DNA from: a virus
DNA length: 41,120 nucleotides
Strand: one strand, 5' to 3'
IMG/VR virus record: IMGVR_UViG_3300038701_003007
Span: 1-41,120 of that record
This document shows, piece after piece, positions 1 through 41,120 of the stretch (the first letter of the stretch is position 1; each line of letters starts with the position of its first letter). The notes beneath the pieces were generated by a model. It was given only the letters and a program-made list of their open reading frames with translations, was not told the origin of the DNA and searched no databases. The position numbers and the translations under genes were made by a program.

Positions 1-126
1 CTTTTATTTCTGAGGAGGAAATGATGAAAAATCTTGTAAAAGAATCTATAGGGTGTGAGTTTGGAACACAATCTTTCCCGAGACTTAATTCTCTGGATTA
101 CGACGTACCACTTCCTCTCAAGTCTT
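1..126. repeat. Left copy of terminal direct repeat (circular overlap)
   Basis: These 126 bases are repeated exactly at 40992-41117. The reading frame of the nuclease-motor gene passes through the overlap without a break. This shows a circular or circularly permuted molecule opened at an arbitrary point by assembly, not a biological terminal repeat. Confidence 0.9.
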
Positions 127-1649
127 TTATTGATAGAGTTGCCATCGATCACGGTGACGAACTTTGTACCATTGATTACAAAACAACTTCACAACTATGT
201 AAGGATGAGAATGAGGCAAAGGTAAAATACATGCACCAATCTATTCTACCAGCTCTTTCTCTCGAAGGAATGATCGCACAGAACGATATTTATCCAGATG
301 ATGCCATTACAGAAATGCTGAAAAAATACCCTAAATCTAAAAACGGAGTACGGTTTGCATATTTCTATGAGATAAAATCAAGTAAAAATCGTGATGGAAC
401 TCCTCAGACGCGTCTTTGGAAGATTGACCTTAACAAAATGCGACCATTATATGAAGCAATGATCTACGATCAAATAACAGGCTTTATGAATGCCATACAA
501 GATCCAGAACATATATATCAAATGAATCTGAATGATAATTTCTGTGATAAAGGTGAAATGCTTGACTTCTGGATTAAAAAATACCTGGAAAAAGAAGAAA
601 TAAATTTGCAAGAACAGGAAGCTGCTAAAAAGCAAGAATCAAAAATTGCAATAATTGGAAAAGAACTACTTTCGTCAATCAAAGACGACTCTCAATATTT
701 AACCCTAAAAGATATGGCTGATAAATCACCAGCAGAACGAATCGAATTTAAACTAAAAATTCTTGGATTCCCTGCAAAAATAGAAAAAACAGTAGACTCG
801 TTCTCTTGTATTACATACCTACTGAAACCAATCGCCGCGACTTCTGCTTCTGCTATTGCAAAAAAGCACATGGATATCGCACACGCTCTTGGAGAGGAAT
901 TTGTACGTATTTCTCCAAACCTTGTGCAGATAGAAAATGAATCGTTTATTTCTGTAGAAGTGAACAAGAAAAAAGAGGACCGAAAATTTCCAGGGAAAGC
1001 TGAAAAAATGGACGGTATAGCTCTTGGAATGGATACGATGAACAATAACGTCAGTTGGATGATAGAAGACCACTCGACGCCACACCTGATGATTGCTGGT
1101 GCTACTGGTTCAGGGAAAAGTGTAGCAATTAATTCTATTATCAGACAAGCAACAGAGCAAGGATACAATATCGAAATTCTTGATCCAAAATATGAATTTA
1201 CAGATCATAAAAATTCCATACAAGATGCTGATGATATAGTACTTGTTTTGAATGATCTAGTATGTGAGATGGACAAGCTTTACAGAACAAAGCAAAAAGT
1301 AAAAAAAGTGATTATATTTGATGAAGCCAGTGACATTCTCACTCGTACAAAAATGGACAAGTCAGACAAGACATTAAAAACTCCGAAGGATTGTGTTCTT
1401 TTATTGGCACAGAAAGGTCGAGCCTGTGGAATTCACCTTGTTATGGCATCTCAACGTATTACTGCGAAACTATTCGACGGAGATACAAAGGCAAATTTCG
1501 CCGCTAGGCTGTGTTTGACAACTGCATCGAGTATAGATTCAAAAGTAATGATAGAACAAGAGGGAGCTGAATTTTTGGGTGGTCACGGTGATGCTCTTTA
1601 TGATGATCCGAACTACAAACAACCAGTACGTATTCAATGCTATTCATAA
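3..1649 (+). CDS. RecB-type nuclease fused to FtsK-type DNA translocase (3' part)
   Basis: This is the downstream part of a 675-residue protein that starts at 40613 and crosses the circular junction. Numbering from that start, an IDRV (170-173) followed by IDYKT (184-188) matches the catalytic D and D-x-K of PD-(D/E)XK RecB/Cas4-type nucleases, with GSAFH (61-65) upstream as the usual GxxxH. After a charged linker, about 360-465 resembles the alpha-beta segment before the FtsK/SpoIIIE motor. The motor has Walker A GATGSGKS (493-500), Walker B VIIFDEAS (563-570) and the late FtsK signature IDSKVMIEQEGAEFLGGHGD. No FtsK gamma domain follows. It probably resects DNA while pumping it, partnering the RecT-like protein encoded just upstream. 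The fusion order is unusual and I know no named family with it. Confidence 0.85.
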   Translation, partial: FISEEEMMKNLVKESIGCEFGTQSFPRLNSLDYDVPLPLKSFIDRVAIDHGDELCTIDYKTTSQLCKDENEAKVKYMHQSILPALSLEGMIAQNDIYPDDAITEMLKKYPKSKNGVRFAYFYEIKSSKNRDGTPQTRLWKIDLNKMRPLYEAMIYDQITGFMNAIQDPEHIYQMNLNDNFCDKGEMLDFWIKKYLEKEEINLQEQEAAKKQESKIAIIGKELLSSIKDDSQYLTLKDMADKSPAERIEFKLKILGFPAKIEKTVDSFSCITYLLKPIAATSASAIAKKHMDIAHALGEEFVRISPNLVQIENESFISVEVNKKKEDRKFPGKAEKMDGIALGMDTMNNNVSWMIEDHSTPHLMIAGATGSGKSVAINSIIRQATEQGYNIEILDPKYEFTDHKNSIQDADDIVLVLNDLVCEMDKLYRTKQKVKKVIIFDEASDILTRTKMDKSDKTLKTPKDCVLLLAQKGRACGIHLVMASQRITAKLFDGDTKANFAARLCLTTASSIDSKVMIEQEGAEFLGGHGDALYDDPNYKQPVRIQCYS

Positions 1650-1789
1650 TGAATATACAAAAAATCTTAGACGGCATGGAAGAGTCAAGGATTCGATATG
1701 AAGAATCACTTGCACACTGGATAAAAAGAGAATTTGTAGAGTTGAAAAAATATCAACCATCAATAAAAGGAAAATTGGCAGGAAAATAA
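1649..1789 (+). CDS. Small basic hypothetical protein (46 aa)
   Basis: The start codon overlaps the stop of the nuclease-motor gene by one base (TAATG), indicating translational coupling in one operon. The product is charged and mostly helical in appearance (EESRIRYEES, then HWIKREFVELKK) with a basic C-terminus. I recognise no family. It could be an accessory factor of the nuclease-motor, but only position supports that. Confidence 0.6.
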   Translation: MNIQKILDGMEESRIRYEESLAHWIKREFVELKKYQPSIKGKLAGK

Positions 1790-1812
1790 AAAATATTCAT
1801 TAAAAGTTTCTC

Positions 1813-1983
1813 ATGAAAAAAACATTAAAAATACTTAGGTCTGCATGGAATGGCGGACATACAGACACAGAGGTTGAAAATAATCTTAAAAACATACGAA
1901 AAGACGAACTAATAGATTTTATTTGCTGGAACTTCAACCGAGGAAAATTTACATCTTTAATTATTACAAAAAATGAAAAATAG
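1813..1983 (+). CDS. Small hypothetical protein (56 aa)
   Basis: The ATG lies 23 bases after the previous stop, without a Shine-Dalgarno site. The 56 residues are basic at the start (MKKTLKILR) and contain a WNGGHTDTE segment and a WNFNRGKF segment. I recognise no family. It overlaps the next reading frame by 11 bases. Confidence 0.55.
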   Translation: MKKTLKILRSAWNGGHTDTEVENNLKNIRKDELIDFICWNFNRGKFTSLIITKNEK

Positions 1984-2191
1984 ACTTTCACACAAAGAAA
2001 ACAGAGAATCAAAAATGCGAGTTTCTCACACAATTACCTACTTAGATTCTCAGAAAAATTTAAATGAGGTAAAAATAGATACACAACTTAGATTCCTTAT
2101 AAGGGAAATAAGAAGCACAATTACAGATATAAAAATTCAGGATGAAAAGAATGAGATTGTCGGAGGAGACGAAATATTTACTAATAAATAA
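1973..2191 (+). CDS. Hypothetical protein (72 aa)
   Basis: Two starts are possible: the ATG at 1973, overlapping the previous gene by 11 bases, or an internal ATG at 2015, after which the sequence becomes a more ordinary alternating pattern (MRVSHTITYLDSQ). The second would give 58 residues. The product looks like a small beta-alpha protein of unknown function in the same operon. Confidence 0.5.
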   Translation: MKNRLSHKENRESKMRVSHTITYLDSQKNLNEVKIDTQLRFLIREIRSTITDIKIQDEKNEIVGGDEIFTNK

Positions 2192-2196
2192 TCATT

Positions 2197-2508
2197 ATGA
2201 AAAAACAAACTTTAAAAGAATTTCTTGATTCAGGAGGAAGACTTGAAGCTGGAAATTCTGATCATATAGAAATGTATCATGAGGCACTTAGAAAGGAATT
2301 TAAGACAGTTGATATAAATGAAAAAACTGAATATGAGGCAATTTGTAGACATTGCCTTACAAGAAGCGAATGGGATGAAAGTGAAGTTTCATGTATCAGA
2401 GAGATATTCAAAAAAATAACAGATATTCCACAAGATATGATTGATTGTGGCCTCGAACCAAAAGAATTATATAAATGTAAAAAGTGTAAAAAAGTATCCT
2501 ATTTATAA
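2197..2508 (+). CDS. Small protein with zinc-binding cysteine pairs (103 aa)
   Basis: A CRHC pair near residue 49 and a CKKC pair near 95, with further cysteines between, suggest a small zinc-binding fold. The N-terminal half is helical and acidic (KEFLDSGGRLEAG). I do not recognise the family. It lies five bases after the previous gene and 18 before the membrane protease gene in the same operon. Confidence 0.6.
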   Translation: MKKQTLKEFLDSGGRLEAGNSDHIEMYHEALRKEFKTVDINEKTEYEAICRHCLTRSEWDESEVSCIREIFKKITDIPQDMIDCGLEPKELYKCKKCKKVSYL

Positions 2509-2526
2509 AATAAAATTTAAAAACTT

Positions 2527-3063
2527 ATGACAAATGTATCTAAAAAAATCCTACTACTTTCTATTGTAGTAACGTTAATATCGTATTTTATGTTTAAATC
2601 CATAGAAGCAAAAACGACTTTCTTTTCAATAGCACTATTCGCTTCAATCGAAGAAATTACAAAAGGTCTGACCTACGCTCTAAGTACAAAAATAAAAAAA
2701 TGCGACAATTTATTCACAAGATCTTTTCTTATCGGACTGGGATTTTCTATCTCAGAAGTAGTAATACGCTACGTTCAACTTTTCCTTATGGGAAAAATAC
2801 CATTGTTCTTTCTCATTATCTACGGAGCTAATACCTTTATAATGATCACAATGGCACACACAGTATTTTCTTATATATTTATAAGCGGAATACAACAAAA
2901 CAGATTATTTTTATTCCTATCAGCTATTGGACTTCACACAATACATAATCTCATATCATTCGGTGGATATCGTCTTCTAACTGCAGGTTTAATTGTTCTA
3001 TACACTTCATTTATTTTCTACTTTTATTTTTTAAATCATCACAGATGCTCAATAAAATCATAG
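2527..3063 (+). CDS. PrsW-type intramembrane protease
   Basis: This 178-residue, strongly hydrophobic protein has about five to six membrane helices and carries the three motifs expected of PrsW-family glutamic/metallo intramembrane proteases in the right order: EEITK (42-46, EExxK), FSISE (73-77, FxxxE) and HTIHN (137-141, HxxxN), with an extra histidine at 111. Bacillus PrsW cuts an anti-sigma factor, releasing a sigma factor. In a phage the target is unknown: host transcription control, cleavage of a host membrane protein, or modification of the envelope are all possible. It lies directly before a 31-residue membrane peptide and a membrane-anchored hydrolase-like gene, so a role at the cell envelope is plausible. 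The assignment rests on motifs, not overall similarity. Confidence 0.68.
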   Translation: MTNVSKKILLLSIVVTLISYFMFKSIEAKTTFFSIALFASIEEITKGLTYALSTKIKKCDNLFTRSFLIGLGFSISEVVIRYVQLFLMGKIPLFFLIIYGANTFIMITMAHTVFSYIFISGIQQNRLFLFLSAIGLHTIHNLISFGGYRLLTAGLIVLYTSFIFYFYFLNHHRCSIKS

Positions 3064-3140
3064 GATTATTCCTACTATTCTGTGCATTGCTTTCTATATG
3101 GGGAGCAGTATACAACTTTATTACAATTATTAATCAATAG
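3045..3140 (+). CDS. 31-residue single-span membrane peptide
   Basis: It overlaps the end of the protease gene by 19 bases in another frame and ends four bases before the next gene. After MLNK comes one hydrophobic helix (IIGLFLLFCALLSIWGAVY) and a short polar end. Such peptides next to envelope genes can act as holin-like or regulatory partners, but nothing here proves a function. Confidence 0.5.
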   Translation: MLNKIIGLFLLFCALLSIWGAVYNFITIINQ

Positions 3141-3143
3141 ATC

Positions 3144-4013
3144 ATGCAAAATTTAAACTTTGGCGAAAGAAAAATGATAAAATCATACGCAAAAATGACC
3201 TTCATGGCACTCGGTTTAGTATTCTTGTTTCTTATGGTTGTCGGTGTAGTAAAAACCGTTCAGGCGTACAGACAGGCATCATTAAATCAGTCACAAATTG
3301 ACCAGGCGGTAAACTCGAAACTTTTCCAAGAAATAGAATCTATTAAAAAATCTCTTTCGGAAAAACAAAATGGACTTCATCAAACAAATAATTTGATAAA
3401 AAAACAGGAAAAAACAGACATTACACCAGTCGAGAAGACTTGGCTTCGTGTAAAAGACATTCCTTCTACTGAAGTTGCAAAAAATTCTAAAGGAGAAAAA
3501 TTTATCACATTTCCTGACACATCAGACACAGGAGGAATTCTTCCAGCAATGTACATGATAAAAAACCACTTTAACTCACCAATAGATGACTTTGGATTGT
3601 ACACAATGGCAACAAAATCACATGAACTAGGTATAAATCCGACAATTCCTTTTTGTATAGCTGTAGCAGATTCTCAACTAGGAACACAGGGGAAAGGAGC
3701 TAAAACAAAAAACCCTTGTAATCTTGGAAACAATGACAGAGGAGACACTATGAAGTTTGACAGATACGTGGATGGTCTTACTGCTTGTGTTGAACAACTG
3801 GACAGACCTCAATACAAAAATACAGATACAGTTGGAGAGCTTAGTAATGGAGGAAGGATAATGCTTGGATTGAAACCAGACAGTGGAGACTGGGGAAAAG
3901 GTGACAAAGTCTGGGCAACGAGCACAGAGAATCACTTTGTTAATGTCACAAGATGTATCAGGGAAGTCGAAAAAGACAAAACAATTGACCAAAACTTTAA
4001 ATTTAAAAATTAA
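3144..4013 (+). CDS. Membrane-anchored lysozyme-like cell-wall hydrolase
   Basis: This 289-residue protein has an N-terminal membrane helix (about residues 18-38), a helical stalk to about 95, and a C-terminal domain like the lytic transglycosylase/glucosaminidase fold. The stretch ADSQLGTQGKGAKTKNPCN, then LGNN, then a YVDGLTACVEQL helix, follows the usual arrangement of this fold. The position where such enzymes have a glutamate (ES..G) is an aspartate here (ADSQLG), so activity may be altered or the glutamate at SHELG may serve. A start at 3174 is also possible. Being encoded among early genes, apart from the late endolysin, it may act during infection rather than final lysis. Confidence 0.6.
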   Translation: MQNLNFGERKMIKSYAKMTFMALGLVFLFLMVVGVVKTVQAYRQASLNQSQIDQAVNSKLFQEIESIKKSLSEKQNGLHQTNNLIKKQEKTDITPVEKTWLRVKDIPSTEVAKNSKGEKFITFPDTSDTGGILPAMYMIKNHFNSPIDDFGLYTMATKSHELGINPTIPFCIAVADSQLGTQGKGAKTKNPCNLGNNDRGDTMKFDRYVDGLTACVEQLDRPQYKNTDTVGELSNGGRIMLGLKPDSGDWGKGDKVWATSTENHFVNVTRCIREVEKDKTIDQNFKFKN

Positions 4014-4024
4014 TTACAAATAAC

Positions 4025-4267
4025 ATGAGTAAAAAATACACTTATGATGAACTAAAAAAGAAGTACAATAATGCAAAATCTACTATATGGAACAGGGAAG
4101 AAAAGATCAGAAAAATGGAGGCTTTGGCAGATGGAAAACTTCCACTTGAAAGAGAAATAAAGCCAAGGCGTACAAAAAAGAGCATAAAGGAAAGCAAAGA
4201 ATTTCGATTGATTCAAGTGGTTTCATTTATAGAGTTCATACTTATTATATACTTATTAATTTCATAA
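4025..4267 (+). CDS. Basic tail-anchored membrane protein (80 aa)
   Basis: A charged helical N-terminal part rich in lysine (YDELKKKYNNAKS) leads to a single C-terminal hydrophobic helix (VVSFIEFILIIYLLIS) with almost nothing after it, so the protein is probably tail-anchored with its bulk in the cytoplasm. I recognise no family. It follows the hydrolase-like gene by 12 bases in the same operon. Confidence 0.6.
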   Translation: MSKKYTYDELKKKYNNAKSTIWNREEKIRKMEALADGKLPLEREIKPRRTKKSIKESKEFRLIQVVSFIEFILIIYLLIS

Positions 4268-4269
4268 CA

Positions 4270-4536
4270 ATGAAAAACACAAAAAAAATTCTTGCTACTT
4301 ACAAAGCAGAGGTTTCTACAAAGAAAACTATAAAAATAACAATGCCTAAATATAGGGCTGGTCAAGAAATTGTCCTAAACTTACAAGAGCATTACGGAGC
4401 TTCTACTTGTCACCCATTTACAGTTTCTGTTACATCAGGTAAATATTGCTACGACTATAAATTTTGGAGGTATTACTTCACAGGTCTTGATGTATATCTA
4501 TCAGAAGAATACCTTGATAAGAATATTTTAAAATAG
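4270..4536 (+). CDS. Hypothetical protein (88 aa)
   Basis: A basic N-terminus is followed by a region rich in beta-forming and aromatic residues (YCYDYKFWRYYF). No membrane helix or known motif is visible. It is the last gene before a new promoter, whose -35 region begins two bases after this gene's TAG stop. Confidence 0.55.
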   Translation: MKNTKKILATYKAEVSTKKTIKITMPKYRAGQEIVLNLQEHYGASTCHPFTVSVTSGKYCYDYKFWRYYFTGLDVYLSEEYLDKNILK

Positions 4537-4538
4537 AC

Positions 4539-4567
4539 TTGCACTCGTGAATTTCGTATGTTAGTAT
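4539..4567 (+). promoter_or_regulatory. Sigma70-like promoter, cassette copy A
   Basis: TTGCAC and TAGTAT are separated by 17 bp, with an extended -10 TG. The spacer contains TTTCGTATGTTA, shared with the promoters at 39533 and 40554. The element begins at the stop codon of the previous gene (AATAGACTTG), exactly as at the other two. It drives 4593-5432. Confidence 0.75.
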
Positions 4568-4592
4568 AATTTCGTCATTTAATAACTATGCC

Positions 4593-4784
4593 ATGAATAA
4601 GCAAAACACACACCGTCGAATTATGCACGAAAAAGTAAATCGTGTACCAGACAGAAAAGAGCTATTACAAAACAAAATAAATCTTGAGATCAAAAGATCG
4701 AGTCAATTTATTCCACCTGTAATAAAAAATACACTTGATATAAATCTTGATAATATAAATAAACTTTTACTACTTAAAATCTAA
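4593..4784 (+). CDS. Basic hypothetical protein (63 aa)
   Basis: First gene after the cassette A promoter. It is highly basic, with an N-terminus rich in H, R and K (KQNTHRRIMHEKVNR) and a C-terminal helix of alternating N, L and I residues. Nucleic-acid binding is possible from charge alone. The leader has TTTAATAACTATGCC rather than the CTTAACCACTA motif. Confidence 0.55.
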   Translation: MNKQNTHRRIMHEKVNRVPDRKELLQNKINLEIKRSSQFIPPVIKNTLDINLDNINKLLLLKI

Positions 4785-4791
4785 GCTACAC

Positions 4792-4980
4792 ATGGATTAC
4801 TTAACTACAAAACAATTTTGCGACGAACTAGAAAAAAAAGGAGTTGTAATGAAAATCCCAAATTTAACACGGATTATCAAGGCAGGAAAAATCGAAGCAA
4901 AAAAAGCCTCTCACAGCTTCTCTGATCGTTTCAGGTATATGATACCTCGGAATCAGTTAGAAAAGTTCACCACGGTTTAA
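4792..4980 (+). CDS. Small helix-turn-helix DNA-binding protein (excisionase-like)
   Basis: The 62-residue protein begins YLTTKQFCDEL and continues IPNLTRIIKAGKIEAKK and ends RYMIPRNQLEKF, the pattern of MerR-like HTH_17/excisionase small DNA-binding proteins: helix, turn, recognition helix, then a wing placing an arginine-rich strand. It could be a transcription regulator of the early genes or an architectural factor. No integrase is seen, so a true excisionase role is less likely. Confidence 0.62.
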   Translation: MDYLTTKQFCDELEKKGVVMKIPNLTRIIKAGKIEAKKASHSFSDRFRYMIPRNQLEKFTTV

Positions 4981-4993
4981 TTTCAACCTTTAA

Positions 4994-5006
4994 CTTAACC
5001 ACTAAG
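4994..5006 (+). promoter_or_regulatory. Leader motif CTTAACCACTAAG before the HD gene
   Basis: An exact 13-base copy of the motif lies directly against the ATG at 5007. It is fully complementary to the 5' part of the proposed small RNA at 39044-39111. The outer CTTA and TAAG could also pair around an ACCAC loop. Confidence 0.6.
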
Positions 5007-5432
5007 ATGATACAATATAACGATAGAATAATGTCGGCTATTGCATTTGGAGCACAAGCACACGGAAAAACACTTGATGATGGAGGAAATAATTATTTTC
5101 TTGCTCATTGTCTAAAAGTTGGAGAAGCTCTTATGGTGCTTACTCACAATGAAGATGTTATAATTGCTGGAATACTTCATGATACGATTGAAGATACAGA
5201 AACCACGTATGATGATATTTCTAAAGAATTTGGTATCACAGTTGCTAACCTTGTAAAAGAAGTTACCCATGTTGGTAATAAGAAGGAAGGATACAGCTTT
5301 CCAAACCTAAAAACACCAGAAGGAGTTTTAATTAAACTTATTGATCGAGGATCTAACATATCACGAATGGATTGCTGGAATAAAAAAAGACAGCAAAGAT
5401 ACATAAAAAAGACTTGCTTTTGGAATAAATAA
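5007..5432 (+). CDS. Small HD-domain alarmone hydrolase (SpoT/MESH1-like)
   Basis: The 141-residue protein matches the (p)ppGpp hydrolase fold of SpoT and MESH1: H34, the H58-D59 pair in ILHDTIEDT, E62-D63, and D113 in LIDRGSN, spaced as in the metal-binding set of the family. It would remove the 3' pyrophosphate from ppGpp or related nucleotides. It ends soon after the last metal ligand and is shorter than MESH1 (about 180 residues), so it is minimal or truncated at the C-terminus. In a phage it could quench the stringent response or neutralise an alarmone-type defence (toxSAS). It is the last gene of the rightward block and has the exact leader motif against its start. Confidence 0.75.
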   Translation: MIQYNDRIMSAIAFGAQAHGKTLDDGGNNYFLAHCLKVGEALMVLTHNEDVIIAGILHDTIEDTETTYDDISKEFGITVANLVKEVTHVGNKKEGYSFPNLKTPEGVLIKLIDRGSNISRMDCWNKKRQQRYIKKTCFWNK

Positions 5433-5469
5433 ATATTACATTCCTTATGAAAGGAAACTTTCTCACGGC

Positions 5470-5503
5470 AAAAAAACCAGGTTTAATTACTTGGTTTTTT
5501 TGT
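5470..5503. terminator. Bidirectional intrinsic terminator
   Basis: AAAAAAACCAGGT, a short TTAATT loop, then ACTTGGTTTTTTT forms a stem flanked by an A tract and a T tract, so it works in both directions. It sits between the end of the rightward early block and the end of the leftward late block. Confidence 0.85.
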
Positions 5504-5508
5504 GTCTT

Positions 5509-6186
5509 TTATTCTAATATAATCTTTTGACCATCTACAAGAAATGCCTTCCCTGATAGCTCTCCGTTTAATCTTCCGAGAGTTCTTTCTGCATCAAGTA
5601 TTGTTTGAACTACAAGACCTTCATTTATGTGTAAAATTGCGTTACAAACCTCCTCTATTGAAGAGAAAGAGCTTCCTAGGCATATTTGGTCGACACTCGA
5701 CATAAAAACCTTTACATGGTCGCTGTGCCATTGGTTGAATTTTGTTATAACAATCTCTGGGATCATGTTTCTTCTCCATTCAGATTCGTAGTCATCAACA
5801 AGCTTCATAACTGCGTTTACATATATGTCACGAACTCCTGCGTGTTCTTTTTTATGTACAGCTTCCTCAGTTGCCTTTTTCATAACCTCATGCCAATTTC
5901 TAAACTTCACCCTTAAAAGCATTTTAACAAGACGTGTTCTCTGTTCTGCAAATTTCATTTGACCATAAGCAGCAGACACTCCTTTCGAAGAAATAAACAC
6001 ACGAATTCCTGGAACAGTTACCTTTTTATATCTATCTATAGTATTGAAAAAGTTATGACTATTAGGATTTGTAACATCCTTTGTAACTATTACTTTATAG
6101 AAATATTTGTATAAGAAATACAAGCACATTCCAGCGAAAACAGTCATGAAACCGTAATCAACAATAAAATCAAGAAGTTCTTTCAC
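5509..6186 (-). CDS. Membrane-anchored protein next to the endolysin
   Basis: The 225-residue product has one N-terminal membrane helix (about residues 10-31, FMTVFAGMCLYFLYKYF) and a long mostly helical soluble part containing VKFRNWHEVMKKATEEAV. It is the last gene of the leftward late block, one base after the amidase gene. Position suggests lysis control (a holin with one span, or a spanin-like factor), yet 225 residues is long for a holin. I recognise no family. Confidence 0.55.
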   Translation of the reverse strand: MKELLDFIVDYGFMTVFAGMCLYFLYKYFYKVIVTKDVTNPNSHNFFNTIDRYKKVTVPGIRVFISSKGVSAAYGQMKFAEQRTRLVKMLLRVKFRNWHEVMKKATEEAVHKKEHAGVRDIYVNAVMKLVDDYESEWRRNMIPEIVITKFNQWHSDHVKVFMSSVDQICLGSSFSSIEEVCNAILHINEGLVVQTILDAERTLGRLNGELSGKAFLVDGQKIILE

Positions 6187-6187
6187 G

Positions 6188-6754
6188 TTATTTGTTTAAA
6201 TTATACATTCTATATATCATAACTGCCATCTCTTCCTTTGTAATTGGTGCCTGAGGTGCCGCCCACTGCGTTGCAATCTTTTTTTCGATACACCATTCCA
6301 CAGCCTCCTTTGCCCATGGCGACACGAGGTCCTTTTTATCATCGAGAATATCTTTCAGAAGCCCTTTTGTAATTTTATTCCCAGGGCACGATTTATATGT
6401 TGCATAATCCCTGTGAAACATTACGTTTTCCTTTTCTATATTATGTCTTTTCATGATGTCTTTCAATAGAATTTTAAGGCTTTCTATTTGTTCTTTCGTT
6501 GGATTTTCAACATCAAAGTTTCCTTCTAGCATGATTCCAATACTCAACTCATTCATATTTTGCTGATAGCAATGAGCGCCTCTCTGTCCTTCGTGTCGTC
6601 CTTTTTTAACAATTCCAGCAGGATTGATTGTATATTGGTATCCAATCATTCCCCAACCTCTTGAAATGTGGTTTCTGTTTATTGCGTCGAACTGATCGTC
6701 ATTTTTATATCTTGATACTAAACTATGATGTAGGATTATGTGTGTTTTTTTCAT
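6188..6754 (-). CDS. N-acetylmuramoyl-L-alanine amidase with C-terminal SLH domain (endolysin)
   Basis: The N-terminal 140 residues form an Amidase_2/PGRP domain: H9/H10 in ILHHS, a central YQYTINPAG strand region, and H114 with C123 in HRDYATYKSCPG give the zinc site. It would cut the bond between muramic acid and L-alanine of peptidoglycan at lysis. Residues 145-188 (SPWAKEAVEWC to ITKEEMAVMIYRM) match a single S-layer homology repeat, which binds pyruvylated secondary wall polymers. A single SLH repeat on a phage endolysin implies a host with an SLH-anchored S-layer. No signal peptide is seen, so release would need a holin. Confidence 0.9.
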   Translation of the reverse strand: MKKTHIILHHSLVSRYKNDDQFDAINRNHISRGWGMIGYQYTINPAGIVKKGRHEGQRGAHCYQQNMNELSIGIMLEGNFDVENPTKEQIESLKILLKDIMKRHNIEKENVMFHRDYATYKSCPGNKITKGLLKDILDDKKDLVSPWAKEAVEWCIEKKIATQWAAPQAPITKEEMAVMIYRMYNLNK

Positions 6755-6763
6755 AATGTAAAA

Positions 6764-8977
6764 TTAAGATCTACCGAAAAATTGAAATTCATCTACTCCA
6801 GTAACTTTTCCTATTGGATCTCCTGATTCTAAGCTGAATTCTCCGTTATTATTTTTGACTATTCCTCCAACATAACTGGCAGGAAGTTCTCCAGAAGCGC
6901 TGCTTGCAATATTTCCAATGTGTATACAGTCTCCATCATTTCCTGCTGTAGCATCTTTTTTTACAACAACTTGAGTTGCATTTACATCCAGGACTGAAAA
7001 TATGTTTGATGTACTGTCTATAGCAGAAAGAACTCTATTATTATCAGGATTATTTGCAGCCATTGGAAGACCAGGACTATTATCTGGAAGCTCAAAAGGT
7101 GATCCGAGAGAAGGAGATGAACCAGTAACAACAAATGTTCTATAATAAGAAGAATTTGCAGCACCGTTATTGTCTGTATAGAAAAGAATCCCCTTATTTA
7201 TTCCATTTGATATGATTGTTGCATAATTTGTATTAACATCTGCATCAATAATTTTTGTAAGAGGACCAGGTGTAAAGCTGAATGTTGTTGAATTAAATAC
7301 AAACACTCTCATCCAATATACATTTGAACTATCACGATAACAGAACAAAAATTTATCTGTATCAACTTTTGTTACTGTGGAGAACCTTGAGTATGAAGAA
7401 CCTCCTCCTCTCATATCAAAGATACTTTGTCTTAATGTTATTACTGAGCCAACATAAGAATATATAGTAACCCATTCTTCAAATACAACAGCGAATGCCG
7501 TAGGAGACAAAATCAAAACATCTATTGTATCTACAGGTATTGTATTTGCACCACCTGTTCCAGTTTGACTTTCAGTGAATATGATTGTTGTTGAAATAAC
7601 ATCTCCAATTCTAATGTATGCACTACTTCCGATTGAATAATATATTATAACTTTATTGTCAGATAATGGACGACATTGTGTAGTATCTGTTGTAGTAGAT
7701 CCATTTGATGAAACCTCAACAGCAGCATTAACACTAATAGTATTCCCACTTATTGTTGCAACTCTTGCATGACAGAAATGAGGATTACCTCCACCTGTTG
7801 TTGCACCGTAACTAAATACAACTTTATTTGTATCAACCCTACAAACACTGTTTGAACCTGGTCTAACATTGCTTGAAACAGTTTGCTGAGATCCTACTGT
7901 AACCAAACCAGTAGTATTATTAACCGTAAGTACTCTTGCATACATTGTTGATGAAGAAACATAGCTTATTACATAAGTAGTATCACTAACAGCATATAAA
8001 TCATATCCACTATTACTAAATCCCATTGAACTTCTAACTCTTGGACCTAGAAATTTCGTACCGATATCTGCCTTGACGGTTCCTGAATCATCTACAAGGT
8101 ATGCCAGATCTCCTTTCACCATTGTTGTCAAAAATTCATATGTTCTATCATTTCCTACAATATCATCTGCCTTCTTATTGATTGCGACAAAATCTATGTC
8201 ATCAGTGCCTATTACTGGAGAAAGAGCAGTACAATAAAATATAAGTTCTCCACCTTGAACACCTCTTGTGACTGCAACAACTGCACTTGTTGCATTGTTT
8301 GGAGTATTAAAATATGAAACTCTTTCCCATGCTCCAGTTCTCACAATATATATACCATTCTCACTTTTATCTGATTGATCTTTTACAAGAACAATATCTC
8401 CATCATCAACTCCTATTGTATCTATAGTTTGAAATCCTGAAAGTGTTATATCAACTGTAGTCGCGACTAAGGCAGCATCTTTCCATTTACTTGCATCAAA
8501 TGCTGCTTTTATTTTTGAATCGGTAATGGCTCCAGATCCTGCTGAATACAAAGATTCTTTTAATGTTGCCATAACTCTTTCATCTGTAATGACTCCTGAT
8601 GTAATGCTTGCTAGTGGTATATAATTGTCTGCTGGATATGAAGCTGCTGTTTGCACTGATGCTACCCCTGTTCCATCTTGTTCAGTATTTAAAGCTGAAT
8701 TATCAATATTTGCCTGAGGAATAGAAATAAATACTTTTTTCGTTCCTGACGTATCAATAACAAGATCTGAACTGAGTTCAAATAAAACAAAGAAAGGATT
8801 GTTTTCATCTCCAGTCCTTGTAACTGGCAAGAAACATTTACCAGATCCTACAAGATTTGTTGTAACTTCAAGACCATTCATAACTGATGCTTCCTCAAGT
8901 ACCAGTTTCGCCAACGCCTGTATGTCAGAATCGTTGTTTTTTGCGTTACCGTTCAAAAGTTTTGTTATTTGAGCCAT
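6764..8977 (-). CDS. Receptor-binding tail protein
   Basis: 737 residues. The N-terminal 150 residues (MAQITKLLNGNAKNND) look like a baseplate-attachment part. Residues about 165-265 include IGVDDGDIVLVKDQSDKSEN and GIYIVRTGAWERV, a segment common in phage tail-fibre proteins. From about 300 on there are repeated units of the form DTNKVVFSYG, DNKVIIYYS, DTDKFLFCYRD and NKGILFY, typical of a beta-propeller. It lies directly between the tail hub gene and the endolysin, the usual place for a host-recognition protein. Which surface molecule it binds is unknown. Confidence 0.75.
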   Translation of the reverse strand: MAQITKLLNGNAKNNDSDIQALAKLVLEEASVMNGLEVTTNLVGSGKCFLPVTRTGDENNPFFVLFELSSDLVIDTSGTKKVFISIPQANIDNSALNTEQDGTGVASVQTAASYPADNYIPLASITSGVITDERVMATLKESLYSAGSGAITDSKIKAAFDASKWKDAALVATTVDITLSGFQTIDTIGVDDGDIVLVKDQSDKSENGIYIVRTGAWERVSYFNTPNNATSAVVAVTRGVQGGELIFYCTALSPVIGTDDIDFVAINKKADDIVGNDRTYEFLTTMVKGDLAYLVDDSGTVKADIGTKFLGPRVRSSMGFSNSGYDLYAVSDTTYVISYVSSSTMYARVLTVNNTTGLVTVGSQQTVSSNVRPGSNSVCRVDTNKVVFSYGATTGGGNPHFCHARVATISGNTISVNAAVEVSSNGSTTTDTTQCRPLSDNKVIIYYSIGSSAYIRIGDVISTTIIFTESQTGTGGANTIPVDTIDVLILSPTAFAVVFEEWVTIYSYVGSVITLRQSIFDMRGGGSSYSRFSTVTKVDTDKFLFCYRDSSNVYWMRVFVFNSTTFSFTPGPLTKIIDADVNTNYATIISNGINKGILFYTDNNGAANSSYYRTFVVTGSSPSLGSPFELPDNSPGLPMAANNPDNNRVLSAIDSTSNIFSVLDVNATQVVVKKDATAGNDGDCIHIGNIASSASGELPASYVGGIVKNNNGEFSLESGDPIGKVTGVDEFQFFGRS

Positions 8978-8979
8978 GT

Positions 8980-10029
8980 TTAATTTGTTAATAATTTATT
9001 AAGGTTTTTTTCAATTTTGTTTATTCTTTGCAAGAAAGTATCAATTTGTCGACCTGTAGAACTCGCCTTCACTATAAATTCGTTTTGTTCACCGAGTGTG
9101 AACCGTTTCTCCAATATCTTAGCATCTCCCCGATAATTTAACAAATCATTTGTTGTTGTAATGTCTGCTAGTATTAAATCTCCAAGTGAAAGATCATTGA
9201 AATTTTCTAAAACTGGACTAATGTTAATTTGATTTGTAGGATTTTTACTCTTTTCAAGCTCTGTTTCTGCTACTGTCTGTAAATCTCCGTCTACGCTTAT
9301 GAATTTTTCAGAACGACCATAAGCATCAATTGATGCCGAATCTGTTTCTGTATGGCTCACACCGTCTAAATTTTTTGCTATTATTACATTATAGACGTTG
9401 CTTGGAAGTATTGATTCAATTTCTTTGACGTTATTACCCTGTGGAGAAAATTTATTGTAGTATGCTTCGAAGTAATCACTGTTATCCTGTGTCCTGTCTA
9501 TCCCCACACTTTCTTTGAATGTTAAAACGTCATTGTGTGTTGTGAACTCATACCCTGAAAGTGCGAGGTCTTTCAATATTGAAAGGAAAGAAACTCCAGC
9601 CGAATATTTTTTCTCATCTGTAATTGTGGAAGTTGCTATACAATCGAGAGTTATTCCTGTGTCCTGTAATGAATTTATTTCATCAAAAATGTTTGTAACA
9701 ATTTCAGATATTGTTGTTCCTACTGTGAAAGTTTTATCTGCAAGAATTATTTTCTTACTCCATATCCCCTGATCAGATAAACTCACGGTTACTTGATCGT
9801 TACTTGATTGAAACCCGTTAAAAAACCCAGTGTACACAATTTCTCCGCTTTCGTAAGCGAAAAACCTGTTTGATTCTTTCATGACATCTGCATTGAAAGA
9901 TCTATTATTCACGTCAATTTGAAAAGAACTGTTAGAATTTTCACTAATAGTTTTTACAAAATCTCCCGTAGAAATATTTTCTATCTCTTCTATGAGATTG
10001 CCGAGTCTGTCTTTAACAACAATTATCAT
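8980..10029 (-). CDS. Tail hub / baseplate protein (gp27-like)
   Basis: The 349-residue product begins with a beta-rich domain (IIVVKDRLGNLIEEIENIS) and has the pattern of siphovirus tail-associated hub proteins of the Gp37-like group: ending in a short coiled coil (DTFLQRINKIEKNLNKLL). It follows the distal tail gene with a four-base ATGA overlap and precedes the receptor-binding gene. No endopeptidase domain is attached. Confidence 0.68.
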   Translation of the reverse strand: MIIVVKDRLGNLIEEIENISTGDFVKTISENSNSSFQIDVNNRSFNADVMKESNRFFAYESGEIVYTGFFNGFQSSNDQVTVSLSDQGIWSKKIILADKTFTVGTTISEIVTNIFDEINSLQDTGITLDCIATSTITDEKKYSAGVSFLSILKDLALSGYEFTTHNDVLTFKESVGIDRTQDNSDYFEAYYNKFSPQGNNVKEIESILPSNVYNVIIAKNLDGVSHTETDSASIDAYGRSEKFISVDGDLQTVAETELEKSKNPTNQINISPVLENFNDLSLGDLILADITTTNDLLNYRGDAKILEKRFTLGEQNEFIVKASSTGRQIDTFLQRINKIEKNLNKLLTN

Positions 10030-10877
10030 ACTTGTCTGTCATAAAAATCATAAGTAATATTGAAATCTGAGTTTTGATCTGAATCTGCAGCGACAAATTC
10101 CATTGCTCCAAAAACTGACGGCCATACTGACCCTGGTGTTTTGCTTGAAAGAATATTTTGACCGTTCTTTGTGAGTGATGTTTGGTTTGTATCGTGTCCT
10201 GAATCTATAACAAAGACATCTCCTGCCACTGCTGATGCAGTAAAAGAAAACAAATCTCCCGTAGTAACGTTTGCGATGATTATTGCATTGTCAATATCTC
10301 CTGTGGCTGTAATTGTAATCTTCAAAGGCGACGCTACGTTTCCGTTTGTTGTCACAAGACTTGTTCCTGTATACCCTTGAAGCTCGAACGGTAAGGCAAC
10401 TGGAAAGGCTACCCCACCGATATACCCCTCTGATCCCATCACTGACGTTGCAACGTTTGACCTGAACCTAGAATCGCTCATTATAAGCTCTACACGATAT
10501 CTTCCTGTGTTCTCATCCCTATCAAACTCTGGAAGCTCTCTAACGCGAGCCTGTGCCTTCCACTGATCTCCGTTTGCATCCTGTATAAACAACTCTTTAG
10601 TTCCTTCTCCTACTGGGTTCCATTCTACTGAGAAAATCTTTTTTAATGTGTTTATTCGGTCCTGCAAAATTTCTATTGTATCTACAGAAATAATACCCTC
10701 TATAACAAGAATTCTTTCTCGTATGTATGTTGGAGAAGAGAAAACCCCCTGAATTCCACCTGCGTTTAAAACAGTGTCACTTGTATTGACACCGTTTAAC
10801 CAGTTTATTGATTCTACAAGGTATCCTTGCTCCTCTTGGTCGAGGTTAAAGCCGTCGAAAATATATATTTCATTCAT
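10026..10877 (-). CDS. Distal tail protein (Dit-like)
   Basis: 283 residues from the ATG at 10877, which overlaps the tape measure stop by one base (TAATG). A longer GTG start at 10892 is possible but the overlap favours the shorter form. The N-terminal half (FDGFNLDQEEQGYLVESIN, then PTYIRERILVIEGII) and the galectin-like beta-rich C-terminal half match siphovirus Dit proteins, which form the ring at the tail tip. Confidence 0.75.
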   Translation of the reverse strand: MNEIYIFDGFNLDQEEQGYLVESINWLNGVNTSDTVLNAGGIQGVFSSPTYIRERILVIEGIISVDTIEILQDRINTLKKIFSVEWNPVGEGTKELFIQDANGDQWKAQARVRELPEFDRDENTGRYRVELIMSDSRFRSNVATSVMGSEGYIGGVAFPVALPFELQGYTGTSLVTTNGNVASPLKITITATGDIDNAIIIANVTTGDLFSFTASAVAGDVFVIDSGHDTNQTSLTKNGQNILSSKTPGSVWPSVFGAMEFVAADSDQNSDFNITYDFYDRQV

Positions 10878-13597
10878 TATGCCATTTTCCACATTAATTT
10901 ATTGAAAAAAGAGTTTGTATCTATGCTGTCTTTCATATGTATATCACCAACCTGTATAGTTTTTGAATTGTCATATTTATTACTTGATGTTGCAGGAGTA
11001 GAACCTGTCCTCATAGATTCTAGAGATGACACAAGTCCTGGCATTGCTTTCACCATATGCTGTGGCATTACATACTCACCCTTGTGAACAGTTCCTGCTG
11101 CTTCAAAAATTCCACCATCTCCTGTGTATCCTCCTTCGGCAAAACCACGACCTCCTTCTCCTGCCTCTAGGCTATTTATTCTCTCAATAGCTGACTGGAA
11201 TCTTCGAAGTTGTTCTTCAATTATTGCGACCTTTGCCTCAGTAGTCGTTGTGATATTGTCGAGATTTCCTATATATGATCGTGTGAAAATATCCATTATA
11301 AGCTGAGTATTTTCTATTTGTCTTCTTTGCTCAATATAAAGTTTCTGCTGTTCGTCGTTTGCCGCCCTGTTTGCCGCGAGCTTTTCGTCAAGATTTACTT
11401 TCTCTGCCTCGAGTTGCTTGTTTAACTCTGCGATTTTTTCTTCTGTTTCAAGTTGTATTCGAGTTCTTTTTTCCTCTTGGTCATTAACGAACCTTTCAAA
11501 GCTTGTAAGCCGTGCTTTCTCTTCTGCTGCTAGTATTTCATCTTGTAGGTCTGTGTTTGCCTCTGTAAAAGCTTTCAGTGCCTCCTCTTCTTTTTTCAGC
11601 CTTTCTTCGAGCTTGTTTAATGCCTCTTGATCCGTTTCATCTTTTGAACGTTCAGCCTTTATGTCTTCCTCTATATCTTTTATAAGCTCCCTTTGTTTTA
11701 TAACCCTATCTGCGATTGTCTCATCAATATTTGAGAAACTTGCATCTCTCTGTGCCTCTATGGCTTCTATTGATGCATTGATCTCATCCTTTAATGCTGC
11801 GTATGATGATATCAGTTTTGCATTATCTTCTGCAATAGCCTGTTGAGTTTCAAGATTTTTCTGGCGTAATTCTTCAAGGCTTCCTTGTGATTCTCTACTG
11901 AAATCATGAAATTTTCCTATAGATTTCTGCAGTTTTGCATCCAATCTATCGAAACTTTTACCCACCTTCGTATCTGGATCTCCCTCGAGCAATCTATCCA
12001 ACTCTTCATTTGTTTTGAAATACTCCTCTCTTTTTTTCCTTTCTACTTCCTCGGTAACCTTGGCTTGATTATTTTGAAACTGTGACATTTGCTTATTTGT
12101 CTCAGCAAAATCTTTTAAAATCTGATCATTTGTTTCACTGAATTCTTTTGTAATAATTTCAGTAGCCTGCAGTGTAACTTCTTGTAATCCATCGAACATA
12201 TTATCGAACCCTGAAGTATCCCCTAGTAATGCATCTTGTATTGCTGGAAGCAATCTTTTTGCAATAGTTATCATATTATCTACAATCCGATTGAAGTTGT
12301 CATTTAGATCAACAAATACTGCAACAATTCCAAGAAAAAGAGTTCCTAATGCATTCCCTACAAGTCTCACTACGTTGAATAGTTGTTTTGCAGTAACCAC
12401 CATATCGTTAATAAAGTTTGTAACTTGTTCTGCAGCCGTAACAAGAGCTGATGTAACGCTTCCTACGCTTATTCCGAAATCATTCCATCGGTTTTTTAGG
12501 ACCTGTATTCTTGCCTCATTTGTAGCAAATCTTTTATTTGATTCTTCTGTAAGAGCTATATTTTTCTGAAACTCTTCATTTGCTATCTTCATCGCTTGAC
12601 TAAGTTTATCACCAGCAGTAGCAGCAGAAAGAAATGCTCTTTGAACTCTTTCATTTTTACCGAATAATTGATCAAGTATACTGACTGCATCATTACCACT
12701 GGCATCAAGACCTTCTATGAATTTTGTAAACGCTCCTCCTGCATCCTGTTGCCATAATTTTTGGAACTCTTCTGATGTAACTCCTGCTGTAGCTGCAAAA
12801 AGTTCTAAGTCTTCATTACCCTGAATAACTGCAGTATTTATTTGTTTTAATGCAATATTTACAGCAGTTCCTCCTGCCTCTGCTTGAACTCCTACAGATG
12901 TAAATGCAGTAGATATTGCGAATACATCAGCTGATGTAAGCCCAGCCAACTTACCTGCTGCAGCAATTCTTGTAGAGAATGTTAATATTTCACTTTCAGT
13001 AGTTGCAAACTTATTACCAAGTGCAACAACAGAACTGGCTAAATTGTCCACCTCCGAAATTGGAACCTCCATTATATTAGAAAACCTTGCGAAGTTTGTA
13101 GCTGCGGCTTCTACTGTCAAATTTGTTGACTCTGCTATCCTTGCTATAGTCTCTGTAAATTCTTCTATACTATCAATTCCAACTCCTAGCTGCCCTCCAA
13201 TCTCTCCAATTTTATTTAACTCTCCCACTGTAACTGGTATTCTTTTTGCAAGGTTACGCATCCCTTCTGATAATTTTGCGAAGTCTGCCTCAGTTCCATC
13301 TACCGTCTTTCTTATTCCTGCGAATGTACTCTCAAATTCGATAGCAGCATCAATAGATGCAACGAATAAGTCTTTAATCTTATTCAGAATAAGAAAAGCT
13401 CCAAACGCCTTACCTGCTGATAGAATTGAGTTTTTAAGACGAGAAAAAGATGTTTCCATCTTGCTTGTACTGTCTTTAACTGCACCTTCTGTTCCCTTTA
13501 ATTGTTTCTTGGCTGTGCTTTGAAGATTCTTAAACTGGGACTTTAATTCCTTATCATCTATGCTTACTCCGAATTTAAAATCTCCTAGTGTAGCCAT
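10877..13597 (-). CDS. Tail tape measure protein
   Basis: 906 residues. The first 350 match the TP901-family tape measure core (FESTFAGIRKTVDG, GELNKIGEIGGQLGVG, ALGNKFATTESEI). A hydrophobic segment lies near residues 405-435, long coiled coil covers roughly 490-800, and a glycine-rich patch precedes the C-terminus. From the usual rule of about 0.15 nm per residue, the tail would be about 135 nm long. The start overlaps the stop of the frameshifted chaperone gene. Confidence 0.93.
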   Translation of the reverse strand: MATLGDFKFGVSIDDKELKSQFKNLQSTAKKQLKGTEGAVKDSTSKMETSFSRLKNSILSAGKAFGAFLILNKIKDLFVASIDAAIEFESTFAGIRKTVDGTEADFAKLSEGMRNLAKRIPVTVGELNKIGEIGGQLGVGIDSIEEFTETIARIAESTNLTVEAAATNFARFSNIMEVPISEVDNLASSVVALGNKFATTESEILTFSTRIAAAGKLAGLTSADVFAISTAFTSVGVQAEAGGTAVNIALKQINTAVIQGNEDLELFAATAGVTSEEFQKLWQQDAGGAFTKFIEGLDASGNDAVSILDQLFGKNERVQRAFLSAATAGDKLSQAMKIANEEFQKNIALTEESNKRFATNEARIQVLKNRWNDFGISVGSVTSALVTAAEQVTNFINDMVVTAKQLFNVVRLVGNALGTLFLGIVAVFVDLNDNFNRIVDNMITIAKRLLPAIQDALLGDTSGFDNMFDGLQEVTLQATEIITKEFSETNDQILKDFAETNKQMSQFQNNQAKVTEEVERKKREEYFKTNEELDRLLEGDPDTKVGKSFDRLDAKLQKSIGKFHDFSRESQGSLEELRQKNLETQQAIAEDNAKLISSYAALKDEINASIEAIEAQRDASFSNIDETIADRVIKQRELIKDIEEDIKAERSKDETDQEALNKLEERLKKEEEALKAFTEANTDLQDEILAAEEKARLTSFERFVNDQEEKRTRIQLETEEKIAELNKQLEAEKVNLDEKLAANRAANDEQQKLYIEQRRQIENTQLIMDIFTRSYIGNLDNITTTTEAKVAIIEEQLRRFQSAIERINSLEAGEGGRGFAEGGYTGDGGIFEAAGTVHKGEYVMPQHMVKAMPGLVSSLESMRTGSTPATSSNKYDNSKTIQVGDIHMKDSIDTNSFFNKLMWKMA

Positions 13598-13866
13598 TAT
13601 TTGAATTCTTTATTAAATTTTTTAAATGCTTTTAGATCTGGTGTCTGTGGTTCTCCTTGCTGTAAGTGCTTTATTTCCTTCCCTGCTTCGAATGTCATGA
13701 CGTCTGATAATGATCTGTAATATGTAAAGAATATTTCTGCATCCATGTTCATAACTTCTGTGAAGTTGAAAGCCCCATTATATCCTCTTAGAAATTGTGA
13801 AACCATGAATTCTAAAACTTCGGCTTGCTTATCATCTCTAAAATCCCCCTTCTTCTTTTTTTTTAT
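13597..13866 (-). CDS. Tail assembly chaperone, -1 frameshift extension (gpT part)
   Basis: This frame has no start of its own at its beginning but is open from the slippery A run to its stop, giving an 89-residue extension (IKKKKKGDFRDDKQAEVLEF and on) to the upstream chaperone. The fused product is about 193 residues. In siphoviruses the short and frameshifted chaperones wrap the tape measure before tail tube assembly, and the tape measure gene starts exactly at this stop, as expected. Confidence 0.85.
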   Translation of the reverse strand: MKKKKKGDFRDDKQAEVLEFMVSQFLRGYNGAFNFTEVMNMDAEIFFTYYRSLSDVMTFEAGKEIKHLQQGEPQTPDLKAFKKFNKEFK

Positions 13867-14177
13867 TTTTTTTTAACCTCTTCTTTTACTTGATCTCCTG
13901 TTCCAATAATCCATTCCATCAATTTCATTGCTGCATGGATTTCTAAGGTATCAAGTTCTTTCTTATCAAAATCTTCGTTTTCAAGTAGTATAATATCTCC
14001 GACAACGTCCATTCCCTTTATGATTTTTTCATTCATAACCCCTTCTTTGTCTTGGAAAATTTTTGTAATTTTTATAAGTAATGCCAGAGGCACTGCAGAT
14101 ACTTCATAAGTTTTTCCGTTGATGTGAAGCTCTGATGGCTGAGATTTCAGCTTGTCTAAGTTTAAAGGCTTTCGCAT
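13863..14177 (-). CDS. Tail assembly chaperone (gpG-like)
   Basis: 104-residue protein, beta-strand N-terminus (LHINGKTYEVSAVPLALLIKI) and helical C-terminus, ending VKEEVKKK just at the A run. Its size, position between major tail protein and tape measure, and the slippery site identify it as the unshifted chaperone. The leader carries a variant of the CTTAACCACTA motif (TTAATCACTA). Confidence 0.85.
   Translation of the reverse strand: MRKPLNLDKLKSQPSELHINGKTYEVSAVPLALLIKITKIFQDKEGVMNEKIIKGMDVVGDIILLENEDFDKKELDTLEIHAAMKLMEWIIGTGDQVKEEVKKK
13866..13872 (-). other. Programmed -1 frameshift site A-AAA-AAA
   Basis: On the coding strand the order is GTT, nine A, T, nine A. The heptamer A-AAA-AAA sits immediately before the TAA stop in the zero frame. 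A -1 slip moves ribosomes into the 89-codon open frame that ends at the tape measure start. A second A9 run follows the stop. Confidence 0.82.
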
Positions 14178-14211
14178 GATATAGTGATTAATTAATAAAC
14201 TTTATCATTCC

Positions 14212-14225
14212 CCCCTCGTAAGGGG
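14212..14225 (-). other. Hairpin after the major tail protein gene
   Basis: CCCCT, loop of four, AGGGG lies 16 bases after the major tail protein stop. No T tract follows, so it is more likely an mRNA-stabilising hairpin or partial terminator than a full terminator. Confidence 0.6.
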
Positions 14226-14240
14226 AGAAGTAAAAACTTA

Positions 14241-15038
14241 CTAAGTAACAGAGATTTCATCTGTAATCTTGAACAAGTTTTCTTTTCTGTCAACAACTGA
14301 GCTATCTGGGAAAGCTGTAATTGTAACAGGCGTGTTAGCTGGATCTTCATCTTCATCCCCTTGGAATGCAATTGTAAGACCTTCACTGTTGTACGCTTTG
14401 AAGAAGTCAATTCGGAAAATTTTCCCTTCGTCATTAGTATGAGTAAATCGGAATTTGTAAAGATCAACATCTCGCAGTTGGTCTCCGAATGCAAGCTCTT
14501 TCGATGCATTTGGTGTGTAATCATAATCAGCGTCAAGTACTCCTGCTTGAGCAGTAAGTGGGTTAATATATGTGTAACCAAGTTCACCATTTGAACCGTC
14601 CCCTACGTATACAGCGTAATCTGTATTTAATACAAGAGGTGTCGCATCTGCGTCAATAACGATTGAAGTAACAACAGTGTTGTCACCGTTCTTATTTGCT
14701 AGTTTGATTGGATTTCCAACAGTCCATCCAGTTCCTAGCGCTTCAGTTGTAATTGATACAGGCGTTCCAGCAATATTCGATAATTCAGTATCAGAATTCA
14801 CAAGGTTTAAGAATGTCATATCTAACTCATACATATTGAATGCAAAAGTTACATTTGTAACACTACTCTTTGGTGGAAGTTTTGCATTTGCAGCGATGAA
14901 CTGTCTAACAGTTTTTTCAACTGTAAGAACAGCACTATCCATTGCTCCAAGATTTACAAACCCAGCACCTGCGTCTACCTCGATGACTCCTGATCCGAAT
15001 CGTATCGAATCTACTTTCTGTACATCTGTTTGTGCCAT
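14241..15038 (-). CDS. Major tail tube protein
   Basis: 265 residues from the ATG giving MAQTDVQKVDSIRFG; a longer frame upstream is open but unlikely to be translated. The beta-rich sequence, an N-terminal arm and the position just before the chaperone pair fit a siphovirus tail tube protein. A possible Ig-like insertion (about 110-190, GNPIKLANKNGDNTVVTSIV) makes it larger than simple tube proteins. Highly expressed proteins of this class are often followed by a hairpin, as here. Confidence 0.75.
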   Translation of the reverse strand: MAQTDVQKVDSIRFGSGVIEVDAGAGFVNLGAMDSAVLTVEKTVRQFIAANAKLPPKSSVTNVTFAFNMYELDMTFLNLVNSDTELSNIAGTPVSITTEALGTGWTVGNPIKLANKNGDNTVVTSIVIDADATPLVLNTDYAVYVGDGSNGELGYTYINPLTAQAGVLDADYDYTPNASKELAFGDQLRDVDLYKFRFTHTNDEGKIFRIDFFKAYNSEGLTIAFQGDEDEDPANTPVTITAFPDSSVVDRKENLFKITDEISVT

Positions 15039-15045
15039 AAGTAAT

Positions 15046-15261
15046 TTATTTAGTAATAATAAAATTGTAAGTTTTCTTGAGCAGCTCTGCGTACGCACTA
15101 TCTGTTCGGAATGTATCACCTACCACCGCGATCTTTCCGTCCCGTAGTAAAACCCGCTTAGTTGCCTCAACCAAAACAAGACTAGAGTCAATAGAAGGTT
15201 TTTCAACCTTTTTATTTAACTTCTTTTTAGCCGATGTTTTTGTGGATGTCTTTTTCATCAT
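15046..15261 (-). CDS. Small basic protein before the tail tube gene (71 aa)
   Basis: An N-terminal run rich in lysine (KKTSTKTSAKKKLNKK) precedes a short beta-type region (KRVLLRDGKIAVVGDTF). The start is one of two adjacent ATG codons at 15261/15258; upstream extension is open but lacks support. It may be a small head-tail or tube accessory protein. No family recognised. Confidence 0.55.
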   Translation of the reverse strand: MMKKTSTKTSAKKKLNKKVEKPSIDSSLVLVEATKRVLLRDGKIAVVGDTFRTDSAYAELLKKTYNFIITK

Positions 15262-15299
15262 TGTAATGTTATAGTATAAAAATAATTCGCACAAGATTT

Positions 15300-15680
15300 T
15301 TAATAATTTGGGTCATAAAGCTTAAATACGTAGGTCATGTGTAATCCATGCTGTTCTACCTCTTGGTCGTAAACTGGCGTAGTGCTTTCTTCATATCCAT
15401 AAATAATGTCTGGACCTCTATATCTGTTGAAAATCTCTGCTATTGCTTCTCTAATTGGGAATATGTCATTTTTCTTTTTGTCCCAAATACTAAACTGGAA
15501 AACCTCAAATCTTGCCCCTAGCTTTGTCGAACGTCCTTTTATGCTATTTATTATTATGCTTGAGTCGTCGGACTCAATAGGAGCGATCTGTTGATATATT
15601 TCTGGCTTTGGATCAAGTGCCAAGTACACAGGGCTTGTGCTGAGTATTTGGTAAACGATTTTTTCGATGTCTTTTATCAT
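15300..15680 (-). CDS. Tail terminator / tail completion protein
   Basis: 126 residues beginning with a helix (IKDIEKIVYQILSTSPVY) followed by alternating strands and helix (FEVFQFSIWDKKKNDIFPIREAI). This layout and its place after the HK97 gp10-like gene and before the tail tube match tail terminator proteins that cap the tail tube. Start overlaps the previous gene by four bases. Confidence 0.65.
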   Translation of the reverse strand: MIKDIEKIVYQILSTSPVYLALDPKPEIYQQIAPIESDDSSIIINSIKGRSTKLGARFEVFQFSIWDKKKNDIFPIREAIAEIFNRYRGPDIIYGYEESTTPVYDQEVEQHGLHMTYVFKLYDPNY

Positions 15681-16138
15681 GATGTGAGTTTTTTAAGTTC
15701 TTCAGAAAATATTTTATTGATCTTTGACATGTTGTCCAGTATCCCCTTTCTTACAAACGATCTTGGCTTCATGTGCTTCGTTCCAAACTCTAAAAAAAGA
15801 CCGTACGCATTCGTCTGCTCTCCTGTCTTGCTATTCTTGCCTCCCTGTGCCGATCCTACCAGATAGTTTCTTTTATCTAGTCTCTGGTGTCCTATACTTC
15901 TTTTAAGGCTCCCTGTGACCTGTGGATAATAGTTTCCTCCAATATTTACAACACCGCCTCTCCTATTTGGTTTTTGACCGTCTTTTCTGTTTATATTGTT
16001 TGGCAATCTTTTCTTGTCCCTTGGTGTTATCTTCTGGATATCCTTAACCATCTCAAGCACAGCTATTTGCAATGCAACCTCAAGCCCATTGTTTACTTTA
16101 TCTATTTCTGCCTGATTTTTTGTAAAAGTTACTGACAT
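15677..16138 (-). CDS. HK97 gp10-like head-tail joining protein
   Basis: 153 residues. The segment YGLFLEFGTKHMKPRSF and the following helix are the hallmark of the HK97 gp10 / tail-completion family. The N-terminal helical part and central basic segment (RLPNNINRKDGQKPNRR) fit as well. Its start overlaps the head closure gene's stop. Confidence 0.8.
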   Translation of the reverse strand: MSVTFTKNQAEIDKVNNGLEVALQIAVLEMVKDIQKITPRDKKRLPNNINRKDGQKPNRRGGVVNIGGNYYPQVTGSLKRSIGHQRLDKRNYLVGSAQGGKNSKTGEQTNAYGLFLEFGTKHMKPRSFVRKGILDNMSKINKIFSEELKKLTS

Positions 16139-16512
16139 TATTGTACAAGGCTTAAATCTGCGGTTACGTGATCTTTTGAAGGGAATGATATAATTTGTAT
16201 CTTGTAGTTTTTTCCATTAATTACAAAACGATCTTTCAGTGAAATATTGTTTTGATCTCCGTCTATTTTTGATATATCAAACCTCACTACGAAATATGAA
16301 AATAAAGTATTTCTTTCTGCAATGTCTTTTATGTCCTGGCTTGTAGACCTCTTTGCTCTTTTTTTGTAAAAAATTGAGTCAAACTGATATTTATTAAGCC
16401 ATGCACTGTCTATCTCTCCGATATCATTACGAGACTCTGTCGCCCCCTGCAGGATGACATTGACTGTAGACTTTTCGAGAAAGCCTGGCGATAATTTATC
16501 AATTATACTCAT
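16138..16512 (-). CDS. Head closure / stopper protein
   Basis: 124 residues from the ATG at 16512, which overlaps the connector stop by four bases (ATGA); an earlier ATG at 16524 is less likely. It is beta-rich (FVINGKNYKIQIISFPSKD) like SPP1 gp16/HK97-type stopper proteins. Function is supported mainly by gene order between connector and gp10-like genes. Confidence 0.65.
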   Translation of the reverse strand: MSIIDKLSPGFLEKSTVNVILQGATESRNDIGEIDSAWLNKYQFDSIFYKKRAKRSTSQDIKDIAERNTLFSYFVVRFDISKIDGDQNNISLKDRFVINGKNYKIQIISFPSKDHVTADLSLVQ

Positions 16513-17099
16513 ATTTGTTGGCATATTTTGTAAGAATCTAAAACCTGCTTGTCCAGTGAGCCGCTTAGGGCTCCACCCGATGAAAGGCTTTCTAGCTCTC
16601 CTTTTGAAAAGTAAGTGATCTGTATGTCCTCGATCTTCTCTGTTTTTATAACCTTTGCAGTAGCTTCTCCTTCTTTTTTTGCGTTGTTATCAAGTATGAA
16701 AACATTCACCCAGTTTATAGCAACTCCTTTGAGATCTTCTGGAATAGATTCTACAGTCGGGTATCCGAATTTGTAAGAAATTTTTACATTCTTGTTTCCA
16801 AAATATGGAGCTTCTTGTAAAATTATATGACGTAAATCAATTAAATCAATTGTGTATATACGAGAGGCATCACGCTCTTCAACAACTACAGAGTCAATGT
16901 CTGTTGTAGGAAATAATGTGAAGTAATCAAAGTCTCCGCCATCATCATATTGCACCTCAGTCCTCTCGTCGAGATCATACCCGATATAGCTCTGAATTGA
17001 ACGAGAGACCCTATCAATAAAAGTATTGATAAGATCGTCGTTTGTAGAGCCTGTAATTCCAAGCTCTGACTTCACCTGTGCTAATGTTACTATATTCAT
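16509..17099 (-). CDS. Head-tail connector (gp6/gp15-like adaptor)
   Basis: 196 residues beginning VTLAQVKSELGITGSTNDDLI, the opening helices of gp6/gp15-type connector proteins. Also typical are DRVSRSIQSYIGYDL, a beta section, and KFGYPTVESIPEDLKGVAINWV. It forms the adaptor ring under the portal. Confidence 0.82.
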   Translation of the reverse strand: MNIVTLAQVKSELGITGSTNDDLINTFIDRVSRSIQSYIGYDLDERTEVQYDDGGDFDYFTLFPTTDIDSVVVEERDASRIYTIDLIDLRHIILQEAPYFGNKNVKISYKFGYPTVESIPEDLKGVAINWVNVFILDNNAKKEGEATAKVIKTEKIEDIQITYFSKGELESLSSGGALSGSLDKQVLDSYKICQQI

Positions 17100-17305
17100 T
17101 TTTTAGGCGTATTTAATTGTTTAGTGATCTCACCTATGATTAATCCTGCAAAAACTGTTACAGTGGCACTTGCGTCCCATTCTGTAAGTGTCTTTAAGAG
17201 GATATCAAGTCCACCTGCTGAAAACATAGCGAAAGTTCTCCAGTAAAGAGATTTCATTCTGCTTGATGTAAAAAATTCTATTGTCGTAAGTAATGCGTTT
17301 TCCAT
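17096..17305 (-). CDS. Small membrane protein, possible holin
   Basis: 69 residues with one or two hydrophobic helices (MFSAGGLDILLKTL and TVTVFAGLIIGEITKQL) separated by a short polar turn and ended by basic residues, a layout seen in small holins and in phage membrane proteins of unknown role. Its location far from the endolysin is unusual for a holin, so the call is tentative. Confidence 0.45.
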   Translation of the reverse strand: MENALLTTIEFFTSSRMKSLYWRTFAMFSAGGLDILLKTLTEWDASATVTVFAGLIIGEITKQLNTPKK

Positions 17306-17323
17306 GGTAAAAAAATTAATGGT

Positions 17324-17653
17324 TTATAATAAATAGTCGTCGTTTATTTCTATCTCAAAGTTTGTACTTGGTGCTGCAAGCTTCTTTTCTGAAGTTGCAT
17401 TTTTTAATCCAAAATACGCCTTGAATTTTCCCACTGTATCAACGTCTGCTGCCTGGAATTCATATTTCACCTGCCCCAATACTTTATTAACAAATATTGC
17501 TGGTGAATTAATTTTCACACTATCATCTTTTTGATTAACCATAACAAAAAATATTGAATCATACGGACTTAAATCCACAGGCTGTCCTGTTTTATCATTA
17601 ATGGTCGCTGTAAAATCAGTGAGAAAACCTTTTTTGATGTTTAGTTGTGCCAT
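17324..17653 (-). CDS. Beta-sandwich protein resembling BppU N-terminal domain
   Basis: 109 residues with a pattern like the N-terminal domain of upper baseplate proteins: IKKGFLTDFTATINDKTGQP, then YDSIFFVMVNQKDD, GQVKYEFQAADVDTVGKFKAYF. Such domains attach fibres or act as small Ig-like adaptors. It lies in the adhesin block and may join a fibre to the virion. Confidence 0.55.
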   Translation of the reverse strand: MAQLNIKKGFLTDFTATINDKTGQPVDLSPYDSIFFVMVNQKDDSVKINSPAIFVNKVLGQVKYEFQAADVDTVGKFKAYFGLKNATSEKKLAAPSTNFEIEINDDYLL

Positions 17654-17800
17654 TTATTCGCAGATTAATTGTAAATTAATGTTGACCTCGGTATCAGTCA
17701 CTACAGTCACCTCTCGTGACTCTATTTCTATCTCGCCTATATTATAGAGTGAAACTCCACCAGTGGCAAGACTTCCGTAACCTTGTGCTACTATTGTCAT
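17654..17800 (-). CDS. Small hypothetical protein (48 aa)
   Basis: The ATG overlaps the stop of the LamG fibre gene by four bases and its stop abuts the next ATG, so it is held in the translated chain of genes. It is beta-rich and acidic, with threonine and valine repeats (ESREVTVVTDTEVN). No family recognised. Confidence 0.6.
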   Translation of the reverse strand: MTIVAQGYGSLATGGVSLYNIGEIEIESREVTVVTDTEVNINLQLICE

Positions 17801-20370
17801 ACTTTTGTACGTTTAAAGGCGTTTGAATTGGTAGGCTGGCCCCCTTCGTCGAACAGATCATATGTAGCCAATACTCCACCTCCCGTTCTTTTAAGCTGTA
17901 ATTGATTGCTTGCAACTTCAAGATCACCAAGTAGTGCGTCCTTAGAATCAGTTGACAAGTCCTTTACTTCTTCAAGTGCTACAGATGTTGCCAATGCTGA
18001 AACGTCAGCTTTACTTGCATTCCTTGATGCTATATCAGTTGTTACCTCTTCTCCGTCAAGAGTTGCTTTTACATCATCTCCTGTAAAGTTAAGTCTATCT
18101 GTTTGAGATTCTATAGCCGAAATACCTGCATTATCAGGAACCACTGTATTTGCTCCGTCAGTCCCTCTCATGTCTGTATTGTTTGTTGTAGTGTCAACCA
18201 ATGTCACACGGGCCACTGTGTCTGTTATATGGTTGAAATCATTCAATGCGTCAATGCTTGCTTGTATGCTTTCGATTTGTGGTAAAAATTGATCCAATGC
18301 GTCAGGCGTAAACTCTCCTACGACAACTGATGCCTCAATTACTGTTACGTTTATTATATCGCTATGAGTTGCTCCCTCTGAGTCTGTAAATATTAATTCC
18401 ATTGTATTTACACCAATATTGAGATCACCAGCAAATTGAGAAAGACTTCTTGCTGCTTCTTGAAACGTTGGAAATATCCCTTGTGGTATATTAATTGGAG
18501 CGCTTCCGTTGATTCTATGTTCTAGAACTCCTCCTGCTGTGCCTTCTGCATCATTAATAGTACAGTCAATGTACGGATTGAAAGAAACATTGTTTTTTAG
18601 AGTTCCTGAAATTGGCTTATTGGCTCCAGCAAATACTACTGGATCGGTATTATAAACAATATTAAACTCATCAACTTCAAACTGATTGTCTCCCTCGCTT
18701 ATAAGAAAAACTTTTACATATATTTTCGTCACCGGGAATGAACTAATATTATCAGAAACTTCACTAGCACTGTTTACAACATCTGTTGTAACCTGCCAAG
18801 ATCCACCAATAAACGCCTGAAAATTTACACCATCAGAAGAAAGTTGGTATCCAGCTGATCCAGAACCAGAAGCAACTCTATTGAAAGAAGTGAAATTATT
18901 TGTTTCAGGATCGTCATATCCAGCAGTTAAAAATGAACTTGGATTTACTGTGTTTGTGAATCCTGGCAATGTTCCTCCTGCTCCTGCAGAATACATTGTA
19001 GTTCTTTCTTCAGTTGTAAATTGTCCTTGTTTTACTACAAACTGATCTATTTGTCCTTCCAACCATCTATCTGTATTATTACGATTAGAACCAACTCTAA
19101 TACCATCATTTAACAATGCTTGTACAGTTGTAGAAGCTTGTGTAGCGACTGAAACATTATCTACTAAAATTTCACAAGTTCCTCCGTCTACGATTCTTAC
19201 TTCATAAAAGTGATAAGAAGAAGGGTCTATAGCATGTGTCATAACTTGAGCGCCTACTCCATCTGTCCAATGAACTTGCATTTGACTTAAATCATCAAAC
19301 TCTATTCGGAAATACTTATTATCAGAATCATATTCAATAATATACTCAGTTCCAGTATTTGAGTCTCTTCTTGCCCAGAAAGCTACTGAAGTATCAAAAG
19401 TAGGATTAGCAACATTGTCCCACAAACTAGGAACTAATATGCTAGAACTTGTTCCATTAAACACTCCTGCGTTTCCAACCTTTCCTGCTGCAAATGTTAC
19501 ATCTGTATTTGTTCCATCGTTAACCATAGGAGACGAATCAAGAACGTTTCCTTCCATGTTATAAACAACTGCAATATCTGTAAGAGTTCCAACATTGTTT
19601 GTACCAGAATATTGTTTGAATTGTTTTCCATTTCCAGAATTCCACAAATAATCTCTTTCATCAGAAGTTAAAACTCTGTCATGAATCATAAAATCTCCAA
19701 GACTTCCATGAAAACCTCCTGCTGGAGTTGTAAATCTTCTACCTATGTAAAATGGATTCCCTGTTCCTGTGTTTAATGTTGGTCTAGCAGCAGACCCTTC
19801 ATTTACATTGTTTACATATACAGTAAAAGTAGTGCTGTCAAATTCAATAACTACTAGATTCCACTCGTTAGCTGTAATTACTCCTGTTGATGTTATAACA
19901 ATATTTCCAGATCCTCTACCAACCCAAATTGAACCACCTGCTCCTATTGCACCGTAAAACTCACGATCTACTCCAGTTTGTCCCCATGCCCATGTATATT
20001 GTGTTACAGCTACTTGATCAGGCTTCATCCACATTGTGATTGTTCTAGGTGCGTTTCCAGTTGGAAAATCAGCAGGAGAAGGTTCAGAGAAAACATCATT
20101 ATCAAGAGCCTGATAAGCTCCTCTGCCTATCTTTCCATACTTTGTAGGCTTACAATTAAAAGAGCTTGCATCAGGTCCAACAAGAGCATAATTTGTTACG
20201 TCTGCAGCACTAACCCCCCATGAAGCTTGATCAAATTTATAATATCGCAACAAACCATTCATAAGACTGATCTGTTTTAATTTCAAAGAACCTCCTGCAA
20301 CCTCTATAAGGTCATGGTCGCTGTTTGTTCTTCCTGCTGCCGATGAATACGTCTCTGGATGTTGAGCCAT
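17797..20370 (-). CDS. LamG-domain fibre/adhesin
   Basis: 857 residues. Two LamG/concanavalin-like domains are visible: about 30-240 (RYYKFDQASWG, RTITMWMKPDQ, FYIGRRFTTPAGGFHGSLGDFMIHDRVLT) and about 270-460 (VVYNMEGNVLDSSPMVNDG, VAFWARRDSN, LEGQIDQFVVKQG). The rest is beta-rich, with an Ig-like part around 600-690 and a helical C-terminal region with IESIQASIDALND. Such domains bind glycans. It may be a virion fibre or head decoration, as it lies between capsid and connector genes. Confidence 0.75.
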   Translation of the reverse strand: MAQHPETYSSAAGRTNSDHDLIEVAGGSLKLKQISLMNGLLRYYKFDQASWGVSAADVTNYALVGPDASSFNCKPTKYGKIGRGAYQALDNDVFSEPSPADFPTGNAPRTITMWMKPDQVAVTQYTWAWGQTGVDREFYGAIGAGGSIWVGRGSGNIVITSTGVITANEWNLVVIEFDSTTFTVYVNNVNEGSAARPTLNTGTGNPFYIGRRFTTPAGGFHGSLGDFMIHDRVLTSDERDYLWNSGNGKQFKQYSGTNNVGTLTDIAVVYNMEGNVLDSSPMVNDGTNTDVTFAAGKVGNAGVFNGTSSSILVPSLWDNVANPTFDTSVAFWARRDSNTGTEYIIEYDSDNKYFRIEFDDLSQMQVHWTDGVGAQVMTHAIDPSSYHFYEVRIVDGGTCEILVDNVSVATQASTTVQALLNDGIRVGSNRNNTDRWLEGQIDQFVVKQGQFTTEERTTMYSAGAGGTLPGFTNTVNPSSFLTAGYDDPETNNFTSFNRVASGSGSAGYQLSSDGVNFQAFIGGSWQVTTDVVNSASEVSDNISSFPVTKIYVKVFLISEGDNQFEVDEFNIVYNTDPVVFAGANKPISGTLKNNVSFNPYIDCTINDAEGTAGGVLEHRINGSAPINIPQGIFPTFQEAARSLSQFAGDLNIGVNTMELIFTDSEGATHSDIINVTVIEASVVVGEFTPDALDQFLPQIESIQASIDALNDFNHITDTVARVTLVDTTTNNTDMRGTDGANTVVPDNAGISAIESQTDRLNFTGDDVKATLDGEEVTTDIASRNASKADVSALATSVALEEVKDLSTDSKDALLGDLEVASNQLQLKRTGGGVLATYDLFDEGGQPTNSNAFKRTKV

Positions 20371-20717
20371 TAGAAATTTTTTAAAGTCTTGTAATCTTCA
20401 AAAGAATAATAGAATTTTTCGTGTGATTTGTCGAGAATGATTTTCTTTGCGACATCCTTTGATTCTTGTGAAATGTCAGGAGATCCAGATGAACATTTTG
20501 TTTTTTGTAGTGCTACAAGTAGATTTGCTTGATCGTAATCAAGAATTTTTAACCCTGCATTTATTTCAATATCAGATACTACCTCTTCGCACTGTGCGAC
20601 GTCTTCAAACAAAAATCCATACTCTGGTCCATCTATGAGGACTTGGTCGCCTGTGACGGCAAATCCAAGTCCTACTGCTACCGTAATAGCGCCGATGATG
20701 ATGTTTTTATTTTCCAT
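20370..20717 (-). CDS. Membrane-anchored or exported small protein (115 aa)
   Basis: An N-terminal hydrophobic helix (IIIGAITVAVGLGFAVTG) after MENKN is followed by an acidic domain with two cysteines (QCEEVVSD and KCSSGSP) that could form a disulphide after export. Its start and stop overlap or abut neighbours. It may be a lipid-free surface protein or an anchor for the adhesins. No family recognised. Confidence 0.55.
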   Translation of the reverse strand: MENKNIIIGAITVAVGLGFAVTGDQVLIDGPEYGFLFEDVAQCEEVVSDIEINAGLKILDYDQANLLVALQKTKCSSGSPDISQESKDVAKKIILDKSHEKFYYSFEDYKTLKNF

Positions 20718-20983
20718 TAGGCATCGATTGCATTAGAGAATTTTTCTTCTGTTTTCAAAAGTGCATAGTAATTTGCAAAGTTTAGGTCAGCTTCTTTTAC
20801 ATCTTCGAATGTGAAATCTTCTTGTGATACGTGATTTTCTTTTGAAGAATCAGTATATTCATTTACAAGTAATTCTACAAGGTAATCCCCGTTTTCTTGT
20901 TTTGATACTGTTACCTCATCGAAGTTGTAGTATGCGTTAGGAGCTGAAAGTCCTAGAATTTTTGTTGATTGTGTAAGTGCCAT
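20717..20983 (-). CDS. Hypothetical protein in the adhesin block (88 aa)
   Basis: Acidic protein with a beta-type first half (YYNFDEVTVSKQENGDYLVEL) and a helical second half. The next gene starts at its last base (TAATG). No family recognised; a small virion protein is likely from position. Confidence 0.55.
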   Translation of the reverse strand: MALTQSTKILGLSAPNAYYNFDEVTVSKQENGDYLVELLVNEYTDSSKENHVSQEDFTFEDVKEADLNFANYYALLKTEEKFSNAIDA

Positions 20984-21011
20984 GATAAAAATGATTTAAG
21001 TAAATATAATA

Positions 21012-23048
21012 TTATGATTTCGTCAATGTATATGTAACTCCTCCTGCTCGAATTTTCAGGTCTGTTCCATCGAACCAGAAGTCTCCGTCTTTTGTTCCTG
21101 CTGATCCGTTTGACTGTGTATTAAAGTTGATGTGAGCACCTGTAGAATCCACATCTTGTATTAATTCAACAACCGAGACATCATCATTTAATGTTCCAGA
21201 GACAGGAGCAACTTGATTTTGAAAAACAGCAACTGATCCGTCTGCTGTATATGTTCCAGCGCCCCCTTGGTTTGTAAGTCTATAAAACCTGTATGCATCA
21301 TAATTATCTGTAAATGTTCCACCTCCACTATTAACTCTTGTAGAAGTATTATTAATCAAGTTAGAAGTCCTTCCTGACAATGTTCCAGATTGTGTACTAT
21401 TAAGTCTTATAGATTCAGTGTTTTTTCCGACAGCGTTCTCTACTATTTCTATTGCAGTTCCTGTTCCAGTTGTACCAAAGTCAAATTTAGCACCCCTTTG
21501 AGCAGTACTTGCTCCTTTTGCATTAACTTGTATACCAACATGTCCAGATGCTAGAGTTCCAAGTTCTGCAGTAAATACTGTTTGATTTGAACCTAATGAA
21601 TCCCAGGCCCTACCCATAAAATGCTTTGTGTTTGCTGATGCTGATTGAGAATAAAAGTTTGTACTATTCGTAGCTCCTGATGCCACTACAATTCCTGCAC
21701 CTGTTCCATCAGTTGATACTGATCCAGACTGAGCATTTTTAAGATCTCCTGATCTGTTATATACGAAAATTCCAGACGTATAACCTGTAGAAAATCCGTT
21801 ATCTTCATTTTCGATATGTATTGAAGAATATTCACCAGCAATATTTGGATCATATCCATCTCCAGCACTTATTAACGACCCTTCAAAGTCTCCAATAGAA
21901 GCGTTATTTACTGAAATACCAACTTGACTAAAAGGAACACTTGTCAGAGTAATACCTGTTTGACTCTCTCCTGATCCACTTATTGAATCTCCCCATGATA
22001 ACCCTCCTCCTCCTGATGGAGTTTGCCATGTAGCAGAAGTTCCACTTGTTGCTGTAAGAACTTGTCCTGTAGTAGGAGCTGTAGAAGATGAAACATTAAC
22101 AGTAGTTGTAGCGCTATTCAGAGCGTCTGTATTTCCTGAACTTCCTGTAACACTTGTTTGATCTCCTGTATTGGTTCCAGTAAGATTTGTAGCTGATAAA
22201 TTACCAGCGTTATCAAGAATCATCTTGTTTGTGTCAACGACAATAAAATCTCCTGATCCACTATTGTTGATATTTAAAGTTGTACCTGATCCAGATTGTG
22301 TTAAATCTACAAGGTCAGATGATCCTGTTCCTGAAGCTGTAAATGTAGATCCATTCCAAGTAAGGTCTGAATCTCCTTCAATTGTTCCGTCACCTGTCCA
22401 TATTCCAAGTTGGTTGTTTAATGGTGTTCCAACTTTTGAAACATCTCCTCCTGCGGTTGTTTGAGTTGTTCCGTCGTTAAAAGTCAATCCATTTGCATTG
22501 TCAATTCTTATACCTTGATTGAAGTGAAATAAATCATCAACATCTAACCATTGAATTACTTTGTCTGTAAGTCCTTTAATTGTCCATCCTGCAGCGTTAG
22601 CCGTTGTATCAGTTGGAGTTTCTACGTTTGCGTTTGTAATGACCTTTGCTTCAACGTCAAGAGTTGTAGTGTCCAATGTAGTTGTAGTCCCGTTTACCGT
22701 TAGATCTCCACCTATTGTAAGGTCATCATCTAAAGTTACCGCTGTAGCATTGTTATTTACAATTGCGTTTGAAAGTTTTGTTTGCTCCGTTGCAGAAAAT
22801 TGTTTGTTTGTAACTCCATCTAGGATGTCATCCTGATCAAGAACCACTACACCTGTTTCCCCATTTACTGAGTCTACAGCTCCTCCTCCCCCTCCTGGGA
22901 ATGTAAAAGGACTAATAGGGCTAAGAACATCTGACCCGTCAGCCTGCCAGTACTGTGGAGATACTGGAGATATTTGTGCGAAAGTTGCGTTGACAAAAAG
23001 CAACATTGCAACCATAAACACAGAAAAGAATTTTTTTAAAATTTTCAT
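21012..23048 (-). CDS. Fibre-like protein with N-terminal signal peptide
   Basis: 678 residues. It begins MKILKKFFSVFMVAMLLFVN followed by ATFAQ: basic n-region, hydrophobic core and an A-x-A type cleavage site, the form of a secretion signal. The mature part is rich in T, S, N and G and has fibre-like repeats (GETGVVVLDQDDI, DDDLTIGGDLTVNGTTTTLDT, GNTDALNSATTTVNV) and a C-terminal DGDFWFDGTDLKIRAGG segment common in phage tail fibres. A signal peptide on a phage structural-type protein is odd. It might be exported and displayed, or the hydrophobic part might be a virion anchor. Confidence 0.7.
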   Translation of the reverse strand: MKILKKFFSVFMVAMLLFVNATFAQISPVSPQYWQADGSDVLSPISPFTFPGGGGGAVDSVNGETGVVVLDQDDILDGVTNKQFSATEQTKLSNAIVNNNATAVTLDDDLTIGGDLTVNGTTTTLDTTTLDVEAKVITNANVETPTDTTANAAGWTIKGLTDKVIQWLDVDDLFHFNQGIRIDNANGLTFNDGTTQTTAGGDVSKVGTPLNNQLGIWTGDGTIEGDSDLTWNGSTFTASGTGSSDLVDLTQSGSGTTLNINNSGSGDFIVVDTNKMILDNAGNLSATNLTGTNTGDQTSVTGSSGNTDALNSATTTVNVSSSTAPTTGQVLTATSGTSATWQTPSGGGGLSWGDSISGSGESQTGITLTSVPFSQVGISVNNASIGDFEGSLISAGDGYDPNIAGEYSSIHIENEDNGFSTGYTSGIFVYNRSGDLKNAQSGSVSTDGTGAGIVVASGATNSTNFYSQSASANTKHFMGRAWDSLGSNQTVFTAELGTLASGHVGIQVNAKGASTAQRGAKFDFGTTGTGTAIEIVENAVGKNTESIRLNSTQSGTLSGRTSNLINNTSTRVNSGGGTFTDNYDAYRFYRLTNQGGAGTYTADGSVAVFQNQVAPVSGTLNDDVSVVELIQDVDSTGAHINFNTQSNGSAGTKDGDFWFDGTDLKIRAGGVTYTLTKS

Positions 23049-23071
23049 GGTATTAATTATTTATTGAATTA

Positions 23072-23395
23072 TTATTTTACTGTTTCACCGATCTGGATAT
23101 TCACTTTTACATCTGTACCACCCTCTCGGATAAGTTTGAATTTTTTCAGTAGAATTTCTTCGAATGGGAACCATGTATTTGCTAGGATTCTTTGTCCTAT
23201 AAGAGCAGTTGGAACATTCCCGTCGTACATTACACGGATATTTCCTTCTGGCTGCATGTGTACAGCATTGTTTGAGTCGCTTAAAGAAAAATCAGAGACA
23301 CCTGAGGCAACTCTGATTAAATCCTCAAGACTTGTGGCTGTTGCAGTAACTGTAATCTGTGTAGCTGCTGCATTTGGTAATTTTAAAGTCTTCAT
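23072..23395 (-). CDS. Probable capsid decoration protein (107 aa)
   Basis: Beta-rich protein (AAATQITVTATATSLEDLI, then FSLSDSNNAVHMQ) without charged repeats. Position two genes after the major capsid protein and before the fibre genes suggests a capsid-binding or decoration protein. No family recognised. Confidence 0.5.
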   Translation of the reverse strand: MKTLKLPNAAATQITVTATATSLEDLIRVASGVSDFSLSDSNNAVHMQPEGNIRVMYDGNVPTALIGQRILANTWFPFEEILLKKFKLIREGGTDVKVNIQIGETVK

Positions 23396-23415
23396 TGGAT
23401 AATATTGTTATTAAA

Positions 23416-23802
23416 TTATTTTGCTTTTTTTGCTGATGCACCTGCTTCTTTTTTTTCTGCTTCCGCCTTAGCGTCTTCTTCTGCTTTTTTTGCCGCTTCT
23501 GCTTCTTGTTTTTTTGCTTCGAATTCAGCATCAAGCTTTGCTTGTTCTTCTTCTGCTGCCTTCACACCAGCCGCCTTAGCATCTTCTTCTGCTTTTTTTG
23601 CCGCTTCTGCTTCTTTTGCTTTTTTCGCCGCTTCTTTATCTTGTTTGGCTGCTTCTTTTTTTGTAAGCAATGCCCCCTTTACAACTTTAAATCCTCGTGA
23701 AAGGTAGAACTCTGCTTGTTCCTGAGTAACTTCTTTTGAAGCTCCAGGTTTAAAACCATTAAAAGTTCGTTTTTTTATGTTCTTTATAACTAAGTTAGAC
23801 AT
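23416..23802 (-). CDS. Repeat-rich Lys/Ala/Glu protein after capsid gene
   Basis: 128 residues. The first 45 look like a small folded domain (RTFNGFKPGASKEVTQEQAEF) that may bind the capsid. The rest is a long helical run of K, A and E with two near-identical units (EAEAAKKAEEDAKA) coming from a 45-bp DNA duplication at 23463-23507 and 23571-23615. A capsid-surface coiled fibre is possible. Confidence 0.62.
   Translation of the reverse strand: MSNLVIKNIKKRTFNGFKPGASKEVTQEQAEFYLSRGFKVVKGALLTKKEAAKQDKEAAKKAKEAEAAKKAEEDAKAAGVKAAEEEQAKLDAEFEAKKQEAEAAKKAEEDAKAEAEKKEAGASAKKAK
23463..23615. repeat. 45-bp direct repeat within the KEA-rich gene
   Basis: The copies at 23463-23507 and 23571-23615 differ at one base. 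They encode the repeated AAKKAEEDAKA unit. Slippage at this repeat could change the length of the helical arm. Confidence 0.8.
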
Positions 23803-23843
23803 AATATATTTTGGTTAATGAATAAATAATTAATATCTGAATT

Positions 23844-23868
23844 GAGAGGGGAGAAAACCTCCCCGCTC
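23844..23868 (-). other. GC-rich hairpin after the major capsid gene
   Basis: GGGGAG, five bases, CTCCCC with flanking GAG/CTC pairs lies 14 bases after the capsid stop. No T tract follows on the minus strand, so read-through with mRNA stabilisation or partial termination is more likely than full termination. Confidence 0.6.
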
Positions 23869-23881
23869 TATCAGCCATCAA

Positions 23882-25084
23882 CTAGGCAACAAAATCATTT
23901 TTTGATTTAAGATTTTTAAGGATCCCGATTGCTTCTGTATTTTCTACTTGAACATCTACTCGAGTAGTAATTACGAAAACAGTCGCTCGTAGTCTTGGTT
24001 GTCTATCTGGTTCGATAGTAACAGCACGTTGAATTCCCCAGATAAGGTTATTCTTAGCAGTCATTAGAACATCAGTACCATCAAGTGTAACTTTGTTTAC
24101 AACTGACGCATCGTCTTGGTCGTATGCAAGTGGAGTATCAAGTTGGATAGAAGTATTTAATGTCAATGCGATAATTGTTCCGTATGCACTTCGTCCGCCA
24201 TCTGCATTAACAATCTCAACAGAATCTCCCACTGAAAGACCAGTAGTATCTGTCATAAGAACTGTATCTGCTCCTGCAGAAGCTGCAGCAGAAAGGGCAA
24301 GAGGAGAGAACCCTGCAACTGGTACTGGTTGCTCAATTCCTAGGATTGGAGCTTCAGTAAATGCAATTCCAGCAAATCGGTTTCGGTTTTCCGCACCTTG
24401 AGCTGTAGTTGTATTTGTGTTGTAAAGGTCTTCGTAGTCCATTACAAGGTCATCATGCATGAAGATTGAATCAAGAGATTTTCGGTATTTAGTAGCGAAA
24501 GATTTCTTTAATACAGTCAATTTTTTTCTTTCGATAAATCGGTCTGCAAAGATTGAAGTATCTGAAGCATCTACTACGTTTCCGTTTTCGATTCCTCGTG
24601 TCATCCACCCTTCGAATAATTGGTTGATGTCAACCGCTTCTGATTCGTAGTTTGAGATTTGTTCACCGTAAAGTGCAGCAAATTCCCATTGGTTAGCTCC
24701 GTTTTTCGCGATCATCTGCATAAGGTGATTTGCGAATGCAGCTCCTTCGATATTATCTTCTAGTTCATCATCGTAAATGATTGTTTCACCGATCATCTCC
24801 TTAGTGATAAGAGTAATTTTCGAAGTTGTTGCTTCTACTCGTTTAGAAGTATCAAGAGTAACTCCTTGTTGTGCTGGGAAGAAGATTTTTTCTCCGATCC
24901 CTACTTTTCCGATTTCTTGTCGAGGTTTATCCATTCGGATAACTCGAGCTTGTTGTAGAACAACACTTTCATCAACTACGTAGTCGATGAATTTGTCCGC
25001 TTGTTTTGTGTTCAAGTGAACAAGGTTTGAATTTCCAGAAGCTGGATCAAACGCTTTATTAATTTTCTGAGTTATTTTATCCAT
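23882..25084 (-). CDS. Major capsid protein (HK97 fold)
   Basis: 400 residues. The N-terminal segment is short and may be an arm rather than a long delta domain, since a separate scaffold gene precedes it. The body fits HK97-type phage capsid proteins: FIDYVVDESVVLQQARVIRM, KIFFPAQQGVTLD, ITKEMIGETIIYDDELEDNIEG, and a C-terminal IWGIQRAVTIEPDRQPRLRA segment. Order scaffold-capsid is typical. Confidence 0.88.
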   Translation of the reverse strand: MDKITQKINKAFDPASGNSNLVHLNTKQADKFIDYVVDESVVLQQARVIRMDKPRQEIGKVGIGEKIFFPAQQGVTLDTSKRVEATTSKITLITKEMIGETIIYDDELEDNIEGAAFANHLMQMIAKNGANQWEFAALYGEQISNYESEAVDINQLFEGWMTRGIENGNVVDASDTSIFADRFIERKKLTVLKKSFATKYRKSLDSIFMHDDLVMDYEDLYNTNTTTAQGAENRNRFAGIAFTEAPILGIEQPVPVAGFSPLALSAAASAGADTVLMTDTTGLSVGDSVEIVNADGGRSAYGTIIALTLNTSIQLDTPLAYDQDDASVVNKVTLDGTDVLMTAKNNLIWGIQRAVTIEPDRQPRLRATVFVITTRVDVQVENTEAIGILKNLKSKNDFVA

Positions 25085-25111
25085 TGTAAAATGAGATTAT
25101 TAAAGTAAATA

Positions 25112-25624
25112 TTATAGTCCAAGAAGTGAATTTCCAAGGTCTCCCATAGCTTCTGAGGTCTTTTGGATCTTTTCTTCTTCGTCTGTTGGTTGCCCTGATT
25201 GAACTTCTTCGTTTCCGATTTTTTCAATCATAGCTTTGTTGTCTTCAACTGAGCTTTGAATGCTTGAAACATTCTCAGTAAGGCTTTTCAATTCAGATAC
25301 AAGTGATGCTACGCTTTCTGATGACACGTAAAGGTCAGCAAATTTTGCGATAGTCTCAGCTTGATCGTCAACAGTTTTTTGAAGTTTTTCAATTTCTGTT
25401 GGCGATTCCTCTTCGGCTTCTGGCTCATCTTCTGATTCTGCTTCCGCACCAGCGTCAGCATCGTCTTCTGATTCACCTTCTACTTCAGGTTCTTTATCTT
25501 CCTCTACAATTGCCTCATCCACCTTTACGGCAGTCTCTTCAAGGGTAGCTACTGCTTCTTCTACATTTTCCTCTTTTAGAAGCTCTGCAACCTTTTGAAT
25601 GGCTGTTTGTAAACTCTTAAGCAT
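25112..25624 (-). CDS. Scaffolding protein
   Basis: 170 residues, very acidic in the middle (EDKEPEVEGESEDDADAG and following), with coiled-coil N- and C-terminal parts (EIEKLQKTVDDQAETIAKF). This composition and position immediately before the capsid gene and after the protease are typical of scaffolding proteins that leave during maturation. Confidence 0.78.
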   Translation of the reverse strand: MLKSLQTAIQKVAELLKEENVEEAVATLEETAVKVDEAIVEEDKEPEVEGESEDDADAGAEAESEDEPEAEEESPTEIEKLQKTVDDQAETIAKFADLYVSSESVASLVSELKSLTENVSSIQSSVEDNKAMIEKIGNEEVQSGQPTDEEEKIQKTSEAMGDLGNSLLGL

Positions 25625-25678
25625 AAGATTTTAATTAAAGTATATAAAATATTTTGTGTGGTAGCACATTTGATCTGC

Positions 25679-25870
25679 CTACTCGGCGTTCAAATCAGAT
25701 TTGGTTTCCCCTTTCGCGATCCTCTCAAGTTTTTCCTTTACAGTCTTTGTGAACTTTGTCTTTCGGAACATTTTGAAGATTTTGAATCCAGCCTTTGGAA
25801 CTGCTGGCGTCTCGTCTTTTGTTACTAAAGAGATTTTATCCACTATAACATTTGATATTTTTGCTGACAT
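25679..25870 (-). CDS. Small basic hypothetical protein (63 aa)
   Basis: Begins MSAKISNVIVDKISLVTKDE and has a basic middle (KIFKMFRKTKFTKTVKEKLERI). It lies between protease and scaffold genes. The short VxKISLVT-type start resembles small peptides produced from head protease genes, but I recognise no family. Confidence 0.5.
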   Translation of the reverse strand: MSAKISNVIVDKISLVTKDETPAVPKAGFKIFKMFRKTKFTKTVKEKLERIAKGETKSDLNAE

Positions 25871-25881
25871 ATATTTTTTGA

Positions 25882-26253
25882 TTAAATTTCTTGTTTGAAT
25901 CCGAACCCTTCCATTGAAACTCCTACAAATTCTCCGCTCATTGCCATCTCGTAAAATTTATCACTTAGTTTGATCCCTACTATCCAGCTTCCTTTTGGTA
26001 CTGTCTCTCCGTCACCGAAGTCAAGATCTATAGGTGCGATATAACTCTCTACAAACTCTGCATCCTTCACCTCTTCCGTTGTATGGTCAATGTTAACCTC
26101 CTTTGATGCCAGGTTCTCTATAAATTCGTATGCTGTCTTCTGTATCTCTTCTGAACTTATGATATCTCCATTTAAATCCTCCTCATCTGGAATCAAAACA
26201 GGAACAACCACCACATTGGCGATACTCGATTTTTTGATTTTAAATGTTTTCAT
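25882..26253 (-). CDS. Prohead protease (XkdF-like serine peptidase)
   Basis: 123 residues from the ATG giving MKTFKIKKSS; upstream codons are open but cross the promoter. The pattern VVVPVLIPDEEDLNGDIISS, NIDHTTEEV, then WIVGIKLSDKFYEMAMSGEFVGVSMEG matches XkdF-type prohead proteases, with H in IDHT and S in GVSMEG as likely catalytic pair. It would cleave scaffold during capsid maturation. Confidence 0.8.
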   Translation of the reverse strand: MKTFKIKKSSIANVVVVPVLIPDEEDLNGDIISSEEIQKTAYEFIENLASKEVNIDHTTEEVKDAEFVESYIAPIDLDFGDGETVPKGSWIVGIKLSDKFYEMAMSGEFVGVSMEGFGFKQEI

Positions 26254-26281
26254 TGGTGAATTTATAAGTTTAATCAATATA

Positions 26282-26310
26282 ATGTTATCTGATTTGCTTT
26301 TGCTGCACAA
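26282..26310 (-). promoter_or_regulatory. Promoter for capsid genes
   Basis: On the minus strand TTGTGC and TAACAT are 17 bp apart, located between the Mu F-like gene and the protease gene. It would boost transcription of protease, scaffold and capsid. Confidence 0.6.
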
Positions 26311-26316
26311 GTTTTT

Positions 26317-27084
26317 TTAATCTTTCCTAGTAGAATACTGAACATAACACCTACATCCTATATGGAATAATGCAGTCTCATGACCGCTCTGAAACAGTTC
26401 TTCTTGTTTAATCCACCCCTCTGCTTCATTCGGTAGGCATATATCCTTTGTCACTCTGTCGTCCCCCTGTGAGATACTTCTTTTGTACATTTGTTGTGAG
26501 ATTTCTTTACTGATTTCTTCTGCCTGGTGAAACTTTCCGTCCTCGTATGCGTTTCCCATCTCCTGTGAAGCGATAAGCTTTGTCCGAAATTTACTAAAAT
26601 CAACAAACTTTGTCTTGATATCCTGTGCAACCTGTCCAACGTCTTTCCCTTCTACGATTCCTGTCTGGATAATTTCATTTATTTGTTTTCTTGTAGTCTC
26701 ATCTATATTTGTTACGAGCTCAGCTGAACGTGTTCGTGCATAACTTTCCGCATGTGCTGCTTTAATACCAAAATCGCCGACTACGTCCATTTCTTGTATA
26801 ACAGCCTTGTATCCTTCCCCTACTGCTTCTATCATGAATGCTTGAAATACTGTGATTGCATCTTCACTTAATTGTTCGAGATCTTCTTCTAGTGTTTTTT
26901 TCAGTACAATTTTTTCTGGCTCCTGAAATATTGATTGATCAATTCCTTCTGTTTGTTCGAGGTATTCCTTAACATACACATCTGACTGTGCTTTGAAATA
27001 CTTACGAACAGCAGACGCAAACTTTAATTGTAGCGGTATTATTGCTGTACGTGCCTCTGTTTTGAAAAATTCGATATAGTCCAT
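26317..27084 (-). CDS. Mu F-like / SPP1 gp7-like minor head protein
   Basis: 255 residues. The C-terminal half (LIASQEMGNAYEDGKFHQAEE, then WIKQEELFQSGHE and HIGCRCYVQY) matches the phage head morphogenesis domain of Mu gpF and SPP1 gp7, ending in the typical CRC. The start overlaps the portal stop (TAATG). Confidence 0.85.
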   Translation of the reverse strand: MDYIEFFKTEARTAIIPLQLKFASAVRKYFKAQSDVYVKEYLEQTEGIDQSIFQEPEKIVLKKTLEEDLEQLSEDAITVFQAFMIEAVGEGYKAVIQEMDVVGDFGIKAAHAESYARTRSAELVTNIDETTRKQINEIIQTGIVEGKDVGQVAQDIKTKFVDFSKFRTKLIASQEMGNAYEDGKFHQAEEISKEISQQMYKRSISQGDDRVTKDICLPNEAEGWIKQEELFQSGHETALFHIGCRCYVQYSTRKD

Positions 27085-28403
27085 TATATCCCTTTTGCTA
27101 TGATCTCTTCGTCTGACTCACCCTGTGGTTCTCTGCTTGCTGGTACATATAAAGCATCGCCATTAAGAACAGGCTCAAGGTCGTAGTTTGATTGTTCTCT
27201 GGCATCGTTTGGTGACATCCAACCAGAACGGACTGCATCTGACAGTCCCTTCATTTCTTCTATTGTATTTTCTTCGTCAAAACTTGTAAGCGATAATGTA
27301 AGATCTCCATCCTCTGCGAACTCATTTTTCATAGTTCGAGAAATTTGCACAAGAACACTTGTGAATAATTCTTGTATTGGAAGTACAGAGTATTGGTTGA
27401 ACACCTTTGTCGCCTCACCTGAAGATGCTTTGTTTGATGAATCAGAAAACATAAGATCATACGGTATGTTCATTCCTGCGAGTATATCTTCCCTAAGCTG
27501 TCGTCTGTAAGTTGAGAAAGCGTTTGCGTCAATCTCACTATCTAAAACAATATAATCAAGATCACCACCGACCATTAATGCAGTGAATGAATTCTTTACT
27601 CCCGATGTTTTCTTTTCGAACTCCTCTTTTATCATCTTCTTTTCTGTAACAGAAGTTTTCCCCGACTTGTCGTATATAAGAACTGTCTTCATTGTTCCTT
27701 TCTCAAAAAACTTTGTGAAGTACTGATCGATATATGAAAGAAGTATCGCTTGGTCTGTAACCTCTGCTATCACACTGTCTCCGTAGTTATTGTTATCAAT
27801 TGATACATTCTTTACAAGTATAACCTGGTTAAGATTTGGGTTGTAACCCGTCCTGTATTGTCCGTCAATAAGAGTAGGGTCCAGTTGTGATGGTTTTGAT
27901 CCTATATCATTCCACACACGCTCTTTCTCTTTCCTTTTTTCTTCGTCTGGCTCAAAAATATTAAAATATGCTTCTTGAGTTCCTATTTTTTGAATTGCTC
28001 CCTCTCCTCCCTTTAAAAGCCTGATACTATCCGTAATAATTGGAAGCAATCTCGTAACCTCCCCTCTTTTGTTTGTTATAACTTCAAACCACGCCACACC
28101 ATTTGTATAAACATTTGGAGTTCCGTATCTTATAAGAACATTCTTCATACCCTGAAGCTTTTCTGCTATCGCTTGATCCTGACTACTTATAAGAGAAGTA
28201 TTAGAAGCAAGAGACACTTTTTCCATTGATGCTTTGAGCAAAGAAGATGATTTTCTAAGTGTGCTCATAGTACTTGGCGGTATTGCGTACTCGATAACTT
28301 CTACCGAAAAATCAGACTCAACCTGCTTCGTTCCTTCTACATAGGTTTTTCTCAAATCTGACATAAAAACAACGTTCGACTGGCCTTGGGATTTTTTGCT
28401 CAT
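27084..28403 (-). CDS. Portal protein (HK97-type)
   Basis: 439 residues. Motifs such as LPIITDSIRLLKGG, RRQLREDILAGMNIPYDLMF and ATKVFNQYSVLPIQELFTSV, ending in VRSGWMSPNDAREQSNYDLEPV, identify an HK97-family portal, the ring through which DNA enters the head. It lies between terminase and minor head protein, as expected. Confidence 0.92.
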   Translation of the reverse strand: MSKKSQGQSNVVFMSDLRKTYVEGTKQVESDFSVEVIEYAIPPSTMSTLRKSSSLLKASMEKVSLASNTSLISSQDQAIAEKLQGMKNVLIRYGTPNVYTNGVAWFEVITNKRGEVTRLLPIITDSIRLLKGGEGAIQKIGTQEAYFNIFEPDEEKRKEKERVWNDIGSKPSQLDPTLIDGQYRTGYNPNLNQVILVKNVSIDNNNYGDSVIAEVTDQAILLSYIDQYFTKFFEKGTMKTVLIYDKSGKTSVTEKKMIKEEFEKKTSGVKNSFTALMVGGDLDYIVLDSEIDANAFSTYRRQLREDILAGMNIPYDLMFSDSSNKASSGEATKVFNQYSVLPIQELFTSVLVQISRTMKNEFAEDGDLTLSLTSFDEENTIEEMKGLSDAVRSGWMSPNDAREQSNYDLEPVLNGDALYVPASREPQGESDEEIIAKGI

Positions 28404-28461
28404 AGTTTAAAATAATTACTTGACAAAATAAAAATACTCTTTTTCGTGCGTCAGCACAAGT

Positions 28462-29931
28462 TTAATTCATTATTACGAGTCCGTTACTGTGATTATAGTC
28501 TGCTGACAAACAATACACAACTGAATCCATCTGATCGTCGTGTTTTACGTCTGGAAAGTTAGTTAATTGGTATACAACCTCCTCTGATGAACCATCTGAT
28601 GGGAAGTAAACATTACCCTGTTCAAACTTTGATTGCTGCTTTAGAAGCCTTGTCATCTTGTCCTTGTGCGCGTGGTGCATGTGTACGTTCATTCCCATTT
28701 CTCGCATAAGAAGTCCCAGCGTCTCTTCCTTATTCTTTTCGTATATAACTGCATCGACATTAAATTTTTCGTAAACAGACAGCATTTTTTTCCGAAGGTC
28801 GATAGATGAAAGCTTCACACCGTCGCAATACAAAATGTAATATTTGTTTCCAATTACTCCGACGATAGCAATACCAGTAAAATCCTTGTTCTTTGTCTCC
28901 TTCTCGCTACTTGCTGGATCCACCGCCATGAGTGTGTAATCGAATGCATCGGGCAACACAGCCCAGTATCTGATCCAGTATTCCTTGATGGCATTGTCTT
29001 CCTTGTTCAACGGTATATTTCTGAACTCCTGGTTAAAAAATGTCGGACCGATACCCTTCTCGTGTCCTATTGTAACTCCTTTCTTATCGAGTATAGGTCC
29101 CCCGTCTCTTCGTCTTATAAGAGATTCTTTATTCCACATCCCTTTCCATAGAACATTCTCGAAGTTCTGGTCGCATGCCTGGTACTCAACCGTGAACCAC
29201 TTCATCTCGTCGCGTAAATATTTTACAAAACAAAGGTTACCGATAATCGTTCCTAAGGCACACATAGATCCTCCAGGCAGCAAAGTGTTATAAAGTGACG
29301 TAAAAGCCCACTGGTTGAATTTTGCGACAATTTCTCGGTTCTCTACGTCCTTGTTCTCCTGTGGATCATCGAAAAGTATTTTTGTTGGCCTATCTCCACG
29401 AATCTTTTGTCCTGCTGACTTTGTCTCTACGACTGTTCCATTTGAAAGCTGCAATAATGACATTGTCCATCTCTTTCCATCGTCTCCTTCTTTTTTATAC
29501 ACGTTTGTTGGTCTCATCCTTCCAAAAACTTTTATAATAGCTCTGTTTGACTCAAGCTCTGTTTTTATTCGTCCTATCCCTTTTTTTCCGAGTCCTTCCG
29601 ATGCAATATATAAAATTGATGACTCTATCTGGTAAAGCAAAGCGTGAATTATCCATATCAAAATGGCGGTAGTCTTCCCATGTCCACGCGCAATGATAAT
29701 ATTCAGGTTAATCCCTAGGTCGAGCTTCTCCCATATCTCCTGATGGAATTCTGGCGTGTATATGAACTTCCCCGTCTTGTTATGTGTTTTCCATTCACTT
29801 AAAAAATAGTCACTGAAAAATGTCTTATCATAAAAACCCTTACTATATGCATAGTGAAGGTATTCTGCCTCAGAAAGCTCTGAGCTTATAGGATCAAGCT
29901 TTTCAACTATATGTAATGGTAAAATTTTCAT
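28462..29931 (-). CDS. terL: Terminase large subunit
   Basis: 489 residues. Walker A ARGHGKT (81-87), Walker B ILFDDPQE (185-192), nuclease site MAVDPASSEKE (near 337) and the final acidic cluster DDQMDSVVY (near 465) give the ATPase and RNaseH-fold nuclease that package and cut DNA. Its start overlaps the small subunit stop by one base. Confidence 0.94.
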   Translation of the reverse strand: MKILPLHIVEKLDPISSELSEAEYLHYAYSKGFYDKTFFSDYFLSEWKTHNKTGKFIYTPEFHQEIWEKLDLGINLNIIIARGHGKTTAILIWIIHALLYQIESSILYIASEGLGKKGIGRIKTELESNRAIIKVFGRMRPTNVYKKEGDDGKRWTMSLLQLSNGTVVETKSAGQKIRGDRPTKILFDDPQENKDVENREIVAKFNQWAFTSLYNTLLPGGSMCALGTIIGNLCFVKYLRDEMKWFTVEYQACDQNFENVLWKGMWNKESLIRRRDGGPILDKKGVTIGHEKGIGPTFFNQEFRNIPLNKEDNAIKEYWIRYWAVLPDAFDYTLMAVDPASSEKETKNKDFTGIAIVGVIGNKYYILYCDGVKLSSIDLRKKMLSVYEKFNVDAVIYEKNKEETLGLLMREMGMNVHMHHAHKDKMTRLLKQQSKFEQGNVYFPSDGSSEEVVYQLTNFPDVKHDDQMDSVVYCLSADYNHSNGLVIMN

Positions 29932-30341
29932 TATTCATCATCGTTAGATGTGTCGTCTGAATCTTCCATCATGAGGTTCATTTGTTCAAGCCTTGCTTTT
30001 AATGGATTGTCGTTCACCTCTAAGAATTGAATATTATTCTCAGATAACCCTCGGTCTTTCCCTATGGTATTTAATATTGTTTTAATTGCCCATGGATTTC
30101 CATCTACAACATGTTTATAAAGCCTATTTTCTGCAATATCTATAATCTCAAGTCTCTCCTTTTTCAAAATGTCCTTCATGTCTGGGTGTCTTTCTAACCA
30201 TTGGTATACAGCTCCACGGGTAACACGAAGCATCTTAGCAGCAACGGAGATAACTCCGAAGCTGTTTTTGATTGCTTTCTTAAATAACACCTTCGTTATC
30301 CGTTGTTTTTTTGGATACTCTCTAGTTATCTTTTTGTTCAT
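29931..30341 (-). CDS. terS: Terminase small subunit
   Basis: 136 residues. A helix-turn-helix (NSFGVISVAAKMLRVTRGAV, then YQWLERHPD) is followed by helices and an acidic tail. It would recognise the packaging site. Its start overlaps the MetK end by 20 bases and its stop overlaps the large subunit start. Confidence 0.85.
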   Translation of the reverse strand: MNKKITREYPKKQRITKVLFKKAIKNSFGVISVAAKMLRVTRGAVYQWLERHPDMKDILKKERLEIIDIAENRLYKHVVDGNPWAIKTILNTIGKDRGLSENNIQFLEVNDNPLKARLEQMNLMMEDSDDTSNDDE

Positions 30342-31509
30342 CTGTAGTTTTTTTATTTTCCAAAAGTTTTTCTTCTGCGTCTATCTCTTCTTGCAATTGT
30401 TTTGCTGCCGCGTCTTGAAGCTCTTTTACTCTTTTCTTTAATCGTGCAGCCTTCTGTTCTGCCTCAAGGTTTCTCATTGCATCTCCTTGGTCCCAGATAT
30501 GCCCTTTTCCGATATATCCTTCTGTTGCGTATTTGAGGTGATTTGGTTCTTTAAGTTTCAATTTTCTTATAATAGCCTCTGGGCTGAGCTCCCCTTCTTC
30601 TAAAACGTATCTTCGAGGAGCTGTTCCGTCTACCTCTACAGTTACCATAACTGGTTCTGCTACTCCGATAGAATATGCAACATTTATTTTAACCTGCTGT
30701 ACTCCTGCTGGCATCTTTTTCAATGTTTCCACTGCCATACATCGTGCTGCAAGTGCCGCACTCTTGTCCACCTTAGTTCCGTCTTTCCCACTGAATGCAC
30801 CCCCTCCGATCTGTACTCTTGGACCGTAAGCGTCAACAACGAGCTTTCTTCCTGTAAGTCCTGTATCTGCGTCAATTCCTCCCACGTTCCATTCTCCTGC
30901 TCCGTTTAGTATGATCTTGAACCCTTCCATAACTTTTACTTCATTTTCTTTTACCCATTCGGTAAAAAGTTTTTGCAATTCTTCATTTGAAACTCCACAC
31001 CAACTGATCACTGCACATCCGATTTTTTTGTTATCATCAATAGTGATCTGTGTTTTTCCGTCCGCTTTATGTTTCGAGTATATGAAGTCACATAGGCTTC
31101 GTGCAAGGTAGTGTTCGTGTGGGATCATGGCATCGTTATCTCTGCACGCAAACCCTACAACGATTCCCTGGTCTCCTGCTCCTCCTGTATCAACTCCATT
31201 TGATATTTCACGAGACTGACGAACAACATTGACATGAACTTCAATTCCCTTACTTTCTTCTTTCCCTATAATTTTCTCAATAATAATTTCTATTTGCTTA
31301 TTGCTTACAAATTCTGAACTATTACTCTCACCTGTAATAAAAATTTTACCATGTCCAGCCATAACCTCAATCGCACATCGTGCTTCTGGGTCAACTTTTA
31401 GGTATTCATCGACGATAGCATCCGATATTCGGTCACAAATCTTATCTGGGTGCATTGGTGACACGCACTCTGATGTTAGTAGTATTTTAGCGTTTTCTTG
31501 GTATGACAT
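30322..31509 (-). CDS. metK: S-adenosylmethionine synthetase
   Basis: 395 residues from the ATG giving MSYQENAKI, preceded by its own promoter; the longer open frame upstream would include the promoter. Family motifs are intact: HPDKICDRISDAIVDEYL, GAGDQG and GGGAFSGKDGTKVDKSAALA. It makes SAM from methionine and ATP. About 45 charged residues at the C-terminus, beginning EAEQKAARLKKRVKELQ, go beyond the normal end and look like an added coiled coil. It stands directly after a SAM-dependent DNA methyltransferase, so it probably feeds phage DNA methylation. Confidence 0.95.
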   Translation of the reverse strand: MSYQENAKILLTSECVSPMHPDKICDRISDAIVDEYLKVDPEARCAIEVMAGHGKIFITGESNSSEFVSNKQIEIIIEKIIGKEESKGIEVHVNVVRQSREISNGVDTGGAGDQGIVVGFACRDNDAMIPHEHYLARSLCDFIYSKHKADGKTQITIDDNKKIGCAVISWCGVSNEELQKLFTEWVKENEVKVMEGFKIILNGAGEWNVGGIDADTGLTGRKLVVDAYGPRVQIGGGAFSGKDGTKVDKSAALAARCMAVETLKKMPAGVQQVKINVAYSIGVAEPVMVTVEVDGTAPRRYVLEEGELSPEAIIRKLKLKEPNHLKYATEGYIGKGHIWDQGDAMRNLEAEQKAARLKKRVKELQDAAAKQLQEEIDAEEKLLENKKTTDEQKDN

Positions 31510-31526
31510 AGTATATATGTTATTAA

Positions 31527-31554
31527 ATAATGATAATTTTGTCTGTTTTGTCAA
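31527..31554 (-). promoter_or_regulatory. Promoter for metK-terminase
   Basis: TTGACA and CATTAT on the minus strand are 16 bp apart, 18 bases before the MetK start. Confidence 0.65.
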
Positions 31555-31563
31555 GTTGGCTTT

Positions 31564-31605
31564 GTTTAGCCGTTTGTGTTCACTTGCTCACGCGGTGGCA
31601 TCAAA
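31564..31605 (-). other. Inverted repeat between methyltransferase and metK
   Basis: CGTTTG and CAAACG bound a 25-base loop, followed by GGCT-N6-AGCC. Both lie between the methyltransferase stop and the metK promoter. No T tract follows. It could be a structured 3' end or a control element; it does not match a SAM riboswitch that I can verify. Confidence 0.4.
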
Positions 31606-31621
31606 CGTTAATGTGTTATAA

Positions 31622-32866
31622 TCACATTTTTTCTGCCTTGTCTCCTGTGAGCTCCTCCCATCTCTTAATGATTACGTCTGCGTACACTGGGTCGTACTCC
31701 ATAGTAAACGACTTACGCCCATTGAATTGGCACGCTATCATTGTTGATCCTGATCTTCCGAATAAATCAAGCACGTTATCTCCTCTCTGTGATGAGTTCT
31801 CTACCATCTTTGATACCAGCTCTACTGGTTTCATTGTAGGGTGTACGTCGTTCCTTGCTGGCTTGTCTGCGTGTATTATGCTTGCCTGGTAGTTTTCTTG
31901 TAATTGAATAAGTATTTTTAGAAGCTCTTCTTTCTTCATATCTGTAAGTTCTTTTCCCATTTCTTTTTCAAAAACAGTAGAACTAGTGAAGTCCTGACAA
32001 AAGTAATGAGCCCCTCCGTCTTTCCAACCGTAAAGGATAGGCTCGTGCTTCCAGTTGTAGTCTTGTCGCGATAATGCGAACTGACTCTTTACCCATACGA
32101 GGCACTGTCTTGTAGTAAGTCCTGCTTGTGTGGCTGCATTCTGGAAGTTTATCCGTTCTCCGTCTGCATGGGCAATATAAAAACACGCCCCTTTCTTCAT
32201 TGTCATAGCGGCGTTATCCATGGCTTTCTTCAAGAACTCAAAAAATTCCTTATCCCCCATGTCGTCGTTCTCAATCTTCATCCCGTCTGTTCCTTCGTAT
32301 GCTACGTTGTACGGCGGGTCTGTCCATAAAAGGTCAATCTTATTCTCTCCTACAAGCTTCTCTACGTCTTCTTTGCTCGTGCTGTCTCCACACATCAAAT
32401 AGTGATCTCCTAACTTAAATCTATCCCCTCGCTGTGTCTTGGCAACCTTTGGAGCGTCTGGGACCTCGTTTTTTTGCTCGTCACTTGGCTCCTCTTCGTC
32501 TTCAATCTGTACAAGGTCTATAAACTCCTCTTGAAGATCTGTGAGGTCTGTAAGCTCAAATTTAAGCATTTCTATATCCCACTCGCTTTCGTTTGTCCTG
32601 TTGTCCATAATTCTGTATGCACGGATTTGATCTTCTAAAAGGTTTTCTACCATGATACACGGTGCATCCTCCTTCCCCAGATGCCTCAATGCTTCGTAAC
32701 GACCATGCCCTGCTATAATGTTCTTCTCACTGTCTATAACGATTGGCTGTAAGAATCCATACTCCTCGATACTGTCTGCGATCTTTTGTATTTGGTCTTT
32801 CGGATGTTTCTTTGTGTTCTTTGCGTAAGGCAAGAGCTCCACAAGAGGAAAAGTTTTGATTTCCAT
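31622..32866 (-). CDS. ParB-like domain plus N6-adenine DNA methyltransferase
   Basis: 414 residues. The first 95 match the ParB/sulfiredoxin-like domain (VELLPYAKNTKKHP, IIAGHGRYEALRHLG) often fused to phage methyltransferases. Then come DPPY (183-186), HEPILYGWK and the SAM loop DLFGRSGST (367-375), the beta-class order of N6-adenine or N4-cytosine enzymes, with DPPY favouring adenine. There is no partner endonuclease, so it is a solitary enzyme, perhaps for protection from host restriction. The SAM synthetase gene follows. Confidence 0.92.
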   Translation of the reverse strand: MEIKTFPLVELLPYAKNTKKHPKDQIQKIADSIEEYGFLQPIVIDSEKNIIAGHGRYEALRHLGKEDAPCIMVENLLEDQIRAYRIMDNRTNESEWDIEMLKFELTDLTDLQEEFIDLVQIEDEEEPSDEQKNEVPDAPKVAKTQRGDRFKLGDHYLMCGDSTSKEDVEKLVGENKIDLLWTDPPYNVAYEGTDGMKIENDDMGDKEFFEFLKKAMDNAAMTMKKGACFYIAHADGERINFQNAATQAGLTTRQCLVWVKSQFALSRQDYNWKHEPILYGWKDGGAHYFCQDFTSSTVFEKEMGKELTDMKKEELLKILIQLQENYQASIIHADKPARNDVHPTMKPVELVSKMVENSSQRGDNVLDLFGRSGSTMIACQFNGRKSFTMEYDPVYADVIIKRWEELTGDKAEKM

Positions 32867-32876
32867 GTTTATAGTG

Positions 32877-32906
32877 ATTATGCAATAAGTACACCTATTT
32901 TGACAA
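32877..32906 (-). promoter_or_regulatory. Promoter for the methyltransferase
   Basis: TTGTCA and CATAAT on the minus strand, 18 bp apart. The -10 ends 10 bases before the ATG, so the mRNA would have an extremely short leader or none. Confidence 0.55.
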
Positions 32907-33009
32907 TTTTAACTCAAAAATCAAGGTATTTATGCAAAAAACGTCCGTTTTGGTTCAAAAAAGAGCGTACAGCTGCACATGTGTATAGCTGCAAAGTTTT
33001 TACATTTTT

Positions 33010-33228
33010 CTATATTTTCTTTACATATTTGTAATATATACCTCTAAAGTAGTTCAAAACTCGCATATAAATTCCAGGATCCTTTTTTATCATAGCTTGG
33101 TAGAAAGTTCTATCACATGACTTGTAATATCCCTCTTCTTTTATAACAGTTACTCCTCCTATTGGTTCAAATCCTTCTTGGATAAGTCTGTTAACATCAT
33201 GTTCGCTACTTGCTATTGTATAATGCAT
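33010..33228 (-). CDS. Small hypothetical protein (72 aa)
   Basis: Begins MHYTIASSEHDVNRLIQEGF, then EPIGGVTV, and ends with a basic aromatic helix (LNYFRGIYYKYVKKI). The first half resembles small DUF1737-type phage proteins with a V-x2-L-x2-GF-P-GG pattern. Last of a chain of six small genes. Confidence 0.6.
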   Translation of the reverse strand: MHYTIASSEHDVNRLIQEGFEPIGGVTVIKEEGYYKSCDRTFYQAMIKKDPGIYMRVLNYFRGIYYKYVKKI

Positions 33229-33238
33229 AATTCATTGG

Positions 33239-33442
33239 TTAAAAATGTTTTTTGATTAATTTTACTAAGTCTTTAAAGACGTCTTCTGCTTTTTTCTTGG
33301 AAAAAGTATAATAAGGTTTTCCTTCACCTCTCATTACCCCCATAGAGTTTGGATGATACTCAGAAAAATTACTTTGATCACTTACTGTTTCTATGAACAT
33401 ATCTAATACTTGTTCTTGCGGTGTTCTTATTTCTTTTTTCAT
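33239..33442 (-). CDS. Small hypothetical protein (67 aa)
   Basis: Start chosen at the ATG of MKKEIRTPQEQ, one base after the previous stop; longer frames overlap it. Helical with an aromatic centre (GEGKPYYTFSKKKAEDVF). No family recognised. Confidence 0.58.
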   Translation of the reverse strand: MKKEIRTPQEQVLDMFIETVSDQSNFSEYHPNSMGVMRGEGKPYYTFSKKKAEDVFKDLVKLIKKHF

Positions 33443-33443
33443 A

Positions 33444-33629
33444 TTATTTATGTGGATTAATGGTTTCAATATAAGCACCTGTAACTCCCATTGCCGCTAG
33501 CTTCTTTTTAACTTCTTCTATGACATCATCTACCTCTTGGTATTCATAGACGTTCTCACGGCATCTCACGCGTTCTCCTTGTCCTCCTTCGTAGTCAATC
33601 TCTAGGATTGCTTTTAATTCTTCACTCAT
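33444..33629 (-). CDS. Small acidic hypothetical protein (61 aa)
   Basis: Begins MSEELKAILEIDYEGGQGER, with a helical second half (VDDVIEEVKKKLAAMG). Compact alpha-beta look. No family recognised; spacing within the chain of small genes supports it being real. Confidence 0.6.
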   Translation of the reverse strand: MSEELKAILEIDYEGGQGERVRCRENVYEYQEVDDVIEEVKKKLAAMGVTGAYIETINPHK

Positions 33630-33639
33630 AGTATGTAAT

Positions 33640-34107
33640 TTAAATTTTATATGCTTTTTTCAATAGCATTATTCTTTCTTCTCTGTCTTCTTTTGTAGTG
33701 TTTATGTTTACAATATAACCGCCATTATAACCTATTAAATCTCTTATATCATATCCATACTCACCATCAAATGATGAAAATTTTGTAAATCTTTGATCAT
33801 ATTGAAGTACATAGCAATCACTGCCTGTTTTAGGCTCATCAAACTTATATATATGACATTTAAGTTCTTTCATAGCTTCGACTTGTTCTTTTGTTTCAAA
33901 AGTTTCTCTTAGTGTGTGAATATTGTTTTCAAAAGTAGTTGATGTCAAAATAGTAAAATCCTTCTTAAACTCATCTTTCACCTCCTCGAACCATTCAGGA
34001 AATTTTTCTGGATCAATATTTCCTGCCAAATCTTCAATACTATTTTCTGGGATAATACTGCCCTTTAAAGATCTGGGCAAATCCTTCAGTAGTTTATATT
34101 GTTTCAT
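33640..34107 (-). CDS. Hypothetical protein (155 aa)
   Basis: Starts KQYKLLKDLPRSLKGSIIPE, a pattern seen in some phage proteins of unknown role, followed by EKFPEWFEEV. The C-terminal part is mixed strand and helix with aromatic residues. It is the largest gene in the chain. Confidence 0.6.
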   Translation of the reverse strand: MKQYKLLKDLPRSLKGSIIPENSIEDLAGNIDPEKFPEWFEEVKDEFKKDFTILTSTTFENNIHTLRETFETKEQVEAMKELKCHIYKFDEPKTGSDCYVLQYDQRFTKFSSFDGEYGYDIRDLIGYNGGYIVNINTTKEDREERIMLLKKAYKI

Positions 34108-34117
34108 AGGTTTTTAA

Positions 34118-34339
34118 TTAATTTGCAAAAAATTTCCTGATCTCTTCCTCTATCATATCCCAAGATGCAAACCATGGCTTGACTGGTATTGTTATCAATA
34201 GTGTTCCATCACTGTACTCAAGTGTTCCACCAACGCTGCTTACTAAGAAGTTTTCACCGTCAAATGATCCACCCTTAGCTAGTATCATATCTATTCCTTC
34301 GTTTGCCTTTTCTATGCTTGTGTTGATTTTATATTGCAT
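34118..34339 (-). CDS. Hypothetical protein (73 aa)
   Basis: MQYKINTSIEKANEGIDMIL begins an alpha-beta protein with a glycine turn (GGTLEYSDGTLLITIP). No family recognised. It follows the first gene of the chain by six bases. Confidence 0.58.
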   Translation of the reverse strand: MQYKINTSIEKANEGIDMILAKGGSFDGENFLVSSVGGTLEYSDGTLLITIPVKPWFASWDMIEEEIRKFFAN

Positions 34340-34345
34340 ATGGTT

Positions 34346-34534
34346 TTAATTAATGTCTAAATAAGGTAATTGTTTCAAGGTAATTCTTGTTGTTCCTAGT
34401 TTCTCGCACAAATACTCGCCGATCTCTTCGATCTGCTCTGGTGTTTGTGGAGGCATTGGGACCGTGAATCCCTCGTTTACGTATCTATCATCCTTTTCGT
34501 CGTCGAATTGATAGAATATTGGAGTTTCTTTCAT
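34346..34534 (-). CDS. Small acidic hypothetical protein (62 aa)
   Basis: I choose the ATG at 34534 (MKETPIFYQF) because CTTAACCACTA lies seven bases upstream and the promoter and structured leader precede it. A longer open frame continues upstream but its only start is a TTG at 34756, inside or upstream of the promoter -10 and so outside the transcript. The protein is acidic with PMPPQTPEQIEEIGEYL in the middle. No family recognised. Confidence 0.62.
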   Translation of the reverse strand: MKETPIFYQFDDEKDDRYVNEGFTVPMPPQTPEQIEEIGEYLCEKLGTTRITLKQLPYLDIN

Positions 34535-34541
34535 AGTACTA

Positions 34542-34552
34542 TAGTGGTTAAG
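34542..34552 (-). promoter_or_regulatory. Leader motif CTTAACCACTA before 34534 gene
   Basis: Exact 11-base copy on the coding strand, between the structured leader RNA and the start codon. Confidence 0.6.
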
Positions 34553-34567
34553 TAATATTATTTTCTC

Positions 34568-34733
34568 AAATTTAGATTGTAAGCCAAGGATTTGTATTGT
34601 ATAGGCGCCCGCCTTAATACTCACCTTGGAAGGAATAACAGTTTCTATGGCATAATATCTACCCTGATAGTCGTTATTCAGTATCTCCGATTTACTGCAC
34701 TTTTCTATTTGTGCGTACTTACAATCTAAATTT
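34568..34733 (-). ncRNA. Structured leader RNA candidate (multibranch)
   Basis: On the minus strand a 16-base arm at 34718-34733 (AAATTTAGATTGTAAG) pairs perfectly with 34568-34583 and encloses three hairpins: 34693-34717 (TACGCAC/GTGC-A-GTA), 34633-34679 (GAATAAC/GTTATTC with inner CTAT/ATAG) and 34584-34629 (CCAAGG/CCTTGG, GTATT/AATAC, AGGCG/CGCCT). A promoter lies just upstream and an operon of small genes just downstream. It may be a cis-acting sensor or a stable RNA. I do not recognise the class. Confidence 0.65.
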
Positions 34734-34756
34734 AAAAGAACAATGTTTGTACACAA

Positions 34757-34785
34757 ACTATACCAAACACACGAAATAAACGCAA
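34757..34785 (-). promoter_or_regulatory. Promoter for the structured RNA and small-gene operon
   Basis: TTGCGT and TATAGT, 17 bp apart on the minus strand, with TTTCGTGTG in the spacer, similar to the rightward cassettes. It lies between the VRR-NUC gene end and the RNA. Confidence 0.7.
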
Positions 34786-34789
34786 GCCT

Positions 34790-35152
34790 TTAGTATAAAA
34801 AACTTTTAATAATCTCTATTGCCTCTTCTGCTCCCTTTGCTACGTATGCTCCGACATTATCCACTTTGTTTATCTCCTCTATCCACTCTTTCTGGTTTTT
34901 ACTTACTACCCCTCCTTTCTGTCTTTTCATCTCTATAAAAACCATAATCGCCTTCTCAAGGTTGGATCTTTCTTTCGGTATTATAATCAATAAATCAGGA
35001 AGTCCTGGATTGAGACCTTCCTTCTTATTTTTCGCCTTCTGCTTCCATGACCGTGTAAATGTTGAGTTTGGTATGGACGTATGCTTCAATTTCTTTAATT
35101 TTAGCCAGTTGACGAAGTGTTCCTGCTCATATGTCTCGAGCGGTACTATCAT
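34790..35152 (-). CDS. VRR-NUC domain nuclease
   Basis: 120 residues covering one VRR-NUC domain of the PD-(D/E)XK superfamily: early glutamate (YEQEHFVNWL), PN motif (HTSIPNSTF), GLPDLLIIIP (catalytic D), VFIEMKRQKGG (E-x-K), and a late Q (KNQKEWIEE). Such stand-alone phage enzymes are nickases or junction-resolving nucleases in replication or recombination. Start overlaps the previous gene by four bases. Confidence 0.85.
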   Translation of the reverse strand: MIVPLETYEQEHFVNWLKLKKLKHTSIPNSTFTRSWKQKAKNKKEGLNPGLPDLLIIIPKERSNLEKAIMVFIEMKRQKGGVVSKNQKEWIEEINKVDNVGAYVAKGAEEAIEIIKSFLY

Positions 35153-35493
35153 GCTGGTATTGCCATTTGGTGGTGATTTCTTTCGAATCCTGGGATCCTT
35201 TCCTTATTCTCTCTGTATTGCCTGGTAAAATTCCAAATATTCATTGGGGGAGTCTTTTGCTCGTGTGCGTAGTCCAGCGTCCAATGATACCAGTCGAAGA
35301 ACTCGTCTTGTGTCATATTCAACTCGATAACCTTTACCATGTTGCTCATATCTATAAATTGGTCGGAAAATGAGAGAAGTCCTCCGACCTGATTTCCTAT
35401 CCAGCAAGAATCATCGTACTCTATATACTTTTCTACAAAATCTTTGCGTATTTGTTCACACGCCTGGAAATAGTTTTTTAATGATTCTTTCAT
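35149..35493 (-). CDS. Hypothetical protein (114 aa)
   Basis: Helical protein with an aromatic-rich middle (DEFFDWYHWTLDYAHEQK). A promoter stands just upstream and VRR-NUC just downstream with overlapping codons, so the two may work together. No family recognised. Confidence 0.6.
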   Translation of the reverse strand: MKESLKNYFQACEQIRKDFVEKYIEYDDSCWIGNQVGGLLSFSDQFIDMSNMVKVIELNMTQDEFFDWYHWTLDYAHEQKTPPMNIWNFTRQYRENKERIPGFERNHHQMAIPA

Positions 35494-35520
35494 GGTGTAA
35501 AATTATTTAAAATCTACTAG

Positions 35521-35548
35521 ACTATAAGCTTTTAACACACTATTGCAA
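35521..35548 (-). promoter_or_regulatory. Promoter for 35493 gene and VRR-NUC
   Basis: TTGCAA and TATAGT, 16 bp apart on the minus strand, in a 61-base gap between genes. Confidence 0.65.
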
Positions 35549-35554
35549 GCGTTT

Positions 35555-35743
35555 TCAGTAAATATAATTTGGATATTCTCTATCGAACTTCTCAGATTCC
35601 ATCACTCTATGTGTTATCTCCTGTTGTATCTCAAGAATATTTTCGAGAATTTCTATCAAAACGTCTTTATTTACAGTTTTTTCTTTCTTTTCTTGAAGTT
35701 CTTCTAAATGAAGCCTGAGGTGTCTAGTGGATGTTTCTTTCAT
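35555..35743 (-). CDS. Small coiled-coil protein (62 aa)
   Basis: Almost wholly helical (HLRLHLEELQEKKEK, VLIEILENILEIQQEI) with heptad-like leucines. Its start overlaps the HNH gene stop by four bases (ATGA). It may be a partner of the HNH protein. No family recognised. Confidence 0.6.
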   Translation of the reverse strand: MKETSTRHLRLHLEELQEKKEKTVNKDVLIEILENILEIQQEITHRVMESEKFDREYPNYIY

Positions 35744-36396
35744 AATACAATACTCAATATATCATTTCCAAATAATTCAGTAAGATTTCTTTCTTTTATG
35801 TACTTTTCCCTCATTTTATGCTTACTTTTGTGGAATTGATTATGGCATTTTATACATGTTATCAATAAGTTTCTCTCATTATGAAGCTCTTTATGTTTTG
35901 GCTTTTCGCTTTGATACACTAAATGGTGACACTCAAATCTTGGCGAGTTAGATGTGTCACAATGCTCACATGAAATAAAATCCTGCCTTTGGATCATATC
36001 ATCCTTCATTTTTCTTGCTATTTTACAAAAGTCACCTCTATCATGGTATTTGCCTAAATTTTCTTTTGTATATTTTCCGTTTCTATATGCTGGATTTCCA
36101 GTTCCTTTTCTTAATTCTTTTGAGTGATTTGAAGAACAGGATACGTTGCAGTATTTCATTTTAGAATTATAAGCAGTAAACTCTTTTTTGCAAAATTTAC
36201 AAAGTTTTTTTCTTTTACACTTTACCTTATAGTTCTGCTGATATTCTAATATATGTTTTCTATTCTTTAAATACGAAGCCCTTGCCTCTACACTCTTACA
36301 TTCCTTGCATATTCTAGACATTTTATCTTTGCTTGATGATGAAAAATTAAAAAACATTGGATCTTTTAACTCCCTGCACTTTCTACAAATTTTCAT
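35740..36396 (-). CDS. HNH endonuclease with zinc-binding clusters
   Basis: 218 residues from MKICRKCRELK; an upstream in-frame ATG at 36435 is possible. It has N-terminal CRKC/CKEC and a second CKFC/CNVSC cysteine set, then an HNH core CEHCDTSNSPRFECHHLVYQ with ERNLLITCIKCHNQFHKSK. HNH proteins of this kind are free-standing homing-type nucleases or packaging helpers. As it lies far from terminase and among small genes, a mobile homing nuclease is more likely. Confidence 0.85.
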   Translation of the reverse strand: MKICRKCRELKDPMFFNFSSSSKDKMSRICKECKSVEARASYLKNRKHILEYQQNYKVKCKRKKLCKFCKKEFTAYNSKMKYCNVSCSSNHSKELRKGTGNPAYRNGKYTKENLGKYHDRGDFCKIARKMKDDMIQRQDFISCEHCDTSNSPRFECHHLVYQSEKPKHKELHNERNLLITCIKCHNQFHKSKHKMREKYIKERNLTELFGNDILSIVL

Positions 36397-36459
36397 ATTG
36401 ATATTATTAATGTAACCGAATAATACATGACACACTTTATTTGGTCAATGGTTTTATTC

Positions 36460-36621
36460 TCATAATGCAACAAATAAAATATACATAGAAAACGCATGAG
36501 CCAAAAATGAAAGAAAGAACATAATTTTTTCATAATAGGGATCGATTGTGAAAATAGCTAGGAAAGAAGAAAACATTCCTATTGCGGAAAATATTCCGTA
36601 TATAACTATAATTGTTGGCAT
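36460..36621 (-). CDS. Small two-helix membrane protein (53 aa)
   Basis: Two hydrophobic helices (IIVIYGIFSAIGMFSSFLAI and KIMFFLSFLAHAFSMYILFV) joined by an acidic turn. The start has CTTAACCACTA four bases upstream and a strong promoter before that, which supports it strongly despite its size. Holin-like or superinfection-exclusion roles are possible. Confidence 0.7.
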   Translation of the reverse strand: MPTIIVIYGIFSAIGMFSSFLAIFTIDPYYEKIMFFLSFLAHAFSMYILFVAL

Positions 36622-36625
36622 ATAA

Positions 36626-36636
36626 TAGTGGTTAAG
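36626..36636 (-). promoter_or_regulatory. Leader motif CTTAACCACTA before 36621 gene
   Basis: Exact 11-base copy on the coding strand, ten bases downstream of a TTGCAA/TATAAT promoter and four bases before the ATG. Confidence 0.6.
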
Positions 36637-36646
36637 TTACATTTTT

Positions 36647-36674
36647 ATTATAAAGACTTTTTGGCTTTTTGCAA
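36647..36674 (-). promoter_or_regulatory. Promoter for the 53-aa membrane protein
   Basis: TTGCAA and consensus TATAAT, 16 bp apart on the minus strand, overlapping the end of the zinc-ribbon gene. Confidence 0.75.
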
Positions 36675-36788
36675 TACTTTTTCTTGATTTTTGTATCTAA
36701 ACTCACACATGCTGTCGCAGAATTTTTTCTCGTGGAAAATTTTCGATGGAATGAATTTTTGCCGACAATTTAAACAGGTTTTTTTCAT
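36648..36788 (-). CDS. Small zinc-ribbon protein (46 aa)
   Basis: CLNC near residue 5 and FCDSMC near residue 24 form a treble-clef type zinc site, with a basic helical tail. The start overlaps the previous stop by four bases. Small phage zinc ribbons often bind nucleic acids or host proteins. Confidence 0.65.
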   Translation of the reverse strand: MKKTCLNCRQKFIPSKIFHEKKFCDSMCEFRYKNQEKVLQKAKKSL

Positions 36789-36961
36789 ATTCCCATTGCT
36801 TTTTTAATGATTTTTCTTGAGTAATCTATCATCTCATCTAACTGTTTTTTTATCTTTATTTTTTCTTCCTCATCCTTCTCAGTGTAATATTCTGTCATAA
36901 GTCTTTGAACCTCCATATCACACTTTTCCATTTCTAAATATATTGGGGGTTTTTTCTTCAT
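36785..36961 (-). CDS. Small charged helical protein (58 aa)
   Basis: Starts MKKKPPIYLEMEKCDMEVQR and is mostly a helix of mixed charge (EKDEEEKIKIKKQLDEM). Start and stop overlap neighbours by four bases each. No family recognised. Confidence 0.62.
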   Translation of the reverse strand: MKKKPPIYLEMEKCDMEVQRLMTEYYTEKDEEEKIKIKKQLDEMIDYSRKIIKKAMGI

Positions 36962-37296
36962 AAAATTTTTCTTTTAGCAATTGAAATCCAATGTAATCTT
37001 GTCTTATCTGTTTCTTCCTGTGTGTTTCTTATCAAGTTCTTCATCTTTTCGTTAACGAATTCCTTCTGCTTGTCTGATAATAATTCATCCAGCTTATCTA
37101 TTCTCACAACTCCGAAGTCTCTTATATTGCTTACATTGAGCGTTCTCTTGTTTTCCTGTGAGTCCATAACTGTGACAAACTTTGCTTTCTCTATCTGCCC
37201 TGAGAATGCCTTCTCGTGTTGTTTCTCAATAAAATATGTTTGTTTGTCGTATGTCTTTATCTCGAGTTTTTCGACAAATCTTATAATCTGTGTCAT
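36958..37296 (-). CDS. Hypothetical protein after replication gene (112 aa)
   Basis: Beta-rich first two thirds (RFVEKLEIKTYDKQTYFIEKQ) with a helical end. Lies 10 bases after the replication initiator. No family recognised; a replication accessory role is possible. Confidence 0.6.
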   Translation of the reverse strand: MTQIIRFVEKLEIKTYDKQTYFIEKQHEKAFSGQIEKAKFVTVMDSQENKRTLNVSNIRDFGVVRIDKLDELLSDKQKEFVNEKMKNLIRNTQEETDKTRLHWISIAKRKIL

Positions 37297-37306
37297 CTGT
37301 AAAATT

Positions 37307-38080
37307 TTAATTTGTAAAGTCTACAATGTGATTTTTCTTGTCCTCTACTTTCTGTTTCATCAATCCAACCATAACGGCCCAGTAAGGTATACCTTCTTTG
37401 TTCTTCTGCCTTAGTTTTGGGATACTGCGTATCTGTCTCTTCCAAAAATCATGCGTTGTAGCTGTTTCTATTATTGCGTGAATTTGGTCAATTGTCAATC
37501 CGTCTATTCGTATCATTTTGTCTATTGCCTGTATTCCTTGATCTATCTTTTTTTGTACTGCGTCTGGATTTTTTTCCAAATATTGCATTTCTATATTGTT
37601 TTCTTTTGAAACATTGAAAAAACTTTCTGATATTTTCATATACTCGTTTGGAAGTGCAACTTCGATTTCTTTTTTATTAGTTTTTTTAATTATTTCTTTT
37701 TTAATACTCTTTATTTCTTTAAATTCTTTCTTTATTACGGTGCCTGTTTTGGCAGTCTGCCTTTTTGTCTGTCTGCCTTTTAAGGACTCAGGGCATTCCT
37801 CCATCGTTTCCAGCGGTTCTAGCCAGTATATAACCTTTCCATTTGTTAATTTTTCCCTATATAAAAGCGCATGCTCTTCGAGCTCCTTTAGACCAGATAA
37901 TATTGCCTTTTCTCCCGTTCCTGTTTCGTACGCTATTCTCTTGTAGTTAAAGCTCCACACGTCTGGTTTTGCTTGTATGTAAGCGAATAACCCCTTTGCC
38001 TTGAATGATAGCCCCTCCATATACAAAATATGATTGGAGATCTGTACAAATGGGACTTCGTTTTTTCTTGTATTTGACAT
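37307..38080 (-). CDS. Replication initiator (winged helix, DnaD/O-like)
   Basis: 257 residues. The N-terminal 85 residues are a winged helix (FVQISNHILYMEGLSFKAKG, then WSFNYKRIAYETGTGEKAILSGLKELEE) found in phage replisome organisers. A lysine-rich linker leads to a C-terminal helical domain (YLEKNPDAVQKKIDQGIQAI, HDFWKRQIRSIPKLRQK) like DnaD/phage O. It would bind an origin and recruit the host helicase. The origin is not identified. Confidence 0.72.
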   Translation of the reverse strand: MSNTRKNEVPFVQISNHILYMEGLSFKAKGLFAYIQAKPDVWSFNYKRIAYETGTGEKAILSGLKELEEHALLYREKLTNGKVIYWLEPLETMEECPESLKGRQTKRQTAKTGTVIKKEFKEIKSIKKEIIKKTNKKEIEVALPNEYMKISESFFNVSKENNIEMQYLEKNPDAVQKKIDQGIQAIDKMIRIDGLTIDQIHAIIETATTHDFWKRQIRSIPKLRQKNKEGIPYWAVMVGLMKQKVEDKKNHIVDFTN

Positions 38081-38090
38081 GTTTTTTTAA

Positions 38091-38855
38091 TTAAATATTA
38101 TGTTTTTTCTTCAATTCTAATAATTTACTTTTAGTAAAAAACTTTATACCTTTTGGCATTATTTCTACTCTCGGATAATCGACACCATAAGGATTATGCT
38201 TTGCAAGCCTTGTATTCCATATAACATTAAAGTATCCCTTGTTTATATATGTCTGAAATGGCCTGTTATGGTTGTCGTTTCCTTTATAAAAGTATTTAGC
38301 AGCTCTGAGTATCCTGAAAACCGTAGTCCTTCCTAGACCGTCTCCTAATGTATGACAGAAGTCGTCAAATCTCATGCTTTTATCTTTGCTTTTTATAAAA
38401 TCCTCACCAATTTCTGCAAGAGGAGACTGTAAAGCCAGAAGTTCTTCTTGTTTTTTTACTATGACCTTGATACTATTATTGTGTTTTGTTGCTGATAATA
38501 GCTGTTCTAGTGCTTCTTCATAGTTTTGAGGGAGTGCTTGGATTTGATTTCGTGCCTTTTTCTCAACTTCTATAAAATACTTTCGAATCTTTTTCCCCTG
38601 GTCGTTGTTTTCTAACATTGCCAGCTCTTTTGCCATGTGGATTGTTACCACGTATTCTGTACTTGGTCTTCCTCCGATACTTTCGCTCAAAAATGAGCTA
38701 AAGTCTGAACCGTCCACAAAATCATATTTCTTTATTTTTCTTTTGATCCAATCCTTGAATTCAGTTTTTACTTCAAGGTTCCCGTGTAGTTGCCTGGCAT
38801 CCACTGCCTGCAGATTTTCGTCGCCGATGATGTGTTTTGTTATCTGTATATTCAT
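38091..38855 (-). CDS. Antirepressor (AntA/AntB plus KilA-C)
   Basis: 254 residues. The N-terminal half has the AntA/AntB signature (VDARQLHGNLEVKTEFKDWI, then KKYDFVDGSDF and HMAKELAMLENNDQGKKIRK). The C-terminal half is a KilA-C-like domain (LGRTTVFRILRAAKYF, PYGVDYPRVEIMPKG). Such proteins lift repression in lambdoid-type switches. No CI-like repressor is obvious, so the target may be host-encoded or an unrecognised phage protein. It is the first gene of the leftward block, next to an operator-like region. Confidence 0.88.
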   Translation of the reverse strand: MNIQITKHIIGDENLQAVDARQLHGNLEVKTEFKDWIKRKIKKYDFVDGSDFSSFLSESIGGRPSTEYVVTIHMAKELAMLENNDQGKKIRKYFIEVEKKARNQIQALPQNYEEALEQLLSATKHNNSIKVIVKKQEELLALQSPLAEIGEDFIKSKDKSMRFDDFCHTLGDGLGRTTVFRILRAAKYFYKGNDNHNRPFQTYINKGYFNVIWNTRLAKHNPYGVDYPRVEIMPKGIKFFTKSKLLELKKKHNI

Positions 38856-38917
38856 ATAAGAATATTAAAAAATAAAATTAAGCATACAAAAAAATATACT
38901 TTGATGGAAGCAGTAGG

Positions 38918-39007
38918 CGCATAAGTAAATCCACAACATGAAAAAACTTCTACTGTTCCCGTCAAAATATATTTGAAAAACCATATTATGTATTTTTTAC
39001 TTATGCG
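38918..39007. repeat. 12-bp perfect inverted repeat, likely operators
   Basis: CGCATAAGTAAA at 38918-38929 and TTTACTTATGCG at 38996-39007 are separated by 66 bases. The right arm lies within the spacer of the leftward promoter, so a protein bound there would block it. The arms could also form a hairpin in RNA. Confidence 0.7.
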
Positions 39008-39014
39008 ACAGCAA
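38985..39014 (-). promoter_or_regulatory. Leftward early promoter (antirepressor, replication)
   Basis: TTGCTG and CATAAT, 18 bp apart on the minus strand. The inverted-repeat arm at 38996-39007 lies between the two hexamers. Confidence 0.55.
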
Positions 39015-39043
39015 TATAACAAATATTGGAAAATATAGCAACT

Positions 39044-39082
39044 AAAAAACCGCCATATTCGATTCTAGAGTCGAACTGGCGG
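39044..39082 (-). terminator. Intrinsic terminator of the small RNA
   Basis: On the minus strand CCGCCA and TGGCGG enclose an inner TTCGA/TCGAA stem, followed at once by six T. On the plus strand no T tract follows, so termination is leftward only. Confidence 0.82.
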
Positions 39083-39111
39083 AATATCATCGCTTAACCA
39101 CTAAGAAAAGC
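39044..39111 (-). ncRNA. Putative antisense small RNA (about 68 nt) against phage leaders
   Basis: A promoter on the minus strand (39118-39145) would start a transcript near 39111 that runs GCUUUUCUUAGUGGUUAAG, then a short linker, then the intrinsic terminator ending at 39044. The 13 bases CUUAGUGGUUAAG (39093-39105) are the exact complement of CTTAACCACTAAG found against the starts at 5007 and 39588. The inner 11 bases also match leaders at 40613, 34534 and 36621. No reading frame is present. An alternative is that 39093-39105 is an unused leader copy on the plus strand, preceded by TATCAT. Confidence 0.6.
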
Positions 39112-39117
39112 AAAAAC

Positions 39118-39145
39118 ACTATAACACATGTAATATAAAAAACAA
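39118..39145 (-). promoter_or_regulatory. Promoter of the small RNA
   Basis: TTGTTT and TATAGT, 16 bp apart on the minus strand, with extended -10 TGT as in the rightward cassettes. It is back to back with the promoter at 39157, 11 bases away. Confidence 0.65.
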
Positions 39146-39156
39146 ATACTTTTAAC

Positions 39157-39185
39157 TTGATATTGTTGCTTTTGTGTGTTAGTAT
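39157..39185 (+). promoter_or_regulatory. Rightward early promoter
   Basis: TTGATA and TAGTAT, 17 bp apart, with extended -10 TG. Downstream TTGTTTCGTATTTAC matches the region after promoter C at 40554. A leader TTTAACCACTT follows before the ATG at 39217. Confidence 0.75.
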
Positions 39186-39201
39186 TGTTTCGTATTTACT
39201 C

Positions 39202-39211
39202 TTTAACCACT
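39202..39211 (+). promoter_or_regulatory. Leader motif variant TTTAACCACT before 39217 gene
   Basis: Differs from the consensus at the first and last bases of the 11-mer, with nine core bases kept. It lies five bases before the ATG. Confidence 0.5.
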
Positions 39212-39216
39212 TGATT

Positions 39217-39387
39217 ATGCAGAAATTTATGCAAATAAATACAAAGAAACACGGTAGGCTTTCAATTATTGGAGACCCCATTGAACTCGAACAGCTTTTA
39301 TACAGTATGGGATTTTTTGAATTTATTGACAAAATGTGTTCACAGGGACTTGTAAGAAAAAATGGACAAACTTTACAAAAATTTTAA
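39217..39387 (+). CDS. Small hypothetical protein (56 aa), first rightward early gene
   Basis: Start chosen at MQKFMQINTKKHGR, since promoter and leader motif end just before it; the longer open frame upstream overlaps the promoter. The protein has GDPIELEQLLYSMGFFEF in the middle. Being first in the early block next to the control region, it may act on the host. No family recognised. Confidence 0.62.
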   Translation: MQKFMQINTKKHGRLSIIGDPIELEQLLYSMGFFEFIDKMCSQGLVRKNGQTLQKF

Positions 39388-39398
39388 TATACACCGAC

Positions 39399-39530
39399 AT
39401 GAAAAACTTTATAAAATACATTTTTCGGCATTATAATATTGAGCAGATTTTATATTTAACTATTTTCTTCTTTGTATTACTAGCACTTTTTATCGCGACA
39501 ACTTACTTTATCTTTTCTTTTTTAAAATAG
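39399..39530 (+). CDS. 43-residue single-span membrane protein
   Basis: MKNFIKYIFRHYNIEQ is followed by one hydrophobic helix (LYLTIFFFVLLALFIATTYF). It ends in AAATAG, where the next promoter cassette begins. No family recognised. Confidence 0.6.
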   Translation: MKNFIKYIFRHYNIEQILYLTIFFFVLLALFIATTYFIFSFLK

Positions 39531-39532
39531 AC

Positions 39533-39561
39533 TTGATTTCGTATATTTCGTATGTTATCAT
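39533..39561 (+). promoter_or_regulatory. Promoter cassette copy B
   Basis: TTGATT and TATCAT, 17 bp apart, with extended -10 TG and the TTTCGTATGTTA spacer element shared with copies A and C. Drives the 47-aa gene and the RecT-like gene. Confidence 0.8.
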
Positions 39562-39570
39562 TATTTTGAA

Positions 39571-39583
39571 CTTAACCACTAAG
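39571..39583 (+). promoter_or_regulatory. Leader motif CTTAACCACTAAG before 39588 gene
   Basis: Exact 13-base copy ending four bases before the ATG, matching the proposed small RNA in full. Confidence 0.62.
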
Positions 39584-39587
39584 CACT

Positions 39588-39731
39588 ATGTATAGCCAAA
39601 CACCCACTTTCGATAACCCCTTTGCACAAGAACCAGATGCAAAAGAGGAGTTCTTTGAAATGGAAAGACTTCAACAAGAGGAGGCTATTCAGTATGAGCG
39701 AATGGATATGTTTGAAGATTATAATTCTTAA
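39588..39731 (+). CDS. Small acidic protein before RecT-like gene (47 aa)
   Basis: MYSQTPTFDNPFAQEPDAKE continues into a strongly acidic helix (ERLQQEEAIQYERMDMFED). About one third of its residues are D or E. Promoter B and the leader motif lie just upstream, so it is likely real. It could mimic DNA or bind a recombination or host nuclease protein; charge alone supports this. Confidence 0.65.
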   Translation: MYSQTPTFDNPFAQEPDAKEEFFEMERLQQEEAIQYERMDMFEDYNS

Positions 39732-39741
39732 TTAAAAAAAT

Positions 39742-40551
39742 ATGTCTAATTTATGCGTACTCTCAAAAAAAGAGAGATTCGAGCTTACTCCTATGGTCAC
39801 AGAGCTTATGAGCTCAGGAGCGGTACCAAAGGGTCTTGCAAATAAAGAGCAGGTATGGATTGCAATACAACGAGGAAAAGAGCTAGGAATGCCGCCTGTG
39901 AAGTCTCTACAGTGTCTTTACTTTGTTAATGGAACATTGACAATGTGGGGATCAGAAGTAATCGCACGTCTAAAAAGAAGCGGATACAAGGTTCTTTGGA
40001 AAGAAGTAACTGCCGATAAAGTTTCTTTAGTATTACGAGATCCTGACGGTGATGAACACCCAGAGGAGTACACAATGGAAGAGGCAAAGGCTGGGCCAGC
40101 CTCTTGTTACAATAAATATACAAAGACAACTGATGTAAAAGACACTTACAAAAAATATCCAAAAAACATGCTTCGGTATAAGTGTATCGGTAATGCGATT
40201 CGTTTCTTTTGCCCTGAGGTTCTTGACGGTATCTATATCACGGAAGAAATGGACGACAAAACAGAGACAATTGAAAAGGCAGAAACCCTGGAAGGAAAAT
40301 TTTCCGCAAGAAAAGCCGAGGATGATTCTGAGGTGATTGTAGACGATGTGATTGATGCTGAGGTCGTAGAAGTAGAAAATAACGAATCTTTCGAGGAAAT
40401 TATAAAAAATGTAGATGAAGCTACTACTATCGAATCTCTAGCAGATGTTGCAAAAAAAGTGATGCAAACAAATTTTTCACCAGAACACACTGAGGCTTTT
40501 AAAGAAGTTTATAAGATCAAATATGATCAATTAAACTATGAGAAAAAATAG
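39742..40551 (+). CDS. RecT-like single-strand annealing protein
   Basis: 269 residues. The opening SSGAVPKGLANKEQVWIAIQ, then GKELGMPPVKSLQCLYFVNG and GSEVIARLKRSGYKVLWKE, and MLRYKCIGNAIRFFCPEVL match the RecT/Redbeta-type annealing fold of phages. The C-terminal third is acidic and then helical (TNFSPEHTEAFKEVYKI). It would anneal DNA resected by the downstream nuclease-motor. It shares promoter B with the acidic gene. Confidence 0.82.
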   Translation: MSNLCVLSKKERFELTPMVTELMSSGAVPKGLANKEQVWIAIQRGKELGMPPVKSLQCLYFVNGTLTMWGSEVIARLKRSGYKVLWKEVTADKVSLVLRDPDGDEHPEEYTMEEAKAGPASCYNKYTKTTDVKDTYKKYPKNMLRYKCIGNAIRFFCPEVLDGIYITEEMDDKTETIEKAETLEGKFSARKAEDDSEVIVDDVIDAEVVEVENNESFEEIIKNVDEATTIESLADVAKKVMQTNFSPEHTEAFKEVYKIKYDQLNYEKK

Positions 40552-40553
40552 AC

Positions 40554-40582
40554 TTGTGTTTGTGTATTTCGTATGTTATCAT
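40554..40582 (+). promoter_or_regulatory. Promoter cassette copy C
   Basis: TTGTGT and TATCAT, 17 bp apart, with the TTTCGTATGTTA element and extended -10 TG. It begins two bases after the RecT-like stop codon and drives the nuclease-motor operon. Confidence 0.78.
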
Positions 40583-40598
40583 TGTTTCGTATTTACAC

Positions 40599-40609
40599 CT
40601 TAACCACTA
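40599..40609 (+). promoter_or_regulatory. Leader motif CTTAACCACTA before nuclease-motor gene
   Basis: Exact 11-base copy ending three bases before the ATG at 40613. Confidence 0.62.
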
Positions 40610-40612
40610 TGT

Positions 40613-41120
40613 ATGAAGATAAATAAATATGCTCTGCTTAATGCAGACCAGTTAGACCACCATTTAAGTAACTTCATTGTCGACAGGTTTTCTCACTCAT
40701 CACTTGATAAATTCAATACAAATCAACTGAATTTCTATAAAGAGTATGTGGAAAAAGATTACAGCGGACAACGAGGAATGAGTGCAATTGTCGGGAGTGC
40801 TTTCCACTCGGCAATGCAACAATGGGCAGAATCAAAAGAACCTATGGGGTTTGAAGAAATATGCGATGCATGTTTCAAATATATTGACGAATATCCTGTT
40901 CAAAATATAAAACTTGGAAAGACTTATGAAAAAAAAGGGATCGAGGCTTTAATGGGAGATGCGTATAAAAAAGTATCGGCTCTTGTTACTGCTTTTATTT
41001 CTGAGGAGGAAATGATGAAAAATCTTGTAAAAGAATCTATAGGGTGTGAGTTTGGAACACAATCTTTCCCGAGACTTAATTCTCTGGATTACGACGTACC
41101 ACTTCCTCTCAAGTCTTCCC
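40613..41120 (+). CDS. RecB-type nuclease fused to FtsK-type DNA translocase (5' part)
   Basis: Start of the 675-residue protein described at 3-1649. I choose the ATG at 40613 because the ATG at 40609 gives a stop after a few codons. This part contains SHSSLDKFNTNQLNFYKEYV and GSAFHSAMQQWAE (GxxxH at 61-65), the opening of the RecB/Cas4-type nuclease domain. The reading frame enters the 126-base overlap and continues at base 3 of the window. The last three bases of the window (CCC) disagree with the other copy and are probably an assembly end error. Confidence 0.85.
   Translation, partial: MKINKYALLNADQLDHHLSNFIVDRFSHSSLDKFNTNQLNFYKEYVEKDYSGQRGMSAIVGSAFHSAMQQWAESKEPMGFEEICDACFKYIDEYPVQNIKLGKTYEKKGIEALMGDAYKKVSALVTAFISEEEMMKNLVKESIGCEFGTQSFPRLNSLDYDVPLPLKSS
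40992..41117. repeat. Right copy of terminal direct repeat (circular overlap)
   Basis: Exact copy of bases 1-126. The final CCC (41118-41120) does not match TTA at 127-129. Confidence 0.9.

Follow-up and report, generated by a model that had tools for sequence, protein, structure and literature searches.

A predicted compact transcription unit upstream of the antirepressor gene

On the minus strand of the window (the whole stretch of 41,120 nt that was analysed), a promoter, an antisense copy of a 13-nt leader element and a terminator lie within about 100 bases between 39145 and 39044, at the positions that a preliminary description had given for them. The promoter (39118-39145) consists of TTGTTT at 39145-39140, a 16-nt spacer, TG at 39126-39125 and TATAGT at 39123-39118. 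From a predicted first base, a G at 39111, it would produce a 68-nt antisense RNA (39044-39111, minus strand; predicted fold -21.3 kcal/mol). This RNA would carry the pairing segment CUUAGUGGUUAAG (39093-39105), which is the exact antisense of the element CTTAACCACTAAG, and would end in an intrinsic terminator (39044-39082) made of a CCGCCA...TGGCGG hairpin and a run of six T. At -16.1 kcal/mol, the hairpin at 39082-39050 with its T6 ranks first among the 154 hairpin-plus-T sites of the window, as against -15.9 kcal/mol for the best such site in 12 shuffled windows. The preliminary description had also stated that the unit contains no reading frame. This holds for ATG-started frames, none of which occurs within the 68 nt, but a mechanically called TTG-started ORF (39332-39087), itself without the start motif, overlaps the 5' end of the RNA. 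The same 5' end is predicted to fold as a GCUU/AAGC hairpin (-3.5 kcal/mol) partly occupying the seed. A tRNA or tRNA-derived element was considered as well (the antisense 13-mer resembles a D-arm) and rejected, with ARAGORN finding none and Rfam being negative.

The small-RNA promoter agrees with the plain sigma-70 consensus at only 8 of 12 positions, the extended -10 being present, and this low score explains its absence from a generic promoter scan. It does fit the pattern TTG-N16..18-TGTTAnnnT, which has exactly six sites in both strands of the window, all of them directly upstream of a feature: the rightward starts 4593, 39217, 39588 and 40613 have one each, and the remaining two lie before the antirepressor gene and before the small RNA. 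In all six a G, the expected first base, stands at position 7 after the -10. Random sequence contains a mean of 3.2 such sites, which are scattered. Since the pattern was built from some of the six sites themselves, recovering those sites is expected; the informative part of the scan is that there are zero matches elsewhere, inside genes. The six features are thus assigned putative phage-type promoters by resemblance. Four alike 70-bp promoter-plus-leader copies serve rightward genes (4530-4599, 39148-39217, 39524-39593 and 40545-40614), with 60-81% identity to the reference copy.

The combination of a phage-type promoter with the strongest hairpin-plus-T of the window argues for a compact independent transcription unit, as had been proposed. 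The segment 39145-39044 is likely to be a real minus-strand transcript, and a multi-target regulator is a plausible role for it.

Directly downstream on the same strand lies the antirepressor gene (38091-38855), the product of which has an AntA/AntB domain (PF08346, E 1.5e-24) and a KilA-C domain (PF03374, E 6.8e-12) and a PHROG assignment as Ant. The small-RNA terminator is located about 190 bp upstream of this gene. A putative antirepressor promoter of the same type as that of the small RNA (39013-39041, minus strand) starts right behind the terminator T-run.

Complementarity to gene leaders

Besides its antisense copy at 39093-39105, the exact 13-mer CTTAACCACTAAG is found in the sense orientation at 4994-5006 and 39571-39583, that is, before the starts at 5007 and 39588 where it had been reported. 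If up to two mismatches are allowed, the count rises to 6 sites, with an expectation of 0.97, and 0 of 100 shuffles gave as many. The claim that a core 11-mer precedes three more starts on both strands proved correct too: CTTAACCACTA lies upstream of 40613 (plus strand), 36621 and 34534 (both minus strand). A 9-mer, TTAACCACT, lies upstream of a sixth start, 39217 (plus strand).

Outside the unit itself, the genome is exactly complementary to the 68-mer over at least 11 nt only in the leaders of five genes. The longest, 14 nt including the A of the ATG, is with the leader of the HD-domain gene 5007 (element at 4994-5006, plus strand), which has no good promoter just upstream. The leader of 39588, the first gene of the RecT operon, is complementary over 13 nt (39571-39583, plus strand; promoter 39533-39561). 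Three leaders have 11 nt each: that of 40613, a gene for 675 aa with an FtsK/SpoIIIE-like C-terminal part (40599-40609, plus strand; promoter 40554-40582), and those of the small genes 36621 (36626-36636, minus strand; promoter TTGCAA-16-TATAAT) and 34534 (34542-34552, minus strand). The element before 39217 is weaker (39203-39211, plus strand; promoter 39157-39185), with 9 nt of exact complement. The predicted leaders of 39217, 39588 and 40613 comprise some 20-25 nt from the first base, which places the element near the mRNA 5' end.

When 58 leaders were compared using RNAduplex, the six that contain TTAACCACT were all within the best eight energies, and the other two of these eight have the form TAATCACT, which is compatible with G-U pairing. 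When the 5' segment was shuffled, an energy as good as the sixth-best was obtained in just 1 of 200 cases. Cofolding of the small RNA with the six leaders gave gains of -8.3 to -15.4 kcal/mol. The complementarity is confined to the phage's own leaders, and the proposal that the phage's own genes are the targets gains support from this. The antirepressor leader does not behave as a target, its duplex energy being no better than that of shuffled RNA (137/300). The suggestion that pairing begins as a kissing interaction between CUUA/UAAG hairpins finds no support in the folding calculations, which make these hairpins unstable (+0.4 kcal/mol in the RNA and -0.2 kcal/mol in the targets).

A start-site element in place of Shine-Dalgarno sequences

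Shine-Dalgarno-like sequences precede none of the 58 gene starts. TTAA, on the other hand, is located exactly at -14 from the ATG in 18 of the 58 genes (1.27 expected), while in 2000 shuffles the maximum at any offset was 8 genes. In one relative with recoded TGA (L003), 10 of 13 genes have TTAA at -13 to -15. TTAA at -14 has the appearance of an element for non-SD translation initiation. Of this putative general element TTAACCACTA is a strong form, and TAATCACTATA, common to the leaders of 32866 and 14177, is another. In these two leaders (genes 31622-32866 and 13863-14177), TAATCACTATA stands just before the ATG, and pairing with the small RNA would be possible via G-U. The TTAA(-14) signal in candidate host chromosomes is weak and blurred and was set aside as evidence. 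The idea that the start element pairs with the 3' tail of the 16S rRNA was rejected, the complement of the element being found in 0 of the 50 Gracilibacteria-class tails read.

Rather than marking RNA targets specifically, the leader motif CTTAACCACTAAG represents a start-site element of the whole genome in its strongest form. Its recurrence before gene starts is therefore partly explained without any small RNA. Moreover, the plus-strand copy at 39093 might itself be a decayed or duplicated gene start, a leader without its gene, with the antisense reading being incidental. That the element is a start signal throughout the genome suits this origin, as does TATCAT in front of the copy, which also precedes the leader at 39571. 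However, TATCAT has no -35 ahead of it, and where a start codon would be expected further along the plus strand there is no ATG, GTG or TTG. Such a relic would also leave unexplained why a minus-strand phage-type promoter and the strongest terminator bracket the copy within about 100 bp, and we regard it as unlikely. What does call for an RNA is that an exact antisense copy stands with a phage-type promoter on one side and the best terminator on the other.

Another way to account for the motif is that CTTAACCACTAAG is a DNA operator at which a phage regulator binds near transcription starts, the small-RNA promoter simply having a flipped copy. The ends of the motif, CTTA and TAAG, are nearly palindromic, and relative to the predicted start the element lies at about +4 to +12 in three leaders with promoter patterns, the small RNA having it at +7. 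Yet its link to the start codon is closer than that to the promoter, and it belongs to the TTAA(-14) series seen in many genes. Its orientation towards the gene is identical in 6 of 6 leaders, gene 5007 has the element without a nearby promoter, and the antirepressor promoter lacks it. An operator appears quite improbable in view of these features.

The genome and its probable host

The virus record is complete-looking, and terminase, portal and tape measure genes identify a tailed phage. Positions 1-126 recur at 40992-41117, and this 126-nt repeat indicates that the genome is circular or terminally redundant, with about 41.0 kb. The phage uses the standard genetic code, TGA being the stop codon in 12 of 56 genes. 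In its nearest terminase relatives (61, 48 and 43% identity) TGA is a sense codon, and remoter terminase relatives with in-frame TGA sit in Gracilibacteria-class genomes. Gracilibacteria and Absconditabacteria read TGA as a sense codon. Judging from these two sets of terminase relatives, the host of the phage probably belongs in or near the class Gracilibacteria. Phages of these TGA-recoding bacteria with genes compatible with the standard code have been reported earlier (PMC10746230). One terminase-like gene with in-frame TGA (G116:C4:33048-34445; 522 bits) is on a 410-kb bacterial contig, with no obvious phage neighbours across the 40 kb read.

The preliminary description had raised the possibility of a host without Shine-Dalgarno initiation, and several observations agree with this. 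Besides the phage genes, the relatives likewise lack such sequences, and the 16S 3' tails of Gracilibacteria-class genomes (L037-L039, L065-L114) have an anti-Shine-Dalgarno core that is eroded in many cases (for example, GACTATCTCC, GACCACCATTCT and GAACATCTCC) and intact in some. The host lineage thus appears not to use Shine-Dalgarno sequences.

None of the three nearest phages has an exact TTAACCACT, but all three are fragments, so its absence from them proves nothing. Protein searches with RecT, terminase, tape measure, FtsK-like and Ant sequences yielded no closer relatives covering the early region, and the Ant matches that were checked belong to ordinary phages, most of them with many SD genes. 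Across viral contigs the pattern CTTAACCACTAAG-N4-ATG has 11 matches, about the chance number, with flanks that read as interior coding sequence. The product of 31622-32866 in the window is a 414-aa fusion of ParB-like and DNA methyltransferase parts.

A putative trans-acting antisense RNA

The explanation that we favour, with a probability of about 0.58, is that 39145-39044 (minus strand) is a free-standing gene for a 68-nt trans-acting antisense RNA that would block the non-SD start element of several early operons. Bases 7-19 of the small RNA would pair with the start-site element UUAACCACUA in five or more phage mRNAs that come from different promoters or operons. In these mRNAs the element stops 3-8 nt short of the AUG and is close to the mRNA 5' end wherever a promoter can be recognised. 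Pairing at this position would cover the ribosome landing site and repress translation in trans. Since phage antisense RNAs are also found near antirepressor genes elsewhere, the small RNA would probably serve to restrain the early operons (recombination and small proteins), either in lysogeny or as an early-to-late switch.

This reading is favoured by the promoter being among the six pattern sites, with the first-base G shared by all of them, and by the strongest terminator directly behind the antisense element. It is also in line with precedents of 68-77 nt, namely sar, c4 and OOP (PMC12197685), and with the adjoining AntA-type antirepressor gene. Weighing against it are the partly general nature of the leader motif, the 5' hairpin in the seed and the failure of the ant leader as a target. 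As far as its class is concerned, the candidate has the features of a phage trans-acting antisense sRNA that can be read from sequence, namely its own promoter, an intrinsic terminator, a short length and the lack of an ATG frame, and its seed is complementary, beyond chance, to the start regions of mRNAs from other loci.

Comparison with known phage antisense RNAs

The c4 RNA is encoded upstream of ant, and the P1 c4 RNA is processed out of a longer transcript. Lambda OOP, a cis-antisense of cII, is a short RNA with its own promoter and terminator, as the candidate would be; the candidate, by contrast, is predicted to act in trans, through 9-14 nt matches to several leaders. The c4 RNA of P1/P7 (77 nt) pairs in trans around the ribosome binding site of a phage mRNA and controls antirepressor synthesis, the phage-encoded sar RNA of P22 (68-69 nt) stops translation initiation of a phage mRNA, and OOP (77 nt), likewise encoded by its phage, is an antisense RNA that intervenes in the regulation of the phage itself (PMC12197685). 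In P4, the CI RNA is an antisense RNA of the phage immunity region that is made by processing of a longer leader transcript, pairs with short complementary phage RNA sequences and, via seqA and seqC, brings about the termination of transcription (PMC4825925). In the light of these examples (PMC12197685, PMC4825925), the statement that no phage small RNA of this kind had been described was too strong.

The candidate would work in the manner of these RNAs, and it resembles c4 (Rfam RF01695) in position too, both being upstream of an AntA-type antirepressor gene on the same strand. The RF01695 covariance model has no gathering match in the window, and no c4 match was found at E up to 10 in 38850-39230. 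While c4 represses ant itself, the candidate would act on several other operons and not on ant, and as far as the sequence indicates it has its own promoter and terminator. With sar it shares phage origin and a size of 68-69 nt, but sar blocks initiation by pairing with ant mRNA, whereas the partner of the candidate would be a short element that recurs in several leaders, that of ant not being among them. Like the P4 CI RNA, it is antisense to short sequences in the phage's own RNA; its pairing sites, however, lie at the start codons of separate transcripts, whereas the P4 RNA is processed and terminates transcription.

The processed RNAs of P1 and P4 lend some credit to yet another view of the unit, namely as a leader in which the antirepressor operon is attenuated, with the terminator stopping most transcripts before ant and read-through being regulated. 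The shared strand and the short distance between terminator and ant would fit such an arrangement. But ant has a same-type promoter of its own right behind the terminator, and attenuation gives no reason for the antisense 13-mer, which makes this view very unlikely. It is nevertheless compatible with a trans-acting antisense RNA, and both could hold together.

Phage RNAs silencing the phage's own genes are already known; what would be new and unusual here is the aim at an element common to several operons. To our knowledge, most phage antisense RNAs described to date have a single mRNA as their target. It is tempting, if still tentative, to go one step further and regard the candidate as an 'anti-start-site' RNA, which would recognise the non-SD element UUAACCACUA (and UUAAUCACUA via G-U). 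In a host lineage from which Shine-Dalgarno initiation has been lost, it would in this way silence all early starts of that class together. If true, an RNA against a start element common to several operons would amount to a one-molecule switch for a phage regulon. The candidate initiation element itself (TTAA at -14, TTAAYCACTA) is concrete and testable, and it comes from a phage whose host lineage apparently does without Shine-Dalgarno sequences. Both translation initiation and phage regulation in Gracilibacteria (CPR) are, as far as we know, almost unstudied.

The antirepressor leader (38892-39007) has a structure of its own, with two interleaved inverted repeats, one of 12 bp (38918-38929/38996-39007) and one of 25 nt with 84% identity (38892-38916/38950-38974), the latter followed by T7 on the minus strand. 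These repeats may form a pseudoknot or an attenuator, or they may be operators.
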